Source: Gemmatimonadales bacterium
Lineage (GTDB): Bacteria; Gemmatimonadota; Gemmatimonadetes; Gemmatimonadales; GWC2-71-9
Reading direction: 5' to 3'
Length of the DNA: 64,000 bases
NCBI GenBank assembly: GCA_036265815.1
Contig: DATAOI010000058.1
Coordinates: 1 to 64,000, forward strand
A program made the translations under genes and the position numbers. The first letter of the stretch is position 1. Each line of letters opens with the position of its first letter. The notes beneath the pieces are model-generated. The model ran no database searches, was not told the origin of the DNA, and saw nothing but the letters and a program-made list of their open reading frames with translations. Of this stretch, positions 1-64,000 are shown piece after piece.

Positions 1-26
1 CTTACCGTCCTTACCGGCCCCCCGCA

Positions 27-63
27 CAAAAAAACCGGGGACCGCCCATCCATGGTCCCCGGT
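27..63 (-). terminator. intrinsic terminator, minus strand
   Basis: A perfect 10-bp inverted repeat (ACCGGGGACC at 34-43, GGTCCCCGGT at 54-63) encloses a 10-nt loop. Read on the minus strand the stem is followed by a run of seven T (27-33 on the plus strand are A), the textbook layout of a rho-independent terminator. It would end transcripts coming from the minus-strand gene at 312-872. Confidence 0.85.
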
Positions 64-311
64 GCCTATCGGCGCGCGGCGGTCATGCCGCAGTGCTGTG
101 TGGTCGACCTGGTCGCTGCTCGCTAGTGAGCGACCTCAACACGACCTCAAGTTGTAGTGAAATGTCCGGCAGGTGCAATGTTGGTTCGGTTCATGGCGCC
201 GGCGACCGCTTCGCGGGTACCCAGAACTCGGCGAGCGCCGTAGAGGCCCTCCTCTCCAACCGATGTGCAACACATCTTTAGGACATTGTACCGATTCTGT
301 CAATCGATGCA
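64..311. other. intergenic stretch, no gene recognised
   Basis: About 250 bases between the terminator and the stop of the minus-strand membrane protein. Short open frames occur on both strands, but none has a ribosome binding site or a plausible protein. It reads as the 3' untranslated region of the minus-strand gene. Confidence 0.5.
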
Positions 312-872
312 TTACCGGGGCCACAACCACCCGAACGTTCCCGCGGTTACCAGCCCGTAGAGCAGTCCGTCGAAGACCTCCTTGATCGCCACCGACCACG
401 GCTTTCCCATCCAGATTGCGGCGGGAACGGTCCCCGCGGCATAGGCGAGGAATCCGGTCGCGCCGACCACGCCGAAGACGTCCATGTACTCGACGCCCGG
501 ATCGATGGTGTGACAGGCGACGAAGCCGAGGCAGATGGAGATCACCAGTACGAACACGAACCACTGTACCAGCATCGGGGTCATGTTGGGTGCCGCCGGC
601 CTCATGAGGGTGAGCACCCCGACCGGGCCCTCGATGTACTTCTGCTTGATCTCGGGCTTCTCCATGTCCTTGGGATTGCTGCAGTAGGGGAGAATGTACT
701 GGCGGGGCGGGGGATTGCCGGCGCGGATCGCGGCCCGCACGGCGTCCTCGTTGGGCAGTGGGTTGTAGTCGCTCCTGTGGTACTTCAGCACCATATGAAG
801 CAGGAAGCTGGTAAAGAACACGAGCACGGCCGAGAGGAGGATGGGAAGCCAGAGTGCGCCAAGCGTCACCAT
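312..872 (-). CDS. conserved-looking membrane protein of unknown function
   Basis: 186 residues with about four hydrophobic segments: one near the N-terminus (residues about 4-25), then three in the second half. Between the first and second lies a soluble stretch rich in Pro and charged residues. I chose the ATG at 872 because GGAGG stands 6 nt upstream of it (minus strand); a longer reading to 914 would place this ribosome site inside the gene. I do not recognise the family, and there is no catalytic motif. The gene is monocistronic and is followed by a strong terminator at 27-63. Confidence 0.75.
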   Translation of the reverse strand: MVTLGALWLPILLSAVLVFFTSFLLHMVLKYHRSDYNPLPNEDAVRAAIRAGNPPPRQYILPYCSNPKDMEKPEIKQKYIEGPVGVLTLMRPAAPNMTPMLVQWFVFVLVISICLGFVACHTIDPGVEYMDVFGVVGATGFLAYAAGTVPAAIWMGKPWSVAIKEVFDGLLYGLVTAGTFGWLWPR

Positions 873-1024
873 AAGGAGCCTCCAGAGGTGTGGTGGATCG
901 GGGGGACCCGGCATAAGTTACCCGCCCCCCGCCCGGGCGCGAAATGTCGGGTCCGTGATCCGCCTCACCCCCCAGTTCCGGCGACCGGTCAAGATTGCGG
1001 ACAGACCCTCACCTGGAGCGTTCC

Positions 1025-1300
1025 ATGGCGGCAGGCATGAAGCGGCTGTTCAGGGCGGCAATCGCGCTCGTCGCGGCAGTAGTGGTACGGAAAGGCATCG
1101 AGCGGGCCGGGAAAGACGCGCGGGTTCGGCGGAAGGCCGACGACCTGCGGAAGACCGTGCGGGACCAGGTTCCGGTCGCCCGGAAGAAGGCGGGCGAGTT
1201 GGCGCGCGATCTCAAGGATGCGGCCGGGAAGCGGGTGCCGCAGGTTCGGCAGGAGGCAGCCAAACAGATCAGGAAGCTCGCCAAGCTGACGGAGGGCTGA
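1025..1300 (+). CDS. small basic helical protein, unknown function
   Basis: 91 residues, very rich in Lys, Arg and Ala. An N-terminal hydrophobic segment (about residues 9-20) is followed by a charged helix with a pattern like that of small coiled-coil or DNA/membrane-associated proteins. The start at 1025 is favoured by GGAG at 1015-1018; an in-frame ATG at 995 has no such site. It lies just before rmuC on the same strand but is separated by 135 nt containing a hairpin, so co-transcription is uncertain. No family is recognised. Confidence 0.6.
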   Translation: MAAGMKRLFRAAIALVAAVVVRKGIERAGKDARVRRKADDLRKTVRDQVPVARKKAGELARDLKDAAGKRVPQVRQEAAKQIRKLAKLTEG

Positions 1301-1373
1301 ACCACCGCAGTCATCGGCTGCGGGGCCGCCGTCGTGGTCCCGCACGCCGCTCCCCCCTCGTTGTCATAGCCAA

Positions 1374-1399
1374 CGACCAGCCTTAGCTTCGGCTGGTCG
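1374..1399. terminator. hairpin, possible terminator
   Basis: A 9-bp perfect inverted repeat (CGACCAGCC / GGCTGGTCG) with an 8-nt loop lies between the small basic protein and rmuC. No T-run follows on the plus strand, so it could be a weak terminator or an mRNA structure before rmuC. Confidence 0.4.
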
Positions 1400-1435
1400 G
1401 CCGTCCCCTTCCGGCCACGACCTCCAACTTCGCAC

Positions 1436-2665
1436 ATGAACTCTCAGCTCCTTGTCGGGCTCCTGTTGGGCGCGCTGGCCGGCGGCCTCGTCGCATGGCT
1501 CGCCGCCCGCGGCAAGGTCGCGCGCCTGGAGGAGCGGGCTGCGGCCGAGCGTCGCGCCGCCGCGGAGAAGCTCGCGCTGCTGCAACAGGCGGAGCACACC
1601 TTGCGCGACGCGTTCGCCGCGCTCGCGGCCGAGGCGCTGAGGCAGAACAACCAATCCTTTCTGGCGCTGGCGGAGACCAAGTTGGGCGAGCTCCACCAGT
1701 CCGCCGCCTCCGACCTGGAGCGCCGGCAGCAGGCGGTGGACGACCTGGTGCGCCCGCTGCAGCAGGCGCTGGAGCGGGTCGACGGCAAGCTCCAGGAGGT
1801 GGAGAAGGACCGGATCGCCAGCTACGCCGGACTGGTCGAGCAGGTGAAAGCGATGGCCCACTCGCAGCAGGCGCTCCAGGCGGAGACCGGGAACCTGGTG
1901 AAGGCGCTCCGCGCGCCGCAGGTCCGCGGCCGCTGGGGGGAGATGCAGCTCAAGCGGGTGGTCGAGATGGCCGGCATGCTGGATTACTGCGATTTCCAGG
2001 AACAGGCCAGCGTCGAGACTGCCGACGGGCGCCTCCGGCCCGACCTCGTCGTGCGGCTGCCGGGCGGCAAGACGGTGGTGGTCGACGCCAAGGCACCGCT
2101 GGCCGCGTACCTCGACGCGGTGGACGGGAGCCTCGACGATGGCGCCCGCGAGCTGCTGCTGCGCGACCACGCCCGCCAGGTGCGGGAGCACATGATCGGC
2201 TTGTCGGCCAAGGCGTACTGGAACCAGTTCCAGCCGGCGCCGGACTTCGTGGTGATGTTCCTCCCGGGCGAGACGTTCTTCAGCGCCGCCTGCCAGCACG
2301 ACCCCTCGCTGATCGAGTTCGGCGTGAGCCAACAGGTGATCCCGGCGAGCCCAACGACCCTCATCTCTCTCCTTCGCGCGATCGCCTACGGCTGGAGGCA
2401 GGAGCAGATCGCCCGGAACGCACAGGAGATCAGCGAGCTCGGCCGCCAGCTCTACGAGCGGCTCGGCACCATGGCCGGACACTTCGACGACCTCCGGCGC
2501 GGGCTGGACAAGGCGGTCGAGAGCTACAACAAGGCGGCGGGGTCGCTGGAGAACAGGGTGCTCGTCTCCGCGCGGCGCTTCAAGGAGCTTGGCGCTACGG
2601 CGGAGGAGCTGCCGGGAGTGAGCCCGGTGGAGCTCGCCGCCCGGCCGCTGCAGGCGCAACCCTGA
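1436..2665 (+). CDS. rmuC: DNA recombination protein RmuC
   Basis: 409 residues with the family layout: an N-terminal membrane anchor (about residues 4-22), a long Ala/Glu/Arg-rich coiled coil (about 25-140), and the C-terminal RmuC domain (about 150-370), which carries the nuclease-like fold. Typical RmuC stretches include '[14 protein letters not shown]' and '[11 protein letters not shown]', the latter holding the conserved Asp and Lys of the PD-(D/E)xK-like core. In E. coli RmuC limits recombination between short inverted repeats. That is of some interest here because this genome carries many inverted tandem-repeat islands. The start is the ATG at 1436; the length is normal. Confidence 0.93.
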
Positions 2666-2813
2666 CGGGGATCGTTACGAAGGAGCGCTGGATGGGGCGC
2701 GGGAGGACGGTGGGACAGGGAGTGCCGGCAGGGTAACCACGGGGCCGGTGATCGCGATCACGTTCCGCGGGAGGAGGCCTCCATAGGATTGAGGCGACCT
2801 GAAGGAGGTCCCT

Positions 2814-3476
2814 ATGCGTACTGATCTTGCGCGGCATGCGCGCTACAGCATGATGGCCGCTGCCTGGCTCGGCGCCCTCGCGATGGGCGCCTGTAAAGGC
2901 AAGGAAAAAACCGCCGATACCGGACGGGTCGAGACCCCGGCCGCAACCGACACCGGCACCGCCGGGATGGCGGGGGCGGGGACGGCCGACACCGCGAAGG
3001 CGGCCACCAGCAATGCCCCGTACACCGATCCCAACATCGTGGCGCTGCTCGACGAGGCCAACAAGGCCGACAGCGCGGCGGGAGCGTTCGCCCTCACCAA
3101 GGCGGCCGATCCAGGCGTGAAGCAATTCGCCAAGATGATGATGGGTGAGCACCACGCCCTCCGGGTTCAGGGGCTAGCGTTGGCCAAGAAGCTCAACGTT
3201 ACCCCGCAGGCGCCAACCGAGGACCCGGTGAAGGCTGCCGGCACCTCCGAGATGGACTCGCTCCGCGCGGCCGGGAAGGGCGCGGCGTTCGACAAGGTCT
3301 ACATCGACCAGGAGGTCACCATCCACAAGGCGGTGCTCGACCTGGCGAACAAGGGTCACGACGATACCCAGAACGCGGAGCTCAAGGCCCTGATCGAGAA
3401 GGCGAAGCCCATCATCCAGAGACACCTGGACCGGGCGGAGGAGCTGCAGAAGAAGCTGGGCAAGCCGACCACCTAA
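2814..3476 (+). CDS. DUF4142 lipoprotein
   Basis: 220 residues. A lipoprotein signal peptide ends in the lipobox LAMGAC with Cys27. A Thr/Ala/Asp-rich linker follows (about 30-70), then a DUF4142 helical domain (about 72-215) with the family features 'ALTKAADPGVKQFAKMM..EH' and the C-terminal 'IQRHLDRAEEL'. DUF4142 domains resemble ferritin-like bundles, and their role in envelopes is unknown. The ribosome site GAAGGAGG lies directly before the ATG and is among the best in the window, suggesting strong expression. The gene is monocistronic and followed by a 12-bp hairpin at 3520-3552. Confidence 0.88.
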   Translation: MRTDLARHARYSMMAAAWLGALAMGACKGKEKTADTGRVETPAATDTGTAGMAGAGTADTAKAATSNAPYTDPNIVALLDEANKADSAAGAFALTKAADPGVKQFAKMMMGEHHALRVQGLALAKKLNVTPQAPTEDPVKAAGTSEMDSLRAAGKGAAFDKVYIDQEVTIHKAVLDLANKGHDDTQNAELKALIEKAKPIIQRHLDRAEELQKKLGKPTT

Positions 3477-3519
3477 AGCGCTAGCGGCGATCAGCAGAAG
3501 CGATTTCCAAGCAGGTGAC

Positions 3520-3552
3520 GCGGCCCCCGGGTCAGGTTATCCCGGGGGCCGC
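3520..3552. terminator. bidirectional hairpin between convergent genes
   Basis: A perfect 12-bp stem (GCGGCCCCCGGG / CCCGGGGGCCGC) with a 9-nt loop sits exactly between the ends of the DUF4142 gene (plus) and the permease gene (minus). There is no clear T-run on either side, so it is a GC-hairpin type terminator that could serve both genes. Confidence 0.7.
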
Positions 3553-3568
3553 GGCTCGTTCGGGTGCA

Positions 3569-4924
3569 TCACGGCCCGCCGGTGGCGACTCGGCCGGTGA
3601 CGGCTCCCACGGGCACGGCACTACCGCGCCGCGCCGCCGCCCGCCTTCCCGATCCCGTCGTCCAGTAGAGGATGGTCGCCAGGATGAGGACCCCTGCCAC
3701 GGCGAGCAGCTCGCGCGCCGTGCTGGAGCTGAGCACTCCCAGAAGACCGAGCACGGCAAGGAGCGGGATCACCCCGCTGCGCCCCGGCAGAGCGGTGTCG
3801 CCACGGGCGCGGGCGCGCCGCTCCAGCTCCCACGCCGCGGCGCAGCAGGCCACGTAGAGCAGCATGTTCGACACGCTCGCCAGAAACACCAGCGAAGCGA
3901 ACGTGCCGGTCAGCGCAAGCAGGGCCGCGATGACCCCGTACGCCACCAGCGCGTAGTGGGGGACCCGGGTGCGGGGATGCACCTCGCCCAGGGGTCTCGG
4001 AAGGACTCCCATTCGCCCGAATGCGAAGAACATGCGTGAGGACCCGAGCACATCGCCGGCGAGCCAGCCGAGCATCGAGACCGCACCTGCCGCGAGCATG
4101 AAATACCGGCCGGAGGGGGAGATCCGTGCCAGGGCGTCGGCCAGGGGCGCCCGGGACGCGGCCAGCTCGGGGCCGAGCACGCCCTGAGCGACGAGCTGAA
4201 TCGCCAGATAGAGGAGCACGATCAGGGAGAAGGCCGCCAGCAGCGCCCGCGGAATGGTCCGGGCCGGATCGCGCACCTCGCCGCTCGCTCCCAGCGCGAT
4301 CTCCATCCCGGCCAGCGCGAACACGGCCAGGATCGCCCCGCGGGCCAGGCTGGAGGCGGCCGGCATCTGGGGAATGGCGAGATGCTCAGGACGGACCAGG
4401 GTTGCACCGAGCGCGACGAAGAGGAGCAGGGCGAGGAACTTGACGACCGCCGCCCCGGCCGCGACTCGCGTGCCCGACCGCACTCCGGGGAGGTTGACCG
4501 CCACGAGCGCCGCGAAGAGCAGCACGATGGCGGCCGCCCGGAACAGGCGTCCACCGAGCAGAGGGCTCAGGGTCGAGAGCGAGTCGACCAGCGCGGCCGC
4601 GACTCCGGCGGCCGCGAGCACACAGGTGAGCGCGAGCAGCACGCCCGTGAGGTAGCCGGCCAAGGGCCCGAAGGCGACCTCCGCGTACGCGTAGATCCCA
4701 CCGCTCCGCGCCACCCGCTGTCCGGCCTGGGCCATCGCCGCCACGGCGAATCCCATCACCACCGCGGCGAGCAGCACCGCGAGCGGCCCCGCGCTGCCCA
4801 CGGTGAGCGCGAGGGCGGCGGGAATCGCGAAGATCCCGCCGCCGATCACCGAGTTGATCAGGCTGCCCGCGAGGGCGGCTGGACCGATCACGCGGAGGAG
4901 GCCTTCGTCGCTCTGGTCGGTCAT
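3569..4924 (-). CDS. APC-family amino acid permease
   Basis: 451 residues with about 12 membrane segments. The N-terminus shows the APC signature in TM1 (GSLINSVIGGGIFAIPAAL: the unwound Gly-rich substrate site), and TM3/TM6 carry 'GGIYAYAEVAFGPLAGYLTG' and 'FALAGMEIALGASGEV'. It probably imports or exchanges an amino acid across the inner membrane; the substrate cannot be read from sequence. I chose the ATG at 4924 because protein-like sequence begins there ('MTDQSDEG'); the frame stays open to 5167, but that extension looks random. The gene has its own transcript unless the upstream Ser/Thr kinase reads through. Confidence 0.85.
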   Translation of the reverse strand: MTDQSDEGLLRVIGPAALAGSLINSVIGGGIFAIPAALALTVGSAGPLAVLLAAVVMGFAVAAMAQAGQRVARSGGIYAYAEVAFGPLAGYLTGVLLALTCVLAAAGVAAALVDSLSTLSPLLGGRLFRAAAIVLLFAALVAVNLPGVRSGTRVAAGAAVVKFLALLLFVALGATLVRPEHLAIPQMPAASSLARGAILAVFALAGMEIALGASGEVRDPARTIPRALLAAFSLIVLLYLAIQLVAQGVLGPELAASRAPLADALARISPSGRYFMLAAGAVSMLGWLAGDVLGSSRMFFAFGRMGVLPRPLGEVHPRTRVPHYALVAYGVIAALLALTGTFASLVFLASVSNMLLYVACCAAAWELERRARARGDTALPGRSGVIPLLAVLGLLGVLSSSTARELLAVAGVLILATILYWTTGSGRRAAARRGSAVPVGAVTGRVATGGP

Positions 4925-5138
4925 CGGTCGCCGTTGATCGGGGTGAATCCGTCTCGACGTTGGGGCCAGGCTTGCCTGCAAGGCAAGACGCCAGGCATCA
5001 TAAGCTACGGCCCGGCCGCCGATGTCCGCCAGGTTCGCGCCACCACTCGCGCAGGAGTTCAGGCGAAGTGGTAGCCCCACTCCGCTGATGATATTTCCGA
5101 CGCGGCAACTCGCGCGCAGGTTTCCAGCGGGGCGCCCG

Positions 5139-7541
5139 TTACTGTGCGTATCGCTCCCGCGCCGCATCCCACGACTGCTTCAGCCCCTCGAAAAACCGGC
5201 GCCCCTCGGGATCCCGGCGAATCGGCTCCAGCAACGGATCGCGCTGAAACCAGGGATAGCACGGAAAACCGGTCTCCACGGCGCGACCGAGCCAGAGGCG
5301 GGCGTGACTCAGCTTCCCCAATTGGGCGTAGGCGGCGCCCAGGCCGTAGGCGACGTGGTGGTCCATGTAGCCGTTCTCGACGACCTCGCGGATCAGCGCC
5401 TCGGCCCGAGTCCGGTCTCCTCGAGCCGCCGAAAAGCTGGCGAGCGAGGCACGCGAACGCGCGGCGGCCGGAGCGGATGGGGAGCTCGCGAGCGAGTCGA
5501 GCACTGCGAACGCTCGGGCGGTGTCGCCGCTGTAGAAGTAGGCCTGCGAGAGATACGAGTCGACATAGGCCCGGCTGCTGGTCCGCCGTACCTCTTCCAG
5601 CGGCCCGATCGCTTCGCGATAGTGGCCCGAGAGGAACTCCACCACACCCCTGGTGCGGAGCTGCTCCGGCAGATTGAGCGGATCGACCGCGAGCGCCTTC
5701 CTTACCTCCAGCGACGCCTGGTCGAGCAGGCCGAGGTGGTAGAATGCGGCCGCTCTGAAATAGTGCGCCAGGTCGAGATTGGGGTCGAGTTCGAGGGCGT
5801 GGCCGCTCTCCTCCAATGTGCGTCCCCAATCGAACTCGGACTTCCGGGCCACGGCTGCTCGGGCCAGGTGCGCCTCCGCCAGCGACGAGTCGAGGGCGAT
5901 GGCCCGGGTCGCATCCGCTTCGGCCCGCTCTCCCCAGATCTTCACGTCTTTCCCGGTGGCAAAACGCAGGTGCATGTCGGCGCTCGCCATCGCCAGGCCC
6001 GCCAAGGCGAGCGCGTAGGTGGAGTCGAGCGCCAGCGCGCGCTCGAACGCCGCGATGGCCGCCGCCGTGCCTTGCTCCGAGATCCGGGCGAGCTGGGCCC
6101 GCCCTTCGAGATAGGTCTCGTACGCCGCGCCGTTGCTGGTATACCGCCGGTAGAGCCGCGCATGCTCGGCGGCACTCATTCGAATGGAAAGCGCGCCGCT
6201 CACCCGTTCGGCGATCGAGTCCTGCAGCGTCAGCAGATCCTGCCGGGCCAAGTCATAGTGGGCGCCCCACAGAGGCGAGCCGTCGTTCGATCGCAGCAGC
6301 TGGACGCTCACCCGCAGGCGATCACCAGCGGGCTGGACGGTTCCGGCGAGAAGATAGTCGACCGCCAGTGTCCGGCCGGCCTCGCGAGGATCGGGGTCCT
6401 GGCCGGCATAACGCAGAATCGCGCTGGTGGGCCGAAGCCGGATCTGCCTCACGGCCGCGAGATGGGTGATGATCGCATCCGGAATCCCGATGCCCAGCAC
6501 GCCGGAATCATCGGCGGCGCCGATGCTGCGGAAGGGAAGCACCGCGAGGGCGATGGGTCCGCTGGGAGGCCCGGTTGAGGGCTGCCGGCGGCCCAGGAGG
6601 TAGGCTCCCGCGCTGACGGCGAGCACGGCCGCCGCTGCAATGGCAACCAGGCGCCTCGCCGGAACAGCCGGGGGATTTGCCCCGGCTGCCGTGAGGCCGT
6701 GCCTGAGCGCCGCGCTGAGCTCGGCGCCCGTGGCAAAGCGATCCGCGGGCGCCTTGGCGAGTGCTCGAGTCAACGCGGCGTCGAGCGCGGGAGACACGCT
6801 CTCCCGGATCCGCCGCACCGAGGGGATTGGGTCGCCGATGCGCTTGGCGATGACGGCGTGTGCGGTCGGGCCGGTGTAGGGGGGCTCCCCCGCGAGCATC
6901 TCGTACAGCACGCAACCGAGGGCGTAGAGGTCGGTGCGACCGTCGATCGCCCGCTCGCCGCTGGCCTGCTCCGGACTCATGTAGGCCGGTGTGCCGACCA
7001 CGATGCCCGTCTCGGTGAGTCGCGTCTGGTCGGTCTCGCTCAATGACCGCGCAATCCCGAAATCGGCCACCAGGGCATGGCCGCCGGTCAGCAGAATGTT
7101 CTCGGGCTTCACGTCCCGGTGGACCACGCTGTGGCGATGGGCCCAATCGAGCGCGTCCGCCACCTCGGAGGCGAGCCGAACCGCTTCCTCGAGCGGGAGC
7201 TGCCCCTCGCGCTCGAGCCGTGCCCGCAGCGACTCGCCCTCGACGTAGGGCATGGTGAACCAGAGCCGGTCGGCGCCGCCCCGTGGCGCGAGCACCCTGC
7301 CGGAGTCGAGCACGGTCAGGATATGGGGATGCTGCAGGCCTCCCGCGAGCCGGATCTCGCGCTCGAATCGTTCGGGCCCGAGCGCCGCGGCGAGGTCGGA
7401 CCGGAGCACCTTGAGGGCGACGAGCCGGTCGTGGCGGAGGTCTCGGGCGAGATAGACCGTCGCCATGCCGCCATGACCGAGCTCGCGCTCGAGGACATAG
7501 CGGTCGTGGAGGGCGTCGGCGAGGGAGGGATCGACTGTGGC
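5139..7541 (-). CDS. receptor-type Ser/Thr protein kinase with TolB-like domain and TPRs
   Basis: About 800 residues. The cytoplasmic kinase domain (about 15-275) has every key motif: GHGGMATVY loop, VALK lysine, VVHRDVKPEN catalytic loop, DFG, and SPEQ. A single membrane helix follows at about 310-330. Outside it is a domain beginning 'IALAVLPFRSIG', as in FlgO/TolB-like and adenylate-cyclase-associated regions. Tetratricopeptide repeats (about 470-790) complete the protein. This architecture is common in Gemmatimonadota and Acidobacteriota, where it is thought to sense periplasmic ligands. The start is uncertain: I favour the GTG at 7541 ('VATVDPSLADALHDRY'), but a TTG at 7574 is also in frame. 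It lies downstream of surE on the same strand. Confidence 0.92.
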   Translation of the reverse strand, partial: ATVDPSLADALHDRYVLERELGHGGMATVYLARDLRHDRLVALKVLRSDLAAALGPERFEREIRLAGGLQHPHILTVLDSGRVLAPRGGADRLWFTMPYVEGESLRARLEREGQLPLEEAVRLASEVADALDWAHRHSVVHRDVKPENILLTGGHALVADFGIARSLSETDQTRLTETGIVVGTPAYMSPEQASGERAIDGRTDLYALGCVLYEMLAGEPPYTGPTAHAVIAKRIGDPIPSVRRIRESVSPALDAALTRALAKAPADRFATGAELSAALRHGLTAAGANPPAVPARRLVAIAAAAVLAVSAGAYLLGRRQPSTGPPSGPIALAVLPFRSIGAADDSGVLGIGIPDAIITHLAAVRQIRLRPTSAILRYAGQDPDPREAGRTLAVDYLLAGTVQPAGDRLRVSVQLLRSNDGSPLWGAHYDLARQDLLTLQDSIAERVSGALSIRMSAAEHARLYRRYTSNGAAYETYLEGRAQLARISEQGTAAAIAAFERALALDSTYALALAGLAMASADMHLRFATGKDVKIWGERAEADATRAIALDSSLAEAHLARAAVARKSEFDWGRTLEESGHALELDPNLDLAHYFRAAAFYHLGLLDQASLEVRKALAVDPLNLPEQLRTRGVVEFLSGHYREAIGPLEEVRRTSSRAYVDSYLSQAYFYSGDTARAFAVLDSLASSPSAPAAARSRASLASFSAARGDRTRAEALIREVVENGYMDHHVAYGLGAAYAQLGKLSHARLWLGRAVETGFPCYPWFQRDPLLEPIRRDPEGRRFFEGLKQSWDAARERYAQ

Positions 7542-7607
7542 CACGATCCTGCCGGGGTGGAGGAACGCTATCAATGTGGGAGGGTGGGCTGGGGATCGCC
7601 AGCGGCT

Positions 7608-7632
7608 GGCACCGCTCGGCCGCCGCGGTGCC
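7608..7632 (-). terminator. hairpin after surE
   Basis: An 8-bp perfect stem (GGCACCGC / GCGGTGCC, 9-nt loop) lies just beyond the surE stop codon. It has no T-run, so it is only a possible terminator separating surE from the kinase gene. Confidence 0.4.
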
Positions 7633-7646
7633 GATGGGGGAGATGC

Positions 7647-8381
7647 TCAGTCCAGCTGGTGCTCCGCACGCACGCGCTCGAGGGCCACGTGATCCGTCAG
7701 ATCCAGCTCCAGCGGCGTGAGCGAGACCCATCCTTCCTTCACCGCCCACCGGTCGGTGCCTTCCTCGCTGTCCTCGATCGGCCGCACCGTGAGCCAGAAG
7801 TGCTTGCGTCCCATCGGATCTTCGCCCGGCACCACGCCCCCGTCGTATTGCCGCACCGACTGGCGGGTCCACATGAGGCCCCGGGGCTGGCGCGGGAAGT
7901 TGACGTTTACCAGCTTGAGCCAGGGATCCTGCAGCAGCAGGCATTCGAGGACCCGCTGCACGTAGGGCGCGAGAACGTCGAACGCCGGCTCGGTCCGTCC
8001 CGCCGGCGTGCTCAGTGCCACGCCCCGGAGCCCCAGCAGCGCCGCCTGCTTGGCCGCCGCGAGCGTCCCCGAGTGCCACGCGGAGTTCCCCAGGTTGGGA
8101 CCCAGGTTGATGCCCGAAAGCACGACGTCCACCTTCTCCCAGTTGTACGCGCCGAGCGCGACGCAGTCGGCCGGGGTGCCGTTGACCCGGTGCGCCTGGA
8201 AGTCGCCCAGCATAGTCTTCCGGAAGGAGAGCGGACGGCTGGCGGTGATGGCGTGCCCCATGGACGATTGCTCCACGTCGGGCGCCACCACTCGGACGTC
8301 CCCGAACTGGGCCGCGGCCTTGGCCAGCGCCAGGATGCCCGGGCTGTAGATTCCGTCGTCGTTGGTCACCAGGATCCGCAT
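7647..8381 (-). CDS. surE: 5'/3'-nucleotidase SurE
   Basis: 244 residues, the normal SurE length. The N-terminus '[11 protein letters not shown]' carries the metal-binding Asp pair, '[13 protein letters not shown]' holds the conserved Ser/Asn-type metal ligand region, and 'VNGTPADCV' and '[10 protein letters not shown]' complete the active site. It hydrolyses nucleoside monophosphates (and short polyphosphates in some members) in the cytoplasm, often as a stress function. It is divergent from the lipid kinase gene at 8421, with only 39 nt between the two starts, so both promoters must be compressed into or overlap this gap. Confidence 0.95.
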
Positions 8382-8420
8382 TCAGGCAATCTATCCTCTC
8401 ACCGGCACACCTCATCTGCG

Positions 8421-9323
8421 ATGCACGTCACCCTGCTTCACAATCCCTCGGCTGGCGAAGGGGAGTACTCCCGGCACAAGCTGGTCCGAGCCCTGGTGGC
8501 CGCCGGTCACGCGGTCACCTACCAGTCGACCAAGGAGAAGGACTACGCACGGGCCTTGACCGACCCGGGTGACGTGGTGCTGGTGGCCGGCGGAGACGGC
8601 ACGGTGCGCAAGGCGGCGGGCGCCCTGCTGGGTCGCGACGTGCCCCTGGCGCTGCTTCCGATGGGCACCGCCAACAACGTCGCCAAGGCGCTCGGGGTGG
8701 AGGGCTCGCCCGAGGAGGTCATCGCCGGTCTCGCCGCATCCCGGCCGCAACGGTTCGACGCGGGCGTGGTCAAGGGCTCCTGGGGAGAAGGCCACTTCCT
8801 GGAGGCGGTAGGCCTCGGCCTCTTCCCGGTCACGATGTGCCTGGTGGAATCGCGGGCCGATCACCGGGAAGGACGCGCCGAGCACGAGGATCTCGGCATC
8901 ACCCGGGACGTCCGCTACCTGAGCCGGGTGCTCCGCGACCTCCGTCCGCAGGCATGGCAGATCGAGCTGGATGGCCAGGACGTCTCGGGTGAGTTTCTGC
9001 TCTGCGAGGTGATGAACATCCCGTCAATCGGCCCCAATCTGCGGCTGGCTCCCGGCGCGGACGCCGGTGACGGCCTGCTCGACGTGGTGCTCGCCACCGA
9101 GCGCGAGCGCGAGTCGCTGCGCGAGCATGTCGCGGCCCGGGTGGCGGGTGACGATCACCAGATCGATCTCCCGATCCGGCGCGCGCGGGAGATCTGCATC
9201 GTCGCCCACGGCGCAGAGCTGCACGTCGACGACGAGCTCCAGCGGCCCGGCGAGGCGCCGTCCGCCGCGGGGGCGCGGATCCAGCTGAGCCTGCTGCCGG
9301 GGGCGTTGAGATTTCTGGTGTAG
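8421..9323 (+). CDS. diacylglycerol kinase family (YegS/BmrU-type) lipid kinase
   Basis: 300 residues. The N-terminal catalytic domain shows 'HNPSAGEGEYSRHKL', the nucleotide-binding loop 'VLVAGGDGTVRKA' (GGDGT) and 'LALLPMGTANNVAKAL' (GTANN), all diagnostic of the DAGK_cat family. The C-terminal half is the beta-rich YegS-like domain. The likely reaction is ATP-dependent phosphorylation of diacylglycerol, a sphingoid base or a related lipid at the membrane; the exact lipid is unknown. The frame is open far upstream (to 7077), but family sequence starts at the ATG at 8421. The gene is followed at once by a 12-mer/9-mer tandem repeat island. Confidence 0.9.
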   Translation: MHVTLLHNPSAGEGEYSRHKLVRALVAAGHAVTYQSTKEKDYARALTDPGDVVLVAGGDGTVRKAAGALLGRDVPLALLPMGTANNVAKALGVEGSPEEVIAGLAASRPQRFDAGVVKGSWGEGHFLEAVGLGLFPVTMCLVESRADHREGRAEHEDLGITRDVRYLSRVLRDLRPQAWQIELDGQDVSGEFLLCEVMNIPSIGPNLRLAPGADAGDGLLDVVLATERERESLREHVAARVAGDDHQIDLPIRRAREICIVAHGAELHVDDELQRPGEAPSAAGARIQLSLLPGALRFLV

Positions 9324-9334
9324 GGGGGAAGGAC

Positions 9335-9490
9335 GGCGGCGGTAAGGGCGGCGGTAAGGGCGGCGGTAAGGGCGGCGGTAAGGGCGGTAAAGGCGGTAAA
9401 GGCGGTAAAGGCGGTAAAGGCGCGAGAACCCAGACCCTCGTTTCCGCATGACCAGACCTTACTGCCCTTACCGCCCTTACCGCCGTACCG
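9335..9490. repeat. tandem repeat island (4 x 12-mer, 4 x 9-mer) with inverted partner
   Basis: Positions 9335-9382 are four perfect copies of the 12-mer GGCGGCGGTAAG. Positions 9383-9418 are four perfect copies of the 9-mer GGCGGTAAA. After about 45 nt an inverted, slightly degenerate copy follows (9464-9490, units of CTTACCGCC), so the RNA or single strand can fold into a long hairpin. The island lies between the lipid kinase and the CMD-like gene and has relatives at 12307-12399, 25704-25830 and at the left edge of the window (1-16). Confidence 0.9.
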
Positions 9491-9540
9491 CCCGGCTCGC
9501 GTTAGATTGCGAACTCCCCCTGCTCGACGGAGCCCCAGGC

Positions 9541-10101
9541 ATGCCGCGGATCACCCCCATCGACTACGACACCGCATCACCAGCCATCCGCGCGGCGCAC
9601 GACGAGCATATCCAGCAGCACGCCCGCATCACCAACATGAAGCGCACGCTGCTCAACTCGCTGCCGGCGTTCCGCGCGTTGATGGAGTGGTACCCGCTGC
9701 GCGACGCGGTGCAGCCGTTCCTGGGCGAGCGGCTCACCACCCTCTTCGCCCACGCCATCTCGGCGGAGACCGACTGCCTGATCTGCTCCACCTTCTTCCG
9801 CCGCATCCTGATCGAGACCGGCGACAACCCCGACCGTCCCCGGCTGGACGAGCGGGAGTCCGCCGTGATCGAGTTCGCCCGCCGCCTCGCGGTGTCGCCG
9901 TACCGGGTGCCGGACGAGCTGTATCAGCGGGTGGCGAGCTACTTCACGCCGGAACAGATGGTGGCGCTCGCCGCGTTCGCCGCTCTCATGGTGGCCACCA
10001 ACGTGTTCAACAACGCGCTGGACGTGGAGCTGGACGAGTATCTGCAGCCCTACCGGGCGCGCGAGCGGCGGGGCGCCGAGGTGGCGGGAGAGCGCACGTG
10101 A
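9541..10101 (+). CDS. carboxymuconolactone decarboxylase/AhpD-like protein
   Basis: 186 residues, all-helical. The segment 'ISAETDCLICSTFF' matches the AhpD-like active-site pattern ExxCxxC, but the His that follows four residues after the second Cys in AhpD is Phe here. Peroxidase-type chemistry is therefore doubtful, and the protein may be a CMD-fold enzyme of another kind. The start at 9541 is supported by CGGAG 8 nt upstream; the frame is open to 9448, but that part lies in repeat sequence. Its stop overlaps the SDR start by four bases (GTGA), so the two are translationally coupled. Confidence 0.8.
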   Translation: MPRITPIDYDTASPAIRAAHDEHIQQHARITNMKRTLLNSLPAFRALMEWYPLRDAVQPFLGERLTTLFAHAISAETDCLICSTFFRRILIETGDNPDRPRLDERESAVIEFARRLAVSPYRVPDELYQRVASYFTPEQMVALAAFAALMVATNVFNNALDVELDEYLQPYRARERRGAEVAGERT

Positions 10102-10904
10102 GCGGAGAGTTCGCCGGGCGGGTGGCGTTCATCACCGGTGCGGCGCACGGGCAGGGACGGGCCACCGCGCTCGCCTTCGCGGGAGCAGGCGCCAGGATCG
10201 CGGCGTTCGACGTCGCCCGGCCACTGCCGTACCCGGGATACGGGATGGGCTCGGGTCAGGACCTCGAGTCCCTTGCCGCCACCTGCCGGGAGCTCGGCAG
10301 CGAGTGCCTCACCTTTGCTGGCGACGTCCGGGATGATGCGGCCGTCACCTCGGCGGTGGCCCGGACGGTGGATCAGTTCGGCCGGATCGACGTCCTGTTC
10401 AACAACGCCGGGATCTGCGCTTACGGCCTGGCCCACGAGCTGACCGAGGACGCGTGGGACACCATGCTCGACATCAATCTCAAGGGTGCCTGGCTGGTGG
10501 CGCGGCGGGTGATCCCGGTGATGATGCAGCAGCGCTCGGGCAGCATTGTCAACAACTCGTCCGTGGCCGGGCTCCGCGGGATGGGCCGGCTCAGTCACTA
10601 CGCCGCCTCCAAATGGGGACTGACCGGCCTCACCAAATCCTGGGCGATCGAGCTCGCTCCCTACAACATCCGGGTGAACTCGATCCATCCCACCGGGGTC
10701 AACACCCCGATGAACGACGGACTCGCCGCGCTGGAGGGCCTCACCCCCCGGGAAATCGCCGAGCGGTCGGCTGGGAACCTCCTGCCGGTGCCGTGGATCG
10801 AACCGGAGGACGTGGCGCACGCGGTGCTCTATCTCGCCTCTGATCGCGCGCGCTACGTGACCGGCGCGCCGCTGGTGCTGGATGCGGGGCTGCTGAGTCG
10901 CTGA
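10098..10904 (+). CDS. SDR oxidoreductase, mycofactocin-coupled type
   Basis: 268 residues with GTG start. The Rossmann motif reads 'ITGAAHGQGR', the cofactor loop 'NNAGI' and the catalytic Ser/Tyr/Lys set 'NNSSVAG...HYAASK'. Two features resemble mycofactocin-coupled SDRs as I know them: an insert after the second beta strand ('YPGYGMGSGQDLE'), and a C-terminal half with 'HPTGVNTPM', 'LPVPWIEPEDV' and 'ASDRARYVTGAPL'. In that group the nicotinamide cofactor is held without free exchange and electrons pass to the peptide cofactor mycofactocin. No mycofactocin biosynthesis gene (mftA-F) is in the window. It is coupled to the gene before it and lies 6 nt before the MFS gene. Confidence 0.85.
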   Translation: MSGEFAGRVAFITGAAHGQGRATALAFAGAGARIAAFDVARPLPYPGYGMGSGQDLESLAATCRELGSECLTFAGDVRDDAAVTSAVARTVDQFGRIDVLFNNAGICAYGLAHELTEDAWDTMLDINLKGAWLVARRVIPVMMQQRSGSIVNNSSVAGLRGMGRLSHYAASKWGLTGLTKSWAIELAPYNIRVNSIHPTGVNTPMNDGLAALEGLTPREIAERSAGNLLPVPWIEPEDVAHAVLYLASDRARYVTGAPLVLDAGLLSR

Positions 10905-10910
10905 CCGGTC

Positions 10911-12329
10911 ATGCGCCTCGCCTCTCCCGCCGGGCGCTGGACCGTGGCCGCCGCGATCCTGAGCTCCGGGACCGTGTTCGTCGAGAGCACGGTGGTGACG
11001 GTGGCGCTCCCCTCGGTCGGGCGCGATCTGGGGCTCGGGCTCGAGGGTCTCCAGTGGGTGATGAACAGCTATCTCCTCACGCTGAGCGCGTTGATGCTGC
11101 TGGGCGGCTCGCTGGGAGATCTGTTCGGCCACCGGCGGGTGCTGATGGTGGGACTCACCGGGTTCTCCGCCGCGAGCATCGGCGCGGCGCTCGCGCCCGC
11201 CGCCGCCGTGCTGCTGGCCGTGCGCCTGTTCCAGGGAGCGGCCGGTGCCATTCTGGTGCCGAATACGCTCGCGCTGATCAACGCCACCATCGACGAGAAC
11301 GACCGCCCCGCGGCAATCGGCCGCTGGTCCGCCGGGTCGGCCGTGTCCACCGCGCTGGGTCCCCTGCTGGGTGGATGGCTGGTGGATGCGCTCTCCTGGC
11401 GCTGGGTGTTCGCCGTGCCGGTGCCGTTCGGGCTGCTGGCACTGTGGATCGCGGCGCGCCGGCTGCCGGCCGGGCCGGCCCGCGCCTCGGGTCCCACCGC
11501 GCGCCGCGTCGACTTCGCCGGGGCCACGCTGGCGACCCTGGGTCTTGCCGCCGTCACCTGGGCGCTCATCAGCGAGCCCCAGCGGGGCTGGGGCGACTCC
11601 CTGATCCTGGTCGCGACGATCGGCGGGCTGGCGCTGCTGGGCGGCTTCGTGCTGCAGGAGTGGCGCGCGTCCGACCCGATGCTGCCGCTCACCCTGTTCC
11701 GCTCGCGCCAGTTCACCGGCGCGAACATGGTCACCCTGCTGGTCTACTCTGCGCTGGGCGGCCTCTTCTTCCTGCTCATGCTCCAGCTGCAGAACGTGCT
11801 GGGCTACCGCGCCCTCCGAGCGGGTGCCTCGCTCCTGCCGGTCAACGCACTCATGCTTGTCATCTCGCCGACCGCGGGCCGGGTGGGCCAGCGGGTGGGA
11901 CCGCGCTGGCCGATCGGCGCGGGTGCGACGGTGGCCGGCATCGGCATGCTGCTGTTCTCCCGGGTACAGAGCGGGGCCAGTTATGTGGAAACCGTGCTGC
12001 CGGCGCTGATCGTGTTCGGACTGGGGCTGTCGGTACTGGTGGCGCCGCTCACGGCGGCCGTGCTGGCGGCCGCGGAGGAGGGAAAGGGTGGGATCGCATC
12101 AGGGGTGAACAACGCGGTGGCTCGCCTGGCCGGTCTCCTGGCCACGGCGGCGCTTCCGCTCGCCGCCGGCATGGGAGGTCTCCGGAATCTGGCGGGCGCC
12201 GCCTACGGCGCGGGCTTCAGCCGCGCCATGGTGATCTCGGCCGGCCTCTGCTTCGCCGGCGCGCTGGTGGGGTTTGGGACCATCCGTGGTGGAAGGGCAG
12301 GAGGACGGTCAGGGCGGGAAGGACGGTAA
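10911..12329 (+). CDS. MFS exporter, DHA2 (EmrB/QacA) type
   Basis: 472 residues with about 14 membrane segments, as in the 14-TM DHA2 drug:proton antiporters. TM1 contains 'FVESTVVTVALPSV' (antiporter motif D1-like), loop 2-3 contains 'GGSLGDLFGHRRVLMVG' (motif A), and TM5 contains 'LGPLLGGWLVDALSWRWVF' (motif C). It starts 6 nt after the SDR stop and is thus third in a CMD-SDR-MFS operon, which suggests export of a substrate or product of the two enzymes. Its last residues (Gly/Arg-rich) and its TAA stop are encoded by the GGTAAG repeat island. Confidence 0.9.
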   Translation: MRLASPAGRWTVAAAILSSGTVFVESTVVTVALPSVGRDLGLGLEGLQWVMNSYLLTLSALMLLGGSLGDLFGHRRVLMVGLTGFSAASIGAALAPAAAVLLAVRLFQGAAGAILVPNTLALINATIDENDRPAAIGRWSAGSAVSTALGPLLGGWLVDALSWRWVFAVPVPFGLLALWIAARRLPAGPARASGPTARRVDFAGATLATLGLAAVTWALISEPQRGWGDSLILVATIGGLALLGGFVLQEWRASDPMLPLTLFRSRQFTGANMVTLLVYSALGGLFFLLMLQLQNVLGYRALRAGASLLPVNALMLVISPTAGRVGQRVGPRWPIGAGATVAGIGMLLFSRVQSGASYVETVLPALIVFGLGLSVLVAPLTAAVLAAAEEGKGGIASGVNNAVARLAGLLATAALPLAAGMGGLRNLAGAAYGAGFSRAMVISAGLCFAGALVGFGTIRGGRAGGRSGREGR

Positions 12330-12399
12330 GGGCGGTAATGCTTAGGGTGAGATCCGGCGGTGGCGGGGCGGGGACCTTACCGTCCTTCCCGCCCTGACC
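12307..12399. repeat. 25-bp perfect inverted repeat of the GGTAAG family
   Basis: Arms at 12307-12331 and 12375-12399 are perfect reverse complements over 25 bases and are separated by 43 nt. Each arm is built from the same GGnCGGTAAG-type units seen at 9335-9490. The left arm lies in the last codons and the stop of the MFS gene. The right arm ends 24 nt before the stop of the convergent cytochrome gene. In RNA it would form a long stable hairpin that can act as a bidirectional terminator. Confidence 0.9.
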
Positions 12400-12422
12400 T
12401 CCTTCCCGTCATACCCGCCCTC

Positions 12423-13805
12423 CTACTGCCGTGTCACCAGGAACGCCGTCAGTGCCTCCACCTCCCGCGGACTCAACGTTCGCGCGAACGCCGGCATTCC
12501 CGGTCCGCCATTGGTGATCTTCCCCGCGATACCCACCGCGTTCATCCGGGTTCCCACCTCGGTGAGGTCCGGGCCGCGCTGACCGCCCTGCTCGCCGATG
12601 GCGTGGCAGAACTCGCATCCCTTGTCGTGGAAGAGTCGCGCGCCCTCGACGACCGTGGGATTGTCGTTGTGCACCGCGCTCGCCGACAGCGGCGCGGCCG
12701 AGAAGTCGGGTGACCACTTGGCCCGCTCCCCGGCGGCCCAGAAGATCCCGATCGTCACCACGATGAAGAGCACCACCAGGGCGGCCCACGGCCGACGGCG
12801 CACGCTTCGCTCCCCGGTGTTGAAGATCGGGATCAGCAGGAGGACGATGCCGAAGACCAGCGGTGCGAACACGATCACCGCATCCTCCCAGCTCGTCGGC
12901 GTGAGCGCGAGCAGGGCGAAGTACCAGAGGAAGTACCAGTCGGGACGCGGATAGGCCTCGAGAATGCTCGGGTCAGGCGGCTTCCCCAGCTCGGGTGGCC
13001 CGATGACGAGCGCGAGCAGGGCCACGATCGCCACCATCGCCGCCCCGAACACCACGTCGCGCCACGCGGCGTCGGGCCAGAACGGCACGCCCTCACGCCG
13101 GAGCATCTCCTGGTACGCCGCCCGGTAGGTGGCCTTGTCCACGGGCTGTCCTGGCACCGGCCGCTCGGAGATCCCGTGCCGCAGCACCAGCATCAGGTGC
13201 AGGCCCACCAGTGCGAAGACCAGCGCGGGGATGAAGAAGACGTGGAAGGCGAAGAAGCGGCTCAGCGTGGCACCGCCCACCGTATCGCCCGCGAGGAGGA
13301 ACCGCGCGACCTGGGGCCCGACCACCGGCATCCGCCCCGCCTGGGCCGCGCCGATGATGACCGACCAGACCGCGGTCTGGTCCCAGCGCAGGAGCTGCCC
13401 GGTGAAGGCGAGCGCCATGGTGAGCAACAGGAGCAGCGCGCCGCTCAGCCAGTTGAGCTCCCGGGGGAACTTGTACGCGCCCATGATGTAGGTGCGCGCC
13501 ACGTGGGCCCCGATCATTACCACCATCGCCGAGGCACCGAAGTAGTGAAGCCCTCTGAGGAAGCGCCCCATCAGCGCCTGCTCGCTGATGAATCTGAGGC
13601 TGTCGTACGCCTGGCCGCTGGAGGGGACGTACGCGGTGGCGAGAGCGATCCCGGTGACGACCTGCAGCACGAAGGCGAGGAAGGTGGCGCTGCCGAAGGT
13701 GTACCACCAGCCGGTGCGGGGCGGCACCGGATGGGTGAGCGCGTGCTTGAGCCAGCTTACCAGTCCGCTGCGGTCGTCCAGCCAGGCGAGAGCGCGCCGG
13801 ATCAC
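12423..13805 (-). CDS. cytochrome b fused to C-terminal cytochrome c
   Basis: 460 residues. The first 360 are a full-length cytochrome b with about eight membrane helices. Haem b ligands appear as His pairs 13-14 residues apart ('LHYFGAS...GAHVART' and 'AFHVFF...VGLHLM'). The quinol-site motif is PDWY rather than PEWY. A periplasmic domain follows with CEFCH (Cys397-His401), the CxxCH haem c site, and a downstream Met ligand in 'GMPAF'. This single protein thus replaces separate cytochrome b and c1/c subunits of a bc-type quinol:acceptor oxidoreductase. The start is the GTG at 13805, 7 nt after the Rieske stop. Confidence 0.93.
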   Translation of the reverse strand: MIRRALAWLDDRSGLVSWLKHALTHPVPPRTGWWYTFGSATFLAFVLQVVTGIALATAYVPSSGQAYDSLRFISEQALMGRFLRGLHYFGASAMVVMIGAHVARTYIMGAYKFPRELNWLSGALLLLLTMALAFTGQLLRWDQTAVWSVIIGAAQAGRMPVVGPQVARFLLAGDTVGGATLSRFFAFHVFFIPALVFALVGLHLMLVLRHGISERPVPGQPVDKATYRAAYQEMLRREGVPFWPDAAWRDVVFGAAMVAIVALLALVIGPPELGKPPDPSILEAYPRPDWYFLWYFALLALTPTSWEDAVIVFAPLVFGIVLLLIPIFNTGERSVRRRPWAALVVLFIVVTIGIFWAAGERAKWSPDFSAAPLSASAVHNDNPTVVEGARLFHDKGCEFCHAIGEQGGQRGPDLTEVGTRMNAVGIAGKITNGGPGMPAFARTLSPREVEALTAFLVTRQ

Positions 13806-13812
13806 TTCGGCC

Positions 13813-14301
13813 TCACGCGATGGGAAGCGGGCTGGTGAGGATCTCGACCCGGCCCTGCCGCACCCGCACCGGGTAGCGGGGGAGCGGTTTGGGCGGCGGG
13901 CCCGCCGCTACCGAGCCGTCGCCGTTGTAGACGCCGCCGTGACAGGGACAAAGAAAGAGGCCGGCATCTGCGAGCCAGCGTACCGGACAGCCCAGGTGGG
14001 TGCAGTTCACCGCGAACGCGGTGAAGGTCTCGGTATCTTCGCGCCGGAGCCATGCGGCGGTGCGTGCGGTGACGCCGGACCAGGGCAGGGGAGACGCGTC
14101 GTCGAAGGTGACGCTCACCGTCTGGCCCACCTTGAACAGCTCGGCCTGGCCCACGGCCCGCCACTGGCGGGGAACCTTGCGGGTAAGAGGTGAGAGGAGG
14201 AAGCCCACCACCGGCACGCCGACGACGGCGGCCACCGCGGCGGAGAGCGCAATCGAGACCCGGGAGAGAAACCGCCGGCGCGATGGGGTCATGTCATCCA
14301 T
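13813..14301 (-). CDS. Rieske iron-sulfur protein of the bc complex
   Basis: 162 residues. The twin-arginine type N-terminus ('SRRRFLSR') and one membrane helix (about 15-35) give the usual Tat-exported, anchored form. The 2Fe-2S motifs CTHLGC and CPCHGG are intact, with the Pro loop 'GPPPKPLPRYPVRV' after them. It transfers electrons from quinol to the haem c of the next protein. I chose the ATG at 14301; ATGs at 14292 and 14313 are also in frame, and none has a strong ribosome site. It is directly upstream of, and surely co-transcribed with, the cytochrome b-c gene. Confidence 0.93.
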   Translation of the reverse strand: MDDMTPSRRRFLSRVSIALSAAVAAVVGVPVVGFLLSPLTRKVPRQWRAVGQAELFKVGQTVSVTFDDASPLPWSGVTARTAAWLRREDTETFTAFAVNCTHLGCPVRWLADAGLFLCPCHGGVYNGDGSVAAGPPPKPLPRYPVRVRQGRVEILTSPLPIA

Positions 14302-14351
14302 GCCGGCCAACATAGCGCGTCCCCGGAAGCCGCCACAAGAGCGGCGCCTCG

Positions 14352-15632
14352 CTACATTGCCGCCGCGGCCGCCCGGGTCCTGCGCCCGATGCTCCACTTG
14401 AGGGCCGGCGGAGCGACCAGCGTCGTGGCCACCACCATGAGAACCACGGCGGAGAAGGTCCCCTGGTCCATGATCCGCTCCCCATGGACCGTGAGGCCGA
14501 GGCCGAGGTTGGCGAAGATGAGGCCCACCTCGCCGCGCGGAATCATCCCGATGCCGATGGTGAGGCCGTCCAGCGTGCTGCGCCACGCTCCCACGGCGCA
14601 GACCTGCTTGCCGACGATCGCCACCAGGGTGAGCACACCGGCGAGCGCCAGTACCGACGGGCGCGCCAGGGCGGCGAGGTCGACCCGGATGCCCATCACC
14701 ACGAAGAAGATCGGCGCGAGGACCAGGGAGAGCGGCCGGATCAGGTCGGCGATGGGCGCGTCCCCTCGGGTGGCGAAGCGATGCGCGTGCGCCTCCTCCA
14801 GCACCAGTCCCGCGGCGTACGCGCCCACGATCGGCGCGAGGCCGATCACCGACGCCAGATAGGCCAGCCCGAAGCAGAGCACCAGCGCCGTGGTCACCAG
14901 CACCCCGCGGCCGCGGAGGCGAGCCGCGCCGGCGAAGTACCAGGGGGACAGCAGGACCCCGAGCCCGATGGCGCCCACCAGGAACCCGAATGCCTTGGCG
15001 AACACGAGCACGGTGCCGAGATAGGACGGCGTGCGTCCCAGGTCGGCCGCGGTGAGCACGCTCGCGATCACCGCCAGCACCACCAGGCCGAGCACGTCGT
15101 CGATCACCGCCGCACCCAGGATGATGCGGGCCTCCCGGGTATTGGCGGCGCCCAGATCCTTGAGCACCCGGGCGGTGATCCCGACGCTGGTGGCGGTGAG
15201 GGTAGCGCCGAGGAAGGCGTGGACGTACTTGCTGTGGTCGGGAAGGAGCAGCGCCCCGAGCCACCAGCCGAGCAGCCAGGGAGCGACCACGCCGACCACG
15301 GCGACGACCAGCGACCGGGCCCCCACCTTGAGCATGTCGCCCACGGTGGACTCGAGCCCCACCTCGAAAAGCAGGACCACGACGCCCAGCCGGGCCAGGA
15401 TGTCGACGGTGGTGTCGGTTCCCAGGGAGCGGAACCAGGGCACGCCCAGCAGGTGGACGTTGCCGATCAGTACGCCCGCCAGCAGCTCGCCCAGCACTGC
15501 GGGCTGCCCGGCGCGCTCGGCCAGGTCGCCGCCGAACTTCGCCGCCGCGAGCAGCAGGGCGAGCGCGAGCAGCACCGGAGCCAGCGGGTCGCCGTGGCTC
15601 TGGGCGAGACCCTGCAGGGCCGCTGGAGTCAT
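14352..15632 (-). CDS. CPA2-family cation:proton antiporter (Kef/NhaS type)
   Basis: 426 residues with about 12-13 membrane helices and no soluble TrkA-N domain at the C-terminus. Family marks are 'GQPAVLGELLAGVLIGN' near the N-terminus, 'TLTATSVGITARVLKDL', the ion-site region 'GAAVIDDVLGLVVLAV' (Asp-Asp) and 'MIPRGEVGLIFANLGL'. It exchanges K+ or Na+ for protons across the inner membrane. The ATG at 15632 lies only 4 nt after the stop of the hybrid kinase gene, so the two are one transcript, and the bc genes follow 50 nt downstream. Confidence 0.9.
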   Translation of the reverse strand: MTPAALQGLAQSHGDPLAPVLLALALLLAAAKFGGDLAERAGQPAVLGELLAGVLIGNVHLLGVPWFRSLGTDTTVDILARLGVVVLLFEVGLESTVGDMLKVGARSLVVAVVGVVAPWLLGWWLGALLLPDHSKYVHAFLGATLTATSVGITARVLKDLGAANTREARIILGAAVIDDVLGLVVLAVIASVLTAADLGRTPSYLGTVLVFAKAFGFLVGAIGLGVLLSPWYFAGAARLRGRGVLVTTALVLCFGLAYLASVIGLAPIVGAYAAGLVLEEAHAHRFATRGDAPIADLIRPLSLVLAPIFFVVMGIRVDLAALARPSVLALAGVLTLVAIVGKQVCAVGAWRSTLDGLTIGIGMIPRGEVGLIFANLGLGLTVHGERIMDQGTFSAVVLMVVATTLVAPPALKWSIGRRTRAAAAAM

Positions 15633-15636
15633 CGAA

Positions 15637-18546
15637 TCAGCGCCGCGCGACGGCCCCGCTCGCCAACAGCGAGCGCACCCGGGCCACCAGCTCCTCCGGC
15701 GCGAACGGCTTCTGGATGAACGGCGCTGTGGGGGGCAGCAGACTGCGGGCGAGCACATCGTCGCCGGTGTACCCCGACATGAACAGGACCGGCACGCCCG
15801 GCTGGGTGAGCGCCAGCGCCTCGCTCAGCTCCCGGCCGTTGAGTCCCGGCATGATGATATCGGTCAGCACCAGCTTGGGCGTCTCCGCCTGGGTGGCCAC
15901 GAGCTCGAGCGCCTGCCTCCCGTTCTCCGCCTCCAGCACCGTGAGCCCCGCGGCCTCCAGCGACCGGCGCACCATGCTGCGGACGGCGGCCTCGTCCTCC
16001 ACCACGAGCACCAGCGCCGGCTCGAGCTGGGGCAGCCACTCGCCGGCCGGCTCGGGTTTGGGCTTCGGCTCGGAGGGCACCTCGCTCCGCGCCACCGGGA
16101 GATAGACCTTGATGGTGGTCCCCAGTCCGAGCTCGCTGTAGGCCCAGATGAAGCCATCGTGCTGCTTCACGATGCCGTAGACCGTCGAGAGTCCCAGGCC
16201 GGTGCCCGCGCCGACCGGCTTGGTGGTGAAGAACGGCTCGAAGATCTTGGTCAGCGTCGCGCGATCCATGCCGCTGCCGGTGTCCGAGACGGTGAGCCGC
16301 ACGTAGGCCCCGGGTATGAGCCGGCCCACGCTGTGGGCGCGGGCGTAGCCCTCGTCCAGCAGCACCGCGTCGATGCCGAGTGAGAGGGTTCCGCCCGTCC
16401 CCATCGCGTCCCGCGCGTTGGCGGCGAGGTTGATCAGGACCTGATCCACCTGGGTGGGGTCGGCCAGCACCCGGTGCTGGGTGCGGCGCGGCAGGATCAC
16501 CAGATTCTTGTCGGCGCCGAGCAGGCGCTCCAGCACCGGCGCCAGCGCCTCGATGGCGGCGTGCACGTCCAGCAACAGGGTCTGGCTCACCTGGCGGCGG
16601 CTGAAGGTGAGGAGCTGCTGGGCCACCTTGGCCGCGCGGCTGGCGCCGCGAATCATCTCCTCGACGTCCCCCACCTGGGGGTGATGGGGCCCCAGCTCCT
16701 TGAGGACGAAGTCGCCGAAGCCCAGCACCGCCATCAGCTGATTGTTGACCTCGTGGGCCACCCCGCCCGCGAGGGTGCCCACCGCCTGAAGCTTCTGCGC
16801 CTGGCCCAGCTGCTCCTGCGCCTTGACCCGCTCGGTGATATCGGCATGGGCGCCGACCCACTCGCGCACCACGCCATGGGCGTCCAGCACCGGCACTGCC
16901 CGGATCTCCATGTGCCGGTACTCGCCATCGTGACGCCGGAGCCGGTGCTCGGCCAGCAGCGGCGTGCGGGTACGGACGGCGCGATTCCACTGGCGGGTGG
17001 CTTCGGCGCGGTCATCCGGGTGGATCGCCCGGAGCCAGCCGCCCCACTCGGCCTCGGCGACGCTCTGGCCAGTGAATGCCTCCCACTGACTCAGGTCGAG
17101 TGGCCGTTTGCCGTCGGCTGACGCGGTCCAGACGATCTGGGCTGTGGCGGCCACCAGGGCGCGGTAGCGGGCCTCGCCGCGGCGGAGCGCCTCCTCTACT
17201 CGCCGCTGCTCGGTGACGTCGTTGTCCACCTCGATCACCGCGTCGGGGGCGCCGTCCTGGTCGCGGTGCAGAATCCAATGGCTGGCGACCTGGACCAGGG
17301 CGCCGTCACGGGCGCGGCGAATCAGCTCGCCATGCCACTCGCCCGCCTGCAGCAGCGCGGCTTCCGCAGCCGCCTCGCTCACCGGCAGCTCGGTGCGGAG
17401 CAGATCGCGCGCGAGCGCCCGCGCGGCCTGATCCGCGGACCAGCCATAGAGCCGCTCGGCGCCCGCGCTCCAGAACCGGATCCGGCCCTCGATCCCGCGG
17501 GCGAAGACCGGCGCGTGACTCAGGACGTCGAGCAGCTCGCGGGTCCGCCGCTCGCTCTCGCGTGCCGTCTCGGACGCGGTCATCTCCGCCTGCAGCAGGC
17601 GATCCCGCAGCGCCAGCTCCGCCTGCGCGCGGTCGGCCGCGCGGCGCTCGGCGTCGGCCCGCCGCGTGACCGCCGCCATCCAGTACGCCACGCCGACGAA
17701 CATCGCATTCCACGCGGAGACGTAGAGGATCATCCCGATGTGCGCTTCGTACAGCCCGAGCCGGGAGGCCAGCACGCTGCCGGCGGCGAACAAGAGCGGC
17801 AGCAGCACCGCCAGGGGAAGGAAGCGCCGGAGGAGCACCGTCCCGGGATCCGGGCCCACCAGCAGATTGAGGACGGCCGATTCGTGCGTCGCGGCGGTCA
17901 CACCCGCCGCGAGCAGCAGCAGGATCAGCCCCGTGTGCAGCGCCGTTCCGACGCCGGTCGTCAGGGCATACAGCTCGGACACGCCCAGCAGATGGCCCAC
18001 GATCGGCATGACCGGAAGGGCGATGGCGCCGATCACGACCGCCGTGTGCCAGCGCCGGGGCTGACCGTGCCGCCGGGAGCCGGAGCTCAGGAGGGCAACG
18101 CCGAGCAGTAAAAAGGTGGCGGCGGCGGTTGGCGCGGGACGGCCGGGGAAGATCGGGGAGAGGGAGGCCACGGATTCGGGGAAGAGCAGCTGGTCCAACC
18201 CCAGGCTCAACCGCAGCACGTACTCCGCCACCACCGCTCCCGCCAGCACCGTCGCCAGCCAGGCGCCCAGGGTCTGCAGGCGGGCCAGGCCGGTGCGGAG
18301 TGAGAGCAGGCTCACACCGGTGAGGACGAACAGCACGGCCACCAGCGGCTGAGTCGGCGGCAGAAACGGGGACAGCGGGATCAGCGGCTCGACGCCGAAG
18401 ACGTATCCCTGCACCACCGCCACGCCGAAGGCGATCGCGACCAGCGCGGCCACGAACGGAAGGCGTCGGATTCGGGTGATCGCGGCGAGGCGATCGACCG
18501 CAGGCGGCGCGGACCGCGGGGCCACCGGCGGGGCTACGTGCACCAT
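15637..18546 (-). CDS. hybrid histidine kinase: membrane sensor, two PAS, HisKA, HATPase, receiver
   Basis: 969 residues. About eight membrane segments form an N-terminal sensor (about 25-295) that I cannot assign to a named family. Two PAS domains follow (about 340-450 and 465-585), the second with a PAC-type end. The H-box is VAHEVNNQL (about 605-615), then an ATPase domain with the N-box 'NLAANARDAM', 'DTGSGM' and 'GTGLGLSTVYGIV'. The C-terminal receiver (about 850-965) has 'VEDE', the phospho-acceptor in 'VLTDIIMPG' and the Lys in 'QKPF'. There is no DNA-binding output, so phosphate must go to another receiver. It is 48 nt downstream of a second hybrid kinase and directly coupled to the antiporter gene. 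Confidence 0.93.
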   Translation of the reverse strand: MVHVAPPVAPRSAPPAVDRLAAITRIRRLPFVAALVAIAFGVAVVQGYVFGVEPLIPLSPFLPPTQPLVAVLFVLTGVSLLSLRTGLARLQTLGAWLATVLAGAVVAEYVLRLSLGLDQLLFPESVASLSPIFPGRPAPTAAATFLLLGVALLSSGSRRHGQPRRWHTAVVIGAIALPVMPIVGHLLGVSELYALTTGVGTALHTGLILLLLAAGVTAATHESAVLNLLVGPDPGTVLLRRFLPLAVLLPLLFAAGSVLASRLGLYEAHIGMILYVSAWNAMFVGVAYWMAAVTRRADAERRAADRAQAELALRDRLLQAEMTASETARESERRTRELLDVLSHAPVFARGIEGRIRFWSAGAERLYGWSADQAARALARDLLRTELPVSEAAAEAALLQAGEWHGELIRRARDGALVQVASHWILHRDQDGAPDAVIEVDNDVTEQRRVEEALRRGEARYRALVAATAQIVWTASADGKRPLDLSQWEAFTGQSVAEAEWGGWLRAIHPDDRAEATRQWNRAVRTRTPLLAEHRLRRHDGEYRHMEIRAVPVLDAHGVVREWVGAHADITERVKAQEQLGQAQKLQAVGTLAGGVAHEVNNQLMAVLGFGDFVLKELGPHHPQVGDVEEMIRGASRAAKVAQQLLTFSRRQVSQTLLLDVHAAIEALAPVLERLLGADKNLVILPRRTQHRVLADPTQVDQVLINLAANARDAMGTGGTLSLGIDAVLLDEGYARAHSVGRLIPGAYVRLTVSDTGSGMDRATLTKIFEPFFTTKPVGAGTGLGLSTVYGIVKQHDGFIWAYSELGLGTTIKVYLPVARSEVPSEPKPKPEPAGEWLPQLEPALVLVVEDEAAVRSMVRRSLEAAGLTVLEAENGRQALELVATQAETPKLVLTDIIMPGLNGRELSEALALTQPGVPVLFMSGYTGDDVLARSLLPPTAPFIQKPFAPEELVARVRSLLASGAVARR

Positions 18547-18594
18547 GCACTGCTCTGTGGCTGCGGGAAGCTGTCGTCCGGAGATCGCCCTGGA

Positions 18595-21060
18595 TTATAA
18601 GCGGGCGCTCTCCACCGAGTCCATGCGCTCTCGCGCCGCCCGCACCAATGCCGCCATGGTGAAGGGTTTGGGGAGGAAGGCCGCTCCCGGTGCCAGCAGC
18701 CCTCGCCGCACGATCTCGCTGTCGGTGTACCCCGAAGTGAAGAGCACCGGGATCCCGGGCATCAGCTCGGCGACGGCGGCCGCCAGCTCCCGCCCGCTCA
18801 TCCCGGGCATGACCACGTCGGTCAGCAGCAGGGCGATCCGATCCGGGCTCTGGCGCACCAGGTCCAGTGCCTGGCGCCCACTGGCCGCTTCCAGCACCCG
18901 GTACCCGGCCTCGACCAGTCCGCGAGCGGCGGTACGGCGCACCGTCTCTTCGTCTTCGACCATCAGGATCAGCTCGCCGCGGGCCGGCATCGCCACTCCG
19001 GCGCTCGGCCGGGGGAGTTGGTCCGGGGGCTCGCTGGTGGTCGGCAGGTAGATCTTGAACGTCGTGCCTCCGCCCGGCACGCTGTACGCCCAGATGTACC
19101 CCTCCGACTGCTTCACGATGCCGTACACCGTCGAGAGTCCCAGGCCGGTGCCCTGGCCCACCTCCTTGGTGGTGAAGAAAGGATCGAAGATGCGCGTCAT
19201 GGTGGACTGGTCCATGCCGTGACCGGTGTCGCTCACCGCGAGCACGGCGTAGCTCCCGGGCCGGACCACGACTCCCTGGATGATCGGTGCGGCTCCCTGG
19301 CTCATCTCGGCGGCCAGCGTCTCGATGGTGAGCTCGCCTCCCCCCGGCATGGCGTCGCGGGCGTTGAGCGCCAGGTTGATCAGCACCTGCTCGAGCTGGC
19401 CGGGGTCGGCCTTCAGCGAGCCGAACCCATCGCCCAGCCGCACGGTGACCGGGCAATCCTCCCCCATCATCCGCTGGAGCACGGGCTGGAACCGCTGCAG
19501 CAGGGCATTCAGGTCCAGCACCTGAGGCTTGAGGACCTGCCGCCGGCTGAAGGCCAGGAGCTGGGCGGTCACCGCGGCCGTCCGCTCGGCGGCCCGGCGG
19601 ACCGACTCGACATCGGTCCGGACCGCGGGTGCGAGATCCGGGCGTCGCAGGAGGAAGTCGGTGGCGCCGATGATCACGCTCATCTGGTTGTTGGCCTCGT
19701 GCGCCACGCCTCCGGCGAGCCGACCGATCGACTCCATGCGGTGCGCCTGGCGGAGCTGCTCATCGGTGGCCCGCCGCTGCGTGACGTCCATGCACACGCC
19801 GGTCAGGCCCAGCGGTCGTCCCCCTTCGCCCGGCACCACCCGCCCCTGATCGGCGATCCAGCGGACGCTGCCGTCCGGCAGAACGATGCGGAACTCGTAG
19901 TCCAGGCTCCCCCCGTCCTCCAGCGCGCCCCGGACCCGGTCCTTCACGAACTGCCGGTCATCGGGATGCACCCGGGCCAGGAAATCGTCGTATCCGCTCA
20001 CCTCCTCGGCCGGGGTCAATCCATAGAGCTGCCGCAGCGTGTCATCCCAGGTCAGCCGGTTGTCGGCTGTCGACCAGGACCAGGTGCCCATGCGCGCGGC
20101 GTCCAGCGCCACCCGGAGCTGCTGCTCACGCTGCTCCAGCGTCCGGGTGGCCGTCTCCCGCTCGTGCGCCACCGCGGCGGCAAGGGTGAGCCCGGTGACC
20201 GCGACCGCCGCCAGGTAGCAGGCCGCGGCGAACAGGGTGCCCGGTGGCGTAGCGGCGATGAAGGGGCCGGTGCCCTGGGTGATGTGCCAGACGGCGACCA
20301 GCGAGACGGTGAGCGTCATGAGCGACGCGCCCCTGGCTCCGAAGCGAAGCGCCGCCCAGATCACGAAGGGGAAGAGCAGGTAGAGGTAGTTCACCTGATG
20401 GAGCATCGGCAAGCTGGGGTATCGCGTCAGTCCGAGCTCCGCCGCGCCCGCCGTGCCGAGACAGAGCAGGATGATCTCGAGTACGCCGCGGCCGGGGAGC
20501 GAGGAAGGACCGTTGATCACCCACGCGAAGAGGAACGGCGCCACCACCAGCGCCCCCAGCACGTCGCCGGTCCACCACACCGCCACCGTCGAGGCAGAGC
20601 CCGCCTCGGCCAGCACGCCAGACACCGTCAGGGTGGAGACGCCGATGAGGGCGCTCACGATGGCGCCGACCAGGGCCCCCGCCCCCAGCGCGCGGACGGT
20701 GGCCATCGACTCGAGCCGGGGCCTCCTGCCGGCCGACCGCCGGACCAGCGTGGCGGCCAGGAGCGCTTCCAGCGTGTTCCCGGCGGCGATGCCCGCGGCG
20801 GCGGCGAGCGGCACCGGTGTGGCAGCGTTGGCCAGGAAAGCGCCGATGGCGACGCCGGGCCAGTAGCGGGAGCCCAGCGCGACCAAGGCCGCGAGGGCCA
20901 GCCCGGTCGGTGGCCAGACCAGGGAGACGCTCTGTCCGATGGAGGCGTAGCGGAGACCGAGGCGGGCCGCGGCGAAGTACAGACCGGCCAGCGCCGCCAC
21001 GGTCAGCAGATAGCGCGCCGGCCGGGGAAGCCGAGTCCACGCTCGGGCAAGGAGGCGCAT
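18595..21060 (-). CDS. MASE1-type hybrid histidine kinase with PAS and receiver
   Basis: 821 residues. The N-terminal 300 residues match the MASE1 membrane sensor ('VSLVWPPTGLALAALVALGSRYWPGVAIGAFLAN', 'WWTGDVLGALVVAPF'). One PAS domain (about 330-440) follows, then the H-box VAHEANNQM, an ATPase domain ('NLALNARDAMP', 'DTGHGM', 'GTGLGLSTVYGIVKQ') and a receiver ('VEDEETVRR', 'LLTDVVMPG', 'PKPF'). The kinase core is very like that of the neighbouring kinase (15637-18546), so the pair looks like a duplication with different sensors. The ATG at 21060 follows AAGGA closely; the frame is open to 21138 without good signals. Confidence 0.93.
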   Translation of the reverse strand: MRLLARAWTRLPRPARYLLTVAALAGLYFAAARLGLRYASIGQSVSLVWPPTGLALAALVALGSRYWPGVAIGAFLANAATPVPLAAAAGIAAGNTLEALLAATLVRRSAGRRPRLESMATVRALGAGALVGAIVSALIGVSTLTVSGVLAEAGSASTVAVWWTGDVLGALVVAPFLFAWVINGPSSLPGRGVLEIILLCLGTAGAAELGLTRYPSLPMLHQVNYLYLLFPFVIWAALRFGARGASLMTLTVSLVAVWHITQGTGPFIAATPPGTLFAAACYLAAVAVTGLTLAAAVAHERETATRTLEQREQQLRVALDAARMGTWSWSTADNRLTWDDTLRQLYGLTPAEEVSGYDDFLARVHPDDRQFVKDRVRGALEDGGSLDYEFRIVLPDGSVRWIADQGRVVPGEGGRPLGLTGVCMDVTQRRATDEQLRQAHRMESIGRLAGGVAHEANNQMSVIIGATDFLLRRPDLAPAVRTDVESVRRAAERTAAVTAQLLAFSRRQVLKPQVLDLNALLQRFQPVLQRMMGEDCPVTVRLGDGFGSLKADPGQLEQVLINLALNARDAMPGGGELTIETLAAEMSQGAAPIIQGVVVRPGSYAVLAVSDTGHGMDQSTMTRIFDPFFTTKEVGQGTGLGLSTVYGIVKQSEGYIWAYSVPGGGTTFKIYLPTTSEPPDQLPRPSAGVAMPARGELILMVEDEETVRRTAARGLVEAGYRVLEAASGRQALDLVRQSPDRIALLLTDVVMPGMSGRELAAAVAELMPGIPVLFTSGYTDSEIVRRGLLAPGAAFLPKPFTMAALVRAARERMDSVESARL

Positions 21061-21164
21061 CCGGTCCTTCGCTAGACCGACGCTGAGGAGAAGGGAAGAG
21101 GCCTGTTGAGATAGTAAGGAATCCCCGCATGGAAGCAAGCGCGGGGCACGACTAGCTTGGGTCC

Positions 21165-22634
21165 ATGGAGCGGCCCCCGGAGCCTCCCACCTACCTGCTC
21201 TCCCGCTGGCTGTTCCTCCGGCTCCTCGGCGCCGTCTATCTGGTCGCGTTCGCCTCGCTCGCGGTCCAGATCACCGGCTTGGTCGGCGAGCACGGCGTCA
21301 TGCCGGCCGGGCCGTTCTTGGCGTGGGCCCACTCGGTCTACGGGCGCGATGCCTACCGGCTCCTCCCGTCGGTCTTCTGGCTCAACCAGAGCAATCTGGC
21401 GCTCGAGGTAGTGAGCTGGAGCGGTGCCCTGCTGTCGCTCCTCCTGATTCTGGGGCTCGCACCTCTGGTGCTGTTGCTGGTCCTCTGGACGCTCTATCTC
21501 TCGCTCTCGGTGGTGGGCCAGGACTTCCTTTCCTTCCAGTGGGACGTCTTGCTGCTGGAGACCGGACTTTTGGCCCTCCTCTGGGCACCGGCCCAGTGGC
21601 GGCCCCGCCGGTGGGAGCGAGCTCCCTCGGAGGTGGCGCGCTGGCTGCTGGTGCTGCTGTTGTTCAAGCTGATGTTTCTCTCGGGCCTCACCAAGCTGCT
21701 GAGCGGGGACCCGACGTGGCGGCACGCCACCGCACTGGACTACCATTTCGAGACTCAGCCGCTGCCGCCCTGGACCGCGTGGTATGCCCACCATCTCCCG
21801 GGGGGCGTGCATCGGGCCGCGACCCTGGCGATGTTCTTCATCGAGCTGGTGGCGCCCTGGATGCTCCTGGCGCCGGCCCGGCTCAGACCGCTTCGCATCA
21901 CCGGATGCGGGGCGCTGGCACTGCTCCAGCTCAGCATCGCGGGCACCGGCAACTACGGCTTCTTCAACGTCCTGGCACTGGTGCTCTGCGTACCGGTGCT
22001 GGATGATCAGCTGCTCCGACGTTTGCTCCCCATCCGGCTGAGCGCGGGTCGGGACGCCTCGGCAGCCCGTCGGGCGACGCTCTGGGTGGTCGGCCCGGTG
22101 TTCCTGGTGCTCAGTCTGCTGAGTCTCGTGCGCGAGATCGAGAACACCCTGCCGCACGCTCCCGGGCTGGGGCCCCTGGCCCGATGGCCGGACCGGGTCC
22201 TGGCGTGGGTGGCGCCGATCCGCTCCTTCAACGGCTATGGGCTCTTCCGGGTGATGACGACGGAGCGTCCGGAGATCGTCATCGAGGGGAGCCGGGATGG
22301 GGAGCACTGGACCGAATACGAGTTCCGCTACAAGCCGGGCGCGCTAAAACGCCGCCCCCGGTTTGTGGCGCCGTATCATCCTCGGCTCGACTGGCAGATG
22401 TGGTTCGCGGCGCTCGATCCGGAGGGAAATGTCGGATGGCTCGAATCGTTGGCGAATCGGCTCCGGGCGGGGACCCCGGAGGTGCTGAGCCTGCTGGGCC
22501 CGAATCCGTTTGCCGGGGCACCGCCGCGATACATCCGGTTGACAGAGTACCAGTATCGCTTCAGCACGGGGGAGGAGTGGCGACGGACTCATGCCTGGTG
22601 GGTGCGGCAGCTCGTGGGCTCGGTGCGACTCTGA
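21165..22634 (+). CDS. lipase maturation factor family protein
   Basis: 489 residues with about eight membrane segments and a soluble C-terminus. The family marks are 'LNQSNLALEVVSWSG', 'SFQWDVLLLETGLLAL', 'KLMFLSGLTKLLSGDPTW', 'ALDYHFETQPLP' and the C-terminal 'YEFRYKPG'. The eukaryotic relative LMF1 helps lipases fold in the ER. Bacterial members are common but their role is unknown; folding of secreted enzymes is a reasonable guess. The start is the ATG at 21165, about 100 nt from the divergent MASE1 kinase start. Confidence 0.9.
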   Translation: MERPPEPPTYLLSRWLFLRLLGAVYLVAFASLAVQITGLVGEHGVMPAGPFLAWAHSVYGRDAYRLLPSVFWLNQSNLALEVVSWSGALLSLLLILGLAPLVLLLVLWTLYLSLSVVGQDFLSFQWDVLLLETGLLALLWAPAQWRPRRWERAPSEVARWLLVLLLFKLMFLSGLTKLLSGDPTWRHATALDYHFETQPLPPWTAWYAHHLPGGVHRAATLAMFFIELVAPWMLLAPARLRPLRITGCGALALLQLSIAGTGNYGFFNVLALVLCVPVLDDQLLRRLLPIRLSAGRDASAARRATLWVVGPVFLVLSLLSLVREIENTLPHAPGLGPLARWPDRVLAWVAPIRSFNGYGLFRVMTTERPEIVIEGSRDGEHWTEYEFRYKPGALKRRPRFVAPYHPRLDWQMWFAALDPEGNVGWLESLANRLRAGTPEVLSLLGPNPFAGAPPRYIRLTEYQYRFSTGEEWRRTHAWWVRQLVGSVRL

Positions 22635-22676
22635 GTTACGCGCCGAGTGCTACGCGCGGAGTGCTACGCGCCGAGC
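22635..22676. repeat. three tandem 14-mers at convergent gene ends
   Basis: Three direct copies of a 14-mer of the form GnTACGCGCCGAGT (22635-22648, 22649-22662, 22663-22676, each with one or two changes). The array begins at the stop of the lipase maturation factor gene. It also encodes the final residues (Leu-Gly-Ala) and the TAG stop of the minus-strand receiver gene. Confidence 0.85.
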
Positions 22677-23062
22677 TCTTTCCGATGCTCCAGCATCTCC
22701 CGGACCGAGTCCAGCAGCATCTCGGAGGTGAACGGCTTGCGAAGCATGTGGAGGGCGCGGTCGCGGACGACCTGGGTGAGCCATTCCTGCGTGGTCTCCC
22801 CCGACATCAGCAGCACGCCGATGTGCGGCCAGCGCGTCCGCATCATGCTCTCCAGCTCCAGTCCGCTCACCGTAGGCATGCGGATGTCGGTGAGAACCAG
22901 CATGATCGACTCGTCGCCCTGGGCGAGCAGCTCGATGGCTTCGGAGCCGTCGCCCGCCTGGATAGTCCGGTAGCCCTGGTCCTCCAGCAGCCGACAGGCG
23001 AGCAGGCGCACCGGCGCCTCGTCGTCGACCACGAGGATTGCGGGTGGAAGGCGGACACTCAG
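22664..23062 (-). CDS. stand-alone receiver domain protein
   Basis: About 132 residues forming one CheY-like domain. The acidic pocket is VVDDE, the phospho-Asp lies in 'LVLTDIRMPTV', the Thr/Ser switch in 'LLMSGET' and the Lys in 'RKPF'. No output domain is attached. The start is unclear: there is no ATG near the domain. A CTG at 23062 or a TTG at 23128 is possible, and the open frame further upstream runs antisense to the M48 protease gene. It may accept phosphate from the two nearby hybrid kinases, but that is inference. Its 3' end lies in a 14-mer repeat. Confidence 0.8.
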   Translation of the reverse strand: MSVRLPPAILVVDDEAPVRLLACRLLEDQGYRTIQAGDGSEAIELLAQGDESIMLVLTDIRMPTVSGLELESMMRTRWPHIGVLLMSGETTQEWLTQVVRDRALHMLRKPFTSEMLLDSVREMLEHRKELGA

Positions 23063-23148
23063 TAAAGGGCTGTTCGTAGGGGCCTCGTCGGCTGCCCCTA
23101 CTTTATGGTGTCGTGCAGCATCAGACAAGGGCGACCAGGAGGTGGCTC

Positions 23149-24531
23149 GTGCGCAGTCTCCGCGGCATCCGATCGCTGGTCCTGGCGGCCACGCTCGCCG
23201 TGGCGGCTCCTCCCCTCTGGGCCATGCAGGCCCCGGCCCCAGACTCCATCCCGACCGACGCGATCCCGCCCGCCGCGCGACTCCGGGCCGGCGTGCCGTT
23301 CGATCCGGCCGCGGCCACGGCCGCCTACCTGGCGACGGTCCCGCCGGCCGCCCGGGCCAAGTCCGACGCCTATTTCCAGGGCGGCTACTGGCTGCGGCTC
23401 TGGGATTTCCTGCTGAACGCGGCCATCTTGTTGCTGCTGCTCGGCTTGGGCTGGTCCAGGCGGCTCCGGGATTGGGCCGAGCGCCGGGTCGGCCCGCGCT
23501 GGGGGCGTACCCTCCTGTATTATGTCGCATTTACCCTGCTCACCACCGTTCTGATCTTTCCGTATACCGTCTACAGCGGATTCGTGCGGGAGCACGCGTA
23601 CGGTCTCGCTACCCAGGGGTTCGGCGGATGGATGCGGGACCAGCTGGTGGGCCTGGCACTATCGCTCGTGCTGGGCGGGGTCGTGGTGATCGCACTCTAC
23701 GCGGTGCTGCGCCGGTTCCCCCGCGCCTGGCCCGCGCTCGGGTCCGGCACTTTGATGGTGTTCGTGATCCTCGGTGTCCTGATCGCGCCGGTGTTCATCG
23801 CGCCACTGTTCAACCGCTACACCCTCCTGGCCGACGCCCGGATCCGCGACCCGATCCTTCGGCTGGCGCGGGCCAACGGAATCGCCGTCGACCGGGTGTA
23901 CGTGGTGGACGCGTCCCGGCAGTCGACCCGGGTCAGCGCGAACGTCTCCGGCCTGTTGGGAACCCAGCGCATCACCCTCAACGACAACCTGCTCCGGCGG
24001 GCCTCGCTGCCCGAGATCGAGGCGGTGATGGGCCATGAGATGGGCCATTACGTGCTGTACCACCTCTATCAGGGGATCGTGTTCTTCACTCTTCTGATCG
24101 TGGTGGGCTTCGCTCTGCTGCGGTCCGGCTTCGCCTGGGCCACGGCTCGCTGGGGCGAGCGGTGGGGTGTCCGGTCACCCGACGACGTGGCCGGGCTGCC
24201 GCTCATGGTGCTGCTGTTCTCGACCTACCTGTTCCTGCTCACACCCGTCACCAACACCTTCAGCCGGACCAGCGAGACGGCGGCGGACATCTTCGGGCTG
24301 AACGCGGCCCGGCAGCCGGACGGCTTCGCGCTCGTCGCCCTCAAGCTGGCCGATTACCGGAAGCTTGATCCCGGGCCGCTGGAGGAGGTCGTCTTCTTCG
24401 ACCATCCCAGCGGGCGGGCCCGGATCCGGATGGCCATGGAATGGAAGGCCGAATCAGCGGGAGCGAATGGGGTCGACAGACCGGGTACCGTCGTTCATGT
24501 TGCACCGACCGGACGTGAGGCTGCTCCCTGA
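23149..24531 (+). CDS. M48 family metalloprotease (Ste24/CAAX-protease-like)
   Basis: 460 residues. A signal peptide (about 1-25) comes first, then membrane segments and the zinc motif HEMGH in 'EAVMGHEMGHYVLYH'. The third ligand region is 'FSRTSETAADIFGLN'. The order of hydrophobic segments and the long N-terminal part match Ste24-like endopeptidases more than HtpX. It probably degrades or trims membrane or lipid-anchored proteins. I chose the GTG at 23149 because AGGAGG lies 6 nt before it; a GTG at 23113 in frame lacks such a site. The gene is divergent from the stand-alone receiver. Confidence 0.9.
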   Translation: MRSLRGIRSLVLAATLAVAAPPLWAMQAPAPDSIPTDAIPPAARLRAGVPFDPAAATAAYLATVPPAARAKSDAYFQGGYWLRLWDFLLNAAILLLLLGLGWSRRLRDWAERRVGPRWGRTLLYYVAFTLLTTVLIFPYTVYSGFVREHAYGLATQGFGGWMRDQLVGLALSLVLGGVVVIALYAVLRRFPRAWPALGSGTLMVFVILGVLIAPVFIAPLFNRYTLLADARIRDPILRLARANGIAVDRVYVVDASRQSTRVSANVSGLLGTQRITLNDNLLRRASLPEIEAVMGHEMGHYVLYHLYQGIVFFTLLIVVGFALLRSGFAWATARWGERWGVRSPDDVAGLPLMVLLFSTYLFLLTPVTNTFSRTSETAADIFGLNAARQPDGFALVALKLADYRKLDPGPLEEVVFFDHPSGRARIRMAMEWKAESAGANGVDRPGTVVHVAPTGREAAP

Positions 24532-24567
24532 GTCAGCGTCCGGAACGGCAGCCAGGAGACCATTCAC

Positions 24568-25020
24568 ATGCCAGCGCACTCCACCATGCTCTCGCCGCCA
24601 CAGCTCATCGAAGCGGCGAAAGCGCCGTTGCTCGCCTACAACCAGAAGGATTGGAATGCGGTCCGGGCCAGCATCACCTCGAACTTCACCTACGACGAGG
24701 TCGGCACCGGGCGGAAGGTTCAGGGAGCCAATCAGACGATCACACTCTGGAGGGGATGGGCCGAGGCGCTCCCAGACTCCAAGGCCAGCATCGACAATGT
24801 CGTGGCGAGCGGGAACACGGTCGTACTCGAGCTGACCTGGCGGGGCACCCACACCGGCCCGCTGCCGACACCGAAGGGCTCGCTCGCGGGCACCGGCAAG
24901 CAGATCGAGCTCCGCGGTTGCGTCGTCGTCGAGCTCGCCGACGGGAAGGCCAGGCTGCAGCGGCACTACTTCGATATGGCGACGCTGTTGCAGCAGGTGG
25001 GGGAGGGTGGGGCAGGGTGA
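24568..25020 (+). CDS. SnoaL-like / ester cyclase family protein
   Basis: 150 residues with the NTF2-like fold pattern of SnoaL polyketide-cyclase relatives: 'AYNQKDWNAVRASITSNFTYDEVGTGRKVQG', 'WRGWAEALPDSKASIDNVVASGNTVVLELTWRGTHTGPL' and 'RHYFDMATLLQQ'. Proteins of this group often have unknown substrates; few are real cyclases. The ribosome site AGGAG is 10 nt before the ATG. The last residues (Gly-rich) and the TGA stop come from the 10-mer GTGGGGCAGG repeat. Confidence 0.85.
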   Translation: MPAHSTMLSPPQLIEAAKAPLLAYNQKDWNAVRASITSNFTYDEVGTGRKVQGANQTITLWRGWAEALPDSKASIDNVVASGNTVVLELTWRGTHTGPLPTPKGSLAGTGKQIELRGCVVVELADGKARLQRHYFDMATLLQQVGEGGAG

Positions 25021-25128
25021 GGCAGGGTGGGGCAGGGTGGGGCAGGGTGGGGCAGGGTCGTGAGCAATTGCGCTCAGCTTTCCCCACCCTGCCTCACTCT
25101 GCCCCACCTTGTTCCACCTTGCCTCACC
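25007..25128. repeat. inverted tandem 10-mer island (GTGGGGCAGG)
   Basis: Five copies of GTGGGGCAGG (second copy GTGAGGCAGG) run from 25007 to 25056. After a 25-nt spacer containing a small TGAGC/GCTCA hairpin, about 4.7 inverted, slightly mutated copies run from 25082 to 25128. The left array gives the stop codon of the SnoaL-like gene; the right array encodes the last residues of the minus-strand gene at 25074. The G-runs on the plus strand also fit the G-quadruplex pattern (G3-4 runs with 1-2 nt loops). Confidence 0.92.
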
Positions 25129-25700
25129 TTCTCATACTCCAGCTCCCGCCCCTCCCGCACCGCCTGCAGCATCAGCGCGCCGCGGCTCATGTCGCCTCGG
25201 CCGAGAAACTCGGCGGGGAAAAGCAGTCGATCGCCTAGCGCGTCGAGCAGCAGGTCTATGTACTTCCCGGTGGCCACGCTGCCGAGCAGCACCACTTGCA
25301 AGGCCGGCTCCGCCACCAGCCGGGCCAGGTCGCGCTCCACCGGGCCCCGGTACCGTGGCTCGTTCACCCGGATGTCCACCGCCCCGAATTGCTCCAGGTC
25401 GCGCGGCCCCACCGGGGTCTCCACCGGCACCAGGCCGCGATTGGTGGTGATCACCTGCGCACCAGCAATTCCTGCCGGCGCGCGGGCGAACTGCGTGGCA
25501 TAGGCAAGCTTTCCCCGAAAGTAGAGACCGCTCATGAAGCTGAACGCCTCACCCAGCGTCACGCCCTCCGGGGTCCTCAGGCGTTCGGCCAGGGCGAACG
25601 TCGCCCGCTGGTTGAGCAGCAGCCCGGCGCGCTTGCCGTCGCAGCGGGCGGGGGAGAGCAGGAAGATGCGGGATGGGGAGATGGCGGAGGACTGGGCCAT
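25074..25700 (-). CDS. conserved-looking cytosolic protein of unknown function
   Basis: 208 residues with a clear protein-like composition. Notable segments are 'ILLSPARCDGKRA' near the N-terminus, 'FSFMSGLYFRGKLAYA', 'VITTNRGLVP', 'DPRYRGPVERD'-like 'EPRYRGPVERDLA', 'VVLLGSVATGKYIDLLL' and 'LLFPAEFLGRGDMSRGALML'. 'GSVATGK' resembles a phosphate-binding loop but is not a proper Walker A. I do not recognise a characterised family. The ATG at 25700 is the first sensible start; the frame upstream (to 25919) is repeat sequence. The C-terminal 17 residues (Arg/Gly/Gln-rich) are encoded by the 10-mer repeat and look like an acquired tail. Confidence 0.75.
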   Translation of the reverse strand: MAQSSAISPSRIFLLSPARCDGKRAGLLLNQRATFALAERLRTPEGVTLGEAFSFMSGLYFRGKLAYATQFARAPAGIAGAQVITTNRGLVPVETPVGPRDLEQFGAVDIRVNEPRYRGPVERDLARLVAEPALQVVLLGSVATGKYIDLLLDALGDRLLFPAEFLGRGDMSRGALMLQAVREGRELEYEKVRQGGTRWGRVRQGGES

Positions 25701-25703
25701 GCT

Positions 25704-25830
25704 GGCGGTAAGGGCGGTAAGGGCGGTAAGGGCGGTAATGACGGTAAGGACGGTAAGGACTGGGAAGCCAGGAAGGAAGCCAAGTCCTGAACCTACGAGC
25801 CTTCCCGCCCTTGCCGCCCTTACCGTCCCG
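25704..25830. repeat. GGCGGTAAG tandem repeat with inverted partner in a divergent promoter region
   Basis: Six 9-mers of the GGCGGTAAG family run from 25704 to 25757 (three perfect, then GGCGGTAAT and two GACGGTAAG). An inverted degenerate copy follows at about 25801-25830. The island lies between the starts of two divergent genes (25700 minus, 25858 plus), so unlike the other islands it cannot be simply a terminator for its neighbours. Confidence 0.88.
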
Positions 25831-25857
25831 CCCCTTCCCGCGGTTATTCTACGCACC

Positions 25858-27738
25858 ATGCCCTCACCCCATCCCGACCCGCGCGCCGGTCTCGAGCGGA
25901 TCCGCACCGTGCTCGTCACCGATCAGGACGAGCTCGCACGGCTCGTCGCCCGCCGGATCGCGGAGCTGATTCATCGCCAGGCGGGACGCGCCGTGCTGGG
26001 CCTCGCCACCGGATCGACGCCGGTCGGGGTCTATCGCGAGCTCATCCGGATGCACCGGGAGGAAGGGCTCAGCTTCGCCCGGGTGGTCACCTTCAATCTC
26101 GACGAGTACTACCCGATGGATCCGGGGAGCCTCCACTCCTACCACCGGTTCATGTGGGAGAACCTCTTCTCCCGGCTCGATATCGATCCCGCCAACGTGC
26201 ACATCCCTCGGGGCGACCTGCCCCGCCACCAGATCGAGGCGCACTGCGGCGGCTACGAGGCGGCCATCCGCCAAGCCGGCGGGATCGATCTCCAGCTTCT
26301 CGGCGTGGGGCGCACCGGCCACATCGGCTTCAACGAGCCGGGCTCGGGACTGGAGAGCCACACCCGGCTCATCACCCTCGACCTGGTGACCCGGAAGGAC
26401 GCGGCCGCGGACTTCTTCGGCGAGGAGAACGTGCCCCGCGAGGCGATCACCATGGGCGTCGCCACCATCCTGGAGGCGCGGGAGATCGTGATCCTCGCCA
26501 CCGGGGAGCACAAGGCGGAGATCGTGCGGCGGACGGTGGAGGGAGAGGTGGACCACGAGGTCGCGGCGACGTTTCTCCAGCGGCATCCGGCCACCACCTT
26601 CTATCTGGACGGAGCCGCCGCCGCCAGCCTCACCCGCATCGCCACGCCCTGGCTGCTCGGCCCGGTGGAATGGACCCCCGCGCTGGTGGTGCGCGCGGTC
26701 TGCTGGCTATCCCACCAGACCGGCCGGGCGATTCTCAAGCTGACCCAGGGCGACTACGCCGAGCATCATCTGAGCGCCCTGGTGGCGCGGGCCGGGTCGC
26801 CCGGCGCGCTCAACGGCGAGGTCTTCAACGCGCTGGGCGCCAAGATCCGGGGGCGCTCCAAGCTCCCCCGCGGCGAGCGGATCATCTGCTTCTCCCCCCA
26901 TCCCGACGACGACGTGATCTCCATGGGCGGAATCCTCGCCAAGCTGGCGCACAACGAGAACGCGATCACCGTCGCCTACATGACCAGCGGGAACCTGGCG
27001 GTGTTCGACCACGACGTGCGCCGGCACGCCGACTTCATTCGCCGCCTCGCCCGCGAGCGCCACCTCGACGAGCAGCGTGTGGCGGAGCAGGGCCGCCGGC
27101 TGGACGAGTTCCTCGCCCGAAAGGAGCCGGGCGACGTGGACATCCCCGAGGTGCAGGATCTCAAGCGGATCATCCGCGAGTCGGAGGCGGTGGCCGGGAT
27201 CCGCACGCTGGGCCTCGACGAGCGCGCCGCGCGGTTTCTCGATCTGCCGTTCTACCAGACCGGCAAGGTGCGGAAGGATCCGATCGGCCCGGCGGACGTG
27301 GCGGTGGTGCGGGCGCTGCTGGAGGAGGTCGGGCCCGCCCTGGTCTTCGTGGCGGGCGATCTGTCCGATCCGCACGGCACCCATCGGATGTGCAAGGAGG
27401 CGATCGACCGCGCGCTGGCGGACTACGTGGCCGCGGGCCGTGCTCGCCCGGAGGTGTGGCTCTATCGCGGCGCGTGGCAGGAGTGGCCGGTGACCGAGGC
27501 CACTTGGCTGGTGCCGCTGGCGCAGGAAGAGCTCCGGCTCAAGATCCAGGCGATCTTCAAGCACCAGTCGCAGAAGGATAGCGCGCCGTTCCCCGGTCCC
27601 GATGAGCGGGAGTTCTGGCAGCGGGTCGAGGCGCGGAACAAGGGCACGGCTGCGGAGCTCGATCGGCTGGGGCTGGCGGAGTACTTCGCGATGGAAGCGT
27701 ACGTGGTGGAAGCGACGGGGGTGTCGAGCGGTGCCTAG
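25858..27738 (+). CDS. nagB: glucosamine-6-phosphate deaminase fused to a PIG-L-type deacetylase domain
   Basis: 626 residues. Residues about 15-265 form the NagB isomerase/deaminase domain: 'LGLATGSTPVGVYREL', the catalytic Asp region 'TFNLDEYYPM' and 'GRTGHIGFNEPGSG'. E. coli NagB has Asp141 where this protein has Thr, as I recall for other fused NagBs too. Residues about 335-620 form a PIG-L/LmbE-like domain with the zinc motif 'HPDDD' and 'DPHGTH'. The fusion could link deacetylation of an N-acetylglucosamine compound with conversion of GlcN-6-P to fructose-6-P and ammonia. The same fusion is known in Bacteroidota. The start is the ATG at 25858. Confidence 0.93.
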   Translation: MPSPHPDPRAGLERIRTVLVTDQDELARLVARRIAELIHRQAGRAVLGLATGSTPVGVYRELIRMHREEGLSFARVVTFNLDEYYPMDPGSLHSYHRFMWENLFSRLDIDPANVHIPRGDLPRHQIEAHCGGYEAAIRQAGGIDLQLLGVGRTGHIGFNEPGSGLESHTRLITLDLVTRKDAAADFFGEENVPREAITMGVATILEAREIVILATGEHKAEIVRRTVEGEVDHEVAATFLQRHPATTFYLDGAAAASLTRIATPWLLGPVEWTPALVVRAVCWLSHQTGRAILKLTQGDYAEHHLSALVARAGSPGALNGEVFNALGAKIRGRSKLPRGERIICFSPHPDDDVISMGGILAKLAHNENAITVAYMTSGNLAVFDHDVRRHADFIRRLARERHLDEQRVAEQGRRLDEFLARKEPGDVDIPEVQDLKRIIRESEAVAGIRTLGLDERAARFLDLPFYQTGKVRKDPIGPADVAVVRALLEEVGPALVFVAGDLSDPHGTHRMCKEAIDRALADYVAAGRARPEVWLYRGAWQEWPVTEATWLVPLAQEELRLKIQAIFKHQSQKDSAPFPGPDEREFWQRVEARNKGTAAELDRLGLAEYFAMEAYVVEATGVSSGA

Positions 27739-27778
27739 CGCCCTCGCAGGGACCACCGTCGCCGCCTAGATTAGCCCC

Positions 27779-29083
27779 ATGCTTACACCCATCGCACGGG
27801 CCCTTCGTGCCTCCGTGCTCCTCGCGTGGCTTGCCGCGCCCGCATCGGCCCAACGGCCCCAGACCGATACCGCCGGCCCTCCTCTGGTCCTTGCGCCCGA
27901 TGCCGTCTGGGACGGAGTGGCGGATGCGCCTCACCCTGGCTGGCTGGTCGTGGTGCGAGGCCAGCGGATCGAGGCCGTCGGACCGGCCGACCGGACGGCC
28001 GCACCGGCCGGCGCCGAGCGGGTGGCGCTCCCAGGCACGACGCTGATCCCGGGACTCATTGAGGGCCACTCGCATCTCTTCCTCCATCCCTACAACGAGA
28101 CGCTCTGGGACGATCAGGTGCTGAAGGAGCCGATCGGGTTCCGAATGGCGGAAGCCGTCGCGCACGCGGCCGCCACCCTCCGCGCCGGCGTGACCACCAC
28201 GCGCGACCTCGGCACCGAAGGAGCCTTCGACTACGACGTGCAGCTCAAGCACGCGATTGACCGCGGCGTGGTGCCGGGGCCCCGCATCATCGCCGTCACC
28301 CGCGCCATCGTCGCCACCGGGAGCTATGGACCGCGCCGCAGCGACTATTCCTTCGAGCCGCTCCAGGGCGCCGAGGAGGCCACCGGCGCCGAGGGCATCG
28401 CCCGGGTGGTGCGGAGCCAGGTGAGCCACGGCGCCGACTGGATCAAGGTCTACGCGGACTACCGCTGGGGACCGCACGGCGAGGCGCTGCCGACGTTCAC
28501 CGAGGAGGAGCTGCTCGTCCTGGTGCAGACCGCGCGGGGCGCCGGCCGTCCCACCGCGGCACACGCCACCACGGCCGAGGGGATGCGCCGGGCAGTCCTC
28601 GCGGGGGTCGAGACGGTAGAGCACGGGGACGAGGGGACGCCCGAGGTGTTCCGGCTGATGCGGCAACGCGGCGTGGCGCTCTGTCCCACCCTCGCCGCCT
28701 CCGAAGCGTACGCCGAATACTTCGATGGCTGGGTCAAGGGGAAGGCGGAGCCGCCGCCGGCCGTCAAGGCCAAGCGGGCCAGCTTTCGTGCAGCCCTCGC
28801 CGCAGGGGTGCCCATCTGCTTCGGTGGCGACGTGGGCGTATTCCCCCATGGGGAGAACGTGCGCGAGCTCGAGTTGATGGTCGCCGACGGGATGAGCCCG
28901 CTCGCCGCGCTCCGGTCCGCCACCAGCGGCAACGCGCGGATCTTCCACCTGGACGACCGGCTGGGAAAGGTGGCCCCCGGATTCCTGGCCGACCTGGTGG
29001 CGGTCCAGGGCGATCCGACGCGGGACATCGCCGCGCTCCGGCGGGTGCGCCTGGTGGTCAAGGACGGAGCCCGGGTACAGTAA
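27779..29083 (+). CDS. secreted metal-dependent amidohydrolase
   Basis: 434 residues. A signal peptide ends near 'APASAQ' (about residue 24). The amidohydrolase barrel follows with the metal motif 'EGHSHLF' (HxH), the Lys of 'WIKVYADY', His in 'AAHATTAEG' and 'VEHGDEG', and Asp in 'FGGDVGVF'. The closing beta-sandwich reads '[18 protein letters not shown]'. Members of this group include imidazolonepropionase-like and Xaa-Pro dipeptidase-like enzymes, so a peptide or cyclic amide is the probable substrate in the periplasm. The start is the ATG at 27779, 40 nt after the nagB stop; the two may be co-transcribed. Confidence 0.9.
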
Positions 29084-29111
29084 CCGCTGGCTGCGGGCAG
29101 GCTCACACGAA

Positions 29112-29140
29112 GGCCCGGCACTCGGATGGAGTGACGGGCC
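29112..29140. terminator. hairpin between convergent genes
   Basis: An 11-bp stem in two parts (GGCCCG/CGGGCC and CACTC/GAGTG, one G-A mismatch between) with a 5-nt loop lies between the amidohydrolase gene and the minus-strand gene at 29186. A short T-containing stretch (GATTGTCTT) follows on the plus side, so it probably ends the amidohydrolase transcript. Confidence 0.65.
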
Positions 29141-29185
29141 GATTGTCTTCGCGCTAAGGTCGTACCGGGGCGATCGTACCGTCGC

Positions 29186-29533
29186 TCAGCGGGGCCGCCC
29201 ACCCCGGGTGAGGCGGTCCACTTCGGATTCGCTCATCTTGTCCGCATCGAGGTCATGCTGGCCGGTGACCCGGTGCCAGGCATCCTTCACCGCATCCTTC
29301 ACGTTCTCCCACGTGCTGCCACCGGCGGGCTTGCCGGTGAACTTGTCCCAGCCGGTCCGGAGGTCGGGCTCGACCTCGTTCCAGGTGCGCCCCATGTGAT
29401 GTGCGCCCGACTCGTACCCATACCGGTAAGCCGGCTGAAACTCTTCATACTTACGACCGGCTGCGTAGGGTCGAGAGGTGAAGTTGTTCCGCCACCATCT
29501 ATCCTCTTCGTTCCAGCTATCGATATTGGCCAT
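29186..29533 (-). CDS. small hydrophilic stress-type protein, unknown function
   Basis: 115 residues, rich in Trp, Tyr, Asp and Arg. The pattern 'NEEDRWWRNNFTSRPYA...YRYGYESG' followed by 'WENVKDAVKDAWHRVTGQ' recalls a widespread group of small proteins in stress-tolerant bacteria, often annotated only as hypothetical. The C-terminal amphipathic helix is like those in CsbD or YtxH-type stress proteins. I chose the ATG at 29533 because GGAGGAA lies just before it; an ATG at 29545 overlaps this site. It probably has its own promoter. Function unknown. Confidence 0.75.
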   Translation of the reverse strand: MANIDSWNEEDRWWRNNFTSRPYAAGRKYEEFQPAYRYGYESGAHHMGRTWNEVEPDLRTGWDKFTGKPAGGSTWENVKDAVKDAWHRVTGQHDLDADKMSESEVDRLTRGGRPR

Positions 29534-29628
29534 CGTTTCCTCCATGACTGAAGATTTCGGTCCAGCGAGGCCTATGTTACGGCGCCGGTGCTGTGGCCGA
29601 CGTGAGCGACCTCACTGCGATCCCGGAG

Positions 29629-30735
29629 CTAGGGCGCTGCCGCCACCAATGGCGCCACCAGCGTGAACACCACGGTCGTCCCACGATGGACCACCACGTC
29701 GCGGCTCGCGGTCTGCGCCGCTACCACGGCCCCGCCTGCCGCTCCAACCACGCCACCGATGACCGCGCCCCGGGTCTTTCCGGTGATGACCCGCCCCGCC
29801 ACCGCTCCAGCTGCGGCGCCGACTCCCACCTTCTCCGCCTCGCCGGCGGTGATTCCGCGCCCCCTAAGCTCATGAGGGACCACCTGTAGGGTGGCGCTCA
29901 CCGGCTGGGGTTGGCCATTGATGGTGACCGTATCGACCCGGAGTGAGAGCTTGCCATCGTCGGCTGATCTCGACTTGGCAGGCTCCAGCCGCGTGACCGT
30001 GAGCCGGACCTTCGATCCTGGTGGCACCAGGACCGCGCCCGTGGGGTCCATGACCCCTCCTGCCACCTCCGCATGCAGGGGATGGCCCACGGAATGGAGA
30101 CGCGAATCGATAGAGTCCTGCAGAACGGCACGGATTTCGGTGCCCGCTGGGAGCGTACGCGCATTCTGGTCGTGTGGAACTGCGGCCTGGCTTGGTGCGC
30201 CGGGAGGGAGCACCGGCGTAATGGTGTCGCGTCGCGCGGAGTCAAGTCCGGGTAGGGCTGAGGGACTCGTGTCGCGAGCTGGGGGGGAGGCCCTGGCGGT
30301 GCCTGTCATCGGTGAAGCGCTGTCCGACAGTGGGCGCTCCGCGGTATCGGCGCGGTCGGCTGGCTGCGGAGCCGGATCCCCCAGCGTATCACGGCCGGGA
30401 GCATAGCCGGCGGGGGACCGTGTGGTGTCGCTGGCGGCGGAAACGACCGGGGTCGACCGCGGCGGGCTAGCGGTCCTGGCTACCGGCCGATGGTGTGGCT
30501 TCGGCTGACGAGTCGAGGCCACCGGATGGCTTGCCGTCGGGCTCGGTGCTCGCACGTCGGGTCGGGATGCTGCCGTATCCCGCGATGCTGCGGTGTCCAG
30601 GGTTACCGCCGTGTCCAGCCGCGTCAGTGCGCCCTCGCTCGCCGTGTCCGAAGTCGCGGCGGACCGGCGCTCCGGACCACCCGAACAGCCCACCACAGTG
30701 ATCAGCGCCAGCCACGAGATCACCAGTTTCTGCAT
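29629..30735 (-). CDS. lipoprotein with glycine-zipper C-terminus
   Basis: 368 residues. The lipobox is TVVGC (Cys17). A long disordered Ser/Thr/Ala/Asp/Pro region (about 20-190) with repeats of 'DTAAS' follows. A beta-rich domain (about 195-290) reads 'LPAGTEIRAVLQDSIDSRLHSVGHPLHAEVAGGV' and 'VPPGSKVRLTVTRLEPAKS', resembling TrbI/VirB10-like barrels. Then comes a glycine zipper (about 300-345: 'GVGAAAGAVAGRVITGKTRGAVIGGVVGAAGGAVV'). Glycine zippers insert into or pack on the outer membrane. The GGAGG site 6 nt before the ATG fixes the start. Its role is probably envelope structure; this is inference. Confidence 0.8.
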   Translation of the reverse strand: MQKLVISWLALITVVGCSGGPERRSAATSDTASEGALTRLDTAVTLDTAASRDTAASRPDVRAPSPTASHPVASTRQPKPHHRPVARTASPPRSTPVVSAASDTTRSPAGYAPGRDTLGDPAPQPADRADTAERPLSDSASPMTGTARASPPARDTSPSALPGLDSARRDTITPVLPPGAPSQAAVPHDQNARTLPAGTEIRAVLQDSIDSRLHSVGHPLHAEVAGGVMDPTGAVLVPPGSKVRLTVTRLEPAKSRSADDGKLSLRVDTVTINGQPQPVSATLQVVPHELRGRGITAGEAEKVGVGAAAGAVAGRVITGKTRGAVIGGVVGAAGGAVVAAQTASRDVVVHRGTTVVFTLVAPLVAAAP

Positions 30736-30801
30736 GTGGCCTCCAGGAGTTGGGCGACAAGACTCACTATCCTCCCGGACCGAGCATTTCCGTGTGGTAG
30801 C

Positions 30802-32229
30802 TCACGGCTTTGCGGGTGGTGGTTCCTGGGACGCCAGGGCACGCACCAGGGCACTCATATAGTCCAGGCCGGCGTAGAACGCCTCGACCCGGATCCGCTC
30901 GTCTCTCCCGTGGGCACGGATGTCGTCCACGTCGAGCGGTACGCCGGACACGCCGTACACCGGGATGCCGGCATTCCTGAGATAAAGACCGTCGGTGGCG
31001 CCCGTCTCCATGCTCGGCACGACCGCGGCGCCAGGCCAGATGCTGGCGGTCAGGCGCTCGATCGGCTGCAGCACCTCCGGCGTGAGCGGGGAGGGCGGGG
31101 AAGGCACAGGCTCCTGCGCCACCGTGAGGGTCACCGCCGTGTCTGCCAGGACACCGCGCAACGCGGCCAGCACATCCTCCTTCCGCTCATCGGGAAGCAT
31201 GCGGCAGTTGACCACCGCACTCGCCGTCTGGGGCAGGGCGTTGTTGGCGTGCCCTCCTTCCAGTCGGGTGGCGACGCACGTGGTGCGGAGCTGGGCATTG
31301 AAGAAGGGAGAGGCCTGGGACTGCCGCCGCATCGCGGCGGTATCGCCGGCCGCCACCAGGCCCATGTCCTTGGTGACTTCCGGCGAGTCGGCGGCGGCAG
31401 CGGCCCGCTCGAAGTACGCTCGGGTCACCTGGTTGAGCCGGGCCGGGAACTGGAATGCGGCCAGATGGGTGAGCGCCGCGGCCAGCCGGTAGATCGCATT
31501 GTCGGCCACCGGAAGCGAGCTGTGTCCCCCGGGGTTATGGACCTCGAGCCGGAGATCCATGTACACCTTTTCGCTGGCCTGCACGTCGCGGGCGTACGGC
31601 TTCCCCGCATGGGAGAGGGGATCGCCACCATCCCCGTTGATGCAGTACACCACATCGATCAGGTCGCGCCGGTGGGCCAGCAGCCATTGCACGCCGTTGT
31701 CGTCTCCGCCTTCCTCGCCGGCGGTCAGGGCTAGAATGATGTCGCGGTCCGGAGCGAAGCCTTCCCGCTTCATCCGGAGCAGCGTCTCCACGAAGATGGC
31801 GCCCATGTCCTTGATGTCGCTGGTACCCCGGCCGTAGAAGAAGCCGTCCTTCTCGGTCAGGGTGAACGGATCCACCGTCCAGTCCGCCCGCCGGGCCTCC
31901 ACCACATCCAGATGGGCCAGCAGCAGGATGGGCTTCCGGACGCGGGTTCCCCGGAGCCGGGCCACCACATTCATTCGTGCCGGGTTGGGCCCCACCACCT
32001 GAACGTCGCGTGCCGGGAATCCAGCACCCCGGAGCCAGCGTGCCACCGCCTGTGCGGCCGGGGTCGTGGCACCATGCTCGTCGGTGCTGTTGATGCCGAT
32101 CAACTCGGCGAAGATGGCCCGAGCCTCGATCTGGTCGGGACGGCGGGACTGCGCGTTCAGAACCCGGGGTGCCCCCAGGAGCACGAGCGTGCAGGCGAGC
32201 GCGCGGGCGAAGCGGGTCAAGGAATCCAT
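30802..32229 (-). CDS. secreted M20 family metallopeptidase
   Basis: 475 residues. A signal peptide (about 1-26, ending 'LNAQ') precedes the peptidase. Zinc-site residues are visible in 'ILLLAHLDVVEA' (HxD), 'GRGTSDIKDMG' (Asp), 'LTAGEEGGDDNG' (catalytic and metal Glu) and 'INGDGGDP'. The lid domain contains 'HNPGGHSSLP'. The enzyme is a di-zinc exopeptidase or amidase acting on peptides or acylated amino acids outside the cytoplasm. The start is the ATG at 32229; the frame is open to 32460, but the extension is not protein-like. Upstream, 293 nt separate it from the divergent coiled-coil gene. Confidence 0.92.
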   Translation of the reverse strand: MDSLTRFARALACTLVLLGAPRVLNAQSRRPDQIEARAIFAELIGINSTDEHGATTPAAQAVARWLRGAGFPARDVQVVGPNPARMNVVARLRGTRVRKPILLLAHLDVVEARRADWTVDPFTLTEKDGFFYGRGTSDIKDMGAIFVETLLRMKREGFAPDRDIILALTAGEEGGDDNGVQWLLAHRRDLIDVVYCINGDGGDPLSHAGKPYARDVQASEKVYMDLRLEVHNPGGHSSLPVADNAIYRLAAALTHLAAFQFPARLNQVTRAYFERAAAAADSPEVTKDMGLVAAGDTAAMRRQSQASPFFNAQLRTTCVATRLEGGHANNALPQTASAVVNCRMLPDERKEDVLAALRGVLADTAVTLTVAQEPVPSPPSPLTPEVLQPIERLTASIWPGAAVVPSMETGATDGLYLRNAGIPVYGVSGVPLDVDDIRAHGRDERIRVEAFYAGLDYMSALVRALASQEPPPAKP

Positions 32230-32522
32230 CCTCGGCGAAGTGAAGGGTGCGTCGCGGAATCTAGCGCGGCCACCGCGCCCCGCGACATGCGAGAAGACGG
32301 GCAGCTCGCAATCGGAAGCGTGCGCCATGCGGGCGGGCCCGAAACAGCGATGCCCTGCACCACTCGGCCATCCGTCGTGCCGGTAATGGTTTGCATAGCG
32401 CTGACGATTGCGGTGTCGGGTGCACTGCCCAGGCAAATCCCTCGGGCATATCCGTTGCACTCAGGTCGCCGGTCCGCCCCCGTCAAATCACTACGCCACC
32501 CGCTAAAAATTCCGGAGTCTAC

Positions 32523-35156
32523 ATGGTCACCTTCCTCAAGGGTCGCCGCCGCACGGATGACTCGGTCGTCGCCGTCGACGAAAGCGGAACGAACATCTCC
32601 GCCAAGCTCGAGGCGCTGGTCGCGCGTGCCGAGGCCGCCGCCGAGCAGCTCCGTTCGCTCGCCCCCATCATGGAGCGATCCGCCGAGCTGGACACCTTGA
32701 GAGAGCGCTGTGTCGCTGTCGAGCGCCAGGTCGAAGGAATCGAGCGGCTCGGGGCTCAGCTCGCGGCCGCCGAGGAGCGGGCCGAGCGGGTGGCCAAGAC
32801 CCAGGAGCGGACCGAGACCCAGATGGCCCACGCCGGCGAGGACGTGGAGCGGATCCAGAGTCACATGGGGGAGTTGGGCCACAAGGTCGACATGGCTCTC
32901 GTGCTGCGGGAGGAGGTCGACAAGTTCCTGAGCCTCCAGGGCCCGATCGCCGGCCTCCGGAGCGACGCGGACAGCCTCCGGGCCCAGGTAGTGGAGATGG
33001 CCGAAGGGGTCGGCCGGATCCGGGCACAGCACGATGACGCGCTCACCGCCCACCGCCACACCACCTCGCGGCTCGAGGCGATCGACCAGGAGCACCAGGC
33101 CTCCACCAGCCGGCTGGAAGAGGCGTCGCGCCGGCTGCAGGCGATCGAGCGCACCCTCGATCCGCTGACCCAGGCCACCGAGTCGATTCCCGCCATTCAG
33201 CACCAGCTCGCCGTGCTCAAGTCGCTGGCCGACCATGTGGGACAGAAGACCACGGCCCTGGAGCAGCAGCGGGAGGCGGTGGACCGTGCGGCCAACCAGA
33301 TCTCCAAGCTCACCGTGCTCGACCGTGAGCTCGACACCTGGCTGCGTCGTCAGGAGGAGCAGGTCCGGCGGTTCGCGGGCGTTGAGGCCAAGATCGCCGA
33401 GGTCCAGGCGCTGCACGGCAAAGTGATGTCCCGCACCGACGAGCTGCAGAGCGCGCAGCAGCAGGCCGAGGAGGCCCAGCAGGGCGCCCGCCAGGCGCTG
33501 GCCGATCTGCGCGAGCAGATGCGCAAGAGCAGCGAAGGCTTCGAGCTGGAGAATCGGGGCCTGCACGCGGTGAGCGAGCGCGTGGCCGACCTGCGCAGCG
33601 CGGTGAAGGAGTGTGAGACCCGCTTCGGGGTGCTCGATGCCGCCAGCCAGGGCACTGCGGCCGTGACGGCCCAGGTCCGGAGCGTCACCGAGCTGACCAC
33701 CGAGCTGTCCCGGGAGCTGGCGCGGATGTCGGAGGAGGCTGGACGGCTGGGCATCCTGCGAGAGCATGCTGAGCGGCTCGAGGCCGTGGCCGCCGAGACC
33801 ACCGGCCGGATGCAGCGTCTGCAGGAGATGAAGCCCGAGCTGGACGACGCCGTGCAGAAGCTCGTCGCGCTCAAGGGAACCCACGAGATGATGTCCGATG
33901 GGCTGGAGCAGATGCGGATGGCCCTGGGCGAGATGGGCCGGCTGCGCGAGGGGCACGCAGAGATGCAGGTATGGCTGGGCAACACCGAGACCTGGACCCG
34001 CAAGGTCCAGGCGCAAGTGAAGGAGCTGAGCGGGATGGAGCCGGCGGTCGAGCGGATGCGCGGCGACGTGGAGCAGGTCAAGGCTGCGATGAGCGAGATC
34101 GAGTCGCGTGGCACCAAGGTGGACGAGATGCACCGCCGCCTGGGCGATCTCGGCGCCTTGAGCGCGGAGCTCAAGGAGCGGACCGAGAGTTTGCGCGAGC
34201 GGATGGACGGCGCGGAAGGACGGTTCAGCCAGCTCGCCGGGCAGTCGATGGAGGCGGAACGGGTGTCCCAGACGATCGCCGGTGTGGTCGAGTCGGTGGG
34301 CGGGGCCGAGCAGCGCATCGGCGCGGTGGACGAGTCGGTCCGCGCCCTGGAAGGCCGGACCAAACAGCTCGACGAGCTGGAGGAGCGCATCCGGATTCTA
34401 GGCCAGGAGCTGGAGCAGCGGCAGGGCGCGCTGGACAAGGCCACCGAGCACCTGACCCGCGCCTCCGCGCTGCGGCAGGAGTCGGCCGAGACCGCGCAGC
34501 GACTGGAGGAGGTCTCCCGCAAGATCGGGAAGCAGCTGGCCACCGCGCAGGACCGGGCCGGCGGGTTGGAGCGCGTCTCCGGCGAGCTGGAGGCGCGGGC
34601 CACCGCGCTCAAGACGATCGAGAAGCAGCTCACCGAATTCGAGGCGCTGCTCGCCACCTGGGACTCGGCGCAGACCGAGGCGGCGCGGTCGCTGGACCAG
34701 ACCCTCGCGCGGCAGGGCGCCGTCGAGGCCCTCGGTGCCGAAGTGAAGCACGTCTTCGAGCTGGCCGAGCGGGCGGTGGAGAACGTGCAGACCATCGGCG
34801 CGGCGCGGCGGGAGATCGAGGAGACCCATACGCTGCTGCAGGAGACCCACGCACAGCTTCGCGCCGCGGAAGACGCGCTGCACGACTTCGAGGCGCGGAA
34901 GCGCCAGCTCGAGCGCACCGAGCAGCGGCTGGCCCGGGCGGAGGCGCTGGCGATGGAGGTCCGCTCCTCGGTCGAGTCGCTCCAGGCCCAGCGTGCGGTG
35001 GTGGAGCACGTGATCGAGCGGTCCGGCGCCCTCACCTTCCAGATGAAGCAGGCCGAGGCGCTGGTCGAGACGCTCCGGCGGGAGCGGACCCTCGCCTGCG
35101 ATGTGAGCGCGGCCGTGGCGGCGGCCCGGGACGAAGAGGAGGAAACCGGCCGCTAG
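32523..35156 (+). CDS. 877-residue coiled-coil protein, unknown function
   Basis: Apart from about 25 N-terminal and 15 C-terminal residues, the protein is one long heptad-like sequence rich in Glu, Arg, Ala, Gln and Leu. It has almost no Pro or aromatic residues, no membrane helix, no signal peptide and no ATPase motif (so not SMC or Rad50). The N-terminus is short and basic (MVTFLKGRRRTDD). If one rod, it could span on the order of 100 nm. Repeating blocks such as 'LDELEERI', 'LEAVAAETTGRM' and 'EQRIGAVDESV' resemble methyl-accepting or filament proteins, without a known domain. The start is set by GGAG 7 nt before the ATG at 32523. Possible roles are cytoskeletal filament or scaffold; this is inference. 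Confidence 0.88.
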   Translation: MVTFLKGRRRTDDSVVAVDESGTNISAKLEALVARAEAAAEQLRSLAPIMERSAELDTLRERCVAVERQVEGIERLGAQLAAAEERAERVAKTQERTETQMAHAGEDVERIQSHMGELGHKVDMALVLREEVDKFLSLQGPIAGLRSDADSLRAQVVEMAEGVGRIRAQHDDALTAHRHTTSRLEAIDQEHQASTSRLEEASRRLQAIERTLDPLTQATESIPAIQHQLAVLKSLADHVGQKTTALEQQREAVDRAANQISKLTVLDRELDTWLRRQEEQVRRFAGVEAKIAEVQALHGKVMSRTDELQSAQQQAEEAQQGARQALADLREQMRKSSEGFELENRGLHAVSERVADLRSAVKECETRFGVLDAASQGTAAVTAQVRSVTELTTELSRELARMSEEAGRLGILREHAERLEAVAAETTGRMQRLQEMKPELDDAVQKLVALKGTHEMMSDGLEQMRMALGEMGRLREGHAEMQVWLGNTETWTRKVQAQVKELSGMEPAVERMRGDVEQVKAAMSEIESRGTKVDEMHRRLGDLGALSAELKERTESLRERMDGAEGRFSQLAGQSMEAERVSQTIAGVVESVGGAEQRIGAVDESVRALEGRTKQLDELEERIRILGQELEQRQGALDKATEHLTRASALRQESAETAQRLEEVSRKIGKQLATAQDRAGGLERVSGELEARATALKTIEKQLTEFEALLATWDSAQTEAARSLDQTLARQGAVEALGAEVKHVFELAERAVENVQTIGAARREIEETHTLLQETHAQLRAAEDALHDFEARKRQLERTEQRLARAEALAMEVRSSVESLQAQRAVVEHVIERSGALTFQMKQAEALVETLRRERTLACDVSAAVAAARDEEEETGR

Positions 35157-35181
35157 GACCCGATGTCCAACGCCGCGCGGC

Positions 35182-37287
35182 TCAGTGGATGCCGCGCGGC
35201 AGCGTCTCGTTCCACGATCTGCTGCGGATCAGTCGATCCCGCTCGAAGAGCCGCCGGGTGACGGTCACCTGCAGATCGGTCTCGTCCGAGCGAATCTCCA
35301 TGATGGTGTGGAGCCGCAGGGTTCGTCCACCGGCAAAGGTGAACCGGTGGACCTCATCTCCCAGGAAGCTGCTCCGCGCCGGGCTCTCGTCCTCCGTCTG
35401 GTAGTGCTCCCGCTCGATGGTCTGAACGATCCGCGCACCGATCATATAGTCCCACCGGGTCTCGAAATCCACCATCGTCGTCCCGGTGCTCGTGTCCCGA
35501 GTCACCCTGCCCGCGGGCGTCGCGTGGAAGCTCAGGGTGCGCGCATCGGGGGCCTCCGCGTCCGGCCCGGCCCGGGGCTGCCGCGCGGGTGGCCGGTGGG
35601 GGTGAGCCACAGGAGGCGTGACCGGGAGCTCGAGCACCGTGCCCGGGGCGCCGAGGGTGAGCCGCGTGGTCATCGGGGAGGGGGTGGGCCATGCCATGGG
35701 AAACTGGGCGTTCGCCACCGCCATCCGAACCCGGTGGCCAGGCCTGAAGATCCAGGTAGTGAAGTGCAGATCGGCCGCGAGCTGGTACTCGACGCCCGGC
35801 GCCAGCGGAGTGGGAGAAGTGCGGGAGTCCCGCTGGGCACCGCTGATGAGCGCGCCGGTCACCAGCGAGGCTCGTCCGTCGGGACCGACGTCCTCCAGCC
35901 GAACCGTCCAGTCGGCCACCGGCACCGGTGCCGAGACCAGGAGCCGGACTCGGGGAAAGCCCACGATCTCGACAGTGTGGCGGAGGGCCGGCGTGTCGTA
36001 CATCAGGCTGTTGCGGTCGTCCCTGGCCATGTCGCCGGTGGGATCGTTCCACCAGACGGGCGCGGCGGTCCCGGTGCCCGCCACATAGCGCAGCTGGTCG
36101 TCGCCGCTGGCGCGGCTGGCGGAATCCGGTTGGCGAGTCAGGCGGTGGTCCGACGCCGGATACCAGGCGCGCCAACGGGTCCGCGCGATCGGCCAGTCCT
36201 CGTAGCGCCACCGCCCCGGAGTGGTCGCCAGCGCCGCGTTCGGGGAGTGCCCGTCGCGCACGAACAGGGTGAGCCGGGGCTCGTCCATGATCCCGTTCTC
36301 CGCCCCGCGTAGCCAGTGGTTCCACCAGCGCACCGCCTGCTCTCGCCACTCGTAGCGGGGTCCGGGGGAGGCGTTGTGGGGAAAGTCGTGCTTCCAGGGC
36401 CCCATCAGTGCCTTGACCGGCGCCCGCACGCTGTCCAGCATCCGCAGCACCGCATCGCGGTATCCGTCGAGCTGGCCCCCGATCAGGAAGCAAGGGACGG
36501 CGATCGCGCCGTAGTGGAACCGCAGCGACTTCCGACGCCACCACTCGTCGTCGATCGGGTGCTTGAGATAGGTGAGGATCCAGGGATCGCGGTCGAACCG
36601 GTCGTGGAAGTAGACCGAGTCGGTCCGATACTCCGGCGGGGCAGGCAGGCCGTTCTCGTGGTCGATTTCCAGCGCGTACTGGTCGACGTGCAGCACGCCG
36701 TCGATGTAGTGGATGTCGTCGTGGTAGAGATCGTCGGTGGCAGCGATCGCGAGGATCGCCTTGAGCGCGGGCGGCCGCCGCATCGCCACCTGAATGGAGT
36801 TGAACCCGCCCCAGGAGATGCCCCACATCCCCACCCGGCCGTTGCTCTCCGGCATCCGCGCCAGCTGCGCGATGATCTCGTCCGCGTCTCTCATCTCTTC
36901 GTCGGAGTACTCCCGGGGCGGCAGGGTTCCCTCCGACGCGCCGGTCCCTCGCACGTCGACCGCCGCCAGGATGAAGCCCCGCTGCACGAACCAGCGATAG
37001 ATCGGGAAGTCACGCTGGTAAAACGAATCGTCCTTGCGGTAGGGGAGATACTCCAGCAACACGGGGAACCGCTCGCCGGTCTGCCGCGGGATCGGACGCC
37101 AGTAGGTCACGGCTAGGCGCACGCCGTCCGGCATCTGGAGCCGGCCGTGCTCGGTGTGGAACTGATAGAGCGCGGTGTCCTTCGGCGCTGGCGGCCGCTG
37201 TCCGGCGGCGCTGGACGCTGCGAGACAGGATATCAGGCCAACCGCCGCTACCCAGGCTCTCCCGGTCGTGCCGAGTCGGCCCGTCAC
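35182..37287 (-). CDS. secreted CocE/NonD-type serine hydrolase
   Basis: 701 residues. A signal peptide (about 1-29, ending 'SAAGQ') is followed by an alpha/beta-hydrolase domain with the nucleophile elbow 'GMWGISWGGFNS' (Ser in GxSxGG). The Asp in 'IGGQLDGYRD' and His in 'GPWKHDFPHN' could complete the triad. The C-terminal jelly-roll ('FRPGHRVRMAVANAQFP') is typical of the X-Pro dipeptidyl-peptidase/cocaine-esterase group. The substrate is an ester or a peptide. It begins with GTG overlapping the stop of the outer-membrane channel gene (GTGA), making it the last gene of the RND operon. This is an unusual partner for an efflux pump. Confidence 0.92.
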   Translation of the reverse strand: MTGRLGTTGRAWVAAVGLISCLAASSAAGQRPPAPKDTALYQFHTEHGRLQMPDGVRLAVTYWRPIPRQTGERFPVLLEYLPYRKDDSFYQRDFPIYRWFVQRGFILAAVDVRGTGASEGTLPPREYSDEEMRDADEIIAQLARMPESNGRVGMWGISWGGFNSIQVAMRRPPALKAILAIAATDDLYHDDIHYIDGVLHVDQYALEIDHENGLPAPPEYRTDSVYFHDRFDRDPWILTYLKHPIDDEWWRRKSLRFHYGAIAVPCFLIGGQLDGYRDAVLRMLDSVRAPVKALMGPWKHDFPHNASPGPRYEWREQAVRWWNHWLRGAENGIMDEPRLTLFVRDGHSPNAALATTPGRWRYEDWPIARTRWRAWYPASDHRLTRQPDSASRASGDDQLRYVAGTGTAAPVWWNDPTGDMARDDRNSLMYDTPALRHTVEIVGFPRVRLLVSAPVPVADWTVRLEDVGPDGRASLVTGALISGAQRDSRTSPTPLAPGVEYQLAADLHFTTWIFRPGHRVRMAVANAQFPMAWPTPSPMTTRLTLGAPGTVLELPVTPPVAHPHRPPARQPRAGPDAEAPDARTLSFHATPAGRVTRDTSTGTTMVDFETRWDYMIGARIVQTIEREHYQTEDESPARSSFLGDEVHRFTFAGGRTLRLHTIMEIRSDETDLQVTVTRRLFERDRLIRSRSWNETLPRGIH

Positions 37288-38774
37288 CGGGCTGGGGTCC
37301 AGCTCCCGCCGACGGCGCGATAGAGCTGCACTGCCGCTTCCAGCTCCTGGAGCCGGGCCTGGCTCAAGGCCAGCTCCGCGTCGAACAGGCTGCGTTGCGC
37401 GTCGAGCACTTCCACGTAGCCGGCCACGCCGCTGGTGTAGCGTCGCTCGGCCAGCTCCAGGGCTCGCCGGAGCGCCTGCGCCTGGGTCTGCTGCGCGGTG
37501 GTGACATCGCGTGCCGTCCGCACGCCGACCAGCGCGTCGCCCGCTTCGCCCAGAGCGACGAGCACGGTCTGCTCGTATTGCGCCCGCGCCTGCTCCGCGC
37601 GCGCACGGGCGGCCTCCGCCTGGCTGGAGAGAAAGCCTCCGGTGAAGATCGGTATCGAGACGCCGCCGAGCAGCTGGTAGATCTCTCGGCTGGAGTCGAA
37701 CAAGTTCGAGGTGCTGCTGGCCTGAGTGCCGTACGAGCCGGTGATGGAGAAGGTCGGCAGCCGGGCTGCCTGGGCCGCCCCGATGCGCGCGGTGGCGGCG
37801 GCGAAGGCGCGCTCCGCCTGCTGCACGTCGGGGCGGCGCGCCACCAGCGCCGCGGGGATGGAATCGGGCACCGTCAGCGAGCGCACCGCCTCCATCAGCG
37901 ACCCGCCTCGGGGCACCGGCCTCGGCTCGTCGCCCAGCAGCACGTTGAGCTGATGCTCGCGCTGGGTCCGGTCCCGCTCCGCCGCGACCAGCGCCGACGC
38001 GGCCACCGCGACCTGTGCCTCGAACTGGCGCACGTCCAGCTCCGAGATGACCCCTTGCTCGAACCGCCGCTGCGCCAGCTTGAGCACGGCCTGCCGATCG
38101 GCCAGCGTGTGGCCGGCGATCGCCCGCTCCTCGTCGAGCTGCAGCAGCTGCAGGTAGCCGGTCGCGACGTCGCTCACCAGCGTCAGGAGCACCGCGCGCT
38201 GCCCCGCCTCCTCGGCCGCGAGGTCGGCGTGCGCCGCCTGCAGGCCACGCCGGATCCGGCCCCAGAAGTCGAGCTCCCAGGCGAGATCGCCGGTCACCCG
38301 GAGGGCATCGAAGCGCGTGGGAGGGAACGACCCGAACACCGACTGGTTGGTGCTGGCGCTGCCGTTGACGGTGACGGAGGGGAACAGCGGCGACCGGGCG
38401 ACGCCCACCAGCGCGCGGAACTCCCGGATCCGTGCCACCGCTGCCTGTACCTCACGATTCTGCCGCACGGCGGTCTCGACCAGGCGCACCAGCGTGGAGT
38501 CGCGGAAGAGATCCAGCCACGCGGCTCCCGCGGTGGTATCGGACGGCAGCTGGAGCGGGGCCGGTGCCACAGTGCCGCTCGCGCCACTGTCCGCGGAGCG
38601 GGCGGCGGCGAGCGAGTCGAAGAAGCGCCGCGCCGTGCTGTCGGACCCGGCACCGCCCACGCGCGAGGCCGCCGGCACCGGCGCCGTGGGTCGATAGCTC
38701 GGGCCGACGGCGCAGGCGCCGAGCAGCAACGGCAGAGCCACCCGCACCACATGGTGCGCCGTCGGGCGGCTCAC
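37284..38774 (-). CDS. RND efflux outer-membrane channel (OprM/NodT type)
   Basis: 496 residues. Lipobox LLGAC (Cys21) and 'AVGPSYRPTAP' after it are the family's N-terminal signature. Two repeats of the TolC-like helical barrel follow, with 'GDLAWELDFWGRIRRGLQAA' in the first and 'VARRPDVQQAERAFAAATARIGAAQAARLPTFSI' in the second. It forms the trimeric channel across the outer membrane for the pump encoded upstream. The start is a GTG that overlaps the stop of the RND gene by GTGA; its own stop overlaps the hydrolase gene in the same way. A low-complexity insert (about 35-65) near the N-terminus is unusual but minor. Confidence 0.93.
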   Translation of the reverse strand: MSRPTAHHVVRVALPLLLGACAVGPSYRPTAPVPAASRVGGAGSDSTARRFFDSLAAARSADSGASGTVAPAPLQLPSDTTAGAAWLDLFRDSTLVRLVETAVRQNREVQAAVARIREFRALVGVARSPLFPSVTVNGSASTNQSVFGSFPPTRFDALRVTGDLAWELDFWGRIRRGLQAAHADLAAEEAGQRAVLLTLVSDVATGYLQLLQLDEERAIAGHTLADRQAVLKLAQRRFEQGVISELDVRQFEAQVAVAASALVAAERDRTQREHQLNVLLGDEPRPVPRGGSLMEAVRSLTVPDSIPAALVARRPDVQQAERAFAAATARIGAAQAARLPTFSITGSYGTQASSTSNLFDSSREIYQLLGGVSIPIFTGGFLSSQAEAARARAEQARAQYEQTVLVALGEAGDALVGVRTARDVTTAQQTQAQALRRALELAERRYTSGVAGYVEVLDAQRSLFDAELALSQARLQELEAAVQLYRAVGGSWTPAR

Positions 38775-41700
38775 CGGTGCTGCTCCGTGGCCACCGCCCC
38801 GGCCGGCGCCGCCGTGCGGCTGCCACCGATCCGCTCCGCGAGGCCGCGGAACAAGGTGAAGAAGAGCGGGATGAAGAAGATGCCGATGCTGGTGGCGAAG
38901 AGCATCCCAGCGAAAACGGCGGTGCCCAGCGAGTGCCGGCTGGCGGCCCCCGCGCCGCCCGCCACCACCAGCGGCGAGACGCCGAAGATGAAGGCGAACG
39001 AGGTCATGAGGATCGGCCGCAAACGCTCGCGGGCGGCCTCCGCCGCCGCCTCCCGGATCGAGCCGCCCTGGCGGTTGCGGATCGAGTTGGCGAACTCCAC
39101 GATCAGGATGGCGTTCTTTGCCGCCAGCCCGACGACGGTGATGAGCCCGACCTGAAAATAGATGTCGCTCGGGGTGCCCCGGAGCCAGACCCCCAGCAGC
39201 GCGCCCAGGGCGCCGAACGGCACGCCGAGCAGGACGGCGAACGGCACGGTCCAGCTCTCGTACTGGGCCGCCAGCACCAGGAACACGATGACGAGACCCA
39301 GACCGAACACCAGGCCGGCTTGGCCGGTGGCCGCCCGCTCCTGGTATGACTGGCCCGAGTAGCCGATGCCGATCCCCTGGCCGGCGAACTCCCGCGCCAC
39401 CAGGTCGTCCAGCTCGTTCAGCACCTCGCCGGAGCTCCGCCCCGGCTTGGGCGTGCCGGTGATCAGCGAGGAGCCGAATCCGTTGAACCGGAGCATCTGG
39501 GTCGGTCCACTGCGGAACTCGATCCGGGTGAGCGCCGAGACCGGCACCATCTCGCCGTTGCCCCCCCGCACGTAGAGCCGGCCGATGTCCTCCGGCCGCT
39601 GGCGGAACGGCGCCTGCGCCTCGGCCTGCACCCGGTAGGTCCGGCCATAGAGGTTGAAGTCGTTGATGTAGAGCGTCGAGAGCAGCGTCTGCAAAGTGCC
39701 GAACAGGTCGGTCAGGCTCACTCCGCGCGCCTTGGCGGCCGCGCGGTCCACATCCACGTACACCTGCGGCACGTTGGCCCGGAAGTTGGTGTTGAGGGCC
39801 TGCACCGCCGGTAGCTTGTTGGCCTCCGCCACGAACGCCTGGACCTGCTGGGCGAAGTCCCGGACGTCCTTACCGACCCGGTTCTGCAGGTTGGCCTCGA
39901 TCCCCGAGGTGGCGCCGAGGCCGGGGATCTCGGGGAGGTTGAAGGCAAAGCCGACCGCCTCCTTGAGCCCGAAGAGCTTGGCGTTGATCCGCCCGGTGAT
40001 CGCGTCGATCGACTGGTCCTTGTTCCGCTCCTCCCACGGCTTGAGCAGAATGAAGATCGTCGCGCTGTTCGTCTGGTTGGTACGGGTGAGCACGTCGAGC
40101 CCGGCGAACGCGACGTAGTTTAGGACGGCGGGCTCCTGCCGCAGAAAGCCTTCGATCTGCTGAACCACGCGCTTGGTCCGTTGCAGCGACGAGGCATCGG
40201 GGAGCTGCATCGCGATGGCGAAATAGCCCTTGTCCTCGGTCGGGATGAACGCGGTGGGCACCCGGCGCCAGAGCAGGACCGCCAGCCCCACCAGAACCAC
40301 GAACGCCGCGAGCCAGGTCCGCGGCCGGCCCAGCACCCGCTCCACCAGCCCGCCATAATGCTCGATGGTCCGGTGGAAGCCCCGATTGAAGGCGCCGAAG
40401 AATCCCGTCGTGTTGGCCTCGTTGGATTCCCGGAGCAGGGAGGCGCAGAGCGCGGGCGTCAGCGTGAGCGCCACCATCCCGGAGAGCAGGACCGAGATCA
40501 CGATGGTGACGGCGAACTGGCTGAACATCCGCCCGGTCACCCCGCCCAGGAACGCCACTGGCACGAAGACCGCGCAGAGCACCAGCACGATCGCGATCAG
40601 CGCGCCCGCCACCTGGCGGATGGCGCGGTCCGCGGCGACCCGGGCGGACACGCCTTCGCTCGCCATGATCCGCTCGGCGTTCTCGATCACCACGATGGCA
40701 TCATCCACCACGATGCCGATGGCGAGCACCAGGCCGAACAGCGTCAGCACGTTGATGGTGAAGCCCAGCAGCAGCAGGCCCAAAAAGGTGCCGATCACGG
40801 CCACCGGCACGGCGAGCATCGGGATCAGCGTGGCCCGCCAGCTCTGCATGAAGAGGAAGACCACCAGTGTCACCAGCAGCAGCGCTTCCAGCAGCGTCTT
40901 CACCACCTCGTGAATCGAGGCGGTGACGAACGGCGTCGTATCGAAGGGGATCTTGTAGCGCACGCCCGGCGGGAAGCTGCGGGCCAGCTCGTCCATCCGC
41001 TTGACCACCGCCTCCTTCGCCGCCAGGGCGTTGGCGCCCGGGCGCAGGTAGAGCAGCAGCGGCGAGGTGGGGGCCCCGTTGAGCCGGCCGGCGAGATCGT
41101 AATTGCGCGATCCCAGCACCACCCGGCCGATGTCCCGCACCCGGATGAGGGAGCCGTCGGGCTTGGCCCGCACCACGATGTCCGCGAACTGGTCCGTGGT
41201 TTTGAGTCGGCCCAGCGTGGTGACCGGGAGGGTGAACTCGACGTCGGGTGGCGCCGGCTCCCGGCCCACCCGGCCCGCCGGATTGGTGGTGTTCTGCTCC
41301 CGCACCGCCGCGGCGACCTCGGAGGTGGTGACCCCGAGCTGTGCCATCCGGTCGGGATCGAGCTGGATCAGCATCGAAAACTCGAGCCCGCCGAAGGTGA
41401 GCGCGTTCCCGATCCCGGGCACGCGCTTCATCTCGTCTTCGACGTAAAGCTTCAGATAGTTCGTCAGGTACGCCGCGTCGTAGCGGGGATCGGCCGAAGT
41501 GAGCGCCACCACGCCCAGGATATCGGTGTTCGCCTTGAGGATGGTGATGCCGTTCTGGCGCACGGCGTCGGGCAGCTGCGGCTGGGCGAGCTGCACGGCG
41601 TTCTGCACGTCCACGGCGGCCAGATCCTGGCTGCGATCGACGTCGAAGAAGATCTGCAGGCTCATCGACCCGTCGCTCGCGTTGGCCGACGAGTAGTAGA

Positions 41701-41971
41701 GCAACCCTTGTAATCCCGAAAGCTGCTGCTCGATCGGCGCCGCCACCGCCTCCGCCACGTCCTCGGCCGTGGCGCCGGGATACACGGTTTGCACCTGGAT
41801 CGCGGGCGGCGTGATCTGCGGGTACCGCGAGATCGGCAGCAGCCGGATGGCGAAGACGCCGAGCAGGGTCACGATGATGGAGATGACTGCCGCCAACACC
41901 GGGCGCCGGATGAAGAAGTAGTGGACCTCTTCGGCGCCATCCGGCGCCGGCGCGGAGGGCGCCGGGTTCAC
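38771..41971 (-). CDS. RND multidrug efflux permease (HAE1/AcrB type)
   Basis: 1066 residues, the normal size, with 12 membrane helices and two large periplasmic loops. TM4 contains 'GIVVDDAIVVIENAER' with the two proton-relay Asp residues. 'PPAIQVQTVYPGATAEDVAEAVAAPIEQQLSG' and 'VDVQNAVQLAQPQLP' are standard HAE1 sequences. It pumps hydrophobic compounds from the periplasm and inner leaflet using the proton gradient. The N-terminus is extended by about 15 Ala/Pro residues before 'FFIRRPVLA'. The GTG start overlaps the adaptor gene stop by four bases, so synthesis of the two is coupled. Confidence 0.95.
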   Translation of the reverse strand: MNPAPSAPAPDGAEEVHYFFIRRPVLAAVISIIVTLLGVFAIRLLPISRYPQITPPAIQVQTVYPGATAEDVAEAVAAPIEQQLSGLQGLLYYSSANASDGSMSLQIFFDVDRSQDLAAVDVQNAVQLAQPQLPDAVRQNGITILKANTDILGVVALTSADPRYDAAYLTNYLKLYVEDEMKRVPGIGNALTFGGLEFSMLIQLDPDRMAQLGVTTSEVAAAVREQNTTNPAGRVGREPAPPDVEFTLPVTTLGRLKTTDQFADIVVRAKPDGSLIRVRDIGRVVLGSRNYDLAGRLNGAPTSPLLLYLRPGANALAAKEAVVKRMDELARSFPPGVRYKIPFDTTPFVTASIHEVVKTLLEALLLVTLVVFLFMQSWRATLIPMLAVPVAVIGTFLGLLLLGFTINVLTLFGLVLAIGIVVDDAIVVIENAERIMASEGVSARVAADRAIRQVAGALIAIVLVLCAVFVPVAFLGGVTGRMFSQFAVTIVISVLLSGMVALTLTPALCASLLRESNEANTTGFFGAFNRGFHRTIEHYGGLVERVLGRPRTWLAAFVVLVGLAVLLWRRVPTAFIPTEDKGYFAIAMQLPDASSLQRTKRVVQQIEGFLRQEPAVLNYVAFAGLDVLTRTNQTNSATIFILLKPWEERNKDQSIDAITGRINAKLFGLKEAVGFAFNLPEIPGLGATSGIEANLQNRVGKDVRDFAQQVQAFVAEANKLPAVQALNTNFRANVPQVYVDVDRAAAKARGVSLTDLFGTLQTLLSTLYINDFNLYGRTYRVQAEAQAPFRQRPEDIGRLYVRGGNGEMVPVSALTRIEFRSGPTQMLRFNGFGSSLITGTPKPGRSSGEVLNELDDLVAREFAGQGIGIGYSGQSYQERAATGQAGLVFGLGLVIVFLVLAAQYESWTVPFAVLLGVPFGALGALLGVWLRGTPSDIYFQVGLITVVGLAAKNAILIVEFANSIRNRQGGSIREAAAEAARERLRPILMTSFAFIFGVSPLVVAGGAGAASRHSLGTAVFAGMLFATSIGIFFIPLFFTLFRGLAERIGGSRTAAPAGAVATEQHR

Positions 41972-43116
41972 TGCTTCGCTCCCGGGGTGGCCGCCCGGGC
42001 GGCGCCGGCGGAGGCGGCCTCCGAGGTGGCCGCGCTGTCGACCGCGGGTACCGGACGCACCCGGCCGCCCGGCGCCGCCTTCTGCGCGCCGTCCACCACC
42101 ACCCGGTCTCCGCTGGCCAGACCCTTCTCGATGATCCAGCGGCTGCCGCTCCAGGGTCCGGGCTGTACGTCGCGCGAGACCACGGTATCACCCTGGCCCA
42201 CCACGTACACGAACTGGCGGCCGAGCGCCTGCTGGACGGCGCGCTGGGGCACCGCGATCGCGCTGTCGCGGACGAATCCGCTCAGCCGCACCCGCACGAA
42301 CTGACCGGGCAGCAGCACCCTGTCCGGATTCCGGAACTCGGCCCGGAACTCCTGGGTGCCGGTGGTGGCGTCGAGCGATGGCGCCACGAAGTTGAGCCGC
42401 CCGCTGCGAGGGAGGAGCGTGCCGTCGGGCAGCGTCACCTCCACCCGGAGCCGGCTGCCAGGCTGGACCAGGGCGCGGCCCCGCGGGTTCTCCTGCCAGG
42501 CCAGCAGCTGCTGGGCCGAGGGACGAAACACCACGTACGCCGGGTCGAGCACGTCGATGGTGGTGAGCAGATCGTCGGTTCCGGTGACCCGCCCACCGCG
42601 GTCGAACAGCGCGCGGCCCACCCGGCCATCGATCTCGGCCCGGATGACGCTATCGTCCAGATCCTTCTTGGCATCCTCCAGCGCGCCTTCGGCCGATTCG
42701 AATTCGGCCCGCGCGTTGTCGACGTCCTGTTGCGCGATGGCCCGGTCCGCCAGCAGCGGCTCCAGCCGGTCGAGCGTCCGCTTGGCATTGTTGCGGCGGG
42801 CCAGCGCGCTCCGATACGCCGCCTCCGGCCGCACCCGCTCGAGCCGGTAGAGCACCTGCCCGCGCCGAACCGTCGCGCCCTCCGTGAACACCCGTGCCTC
42901 GATGATGCCCTCGATCCGGCTGCGGACCTCCACCCGGCGATACGGCACCACCTCCGCGGAGAACTCGTACGTCTCCGGTACCTCTTCCGGCTTGACCGTC
43001 ACCACCGCCACTTCAGGCGGCGGCGGTGCCTTGGGCGGGGCCTTGGACTGGCAGCCCGCCAGCAGCACGACCGCACCCGCGGCACGGATCAACCCGAACC
43101 TGTCGACCTGGGCCAC
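41968..43116 (-). CDS. RND periplasmic adaptor (membrane fusion protein)
   Basis: 382 residues. Lipobox VLLAGC (Cys22) anchors it to the inner membrane. Biotinyl-lipoyl-like halves flank a helical hairpin: 'VRSRIEGIIEARVFTEGATVRRGQVLYRLE' and 'VIRAEIDGRVGRALFDRGGRVTG'. The beta-barrel and membrane-proximal domains follow, and a Ser/Ala-rich tail ends the protein. The adaptor joins the permease to the outer-membrane channel. I chose the GTG at 43116 because a GAGGAGGG site precedes it and the lipoprotein signal then has normal length; an ATG at 43173 would make it too long. It is the first gene of the efflux operon. Confidence 0.92.
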   Translation of the reverse strand: MAQVDRFGLIRAAGAVVLLAGCQSKAPPKAPPPPEVAVVTVKPEEVPETYEFSAEVVPYRRVEVRSRIEGIIEARVFTEGATVRRGQVLYRLERVRPEAAYRSALARRNNAKRTLDRLEPLLADRAIAQQDVDNARAEFESAEGALEDAKKDLDDSVIRAEIDGRVGRALFDRGGRVTGTDDLLTTIDVLDPAYVVFRPSAQQLLAWQENPRGRALVQPGSRLRVEVTLPDGTLLPRSGRLNFVAPSLDATTGTQEFRAEFRNPDRVLLPGQFVRVRLSGFVRDSAIAVPQRAVQQALGRQFVYVVGQGDTVVSRDVQPGPWSGSRWIIEKGLASGDRVVVDGAQKAAPGGRVRPVPAVDSAATSEAASAGAARAATPGAKQ

Positions 43117-43224
43117 ACGCCCTCCTCTGCTCGCCGGCCCGCACGCTGCCCTATCAGAGGGTGTGCAGGTCACTCTGGCGACGTAACACCGTAGCAGGGA
43201 TGTGGCGCAAGGGGCCGCTGATGC

Positions 43225-43884
43225 TTACCGGCGGTCGAGATGGAGGGCGACGGCCTTAAGGTCGGCGAAAAAGTCTTGCTTCGCCTCCTCGCGGACATCG
43301 CTGGGGGCGCGGAGCACTGCAGAGGGGTGGACGGTCGCGATGACCACGTCCGCGAACGCGGAGTGTACCGGCTTGCCCCGCTGCTGCGTGACTCGAAACT
43401 GGCTGCCCAGCAGCGCCTGAGCCGCGGTGGAGCCGAGGGCGACGATCACCCGAGGCTGGAGCAGCCGGATCTCCTCCTCCAGCCACGGGCGGCAGGCACG
43501 AACCTCGCCCGCGTTGGGCTTCTTGTGCAGCCGCCGCTTGGTGAGCTCGATGCGGACGAACTTGAAGTGCTTGACCGCGTTGGTGACGTACACCTGGCGG
43601 CGGTCGATGCCGGCGGCCGCGAGCCCCTCGTCCAGCAGGCGGCCGGAGGGCCCGACGAATGGGTGCCCTTGCCGGTCCTCCTGATCGCCGGGCTGCTCCC
43701 CGACCAGCATCACCTGCGCCTTGGGAGGTCCTTCACCGAATACCGTCTGGGTGGCGTCGACCCAGAGGTGGCAGCCGCGGCATCCAGCCGCGGCCGCCCG
43801 GAGCTTGGGCAGGGTCGCTCGCGCGGGGACGAAGTCTGCCGCGGTGCCGGTCGAGACCGGAGTCGGCTTGGCCCTAGTCGCCAC
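43225..43884 (-). CDS. udgX: UdgX-type uracil-DNA glycosylase
   Basis: 219 residues. Motif A is 'GEQPGDQED' (residues 62-70) as in UdgX rather than GExPG(E/R)xED of ordinary family 4 enzymes. The loop 'KRRLH' (residues 116-120) matches the UdgX-specific KRRIH, whose His forms a covalent bond with uracil-excised DNA in the mycobacterial enzyme. Motif B is 'TVHPSAVLR'. Cys35, Cys38 and Cys131 are the only cysteines and are candidates for iron-sulfur binding. The GTG start lies inside the end of the SDR gene (11-bp overlap), so it is co-translated with it, and the RND operon follows about 110 nt downstream. Confidence 0.9.
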   Translation of the reverse strand: MATRAKPTPVSTGTAADFVPARATLPKLRAAAAGCRGCHLWVDATQTVFGEGPPKAQVMLVGEQPGDQEDRQGHPFVGPSGRLLDEGLAAAGIDRRQVYVTNAVKHFKFVRIELTKRRLHKKPNAGEVRACRPWLEEEIRLLQPRVIVALGSTAAQALLGSQFRVTQQRGKPVHSAFADVVIATVHPSAVLRAPSDVREEAKQDFFADLKAVALHLDRR

Positions 43885-44890
43885 GGCCGAAGATGCCGGA
43901 GCGGTCGAGCAGCGCCACCGCCGCGCCGGCGATGGCGAGACTGAGGAGCGCCTTGCCCGGGTTGAGCGCGACCGTAGTGTAGGCGCTCGACCGCATCACG
44001 TGACCCTCGTAGGAGCCCCGGACGCGCGCGTCGCCGGGCCGCGGCGCGTGCAGGGCGTCGGTGCCCTGGTCCGGTCGGTCGGTGTACTGTCCCCGGATCG
44101 CCGTTGCCTGCTTGAATCGGTCACCCAGGCGTGGCGCGATGCGCTCGATGGTGTCGAACAGCTTGGCCCCGCCGCCGACGAGCACGTCCCGCTCGGGGTA
44201 CTCCGCGCTGTTCAGGATCGCCTCTGCCACCACCTCGGGCGCGTAGACCGGCGGCAGATGGGTCGGCTCCACTCCCAGGTAGCTCTTGGCATGCTCGGGA
44301 TACGGAGTATCGATCGCGGTCGGCTGGATGAGGGTGACCGAGACCGGCGCCTGCTCGGCCTCGAGCTCGACCCGCAGGGAATCGGTGAATCCCTTCACCG
44401 CGTGCTTGCTTGCTGTGTAGTGTCCCTGCAGCGGGTACCCGGTGTCGGAGAGGATGCTGCCCAGATTGATGAGCGCACCGCCCTCCTTCTTGAGCTGCGG
44501 CAGCGCAGCCAGCGTGCCGTGGACCACTCCCCAGTAGTTGGTCTCAAACAGCCGGCGCGCGTCCTTCAGTGTCACCACCTCGATGCGGCCGTAGATCGAG
44601 ATCCCCGCGTTGTTGATCCAGGTGTCGAACCGGCCGAAGTCGGCCACTGCGGCGTCGGCCAACCGTTGCATCGCGTCGAAATCGGAAACGTCGCCCACCA
44701 CGTCGATGGCCTGGCCCCCGTCGTTGCGGATCTGCTCCGCCGCCTGCTTCAGATCGGCGGCATCCCGCGAATTGAGCACCACACGGGCGCCCCCCTTGGC
44801 GGCCATTCTGGCCGTGGCGAGGCCGATCCCGCTGGAGGCGCCAGTGATGACGACGACCTGCTCCTCCAGCTTCTTCAATTTGAGCTTCAT
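43874..44890 (-). CDS. SDR oxidoreductase with C-terminal extension
   Basis: 338 residues. The Rossmann motif is 'VITGASSGIGLATA' and the active-site set is 'NLGSILSD...GHYTASKHAV' (Ser, Tyr, Lys). The C-terminal 100 residues include a probable membrane helix ('ALLSLAIAGAAVALL'), so the enzyme may be tethered to the membrane. The N-terminal 'MKLKLKKLEEQ' is basic. GGAGG stands 5 nt before the ATG at 44890. The substrate is unknown; this membrane-tailed type is common in soil bacteria. The last 11 bases overlap the udgX start, an odd pairing of a reductase with a DNA-repair enzyme. Confidence 0.9.
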   Translation of the reverse strand: MKLKLKKLEEQVVVITGASSGIGLATARMAAKGGARVVLNSRDAADLKQAAEQIRNDGGQAIDVVGDVSDFDAMQRLADAAVADFGRFDTWINNAGISIYGRIEVVTLKDARRLFETNYWGVVHGTLAALPQLKKEGGALINLGSILSDTGYPLQGHYTASKHAVKGFTDSLRVELEAEQAPVSVTLIQPTAIDTPYPEHAKSYLGVEPTHLPPVYAPEVVAEAILNSAEYPERDVLVGGGAKLFDTIERIAPRLGDRFKQATAIRGQYTDRPDQGTDALHAPRPGDARVRGSYEGHVMRSSAYTTVALNPGKALLSLAIAGAAVALLDRSGIFGRGD

Positions 44891-45006
44891 TGCTGCCTCC
44901 GTCACACTTCTTGAATCGTCCGCACGGGCAGAGCTCCGCCGCATACCGCCAATGTATCGTCACGCGACACGCTACAGGCTGGTCCCGGAGGCCGGTGTGG
45001 CGCGGG

Positions 45007-45375
45007 TCACCATCCGCCACCGTCATGCCCCCGCCGACCCGCTGCCGCCGGTCTCCGGCCAATGCCGACCGCCGCCAGTCCGGCCAGTGCCGCCGGGAAC
45101 AGCAGCGTCACCAGCACCATTCCCCAGCCCGGCAACCGAAAGATTCCCCCGGCGCGGCGAGCCAGCGGCCCGATCGGACCGTGCAGCGCGGTCCAGCCAA
45201 GCAGCACGCCCCAACCGAGTGCGGCGCCCAGCATCGCCCTCCGTATTGGCCGGCTATTGGCCGGTCCCAGCCAGAGCCAAGCCGCCACGATCACTGGCAC
45301 TGTCCACCACCCCGCGAGCACGGTGCCGAGCGCCACCGTGAGAGCGAGCGCCGACACTCCCCAGAGCGCTCTCAC
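45007..45375 (-). CDS. small multi-helix membrane protein, unknown
   Basis: 122 residues with about four hydrophobic segments and a basic Gly-rich tail. There is no recognisable motif. The GTG start overlaps the stop of the penicillin acylase gene (GTGA), so its synthesis is coupled to that enzyme. It might help localise or secrete the acylase, but this is a guess from context. Confidence 0.7.
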   Translation of the reverse strand: MRALWGVSALALTVALGTVLAGWWTVPVIVAAWLWLGPANSRPIRRAMLGAALGWGVLLGWTALHGPIGPLARRAGGIFRLPGWGMVLVTLLFPAALAGLAAVGIGRRPAAAGRRGHDGGGW

Positions 45376-47798
45376 CGCTCCGCCGTGAGTCTGAGGCTCG
45401 ACCGAGCGCGCAGCTCTTCCGGGCGCCGTGGAAACCTGAGCTCGGCCAGCTCTCCCGCCAGCCAGAGGGGCAGCCGATCGTCGTACCGCGTGCTCGCCGG
45501 GTTGCCCGACTGGCCCCCGGGATAGGTACCCCACCCCCGGACCGACGATCCCAGCTCCACGACCATGCGCCAGCTCGACCCCTCGCTGCCGCCGTCCATG
45601 CTCGAGGGACTCAGGGTGTACGGTCCGCCCGGCACCGAAAGCCCCAACGCGGAGAGGGAAGGGAGGTGGAGCAGGTGCCAGATATCGAGCCGATGCGCGC
45701 GGGACCACCGCCATCGGCCACCCTCCGGAGGGCCCAGCCGTCGCACGGCCTCCTCGTACCCCTCGCGGAGCCCGGCGCTCAGGATCTCATCTCGGTGCTC
45801 CGGCCGGCCGGGCGTGCGCTGGTCGTCCCACCAGGCGCTGGTCGAGTCGTCCAGCAGGCCGCTCAGAATCATGCTGCCGGGCGAGGGGCCCGGACGGAGC
45901 TCGTCCCAGGCTCGCCGGTCCACGGCCAGCATGGCCAGCTCGAAGAGAATCGCCCCGGTGTTGTCCGGTGTGTAGCTCCGATCCCAGGCTGCGAGCAGCC
46001 GGGCCGCGTGGGCCAGCAGGGTGTCGCTGCCCCGGCTGGCCGCGGCAGCCAGCAGGAACGGCAGAAAGCGTTCGACCCGGGCGCTGCCCGGGTCGCGCTG
46101 CCACTGGCGCATGGTCTCGACCGTCACCTCGGAGTCCGCCCGCAGGAGTCGGTTGATTCGGAGCGCACGCCAGGGCGCAGGCCAGTCGGCTCCCAGGTAG
46201 CGATGCGCGTCCCTCGGGTCCCGAGGCTCCTGGTTGGCCGAGGCGAGGAATCCCTGGATCGGTGCGACGGCGTGGGGATACTCCTTCACCTGCCACTCGC
46301 CGATCCAATCGCTCGACCGGGTCGTGCCGTCGCGCAGCCGGTCCCCCCGGCCGCTGTCCGCGCGGAGCGGAAACCACCCGGTGGAGCGGACGGCGATGGT
46401 GCCGCTCCGGTCGGCGACCAGGAGGTTCTGCGGCGGGACACGGAACTGGGCCATAGCGTCGAGCCAGGCTGCGGCCGAATGGGCCCGCGCGGCGGCGCGA
46501 AGCGCGTCGGAGCCGGCCCCGCTCTCGAGCACGGTCCAGCGGGTCGAGATCCAGCGCCCGCCGATCCGGCTGAGCGGTCCACGGTGGGTGAAGCGCATGG
46601 TGTCGGTGGCGAGCGTCTCGCCGTGGGTCCCGCGATAGATCTCCGTCCGCAGCTCCAGTGGTGCCCAGGCCCCGTCCAGGCGGTACGCCGCCGGTTGCAG
46701 GCTATCGTCTACCTGCTCCACCCACCGGTCCATCACGTCGGCCTCGGTATTGGTGAAGCTCCAGGCCACATCGCGATTGAACCCCAGGACCACGGCCGGA
46801 ATCCCCGGAATCGTCACGCCGTACACATCGACCACTCCCGGCACGACGATATGGGCCTCATACCAGATCGACGGCAGGGTGAGGTCCAGGTGCGGGTCGC
46901 CGGCCAGCAGCGCGGCATGGTCCTGAGTGCGCGCCGGCTCCACCGCCCAGTTGTTGCTGCCTCGCCCGTTCCCGTCGTCGCCGGCCGCGCGGGCCAGCGC
47001 CGCGCTGGGAACCGAGCGGAGCGCCTCGATCGCGACGCTGTCCGGCGCTCCAGGCGGCGGCAACAGGGTCCGAATGGTGCGCGGCTCACCGGCGGAGGGC
47101 TGGATCGGCTCCTGGATCGGTGCGTGGAGTGGAAATAGTGCATCCGCCGCGACCGTCCCGACTCGCGCCGCCGCGGCCAGGTGCCGAAGCTCGAGACCGC
47201 TCTGCGCCAGGGTGTAGCCCATCCGCATGAACACATGCATCGACTGCAGCGCCGTCCACGGCGCTGGACGCCGGCCCAGCAGCCGGTACTCCAGCGGAAG
47301 CTCGGACGGCCGCATCTGCTCGACGTACGCGTTCACCCCCGAGGCGTACCCGTCGAGGACCCGCCGGGCTTCGGAGGTGTCGGGGAGCGCCTTGACCAGG
47401 CGCTCCGCGCCACGGCCCATCCCCAACGCCCGGGCTTCCTGGTCGGCCGGGAGCGCCGCGGCGCCCAGCAGCTCCGTCAGCGTTCCGCCTCCGGCCCGCC
47501 CCTGGAGCTCGAGCTGGAAGAGGCGGTCGCGCGCGATGACGTAGCCCAGCGCCCGCCAGGCGTCCAGCTCGGTCGCGGCGAAGATGTGTGGCACGGCGCG
47601 ATCGTCGAACAGCACGCGGACGTCGGCGCCGAGCCGCGGCAGCATCACCGTGGCGCTGGCGGGCGGCTCCGCGTTGCGGCTGAGCGTCCAGACGCCGTGA
47701 GCTGGATCGAGGAGATCACCGAACGGCGGAACCGGCCCCTTGCCGCTGGCGAACCAGCAGAGGACCGCCAACGTGAGCGCGGCGGCGATGCGGGACAT
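45372..47798 (-). CDS. penicillin acylase family N-terminal nucleophile hydrolase
   Basis: About 808 residues. A signal or membrane anchor (about 1-18) leads into the alpha chain, with 'VRVLFDDRAVPHIFAATELDAWRALGYVIARDRLFQLEL' typical of the family. The beta chain would begin at Ser in 'GRGSNNWAV', the autocatalytic cleavage and nucleophile site. Later, 'AGDPHLDLTLPSIWYEAHI' and 'VLGFNRDVAWSFTNTEADVMD' form the active site. Family members deacylate beta-lactams, or more often acyl-homoserine lactones and other amides in the periplasm. The start at 47798 is probable; a GTG at 47813 and an ATG upstream at 47864 are in frame. Confidence 0.92.
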   Translation of the reverse strand: MSRIAAALTLAVLCWFASGKGPVPPFGDLLDPAHGVWTLSRNAEPPASATVMLPRLGADVRVLFDDRAVPHIFAATELDAWRALGYVIARDRLFQLELQGRAGGGTLTELLGAAALPADQEARALGMGRGAERLVKALPDTSEARRVLDGYASGVNAYVEQMRPSELPLEYRLLGRRPAPWTALQSMHVFMRMGYTLAQSGLELRHLAAAARVGTVAADALFPLHAPIQEPIQPSAGEPRTIRTLLPPPGAPDSVAIEALRSVPSAALARAAGDDGNGRGSNNWAVEPARTQDHAALLAGDPHLDLTLPSIWYEAHIVVPGVVDVYGVTIPGIPAVVLGFNRDVAWSFTNTEADVMDRWVEQVDDSLQPAAYRLDGAWAPLELRTEIYRGTHGETLATDTMRFTHRGPLSRIGGRWISTRWTVLESGAGSDALRAAARAHSAAAWLDAMAQFRVPPQNLLVADRSGTIAVRSTGWFPLRADSGRGDRLRDGTTRSSDWIGEWQVKEYPHAVAPIQGFLASANQEPRDPRDAHRYLGADWPAPWRALRINRLLRADSEVTVETMRQWQRDPGSARVERFLPFLLAAAASRGSDTLLAHAARLLAAWDRSYTPDNTGAILFELAMLAVDRRAWDELRPGPSPGSMILSGLLDDSTSAWWDDQRTPGRPEHRDEILSAGLREGYEEAVRRLGPPEGGRWRWSRAHRLDIWHLLHLPSLSALGLSVPGGPYTLSPSSMDGGSEGSSWRMVVELGSSVRGWGTYPGGQSGNPASTRYDDRLPLWLAGELAELRFPRRPEELRARSSLRLTAER

Positions 47799-47933
47799 GC
47801 CGAGCAATCTCACCGTCGTTCGGCGTTCCTGCCAGCGGGACTGCCGACGTCTTGCAATCGGCATTGGCTGCCGTCATATAGCCGGGAGCGGCTGGATGGC
47901 CACCATCGACATCGCACGCGAGGAGCAGGACCG

Positions 47934-48962
47934 ATGCACACGACTCTTCCGACCCGTCCTCTGGGATCCTCCGGGCTCGAGATCACCACCGTCGGGTTCG
48001 GCGCCTGGGCTACCGGCGGCGGCGGCTGGTCCTTCGGCTGGGGACCGCAGGACGATGATGCCTCGCTCGGGGCGATCCGCCGAGCCCTGGAGCTCGGCGT
48101 CAACTGGATCGATACCGCGGCGGTGTACGGACTGGGCCACTCGGAGGAGGTGGTCGGCCGGCTGCTGCGCAATCTGCCCGCGGGCGAGCGCCCCTTCGTG
48201 TTCACCAAGTGTGGCCTGGTATGGGACGAGCGCGATCGCATGGCCTCCCCCAGCCGGGTCCTGCGTCCGGACTCGATCCGTGCCGAGGCCGAGGCCTCCC
48301 TTCGGCGGCTGGGAATCGACCGGATCGATCTCTACCAGTTCCATTGGCCGGACGAGACCGGCACGCCCGTGGAGGACTCCTGGGCGGCCATGCTGCGGCT
48401 GGTCGAGGCGGGAAAGGTGCGAGTCATCGGAGTCTCCAACTTCGACGTCGCGCTGCTGCAGCGATGCGAGGCCGTCCGCCACGTCGACTCGCTGCAGCCG
48501 CCGTTCTCGATGATTCGCCGGAGCGTGGCCGCTCAGGAGATTCCCTGGTGTGCCGGGCACGGTACGGGGGTGATCTGTTACAGCCCGATGCAGTCGGGGA
48601 TCCTCACCGACAGCTTCGACGTGGGGCGGGTGGCCGCGCTGCCGGCGGATGATTGGCGCCGGAGAGCACCCGAGTTCCAGCCACCGCAGCTCCAGCGCAA
48701 CCTCGCCCTGCGGGACGCGCTCCGGCCCATCGCCCAGCGGCACGAGACGACCGTCTCGGCCGTGGCGGTGGCGTGGACGCTGGCCTGGCCGGGCGTGACC
48801 GCGGCCATCGTTGGCGCCCGCTCACCCCGGCAGGTGGAGGGCTGGATCGGGGCGGCTACTCTGGAGCTCTCCGCGGCGGACTTGGATGAGATCGCGGCCG
48901 CGATCGAGCGGACGGGCGCGGGGCAGGGTCCCGCCAGGCCCGCAGCGCTCCAGCACTCGTGA
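47934..48962 (+). CDS. aldo/keto reductase
   Basis: 342 residues with the TIM-barrel pattern of the AKR superfamily. The catalytic tetrad is visible: Asp and Tyr in 'WIDTAAVYGLGHSEE', Lys in 'FVFTKCGLV' and His in 'LYQFHWPDE'. The NADPH-binding end has 'AWTLAWPGVTAAIVGARSPRQVEGW'. It reduces an aldehyde or ketone in the cytoplasm; the substrate is not evident. The frame is open far upstream to 47181, but the protein begins at the ATG at 47934. The stop overlaps the start of the homoserine-dehydrogenase-like gene by GTGA. Confidence 0.93.
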   Translation: MHTTLPTRPLGSSGLEITTVGFGAWATGGGGWSFGWGPQDDDASLGAIRRALELGVNWIDTAAVYGLGHSEEVVGRLLRNLPAGERPFVFTKCGLVWDERDRMASPSRVLRPDSIRAEAEASLRRLGIDRIDLYQFHWPDETGTPVEDSWAAMLRLVEAGKVRVIGVSNFDVALLQRCEAVRHVDSLQPPFSMIRRSVAAQEIPWCAGHGTGVICYSPMQSGILTDSFDVGRVAALPADDWRRRAPEFQPPQLQRNLALRDALRPIAQRHETTVSAVAVAWTLAWPGVTAAIVGARSPRQVEGWIGAATLELSAADLDEIAAAIERTGAGQGPARPAALQHS

Positions 48963-50032
48963 GACTCATCCTGGCCGGCCTCGGAAACGTCGGCCGGAGC
49001 TTCCTGCGGGTGCTCGATTCTCAGGCGACGCTGCTCCGCCAGCGTTACGGCCTCGAGTGCACCGTGGTCGGCGCCGCTGATTCGGCGGGGGCAGCGCTCG
49101 ATCCGGGCGGCCTCGACCGTGGCGCGGTCCTGGCCGTCAAGCAGGGAGGCGGTTCCGTCGGCTCGCTACCGGTCGTGGGGTACCCCGGCATGTCGGGTCT
49201 CGACTTGGTTCAGTCCCTCTCGGCCGATGCCGTGCTCGAGTCCACGCCGGTCGATCTCCGGACCGGGCAGCCCGGTCTCGATATCACCCGGGCCGCCCTG
49301 CGAAATGGCGTCGCGGTGGTCCTCGCCAACAAGGGCCCGCTCGCCCTGGCGTACGCCGAGCTGGCCGCACTGAGCGATCTGGCCGATTTCTCGCGGCCAG
49401 CGCTCCGGTTCAGCGCCTGCGTCGGTGGCGCGATGCCGACGATCAATCTCGGGCTCCGCGATCTGGCCGGCGCCAGAATCCTCCGGGTCGAAGCCGTCCT
49501 CAACGGCACGACCCAGTTCCTGCTCCGCGCGATGGAACAAGGCCGGAGTTACTCCGAGGTTCTGGCCGAGGCGCAGCGACGCGGGCTCACCGAGACCGAT
49601 CCATCGCTCGACGTGGAAGGCTGGGACGCTGCCAGCAAGCTGGTGATCGTCGCCAACGCCGTGCTGCGGCAGCCGGCCGCGGTGGCCGACGTCGAGGTCG
49701 AAGGGATCGCCCAGGTTACCCCCGCAATGCTGCGCGCCGCTGTCGCGCGCGGCGAGCGCATCGTACTGCTCTGCCTGGCGGAGCCAATGGGGGATGGGGC
49801 GGAGACCTTCCGGCTCAGCGTGAGGCCCACCGCGATTCCGCTCGATCATCCACTCGCCCGGATGGATGGCGAGGAGATGGGCGTGGTCTATCACACCGAC
49901 ATCGCGGGCCGTGCCAGCGCCACCAGCTTTGAGCGCGATCCGCTGCCGACCGCGTCGGCGATGCTTCGCGACCTGCTGGAGATCGCGGGCCGGTCCCGCC
50001 GGCCTCTTTCGTCCCGTGCCGCCCGCCTGTGA
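48959..50032 (+). CDS. homoserine dehydrogenase-like protein
   Basis: 357 residues. The Rossmann N-terminus 'LILAGLGNVGRSFLRVL' binds the nucleotide, 'VVLANKGPLAL' holds the conserved Lys region, and the substrate domain has 'VLNGTTQFLLRAM' and 'TETDPSLDVEGWDAASKLVIVANAV'. There is no C-terminal ACT domain, so feedback inhibition by threonine is unlikely. The presumed reaction is NAD(P)H-dependent reduction of aspartate semialdehyde, but coupling to an aldo/keto reductase instead of thrB/thrC suggests a different oxo-acid may be used. The start is the GTG at 48959 overlapping the upstream stop. Confidence 0.88.
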   Translation: MRLILAGLGNVGRSFLRVLDSQATLLRQRYGLECTVVGAADSAGAALDPGGLDRGAVLAVKQGGGSVGSLPVVGYPGMSGLDLVQSLSADAVLESTPVDLRTGQPGLDITRAALRNGVAVVLANKGPLALAYAELAALSDLADFSRPALRFSACVGGAMPTINLGLRDLAGARILRVEAVLNGTTQFLLRAMEQGRSYSEVLAEAQRRGLTETDPSLDVEGWDAASKLVIVANAVLRQPAAVADVEVEGIAQVTPAMLRAAVARGERIVLLCLAEPMGDGAETFRLSVRPTAIPLDHPLARMDGEEMGVVYHTDIAGRASATSFERDPLPTASAMLRDLLEIAGRSRRPLSSRAARL

Positions 50033-50103
50033 GCCGAGTCACTTGCCTCGGACTCTCGAGTGACCAATATGTCCGCGCAGGGTGACTCGAAATGGAGGTG
50101 CGG

Positions 50104-50619
50104 ATGTCCCGACGCAACAGACACACCGAGGGCGGTACCGGCGCGGCCGCGATCAAGGGTGCCATCGCCGGTGCCGTGGCGACCTGGCTTATGGGCCAGA
50201 TCACCAACTACATGTACGAGCGCGAGAACCCCGAGGCCCGCGAGGCGGAGGATCGGGCCCGCAGCGGCAAGACCGCCTACGGGGCAGCGGCCCAGAAGGC
50301 CGCTGAGCTCGCGGGCCGGAGCATCGACGACAAGCAGCGCGAGCGTCTGGGCTCGATGATTCACTGGGCAATCGGTATCGGCACCGGAGCCGTTTACGGA
50401 GTGCTCCGGCGGCGGTTTGCCGCCGTCGGCCGGCTGGGCGGGGCCGGATTCGGAACGGCCTTCTGGGGACTGGTGGACGAGGGACTGGTGTCCGCCCTCG
50501 GCCTCACGCCTGGTCCGGCGGCATTCCCATGGCAGACCCACGCCCGCGGGCTGGCTGGCCACCTGACTTTCGGCACGGTCACCGATGCTACACTCCGGGT
50601 GCTCGACGCCGTCGCCTGA
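50104..50619 (+). CDS. small membrane protein, possibly YagU/DUF1440-like
   Basis: 171 residues. A short polar N-terminus is followed by a hydrophobic segment 'AAIKGAIAGAVATWLMGQITNYMY', a polar linker ('ENPEAREAEDRARSGKTAYGAAAQKAAEL') and two further weakly hydrophobic helices with 'IHWAIGIGTGAVYGVLRRR' and 'GTAFWGLVDEGLVSALGLT'. The layout resembles DUF1440 inner-membrane proteins (YagU), which are linked to acid tolerance in E. coli; the match is by pattern only. The start is the ATG at 50104 with GGAGG just before it; an ATG at 50092 overlaps this site. Confidence 0.7.
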   Translation: MSRRNRHTEGGTGAAAIKGAIAGAVATWLMGQITNYMYERENPEAREAEDRARSGKTAYGAAAQKAAELAGRSIDDKQRERLGSMIHWAIGIGTGAVYGVLRRRFAAVGRLGGAGFGTAFWGLVDEGLVSALGLTPGPAAFPWQTHARGLAGHLTFGTVTDATLRVLDAVA

Positions 50620-50684
50620 TGCCGTAATCTGAAGCGGGGAAGGGGGCCTGTGCACCGCGGGTTCCCGAGTATCTTCTCCGGTAC

Positions 50685-51827
50685 ATGTCCGTCATCCCGC
50701 TGCACCGCGATGCCGGCGAGGGAGATCTTACCCTCGCCGTCGAGGGAGCCGTCACGGCTTACCGGCTCCACGACGTCGGTTACGCCCTCGACCTGGCGCA
50801 CGCGGCGCGGTTGCTGGAGGCACAGTCCCCCGCCCGCGCCCGGCCTACCCGTGGTGAGGCGAAGGCGCTCATCATCGCGCAACCTCCCCTGACCGTGCCC
50901 CTCGGCCCGGTGCCGCTACCGGCCGAGGGGCTCGCGACGACCGCCGAGCTGAGCGCCTGTTGCTTCGATTTCGGGGTGATCTCGTTGCGTCTCCGCTTCG
51001 TCTTGGCCGACGGGACGCCCTGGACCGACCTGCTCGAACTTGCCCGAAAGCTGGAGCGGACCGACCTGGGTCTCGTTTTCGGGCCGGCGCTTGGCGCTCT
51101 GGTGACGCAGCTCCGGCCGGCCATCGAGCGGCCGGCGATCGCGCCGGTGGTGGAGGACTACACCGTGTGGCGGTTCACTCGGTTGCGAGAAGGTGGGGTG
51201 GCCGCCACTCCGGCACGGCTGGGCGACTCGGCGCTGGCCGCACTCCTGCTGGGCGAGTCCCGGCCGCTCACCGAGGATGCCCGGCGGAATCTCCTCTCCC
51301 GGCGCTTCAGCTATACCGATCAGGATCTCACCGTCTTGAGCTGGGACGCGGCGCTGGTTGCCGAGCCGCTGGTGGCCGACCAGGATGTGGAGTTCCTGCT
51401 CGAGTTTGCCAATGCCCAGCTGCTCGAGCTCCGGGTCTACGACGCGTACCTGGACGCCGAGCTCCCCCAGCTCTACGACCGGGCCCTGCTGGCTCGCCGG
51501 GGAGCCACCGCCCTGCTGGTGCGGCGGTTCGAGAACGTGCTCGCTGGACTGCATACCATGGTGGCCGATACCACCGAAGTGGTCGAGCGGGTGGAGAACG
51601 GCCTCAAGGTGACCAACGACGTCTACCTCGCCCGGATCTACCAGGCCGCGCTGACCCTCTTTCGGGAGGAGGCCTGGCGGAACGGGCTGAGCCGGAAGCT
51701 GCAGATCTTCCGGGACACCTATGCCATGTTGAACGACGAGGCCCAGACCGCCAGAGGCAACGTGCTGGAGGTGATCATCATCCTCCTGATCGTGACCGAG
51801 GTGATTCTGGGCCTGCTGCGGCACTGA
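50685..51827 (+). CDS. RMD1/YagE (DUF155) family protein
   Basis: 380 residues. The family signature 'RRFSYTDQDLTVLSWDAALVAEP' and the C-terminal pattern 'LKVTNDVYLARIYQAALTLFR...LQIFRDTYAMLNDEAQTARGNVLEVIIILLIVTEVIL' are clear, with one membrane helix at the very end. Eukaryotic relatives (RMD1, RMND1) sit in the mitochondrial inner membrane and affect translation or sporulation. The bacterial role is unknown. It lies upstream of rpsU on the same strand, but a promoter and a terminator-like hairpin lie between them. Confidence 0.9.
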   Translation: MSVIPLHRDAGEGDLTLAVEGAVTAYRLHDVGYALDLAHAARLLEAQSPARARPTRGEAKALIIAQPPLTVPLGPVPLPAEGLATTAELSACCFDFGVISLRLRFVLADGTPWTDLLELARKLERTDLGLVFGPALGALVTQLRPAIERPAIAPVVEDYTVWRFTRLREGGVAATPARLGDSALAALLLGESRPLTEDARRNLLSRRFSYTDQDLTVLSWDAALVAEPLVADQDVEFLLEFANAQLLELRVYDAYLDAELPQLYDRALLARRGATALLVRRFENVLAGLHTMVADTTEVVERVENGLKVTNDVYLARIYQAALTLFREEAWRNGLSRKLQIFRDTYAMLNDEAQTARGNVLEVIIILLIVTEVILGLLRH

Positions 51828-51840
51828 GGCAGGCCCGGGG

Positions 51841-51869
51841 TTGTCCCCAGGCCAGCCAAGATGTACATT
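51841..51869 (+). promoter_or_regulatory. candidate sigma-70 promoter of rpsU
   Basis: TTGTCC (51841-51846) and TACATT (51864-51869) are separated by exactly 17 nt. Each matches the consensus in four of six positions, within a locally AT-rich stretch. Transcription would begin near 51876 and give rpsU a leader of about 130 nt. Confidence 0.4.
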
Positions 51870-51898
51870 TCCAAATGCATCGGAGCCCGGCAAGGCCC

Positions 51899-51947
51899 GA
51901 TCACCGACGTGATCAGAGGGGGCTGGCGTTGGCGCCAGGCCCCTTTT
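51899..51947 (+). terminator. double hairpin with T-run before rpsU (terminator or attenuator)
   Basis: A perfect 6-bp hairpin (GATCAC-CGAC-GTGATC, 51899-51914) is followed by a GC-rich hairpin (51919-51928 with 51933-51943, one bulged base, loop TTGG) and TTTT at 51944-51947. This is a good intrinsic terminator. It lies downstream of the proposed rpsU promoter, so it may either end the YagE-type transcript or attenuate rpsU. Confidence 0.7.
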
Positions 51948-52007
51948 CCGTTGACTGCAGACGGCGGAGTTCTCAGCCGTGACCCGCTCGCGACGAAGGG
52001 TGGCCCA

Positions 52008-52208
52008 ATGACCGAGGTGAGGCTCAAGGACGAAGACAGCCTGGAGCGCGCGCTCAAGCTGTTCAAGCGGAAGCTGCAGAAGTCCGGACTCTTCGGCGAG
52101 CTCCGGCGCCGGCGGCACTACGTCAAGCCCAGCGAGGCGCGAGCCATCAAGACCGCTGCCGCCCTCCGGCGCAAGCGCAAGAAGAGAGTCACCACCGACG
52201 CCTGGTAG
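52008..52208 (+). CDS. rpsU: ribosomal protein bS21
   Basis: 66 residues, basic. 'LERALKLFKRKLQKSGLFGELRRRRHYVKPSEAR' is the classic S21 core, and the C-terminus ends in a Lys/Arg-rich helix. It joins the small-subunit platform and helps initiation. The start at 52008 is preceded by a purine-rich GAAGGG site; the frame is open to 51861, but that part overlaps the leader hairpins. A 16-bp perfect hairpin follows 23 nt after the stop. Confidence 0.95.
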   Translation: MTEVRLKDEDSLERALKLFKRKLQKSGLFGELRRRRHYVKPSEARAIKTAAALRRKRKKRVTTDAW

Positions 52209-52231
52209 CCCCGGACGAGATGGGAAATACT

Positions 52232-52269
52232 AGAGACCGGCTGAGCGAGGTACCGCTCAGCCGGTCTCT
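52232..52269. terminator. 16-bp perfect hairpin after rpsU
   Basis: Arms at 52232-52247 and 52254-52269 are perfect reverse complements over 16 bases with a 6-nt loop (AGGTAC). It lies between the convergent rpsU and small lipoprotein genes. No T-run follows on either strand. It probably works as a bidirectional terminator and protects both mRNA ends. Confidence 0.75.
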
Positions 52270-52288
52270 GTGTATCGGACCGCTCCGG

Positions 52289-52510
52289 CTATTGATTCTT
52301 CTTGATGTGGTCGGTCTTCTTGGTGGTATCCACGTCGATCGACGTGTCCTTCTTCACGACCGTGGTGTCCTTGATCCGGCTCGACTGGATCATGGTATCG
52401 GTGCCTGAACGAGTAGTGTCCCCGTTCCCGGCCGCCCCCGTCTCCCGATTTTTCTGGTTGCAGCCGACAAGTGCAAGCAGTGCGATCGCTGTGGCCAGTT
52501 TGGTGCGCAT
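52289..52510 (-). CDS. small lipoprotein, unknown function
   Basis: 73 residues. The signal peptide ends with the lipobox LLALVGC (Cys17). The mature part is about 56 residues of Thr, Asp and Lys with runs of 'DTT' and 'KKDT', probably unstructured. Such Thr/Asp-rich short lipoproteins occur elsewhere in this window (the glycine-zipper protein has the same 'DT' bias), perhaps as surface or stress lipoproteins. The ATG at 52510 gives a normal signal peptide; its ribosome site is weak (GGGGGTTGG). It is divergent from the TetR gene. Confidence 0.75.
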   Translation of the reverse strand: MRTKLATAIALLALVGCNQKNRETGAAGNGDTTRSGTDTMIQSSRIKDTTVVKKDTSIDVDTTKKTDHIKKNQ

Positions 52511-52670
52511 ATCCAACCCCCTAAACAGGAAAAAAGAAACTGCGCTGTCCAACCGGAGCGCAGCGGCGAGCCTCCGCCGGATGGCAACTACATGCGCATA
52601 TCGTACTTCGAACCCGCGGGTAAGGCGGTGACGCACCGCACGAGCCGCCCGGGGCCTCTTGCGGACTGTA

Positions 52671-52685
52671 CTTAACAGCGTTAGG
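52671..52685. promoter_or_regulatory. candidate TetR operator
   Basis: TAACAGCGTTA (52673-52683) is a short palindrome (TAAC-AGC-GTTA) 12 nt before the TetR start and within the divergent region shared with the small lipoprotein gene. TetR regulators commonly bind such sites next to their own gene. It is short, so chance is possible. Confidence 0.3.
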
Positions 52686-52695
52686 TTAGCCGGCC

Positions 52696-53313
52696 ATGAT
52701 CCCGACCACGAGGGCGCCCCAACCCCAGGAAACCCGCGCTCGCATCCTCGACGCGGCCCGGGAGATGTTCGTCAAGGAGGGTATCGAGGCGGTGACCATG
52801 CGGGCCATCGCCAAGAAGGTCGAGTACACGCCCACGGCGATCTATCATCACTTCCGGGACAAGCATGCGTTGCTGCGGGAGCTGTGCGAGAACGACATGC
52901 GCGCGCTGGCCCAGGCATTTCAGCGGAGTGGACGGATCGAGGACCCGATCGAGCGGCTCCGACGGATTGCGCAGACCTACATCCGTTTCGGCCTGGAGAA
53001 CCCCAGTCACTACCGGTTCCTCTTCATGACCGTCACGCCGGAGGTCGAGGCCGGCGTCGAGAAGGGCAATCCTGAGGAGGATGCATACAGCTTTCTCCGC
53101 CGTACCGCCGCCGAAGCGATTTCCGCCCGCCGGCTCCGGACGGAGCTGACCGACCCGGACCAGGTGGCGCTGATGGCCTGGTCGGTCATCCATGGGATCG
53201 TGTCGCTCTCGATCGTGTTCGACAACGACGATTGGATTGCGTGGCCCGATCCGGAGAAGACCGGGCTCGAGGGGATGGATGCGCTGATTCGGGGAATCCT
53301 GCGGGGAGGGTAG
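52696..53313 (+). CDS. TetR family transcriptional regulator
   Basis: 205 residues. The N-terminal helix-turn-helix is clear: 'TRARILDAAREMFVKEGIEAVTMRAIAKKVEYTPTAIYHHFRDKHALLREL'. The C-terminal ligand domain ends with 'LMAWSVIHGIVSL', the WHG-type motif of one TetR subgroup. It is likely a repressor controlled by a small hydrophobic ligand. Nearby targets could be its own gene and the divergent lipoprotein; a palindrome lies just upstream. No enzyme or pump gene is adjacent in the same operon. Confidence 0.92.
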   Translation: MIPTTRAPQPQETRARILDAAREMFVKEGIEAVTMRAIAKKVEYTPTAIYHHFRDKHALLRELCENDMRALAQAFQRSGRIEDPIERLRRIAQTYIRFGLENPSHYRFLFMTVTPEVEAGVEKGNPEEDAYSFLRRTAAEAISARRLRTELTDPDQVALMAWSVIHGIVSLSIVFDNDDWIAWPDPEKTGLEGMDALIRGILRGG

Positions 53314-53317
53314 GGGG

Positions 53318-53530
53318 TCAACCCCGCCTTTTCCTGGGTGTCACCCGGTAGGGACGCTTGTCCGAATCCCGCACAGGACCACCCCAGATCTCGGGGTGTT
53401 GATCGAACCATTCGCGCTCTTCCTCCGGCGCGTCGTTCCATCCGTTGTAATCACAAGTCAACACGGGCCCACCAACCTTCCTCACGCGCCTGAAGAGCTG
53501 CTCCCACTTCGACGTTCGCCGGTTTCGCAC
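53318..53530 (-). CDS. small hypothetical protein
   Basis: 70 residues, rich in Arg and Trp: 'CDYNGWNDAPEEEREWFDQHPEIWGGPV' lies in the middle and a basic tail ends it. The composition is protein-like and the frame lies neatly between convergent TetR and the hrpB remnant. The start is a GTG with no good ribosome site. No family is recognised, so this is a moderate-confidence gene. Confidence 0.45.
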   Translation of the reverse strand: MRNRRTSKWEQLFRRVRKVGGPVLTCDYNGWNDAPEEEREWFDQHPEIWGGPVRDSDKRPYRVTPRKRRG

Positions 53531-53602
53531 GGTCCGTGCCAGCCGGTAGAGGGCAAACGCCGGCCAGGCGGAAGCAGTTCCAGAACTGCTATCCTTGGGT
53601 CC

Positions 53603-55613
53603 ATGACATCGCCCGAGCTTCCCCTGCGATCGAGCCGGTGCTTCCTACCCTCCGTCAGGCGCTGGCCACCTCTACCGCCGCGGTGCTCCAGGCGCCACCC
53701 GGGGCGGGGAAGACCACGCGGGTGCCGCTCGCACTGCTGGCGGAGCCCTGGCTGGCTGGGGCTCGGATCGTGATGCTGGAGTCCCGGCGGCTCGCCGCAC
53801 GGGCCTCGGCAAGGCGGATGGCGCAGATGCTGGGGGAAGAGGTCGGCGCCACGGTCGGCTACCGAGTCCGACACGATACCCGGGTTGGCCCGCGCACCAG
53901 GGTGGAGGTGGTGACCGAGGGCGTTCTCACCCGCATGCTCCAATCCGATCGGGAGCTGGCGGGAATCGGGCTGCTCGTCTTCGACGAGTTTCACGAGCGG
54001 AGCATCCACGCGGACCTGGGCCTCGCGCTGGCGCTGCAGTCTCAAGGAATACTGCGCCCGATCTCCGCCTGCTCGTCATGTCCGCCACCCTCGACGGCGG
54101 ACCGGTGGCGGATCTCTTGGGCGGCGCGCCTGTCGTGACCAGCGAGGGACGCAGTCACCCGGTGGAAACTCGATACCTCGCCCGGCGTCCCGAGGTAGGG
54201 GTAGATGCCGCCGTCGCCCGGGTAGTGCGCGAGATCCTGGGGTCCGAGCCTGGGGATGTGCTGGTGTTCCTCCCCGGCGCGGGCGAGATCCGGAGGGTCG
54301 AGCGTCTCCTCGAGGGTGTTCCCGCTGCTGTCATCCCGTTTGCACGGCAACCTCTCTCCGGAGCAGCAGGATCGAGCCATCAGGCCGAGCCTGCCGGGCC
54401 ACGGGAAAGTGGTGCTCGCGACCTCGATCCCTGAGACCAGCCTGACGATCGAGGGCGTCCGCATCGTGGTGGATTCGGGACTCGCCAGAGTCCCTCGGTA
54501 TTCCCCACGCAGGGGGATGACCCGCCTGGCGACCGTCCGGGTGTCCCGCGCGTCGACCGACCAGCGGCGCGGCCGGGCCGGTCGGCTGGGGCCGGGAGTG
54601 TGCTGCCGGCTCTGGGCCGCGCATGAAGACCACCAGCTCCTACCCCGGGAAACTCCGGAGATCCTGGACGCCGATCTCGCGGCCCTCGCGCTGGAGCTGG
54701 CGCTTGCCGGCGTGGCCGATCCGGCGGAGCTCGCTTGGCCGGACTCGCCCCCGCCCGCGTCCTATAGCGAGGCGCGGCTGCTGCTTCGCCAGCTCGGCGC
54801 ACTGGATCGCGAAGGGCGGCTGACCGTCCACGACCGGGAGATGACCCGCTTCGCGCTCCATCCGCGCCTTGCCCATATGGTCATACGGGGGCGGGAGCTC
54901 GGTGCCGGCGGCCTGGCGTGCGAGCTGGCAACGCGGTCGTCAGTACCCGGCGGGTTCGGCTGGGCGCGCTGGTTCTGAGGGAGGTGCCGCTGCAGGGGCC
55001 CGATCCGGACCAGGTGACCGCCGTACTTCTCGATGGAATCAGGCGGAGCGGTCTCGAGAGTTTGCCCTGGACTGACGACGCCCGCCGGCTGCAGCACCGG
55101 CTGGTTTTCCTCCACCGGCTGGACCATAGCTCGACCGACTGCTCCGATAGGGCGCTGTTGGACACGCGGTCCGTATGGCTCGGGCCGCACCTGGCGGGAT
55201 TCCGGCGGTTGGACGACCTCGGCCGACTGAATCTGGCCAACATCCTCCTCGGGCTGCTGCCGGGACCAGCGCGCCGCTCTGGATGACTGGGCGCCGAGTC
55301 ATGTACAGGTGGCGAGTGGGTCTCGGATCCCAGTGGATTACTCGGATCCCGCAGTCCCCGTTCTGGCGGTCCGCCTGCAGGAGGTGTTCGGAATGACCGA
55401 GACGCCCCGGCTGGGTCGAGGGCGGATTCCCGTGACCCTGCATCTGCTCTCGCCGGCCCGCCGTCGGGTACAAGTGACGCGTGACCTCGCGGGGTTTTGG
55501 CGAACCACTTACTTCGAGGTGAGAAAGGATCTGCGGGGCCGGTACCCCAAGCACATTGGCCCGACGATCCCCTGCACGCCGAGCCTACCAGCCGGACGAA
55601 GCGAGCGAGGTAG
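53603..55613 (+). pseudogene. hrpB: decayed ATP-dependent helicase gene hrpB
   Basis: Pieces of HrpB are spread over the reading frames in correct order. Walker A '[15 protein letters not shown]' and 'FDEFHERS' (DEFH box) lie up to about 54057, then '[10 protein letters not shown]' and '[11 protein letters not shown]' in the next frame. '[13 protein letters not shown]' to 'STDQRRGRAGR' follows, then 'VRLGALVLREVPLQGPDPD', and at the end 'SRIPVDYSDPAVPVLAVRLQEVFGMTETPR'. Frame changes fall near 53625, 54058, 54339, 54930, 55263 and 55553, several in C or T runs. At about 54930 roughly 500 bp of the helicase C-terminal part are missing. Intact HrpB is about 820 residues. No full protein can be made. 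Confidence 0.9.
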
Positions 55614-55851
55614 AGGGCGGGAACAGTGCGCCCTGAGGGTGTGTTATGTCACCGTGTTAGTGCGTCTTGTCGCCGGCATTTGCAACGATCCTTGGGGCCC
55701 ATTCATCGTGACCTCTGAGTCGACGAGGGTGCAGAGGTAGCCAGGTTCCGCTGCCGGCTCGATTGGGAACCAGAGGTTAATTAATTCGTAACCCCTTGGC
55801 GGAATTGTAGTTGTCACCATCAGCTGGGTCCGCAGACAGGAGTCCGACAAA

Positions 55852-56736
55852 GTGGCAGTCAAGAAGCGTGCGCGTCGAGGACGAGTTTCCCCCCTCCCCA
55901 AGGCGGTGGACGAGGGGCGGGAGAGCCTGGACTTTTACCTCCAGGAGATTAGCCGAATTCCGCTCCTTTCGGTGCAGGAGGAGTCGGCCGTGGCCCGTCG
56001 TGCCTTCAAGGGAGACGTCGAGGCCCAAGAGAAGCTCGCCCGGCATAACGTGAGGTTCGTGGTCTCGGTGGCGAAAAAGTTCCAGAACCGTGGGGTCCCG
56101 CTCATGGACCTCATCGGCGAGGGGAACGTCGGCCTGATGACTGCGGCGCGGAAGTTCGACCCGGATCGCGGCGTGAAATTCATCTCCTACGCCGTCTGGT
56201 GGATCCGCCAGGCGATTCAGGCGGCGATCGCGCGCCATGGCCGCCCGGTCCGGGTGCCGCTCAACCGCACGGCCGACCTCAATCGGCTCGGCCGCGCCAC
56301 CACGCTGCTGGCCGAGCGGCTGGGCCGGGCTCCCACGACGGAGGAGCTGGTGGCGGCCACCGGGCTGACCCGGGATGCGGTGCGCTCGCTGAGCGCGCTC
56401 CACATCGAGGCGGTCCGGCTGGATCATCCCGTACGGGAGACCGACGATCGGGGCAGGATGGAACGGTTCGTACCCACCACCCAGGAAAGCACTGACTCGG
56501 CGGCCCTGGTGAGCAGCCAGACCACCGATCTCGACGCGGCCCTGGCGGCGCTCCCGCCCCGTGATGCGAAGGTGCTCCGGCTCTATTTCGGGCTAGACGA
56601 CGGCAAGACGCGGACGCTGGAGGAGATCGGCCAGATGATGGGAGTCACCCGCGAGCGGATCAGGCAGCTCCGCGATCGGGCGCTGCGACAGCTCCGGGAG
56701 CAGCACGGTGACAAGCTGAGGGATCTCGCCGCCTGA
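55852..56736 (+). CDS. RNA polymerase sigma-70 factor, RpoD-like (group 2)
   Basis: 294 residues with regions 1.2 ('SLDFYLQEISRIPLLSVQEE'), 2 ('NVGLMTAARKFDPDRGVKFISYAVWWIRQAI'), 3 and 4 ('TLEEIGQMMGVTRERIRQLRDRALRQLR'), but no long region 1.1. It is thus a group-2 or short primary-like factor reading -35/-10 promoters like those of RpoD. GTG start with AGGAG 8 nt upstream. The 240-nt upstream region holds an AT-rich patch with GGTTAATTAATTCGTAACC (55775-55793), unusual in this GC-rich DNA and a possible control site. A strong terminator follows the gene. Confidence 0.92.
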   Translation: MAVKKRARRGRVSPLPKAVDEGRESLDFYLQEISRIPLLSVQEESAVARRAFKGDVEAQEKLARHNVRFVVSVAKKFQNRGVPLMDLIGEGNVGLMTAARKFDPDRGVKFISYAVWWIRQAIQAAIARHGRPVRVPLNRTADLNRLGRATTLLAERLGRAPTTEELVAATGLTRDAVRSLSALHIEAVRLDHPVRETDDRGRMERFVPTTQESTDSAALVSSQTTDLDAALAALPPRDAKVLRLYFGLDDGKTRTLEEIGQMMGVTRERIRQLRDRALRQLREQHGDKLRDLAA

Positions 56737-56753
56737 AGCCCCCGATGTAACCA

Positions 56754-56791
56754 CGAGCCCCGCCAGGCATTGCATCGGCGGGGCTCGTTTT
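56754..56791 (+). terminator. intrinsic terminator of the sigma factor gene
   Basis: A perfect 11-bp stem (CGAGCCCCGCC / GGCGGGGCTCG), a 12-nt loop and TTTTCTT directly after it. It begins 17 nt after the stop codon. Confidence 0.93.
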
Positions 56792-56883
56792 CTTGTCGGT
56801 GTCGGAAATCTGCCACTGGACGCCAGGGGGCTTTCCCTCAATACTACGAGTGCTCCCCCGATTACCTGCGCTAGAGGCTCGTT

Positions 56884-57333
56884 GTGCACTCTCCCTCGCG
56901 GATTCAGAACGCCCTACGGGCGCACCTCGCCGAGCACTTCGAGCTTCTGCTCACCACCTGCGGAGTGTTGATCGCGATCGCCGTCACGTTCGCTCAACTC
57001 AGTCAGGGGGTCCAGGGGCTCGCACTGACGTATCTCATCTGGCTCCAGGGGTTCATCCTCTGGGCGGTGCATCGCTACAGTCTGCTGGGCCGCCAGCGCC
57101 TGATCCGGAAGCTCCGGCTCATGCTCCAGGACAAGGTCAACAATCAGCTCACGGTGCTGGTCGGAGTGGCCGAGCTATCCGGGCGGGACCACGCGGTCAA
57201 CGATGCCGCCGACATCGAGGTGGCCCTCACCGCCGCCAAGACCGTGTCTCAGGAGCTCGACGGCCTCTCCATGGAGTCGCTCCGTAGCTGGGAAAGACGT
57301 TACGCCAGGTTCATTCCCCTGGCGCTGCGCTGA
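56884..57333 (+). CDS. two-helix membrane protein with an H-box-like helix lacking His
   Basis: 149 residues. Two hydrophobic segments (about 22-40 and 46-64) are followed by 'LMLQDKVNNQLTVLVGVAEL', which lines up with the H-box of the hybrid kinases in this window (AHEVNNQLMAVLGFGDFV) except that the phospho-accepting His is Asp. No ATPase domain follows. It could be a degenerate dimerisation domain that pairs with a real kinase, or the likeness may come from helix packing alone. GTG start with GAGG 6 nt upstream. Confidence 0.7.
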   Translation: MHSPSRIQNALRAHLAEHFELLLTTCGVLIAIAVTFAQLSQGVQGLALTYLIWLQGFILWAVHRYSLLGRQRLIRKLRLMLQDKVNNQLTVLVGVAELSGRDHAVNDAADIEVALTAAKTVSQELDGLSMESLRSWERRYARFIPLALR

Positions 57334-57512
57334 GCTCAATCCCTGCAAAACTGACGGGCGTTTTGCGAGTGCCGGCCGGATCGTGGCTGGCGCTCGGGGC
57401 GGTTCTGCCGACCGGCTCCCGGTTCCCCCCGGGGGACTGAATATTGCTTGCGGCAGAGGATCCGGCCCTATCCAGACCGGATTCGTCCCGCCACCAGCCG
57501 GAGTCCCCCTAG

Positions 57513-58775
57513 ATGACGGTGCCCAGCCAGATGTCGCTGCGCCGGATACCCGAGGCGCTGCACCTCCAGGTCAGGGTCGCCTATGCCGCGGCGTGGGAAG
57601 CGCTGATCGCGACGCATACCGCGGAAGCGCTGCAATTCCTCTGTGAGTTCGCCTCCCGGATCGCGGTCCTTCACGCGATGGATCTCTACTTTCAGGTGAC
57701 CGCGGTGCCGGAGGCAATGCAGGAGGTGGTGCGCTCCCGGACCTTCACCGCCCTTGAGCTCGAGTCGCTGCCGCCTCTGGGGCAGTTCCCGGTGCTGGCG
57801 GGCTGGCACCGCTTCCGGCCCGACCTGGTGATCGAGCATCAGCGCTACCGCCGCCGGTATCAGGAGAAGACCTTCGAGCTGGCCCGGATGGTCGGGGCGC
57901 GCGCCGCCGAAGCGGTGGTCGGGACCCACGTCGAGAACGCGATCGGGTTTACCCGGCTGCTCAAGGGGATCATGTCGGTGGGTCAGGCCACGGATCATTA
58001 TCTGCGCGAGTTCGGCTTGCCCGCGAGCGTGGCCCAGATGGTATCGCAGCGGGTCCAGGCGCGCGTGGCCGGCGAGCAGCTCACCGCCCAATACGACGAG
58101 CCGATACCGCCCAGCCTGGACGGTCAAGCGGCCGGATCGGGCTTCCCCGAGCCGGCCGCCGACGGCGCCTGGACGCCGTGTTTTGCTGCTGCCTCTCCTC
58201 GATCAGGCGGCCTGTTTCGCGGTGCCGGTCATCGCCCCGGCCAGCACCTCGGAGAGGTAGCCGAGCACGGCGCCGGCCACCAGTGCGATGACGGTCCTGA
58301 TCCATTCCCCGTTGGCCCCGACCACGACACTCACGGCAGTTGCCGCCCCGAGGAAGGCGCCGGGGATGAAGCTCAAGAGCGAGATCTTGGCCTGCAGGAC
58401 CATGATGAACGCCGCGATCCCGACCATGGCGGACAGCACTGGCAACCCGCCACCGAACCGGTTGGCGGCCGTCAGCGCCAGGTAGGCCCAGAGGACTCCC
58501 GAGAGATTGGAGGCGATGGTCTTGGTCAGGCCGGCCATCTTTCCGCCCGCGGCGAAGAAACTGCCCCACGCCACGATGCCGGCCCAGACCGGAAGCGCGC
58601 CGGGTCCGAGAGCCACGTAAGTCCAGCCTGCGATCAGGATGCCGATACTGATGCCGAGTGCGAGCAGCACGTCCACGGGACACCTCCGGGGATGAAGGGT
58701 CAGGAGCTCGAGGCCGAACGAGCGAACGGGCAGCATCTGCTGGGAAGGCAGGGAGAGCGTATCACCAGAAGCTGA
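57513..58775 (+). CDS. unknown soluble helical protein; 3' half doubtful
   Basis: The first about 200 residues (to about 58130) look like a genuine helical cytosolic protein: 'HLQVRVAYAAAWEALIATHTAEALQFLCEF', 'RTFTALELESLPPLGQFPVLAGWHRFRPDL', 'EKTFELARMVGARAAEAVVGTHVENAIGFTRLL'. No family is recognised. After that the frame stays open to 58775 with a Gly/His/Asp/Arg-rich sequence that is just the antisense of the DUF1097 gene, and so is probably not real protein. A small terminator-like hairpin with TTTT lies at 58162-58184, but no stop codon exists in any plus frame there. The true 3' end is therefore unclear. Confidence 0.5.
   Translation: MTVPSQMSLRRIPEALHLQVRVAYAAAWEALIATHTAEALQFLCEFASRIAVLHAMDLYFQVTAVPEAMQEVVRSRTFTALELESLPPLGQFPVLAGWHRFRPDLVIEHQRYRRRYQEKTFELARMVGARAAEAVVGTHVENAIGFTRLLKGIMSVGQATDHYLREFGLPASVAQMVSQRVQARVAGEQLTAQYDEPIPPSLDGQAAGSGFPEPAADGAWTPCFAAASPRSGGLFRGAGHRPGQHLGEVAEHGAGHQCDDGPDPFPVGPDHDTHGSCRPEEGAGDEAQERDLGLQDHDERRDPDHGGQHWQPATEPVGGRQRQVGPEDSREIGGDGLGQAGHLSARGEETAPRHDAGPDRKRAGSESHVSPACDQDADTDAECEQHVHGTPPGMKGQELEAERANGQHLLGRQGERITRS
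58162..58184 (+). terminator. small hairpin with T-run inside the 57513 frame
   Basis: ACGGCG (58162-58167) and CGCCGT (58174-58179) form a 6-bp stem followed by GTTTT. It lies before the convergent DUF1097 stop (58203), where one would expect the end of the plus-strand gene. Confidence 0.45.
58203..58676 (-). CDS. DUF1097 membrane protein
   Basis: 157 residues with five hydrophobic segments. 'WTYVALGPGALPVWAGIVAWGSFFAAGGKMAGL', 'NLSGVLWAYLAL' and 'SFIPGAFLGAATAVS' are in the pattern of DUF1097 inner-membrane proteins (E. coli YcdZ-like), whose function is unknown. I chose the GTG at 58676 because GGAGG lies 6 nt before it on the minus strand; the frame extends to 58793 without such signals. 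It is divergent from the PBP4 gene. An open plus-strand frame covers it completely. Confidence 0.85.
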   Translation of the reverse strand: MDVLLALGISIGILIAGWTYVALGPGALPVWAGIVAWGSFFAAGGKMAGLTKTIASNLSGVLWAYLALTAANRFGGGLPVLSAMVGIAAFIMVLQAKISLLSFIPGAFLGAATAVSVVVGANGEWIRTVIALVAGAVLGYLSEVLAGAMTGTAKQAA

Positions 58776-58951
58776 GAGCGTCAAGGATTGCACCGGCCCG
58801 GCTGGATCGGAACTGTCGGGCGAATTGCTCTGCGTCGCTTCGTTTGTTTACTCGTAAGGCTCTGCGGCGCCACCGGTTGCAACTTGGCGTGCCACTTGCT
58901 TAGAATTGTGCCGGATATTCCTGTCCGACCCCGTTTCAGATCGAGTCGTTC

Positions 58952-60442
58952 ATGATCCGAGCACGTACTCGGGCTCTGGCCGTCGTCTGCCTGGTGGCGG
59001 GCGCTGCCACGACCGCATCCCTGTCAGCCCAGACCCTTCCGTCGGGAGAGCGCGACGCGCTCGACGGGTGGTACCGGCGTACCGTCCAGCGGACGCCGGG
59101 CGGACTATGGGGCATCGCGGTCGGGACCATGGACGGCAAGATCCTGTGGAGCGCCAGCCCGGAGCTCGAGATGGTGCCGGCGTCCACGGCCAAGCTCTTC
59201 ACCACCGGGTTCTCCCGTGCGCGGGTGGGGGGCAACTCGCGGATCACCACGAGAGTGGTCGGCGATGGCGCGCTGGATCGGAACTCGGGCCGCTGGCAGG
59301 GCGCATGGGCGCTGGAGCTCGGCGGTGATCCGACGCTCGAGCGGTCCGGCCGCAACGGGCCCAAGCTGCTCGAGCTTGCCCGCCGGCTCCGCGAGCGCGG
59401 GGTGCGAATACTGGACGGTCCGCTGGCGCTCACCAGTCGCACCGGACCCGCGGCGTCGAGCTACCCAGTCACCTGGTCCACCGAGTTTCAGGGTCAGCTC
59501 TACGCTCCGCCGGTGGGGCCGGTCACGCTGCACGAGAATACCGTCTCGCTCACCTTCAGGCCCGGCCGCGACGTCGGCTCGCCGCCCCTGCTGGTGAGCG
59601 CGTATCCCGCGGGGGTCGACCGGCTGGTCCGGATTGCCGCCACCACGGTCGGCGGAAGCGGCAGCCGGCTTTCGCTCCTGCCGGCGCCGGACGGTGGCTG
59701 GACCCTGGTGGGAAGGATCGGACTGTACCGGAGGACGGCGGGTCTTTCGGCGGTGGCGTACGATCCGGCCCGGCTGCTCACCGTGGTGTGGGCCGCGGCG
59801 CTGGAGCGGGCCGGCATCCGTTGGGTCAACCCGGGGGGACCGGTCGCCTTCACGCCCCGCACCACGACGGTGCTGGCACAGGTGGAGTCCGCGCCGTTCG
59901 ACAGCGTGGCGACGGAGGTCAACCGCCGCAGTCTCAACATCGGAGCGGAGCTGATGCTGCAGTGGGCGGCCGGCAGTCAGACCGCTGGGCCCGAGCTGGT
60001 GACACAGCACGTCCGCGAGGTGGTGGGTCCCTCGGCGCGGGTGCTGCTGGTGGATGGGAGCGGACTCAGCGATCTCGATCGGATCAGCCCGCTCACCCAG
60101 GTGCTCTACCTGGCGCGCTACCCGCAGCTCCCCGGCAACCAGGGCTACCCGATGCTGCTCCCGGCCAACGGCACCGGGACGCTTCGGAACCTGCGCCAGG
60201 GAATGCATCGGGGCGTGGTGCACGCCAAGACGGGTACTCTGGAGAACGTCGCCGCCCTGGCCGGGTACCTCGGCCGCCCTGATGGCGTGTTGGTCATCTC
60301 GCTGATGTACAACGGACGCCGGATTCACGCCGCGCGGGCCGCCGAGTGGGAGATGTTTCGGCTGCTCGGCGCCGAGGGCGTGACCCTGAGCGGCATGCTG
60401 GAGACCCAAATGGGCGGCACCAGCACGAAGGCGGAAGAGTAG
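58952..60442 (+). CDS. dacB: PBP4-type D-alanyl-D-alanine carboxypeptidase/endopeptidase (S13)
   Basis: 496 residues. A signal peptide (about 1-26, ending 'LSAQ') exports it. The three penicillin-binding motifs are SxxK in 'MVPASTAKLFTTG', SxN-like in 'LLVDGSGLSDLD' and KTG in 'VHAKTGTLENV'. The middle insert between motif 1 and 2 is typical of class C low-molecular-weight PBPs. It trims or cuts peptidoglycan cross-links in the periplasm. The start at 58952 lies about 275 nt from the divergent DUF1097 start. Family membership is clear; the gene name follows E. coli dacB. Confidence 0.92.
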   Translation: MIRARTRALAVVCLVAGAATTASLSAQTLPSGERDALDGWYRRTVQRTPGGLWGIAVGTMDGKILWSASPELEMVPASTAKLFTTGFSRARVGGNSRITTRVVGDGALDRNSGRWQGAWALELGGDPTLERSGRNGPKLLELARRLRERGVRILDGPLALTSRTGPAASSYPVTWSTEFQGQLYAPPVGPVTLHENTVSLTFRPGRDVGSPPLLVSAYPAGVDRLVRIAATTVGGSGSRLSLLPAPDGGWTLVGRIGLYRRTAGLSAVAYDPARLLTVVWAAALERAGIRWVNPGGPVAFTPRTTTVLAQVESAPFDSVATEVNRRSLNIGAELMLQWAAGSQTAGPELVTQHVREVVGPSARVLLVDGSGLSDLDRISPLTQVLYLARYPQLPGNQGYPMLLPANGTGTLRNLRQGMHRGVVHAKTGTLENVAALAGYLGRPDGVLVISLMYNGRRIHAARAAEWEMFRLLGAEGVTLSGMLETQMGGTSTKAEE

Positions 60443-60452
60443 CGCCGCCGAG

Positions 60453-61625
60453 TCAGCCGGTGGGTGCCGCGAGCGCCCCCACCACGGCTTCGAGTCCCTC
60501 TCGATCCTTCCCGCTGCCCTGCGCCAGCCGCACCGATCCACCACCCCGCCCACCCACCCGTTCCAGCTCCGCCCGCAGCGTCCGTCCCGCATCGATGCCG
60601 GAGTCCTCGGAGGACGCGAGCAGGATCGTCGGCGGGTCTTCTACCACTCCGATGAAGAGCGTTCGCGGAAGCGCTCCGAACGCCTGAGCCAGCGGCCGAA
60701 GCCGTTCGGCGGTGCCGGTCTCCTCGCGGACCAGGGTCACCCGGATGCCATCGGGCCGGAGCCGAGCCGCCTGATACAGCTCGCGGGCGCGGTACCGGCT
60801 CAGCTCCTGCTCCAGCTCACGCCGCGCCGCCACCGCCTGCTTGAGCTCCGCCCGCTGAGCCGCGACCAGGGCAGGCACTTCCTCGGCGAGCGCGGAGTGG
60901 AGGGTCGCGATCCGGGTCAGCAGATCGAGATCGCTCCGGGCGGCTCGGACTGCGCGCCCTCCGCACAGAAACTCCAGGCGCGTGTGCTGCTTCACCCGCT
61001 CGACCTTGCGAATCAGGATGGAGCCGATCTCGCCGGTGGCCTGCACATGGGTCCCCCCGCAGGCGCTGCGATCGAGTCGCTCGATGCTCACGATGCGCAA
61101 AGTGCCGGCCCGCGCGGCCGGCTTCCGGAGTCCACCCGCGGTGGAAGCCTCCTCGAAGCTCACCCGGACGGGCCGGTTCTCGACCACCACCTCATTGGCG
61201 CGGATCTCCGCCGCCACGATCTGCTCGTGGCCGGCCGACTCGGCGTCCAGATCGAGCGTGGCGCTTTCCCGGCCGAAATGGACGCTCAGCGTTTGCCAGC
61301 CGAACAGCTCCGCGAGGATTGCCGAGAGGAGGTGCTGACCGGTGTGCTGCTGCATGTGGTCGAAGCGGCGGGGCAAGTCGATCCGTCCCCGAACAGGGCC
61401 CTCGGCGACTGCTGAAGCCAGCAGGTGCGCGATCCGCTCGCCCTCGTCCACTACGTCGACGACCTCGATCTCGTCCAGCCACCCCCGGTCGCACGGCTGG
61501 CCGCCGGAGGCGGGATAGAAGGCGGTGCGATCGAGGTAGGCCCGCCGGCCTCCGTCCGCGAGCTCGAGGACGGTGGCCTCGAATGAGGTAAGGTAAGCGT
61601 CGGTGTAGTAGAGGCGGTCGGTCAT
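60453..61625 (-). CDS. alanyl-tRNA editing protein (AlaX-L type)
   Basis: 390 residues. The N-terminal part resembles the second additional domain of alanyl-tRNA synthetase, with 'TAFYPASGGQPCDRG' at the start. The zinc and catalytic set is HxxxH in 'QQHTGQHLLSA' plus CxxxH in 'DRSACGGTHVQATGEIG'. A coiled helix (about 240-285) and a DHHA1-like C-terminal domain (ending 'GGRGGGSVRLAQGSG') follow. It hydrolyses Ser or Gly wrongly attached to tRNA-Ala. The length fits AlaX-L, the long form with DHHA1. It is convergent with the PBP4 gene, with only 10 nt between the stops. Confidence 0.92.
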   Translation of the reverse strand: MTDRLYYTDAYLTSFEATVLELADGGRRAYLDRTAFYPASGGQPCDRGWLDEIEVVDVVDEGERIAHLLASAVAEGPVRGRIDLPRRFDHMQQHTGQHLLSAILAELFGWQTLSVHFGRESATLDLDAESAGHEQIVAAEIRANEVVVENRPVRVSFEEASTAGGLRKPAARAGTLRIVSIERLDRSACGGTHVQATGEIGSILIRKVERVKQHTRLEFLCGGRAVRAARSDLDLLTRIATLHSALAEEVPALVAAQRAELKQAVAARRELEQELSRYRARELYQAARLRPDGIRVTLVREETGTAERLRPLAQAFGALPRTLFIGVVEDPPTILLASSEDSGIDAGRTLRAELERVGGRGGGSVRLAQGSGKDREGLEAVVGALAAPTG

Positions 61626-61785
61626 AGGTCACCGTGATCCGGTGGAGTTCGCCGGAAGCGCTCGTCTGGGGCCGCCCAGGTGGCGCGGGGAACCCTTCCG
61701 GCTTACGATAGCGGGTCACCTGGTTGAGCCCCAGGCGGGGGGTGTCCCGCACCTGCCGCGCGATTCTGAATTCAAGAGGAGCCAC

Positions 61786-61881
61786 ATGACCCATGCAACC
61801 GCTGGTTCGGAATCGGCCGCCCCGGCGACGGCCCGGAAGCCGGACCGGATTCGAGTCCATGGCTGGCCCAACAAGCGGTAG
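61786..61881 (+). CDS. possible 31-residue upstream ORF before DUF2182
   Basis: An ATG at 61786 with a GAGGAG site directly upstream opens a 31-codon frame whose stop lies 20 nt past the ATG chosen for the DUF2182 gene, in another frame. The peptide is Ala/Arg/Pro-rich and not recognisable. It could be a leader peptide giving translational coupling, or the ribosome site may serve an ATG at 61793 in the DUF2182 frame instead. Confidence 0.3.
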   Translation: MTHATAGSESAAPATARKPDRIRVHGWPNKR

Positions 61882-62641
61882 CAACGTGCTCCAGGCAGCG
61901 CTCCGGCGGGAACGGGTGATCATGGCCCTGGGGCTGCTCGGGCTCGCCGCGCTGGCGTGGGTATACATCGTACGCCTCGCGGTGCCGCGGATGGAGATGT
62001 CCATGCCGATGGGAGCCGCCGGCTGGAGCATCGAGGAGCTCGGCTGGCTGGTGACGATGTGGACGGTCATGATGGTGGCCATGATGATTCCCTCCGCCAC
62101 GCCAGCCATTGTGCAGTACGCCGACGTCTCTCGCCGCCGGCGCGCTCGGTCCCTCCCGGCCGTCTCTGCCGGCTGGTTCACGCTGGGCTATCTGCTCGCC
62201 TGGACGGCCTTCGCCATCGTCGCGGCCACCGCCCAATGGGTGCTGCACCGCGCCGCGCTGCTCTCCCCGGCGATGACCAGTGCGAGCCCGCTGCTGGGCG
62301 GGGGGCTGCTCATTGCGGCGGGGCTGTACCAGTGGCTTCCGCTCAAGGGCATGTGCCTCACCCATTGCCGCTCGCCTCTGGGAGTCTTCGCGGCCGATTG
62401 GCGGGAGGGACCGGGCGGCGCGCTCACGATGGGTCTCCGCCACGGCAGTCACTGTGTAGGCTGCTGCTGGCTGCTGATGGCGCTGCTCTTCGTGGCCGGC
62501 GTGATGAACTTGCTCTGGATCGCGGCGATCGCGGGATTCGTGCTGGTGGAGAAGGTGGTGCCGGGGGGCCGGGTGGTGGGCCGTGTGGCGGGGGCGGCGC
62601 TGCTGGGTTGGGGCGTGCTCACGCTGGCCGGTCGAGTCTGA
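61859..62641 (+). CDS. DUF2182 metal-binding membrane protein
   Basis: 260 residues with six to seven membrane segments. The family core is clear: 'WTVMMVAMMIPSATPAI', 'LPLKGMCLTHCRSPLG' (Cys-His), 'ALTMGLRHGSHCVGCCWLLMALLF' (His and three Cys) and 'GVMNLLWIAAIAGFVLVEKVVPGG'. The Met, His and Cys residues suggest copper or another soft metal. Family members are often near DUF1326 genes, which are absent here. The start may be the ATG at 61859 (typical N-terminus 'MAGPTSGSN') or at 61793. It lies 5 nt upstream of the flavoprotein gene start. Confidence 0.88.
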   Translation: MAGPTSGSNVLQAALRRERVIMALGLLGLAALAWVYIVRLAVPRMEMSMPMGAAGWSIEELGWLVTMWTVMMVAMMIPSATPAIVQYADVSRRRRARSLPAVSAGWFTLGYLLAWTAFAIVAATAQWVLHRAALLSPAMTSASPLLGGGLLIAAGLYQWLPLKGMCLTHCRSPLGVFAADWREGPGGALTMGLRHGSHCVGCCWLLMALLFVAGVMNLLWIAAIAGFVLVEKVVPGGRVVGRVAGAALLGWGVLTLAGRV

Positions 62642-62646
62642 TCCCG

Positions 62647-64000
62647 GTGGGCGCAGCCCTGCGCGCGAGTCCCACTGCCGCCGTCCTGGGCCGGATCGGT
62701 CTGCCCGAGCCGGTGCGTCAGCTGGCCGCGCGGCCGTGGGATGTCATCGTGGTGGGGGCCGGGCACAACGGGCTCGCCTGCGCGGCCTATCTGGCCCGCG
62801 CCGGCCGACGAGTGCTCGTGCTGGAGGCGCGGGCAAACGTGGGCGGCGCCTGCACGCTGGAGGAGCCCTGGCCCGGGGTCCGGATGTCGCCCTGCGCGTA
62901 CGTGGTAGGTCTGCTGCATCCGCTGGTCATGCGGGAGCTCGATCTGCCGGGGCATGGGTTCCGCTGGACGCCGGCAGCGGGCGGGCTGTTCGTTCCGTTC
63001 GAGGACGGGAGCAGCATCCAGCTGTGGAACGACGACGCCCGCTGCGAGGAGGAGATCCGCCTCTTCGCCCCGGGCGACCTCTCCGGTTGGCGGGCGATGC
63101 AGGCGGTGAAGCGGCGGCTCCGCGACGCGCTCCGTCCCGAGGGCGACGGCGATCTCTGGGCGGACCCCGCGCCGCGCCGGGAGGAGATCGAGCGCCGGCT
63201 TCGGGGGGACGCCGAAGCGCGTGGCCTGCTCTTCGAGTGGTCGATGGTGGAGCTGGTGGAGCGCTACCTCGCGGACGAGCGGATGCAGCTGGCCTACCTG
63301 GGGCAGGGGATCATCGGCACCAACGCCAGCCCGCACGATCCGGGCACCGCCTCGGTCTACTATCACCACGCCTCGGGCCGGATGGACGGGATGCCGGGAA
63401 CCTGGGGCTACGTCGCCGGCGGCATGGGAATGATCTCGTTCCTGCTCTGCGACATCGCCCGGGAAGCGGGGGCGGTGATCGCCACCCAGGTTCCGGTCGC
63501 GCGGATCCGACCGGGAGAAGGCGTGGAGCTCGCGTCCGGCGAGCTGATTCAGGCGCCGCGAGTGGTCTCCAATGCTGACCCGCGCATGACCCTGTCGCTG
63601 CTGGACGGTGCGGCAGATCCGGCGTGGTCCCGCCAGGTGCTGGCGGTGCCGATCGAGGGGGTCACCGTCAAGGTCAACATGATGCTGCGGGAGCTGCCCG
63701 ATTTCACGGCCCGCCCCGGCACGTGCGAGCCGCACCACACCGGCCAGGTGAACACGCCACTCAGCAAGGACGAGTGGCGGAGCCACCACCGGGCCGCCAA
63801 CGCGGGGCTGCTTCCGCCGCGGACCTGGAACGAGCTCTATCTGCAGACGGTCTTCGACCCCAGCGTGGCGCCCCCGGGGGTCCACACGCTCAGCGTGTTC
63901 GCGCAGTACGTGCCGTATCGGTTTCGGGACGGAAGCTGGGAGGCGCGGCGGGAGGAAGTGGGGCGAGTGGTCGTGGAGTCGATCGCGCGCTTCTGCAGCA
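62647..64000 (+). CDS. phytoene-desaturase-like FAD oxidoreductase (3' end outside window)
   Basis: The first 451 residues are present; the frame runs off the window. The FAD-binding dinucleotide fold is 'DVIVVGAGHNGLACAAYLARAGRRVLVLEARANVGGAC'. Later pieces 'GTWGYVAGGMGMISFLL' and 'VVSNADPRMTLSLL' fit the carotenoid-desaturase/PYROXD2-like group of NAD(P)/FAD-dependent oxidoreductases. The substrate is unknown; there is no carotenoid gene in the window. The start is probably the GTG at 62647, five bases after the DUF2182 stop, so the two genes form an operon. The opposite strand has a long open frame here, which is an antisense shadow. Confidence 0.9.
   Translation, partial: MGAALRASPTAAVLGRIGLPEPVRQLAARPWDVIVVGAGHNGLACAAYLARAGRRVLVLEARANVGGACTLEEPWPGVRMSPCAYVVGLLHPLVMRELDLPGHGFRWTPAAGGLFVPFEDGSSIQLWNDDARCEEEIRLFAPGDLSGWRAMQAVKRRLRDALRPEGDGDLWADPAPRREEIERRLRGDAEARGLLFEWSMVELVERYLADERMQLAYLGQGIIGTNASPHDPGTASVYYHHASGRMDGMPGTWGYVAGGMGMISFLLCDIAREAGAVIATQVPVARIRPGEGVELASGELIQAPRVVSNADPRMTLSLLDGAADPAWSRQVLAVPIEGVTVKVNMMLRELPDFTARPGTCEPHHTGQVNTPLSKDEWRSHHRAANAGLLPPRTWNELYLQTVFDPSVAPPGVHTLSVFAQYVPYRFRDGSWEARREEVGRVVVESIARFCS

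Follow-up and report, generated by a model that had tools for sequence, protein, structure and literature searches.

The window, as the whole stretch of 64,000 nucleotides analysed here is called, carries a single-gene unit encoding a long coiled-coil rod, hereafter the coil protein (Table 1). Its frame was picked as coding by a simple GC-position gene finder. The assigned start is supported by the GGAG upstream and by the opening residues, which close relatives share: MV[TS]FLKGRR begins 7/7 other rows of the same genus in alignment A1. The flanking M20 peptidase and S15-type hydrolase genes both face the opposite way, so the coil gene stands alone, and a consensus scan found no promoter- or terminator-like sites for it. 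Comparison of 24 stretches revealed no gene neighbour conserved beyond close relatives, and therefore no partner for the coil protein is suggested.

Several other features of the window are recorded here as separate observations. A 119-amino-acid small protein (...DSWNEEDRWWRNNFTSRPYA..., 29186-29545, minus strand) has no Pfam match; it is encoded close to the coil gene both here and in loci L026, L029 and L048, which are close relatives only. An RND efflux set (37284-43173, minus strand) consists of an outer membrane efflux protein and an AcrB-type pump, both identified by Pfam, followed by a third gene. Short tandem repeats of the GGCGGTAAG/GGCGGTAAA type occupy two separate sites (9335-9493 and 25704-25758).

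Table 1. Features of the coil gene and its surroundings (window coordinates).
Feature	Position	Strand	Basis
M20-family peptidase, divergent neighbour, outside the system	30802..32460	-	Pfam PF01546, 1.9e-29
GGAG, probable ribosome-binding site, 5 bases upstream of ATG	32514..32517	+	Read from sequence
Coil gene, 877-residue coiled-coil rod protein, single-gene unit	32523..35156	+	ORF (ATG at 32523, stop codon ending at 35156); gene finder; both neighbours on other strand
Residues 1-12, MVTFLKGRRRTD, proposed membrane-targeting peptide	32523..32558	+	Aromatic, acid-free N-terminal statistic; membrane binding inferred
Rod, residues 26-870, hydrophobic period 3.4575	32598..35132	+	Fourier scans; mostly helix in low-confidence model
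Conserved C-terminal segment, residues 785-858, ending in FQxKQAEALIxxLRxER motif	34875..35096	+	Column information, profile A2
S15-type hydrolase, convergent neighbour, outside the system	35182..37287	-	Pfam PF02129, 1.5e-51

Composition and predicted fold

The coil protein contains 6 prolines and 14 aromatic residues (10 F, 4 W, 0 Y) among its 877, in agreement with the near absence of both described in the initial annotation, and has a net charge of -37. The family profile has a sharp coiled-coil peak at 3.46 with a Fourier power of 123, where 300 shuffles reach at most 10.1; with the open reading frame and the coding signal, this upholds the earlier description of a real long coiled-coil protein. 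Walker A or LSGG motifs and TM-like stretches were each found in 0/32 family members, consistent with the stated lack of any ATPase, membrane or signal part. The structure prediction that had been proposed as a check, run with AlphaFold2 on the 32-row alignment, returned helix only, at low confidence (mean pLDDT 64.5; pTM 0.24). The model supports an all-helical fold class but not the arrangement of the helices. Breaks in the modelled helix near residues 134-141, 238-244, 376-419, 574-597 and 751-759 may be hinges and, with the low confidence of the model, were counted against the rod reading preferred below. A search of solved structures gave five weak matches, the best at 0.0035.

Sub-threshold matches to Rad50, SMC and the PADLOC JetC, LmuB and DruC models suggest, as another reading, an arm of the SMC, Rad50 or defence (JetC/LmuB) type that lacks its ATPase heads. 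This is very unlikely. Apart from the missing ATPase motifs in every member, the scores fall far under the cut-offs (65.5 versus 567.35 for SMC, 79.8 versus 700 for Rad50), these NCBIfam models also respond to scrambled decoys, and the genome encodes its own SMC elsewhere (G000:C22:9036-12482, 862 bits, above cut-off), whose hydrophobic peak lies at 3.505. The earlier exclusion of SMC thus holds, as does that of MukB, from which the protein differs in its absent ATPase motifs and its period. PADLOC and PHROGs gave generic coiled-coil matches only.

A hydrophobic repeat shorter than the heptad

The hydrophobic stripe of the rod has a period of 3.4575 residues rather than 3.50 and stays in phase over ~845 residues. 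In the query alone the Fourier power is 94.9 at 3.4575 and 0.7 at 3.50. All 32 members, each scanned on its own residues, peak at 3.455-3.470 (power 57-116), including those of 630, 712, 994 and 1066 residues, while the power across the 32 rows is 0.4-6.3 at 3.50 and 0.0-1.7 at 11/3 (3.667). Followed through 38 overlapping windows, the local phase varies from -84 to +30 degrees at 3.4575, whereas it circles round at 3.50. An acidic stripe of the same period lies 160 degrees from the hydrophobic one. The sequence shows a helical chain that bears, along the whole of this length, an in-phase hydrophobic stripe with an acidic face on the other side.

The period amounts to heptads with one extra three-residue step every ~41 residues. 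A core-step parse of the profile gave 133 three-residue and 110 four-residue steps, with 28 stammers and 6 stutters, from a parser biased to three-residue steps (shuffled profiles give a mean step of 3.482). This bias, together with the off-3.5 peaks of E. coli SbcC and MukB pieces, which are weak and scattered (3.4425 and 3.48, powers 7.9 and 9.1), speaks for the reading that the protein is an ordinary heptad coiled coil of no special geometry and its period an artefact of the analysis. The Fourier scan, however, is independent of the parser, and the peak below 3.5 is repeated in 32/32 rows, so that an artefact is scarcely credible.

Control proteins peak elsewhere, the genome's own SMC as given above and tropomyosin at 3.500. 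When all 345 proteins predicted from the fetched DNA were ranked by 300-residue periodicity, the top 69 entries (38-55) all belonged to the family, some genes being counted more than once in overlapping loci; the 70th (26.5) was a family fragment and the next scored 22.4. No comparable sub-heptad rod was found by title or abstract in the open literature, in which few subscription papers are covered. According to the available text of PMC4786415, the vast majority of known non-heptad coils lie above 3.5 and stammers strain the helix. The rarity of a 3.46 period is judged on few controls (own SMC, MukB, SbcC, tropomyosin and the fetched-DNA proteins) and this one paper.

The three-residue shifts are more evenly spaced than chance (P about 0.0005). 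Their placement holds the phase with a coherence of 0.764; two null models give 0.49 (P 0.0004) and 0.53 (P 0.0007). Several of the larger indels between members fall near whole turns (97, 149 and 235 residues, or 28.05, 43.09 and 67.97 turns), and others do not (11 residues, 3.18 turns; 179 residues, 51.77 turns). The regular placement of the breaks argues that the twist of the whole rod is itself selected, as would be expected with side-by-side packing or with binding sites on one face. No charge period supporting lateral packing was found, the strongest besides 3.46 being 9.14, whose power of 8.7 equals the 95% level of shuffles (8.7). If a free helix is taken to have 3.63 residues per turn (available text of PMC4786415 and PMC9858780), the 3.4575 period gives a supercoil turn of about 73 residues or 108 A, where heptads would give 98 residues or 145 A, and the rod is about 125 nm long.

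Conserved ends

The N-terminal sequence varies, yet within a common theme (MATFLKSLRG, MAAWNIFGR, MSWKSLFG, MMASLLKSFFRG and similar). An F or W lies inside residues 2-10 in 32/32 members, residues 2-8 are free of D and E in 29/32 (an acidic residue occurs there in 3/32), and residues 2-10 are net positive in 26/32; as the rows are related, these counts express conservation rather than 32 independent cases. An aromatic in residues 2-10 together with no D or E in residues 2-8 was found in 20 of 166 neighbour proteins, used as controls lacking a hydrophobic N-terminal stretch.

The initial annotation had suggested that a basic 12-residue N-terminus could bind membrane or nucleic acid. The basic character stands (residues 1-12 net +3), and binding to membrane may hold, although the members without a net positive charge in residues 2-10 and the 3 with an acidic residue in 2-8 count against it. 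The nucleic-acid half of the suggestion, a nucleoid or nucleic-acid binding rod whose N-terminus touches DNA or RNA, has the same positive charge in its favour and a precedent in a spirochaete coiled-coil protein (Scc) that reportedly binds nucleic acid, for which a literature search returned no paper. It is nevertheless improbable, given the stronger conservation of the aromatic, the overall acidity of the protein and the absence of any nucleic-acid binding domain from its Pfam and NCBIfam matches. A membrane-binding end instead has a described parallel in the N-terminal peptide of bactofilin BacA, MFSKQAKS, in which M1, F2, K4 and K7 are needed (available text of PMC12448750). The features of that peptide, an aromatic at the extreme N-terminus with K or R nearby, recur in the coil family at the frequencies given above, and by analogy the coil N-terminus may likewise sit at the membrane.

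Conservation along the protein peaks at residues 241-260, 701-720 and 801-860. Mean column information is 2.59-2.70 bits at 801-860 and 2.88 at 241-260, both among the highest of the protein. The C-terminal consensus reads RKRQxExAExRLARAEALxxxVRSxxExLxxQKAVVDxVxExAGALxFQxKQAEALIxxLRxER.

Family and distribution

The protein had been described as an orphan with no close family. The remote-homology search against Gemmatimonadota that was proposed alongside this description returned, on the contrary, a conserved, patchy family, with relatives in 36/298 sampled genomes of the phylum and 18/119 genera. Among the genome itself and 60 relatives, 20/61 gave matches. A profile built from the last 105 residues found 34/298 genomes in the phylum sample, gaining G074 (a fragment) over the full-protein search and losing G006, G274 and G295, and 39/102 in the family to which the window belongs (f1). 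Family members are separated from everything else by a clear gap, fragments and partial matches aside. Genome G006 was scored as coil-bearing although its sole copy is truncated where the contig ends. Four relatives have named records, as bins of Gemmatimonadales and Gemmatimonadaceae. The relatives' genes were called with a simple script, and the exact starts of distant members are uncertain.

Copy number is mostly one per genome; G014 has two, and G284 has a second, longer copy adjoining the first. This second member (L065, 12012-16412, minus strand) has 1466 residues and a hydrophobic peak also at 3.46. In three lineages a small protein that appears GroES-like from its sequence adjoins the coil gene or gene pair, with differing orientation (L054, 7843-8238; L059, 7212-7592; L065, 16873-17271).

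In a gene tree of 32 rows, f1 is split into several groups, and members from f2 lie beside the group of the window. This pattern reflects old duplication, loss or transfer, among which the tree alone cannot tell. The coil frame is real, coding and under purifying selection, with dN/dS of 0.12-0.41 in 13 of 14 pairs and 0.74 in the fourteenth, which joins two short, distant members at a dS of about 1. Phage and plasmid records gave no match in a protein search at E 1e-3, and plasmids gave six weak matches from other organisms at E 10. Viral contigs searched with the family alignment yielded 96 pattern stretches and 0 relatives.

Absence from flagellin-bearing genomes

Flagellin_N was found in 83/298 genomes of the phylum sample and in 14/102 of the family sample (12 above cut-off). 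Coil and flagellin occur together in 0/36 coil bearers of the phylum sample and 0/39 of the family sample, and in the phylum sample no genus is on both lists. The two phylum lists derive from separate searches of 298 genomes each, whose genome handles agree, and flagella were judged by flagellin alone. The chance of zero overlap is 3e-6 (phylum) and 6e-4 (family sample) with genomes taken as independent, and 0.001 with genera taken as independent. In the family sample, genus g52 has both kinds in different genomes (coil in G284, flagellin in G321), and g20 is also mixed (coil in G028, a sub-cut-off flagellin match in G325).

An RpoB tree was built from 66 of 80 genomes picked for coil, flagellin or neither; of the 14 left out, 13 lacked a match and G007 had a fragment only. 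In this tree the coil-bearing genomes of f2 and f5 are placed amid those with flagellin, and G179 adjoins G222. Independent pairs changed in opposite directions in about 4/8 cases and never in the same direction. A tree-based sign test on the starred branches was not significant (p 0.0625-0.5; p 0.125-1 once the two flagellin calls below cut-off are dropped). In a trait simulation (65 rows, long G061 pruned), absence of overlap arose in 0/4000 runs in each direction, a result that is optimistic because the RpoB subset under-samples genomes with neither trait and is thereby biased to exclusion. The mutual absence of coil and flagellin is thus a lead that the tree leaves unsettled.

For comparison, MreB is present in 101/102 and bactofilin in 94/102 genomes of the family sample. 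Both occur nearly everywhere, and therefore the coil protein does not replace them; co-occurrence this close to universal is otherwise uninformative.

Matches to the SpiroCoCo model

The best NCBIfam match of the query is SpiroCoCo_C (NF047515), at 118.5 bits against a curated cut-off of 125. The model matches 32/32 members, and the best E-value, 2.9e-45, implies that at least one member lies above the cut-off. Decoys were made from residues 400-720 by within-phase scrambling, three for each period, and the comparison is accordingly indicative rather than exact. The native piece scores 58.3 bits, the scrambles that keep the 3.4575 period score 38.0, 28.6 and 51.1, and those with a 3.5 period score 19.0 and 13.2, with one giving no listed match. 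Since the former keep half to most of the score and the latter lose most of it, the match appears to be largely one of periodicity, to which the specific sequence may add little. For one 3.4575 decoy the alignment to the profile covers 232 positions on each side; a nearly equal period is probable for SpiroCoCo itself, across ~230 columns of its profile.

The coil protein could still be a member of the SpiroCoCo family of spirochaete coiled-coil proteins, and would then properly take its name. The breadth of the matches would fit this, as would the equal lengths aligned at residues 456-676 (221 and 221). Set against these are the sub-cut-off score of the query, the scores of the period-only scrambles and the sub-cut-off matches of the model in 8/14 control genomes, and we regard membership as unlikely. 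The indications are of a likeness of build rather than of membership. No paper on the SpiroCoCo name was found in an open-library literature search. More generally, a curated coiled-coil family model may attract other proteins by periodicity alone, and SpiroCoCo_C, with its matches in control genomes and to decoys of the right period, may over-annotate long coiled coils.

Proposed role

The coil protein belongs to a real, conserved and uncharacterised family, a bacterial structural coiled coil that is notable for its geometry and not for being alone. The initial annotation missed three points, namely the 3.4575 period, shorter than that of heptads, the conservation of the C-terminal segment and the lack of the coil in genomes with flagellin. 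The reading that we prefer, with a probability of roughly 0.5, is that of a cytoplasmic structural rod, overwound, tied to the membrane by its N-terminus and acting as a scaffold or tether through its C-terminus. Chains would pair, most simply as a parallel dimer, into a left-handed coil ~125 nm long, with a supercoil some 25% tighter than that of heptads. The aromatic and basic N-terminus would anchor one end of the rod to the cytoplasmic side of the membrane, in the way that the M-F-x-K peptide does for bactofilin, and the conserved C-terminal 75-100 residues would bind a partner or the next rod. The rod may thereby serve as a membrane-tied scaffold or spacer, like bacterial cytoskeletal coiled coils, in lineages that lack flagellin. 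Filament or scaffold formation, also put forward in the initial annotation, is part of this inference.

A rod of ~845 residues held at 3.4575 in all relatives examined would test the limits and the mechanical gain of left-handed overwinding. The protein also offers a specific scaffold candidate in a phylum whose cell biology has been little explored, and its absence from flagellin-bearing genomes is a testable feature. A broader proposal, more speculative and on balance unlikely, is that of a hidden class of bacterial coiled coils with an overwound, phase-locked 3.46 repeat over 600-1000 residues, present in at least two phyla. In Gemmatimonadota such a protein would form a cytoskeletal rod that is tied to the membrane and either cannot coexist with flagella or takes on a role where they are absent. 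The extension to at least two phyla, joining the Gemmatimonadota family to the spirochaete SpiroCoCo, follows from the fit of period-only decoys to the SpiroCoCo profile.

Comparison with known systems

Long helical arms are common to the coil protein and to SMC, Rad50 and MukB, from which it differs in its lack of ATPase motifs and its period. Crescentin and intermediate-filament-like proteins have a plan of head, long rod and tail, and the coil protein is alike in plan to these coiled-coil-rich proteins as they are generally described; none of their families is among its Pfam or NCBIfam matches. SpiroCoCo (NF047515/NF047514) is likewise a coiled coil whose profile fits a 3.4575 period over ~230 columns, compared here through the profile alone; the query, however, scores below its cut-off and is from a different phylum, judging by the SpiroCoCo name.

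FilP, Scy and DivIVA resemble the coil protein as long cytoplasmic coils with a regular non-heptad repeat (available text of PMC9858780). FilP and Scy have hendecads, with a period above 3.5, and an RGYDxxEVD motif. The coil period, in contrast, is below 3.5, with next to no power at 3.667 in 32/32 rows, and [RK]GYD, used to look for the N-terminal RGYDxxEVD motif of DivIVA, FilP and Scy, occurs in 0/32 members. From bactofilins the coil protein differs in having no PF04519 domain among Pfam matches to E 1, and the genome has its own bactofilin elsewhere; the likeness lies in the short N-terminus with aromatic and basic residues (available text of PMC12448750).
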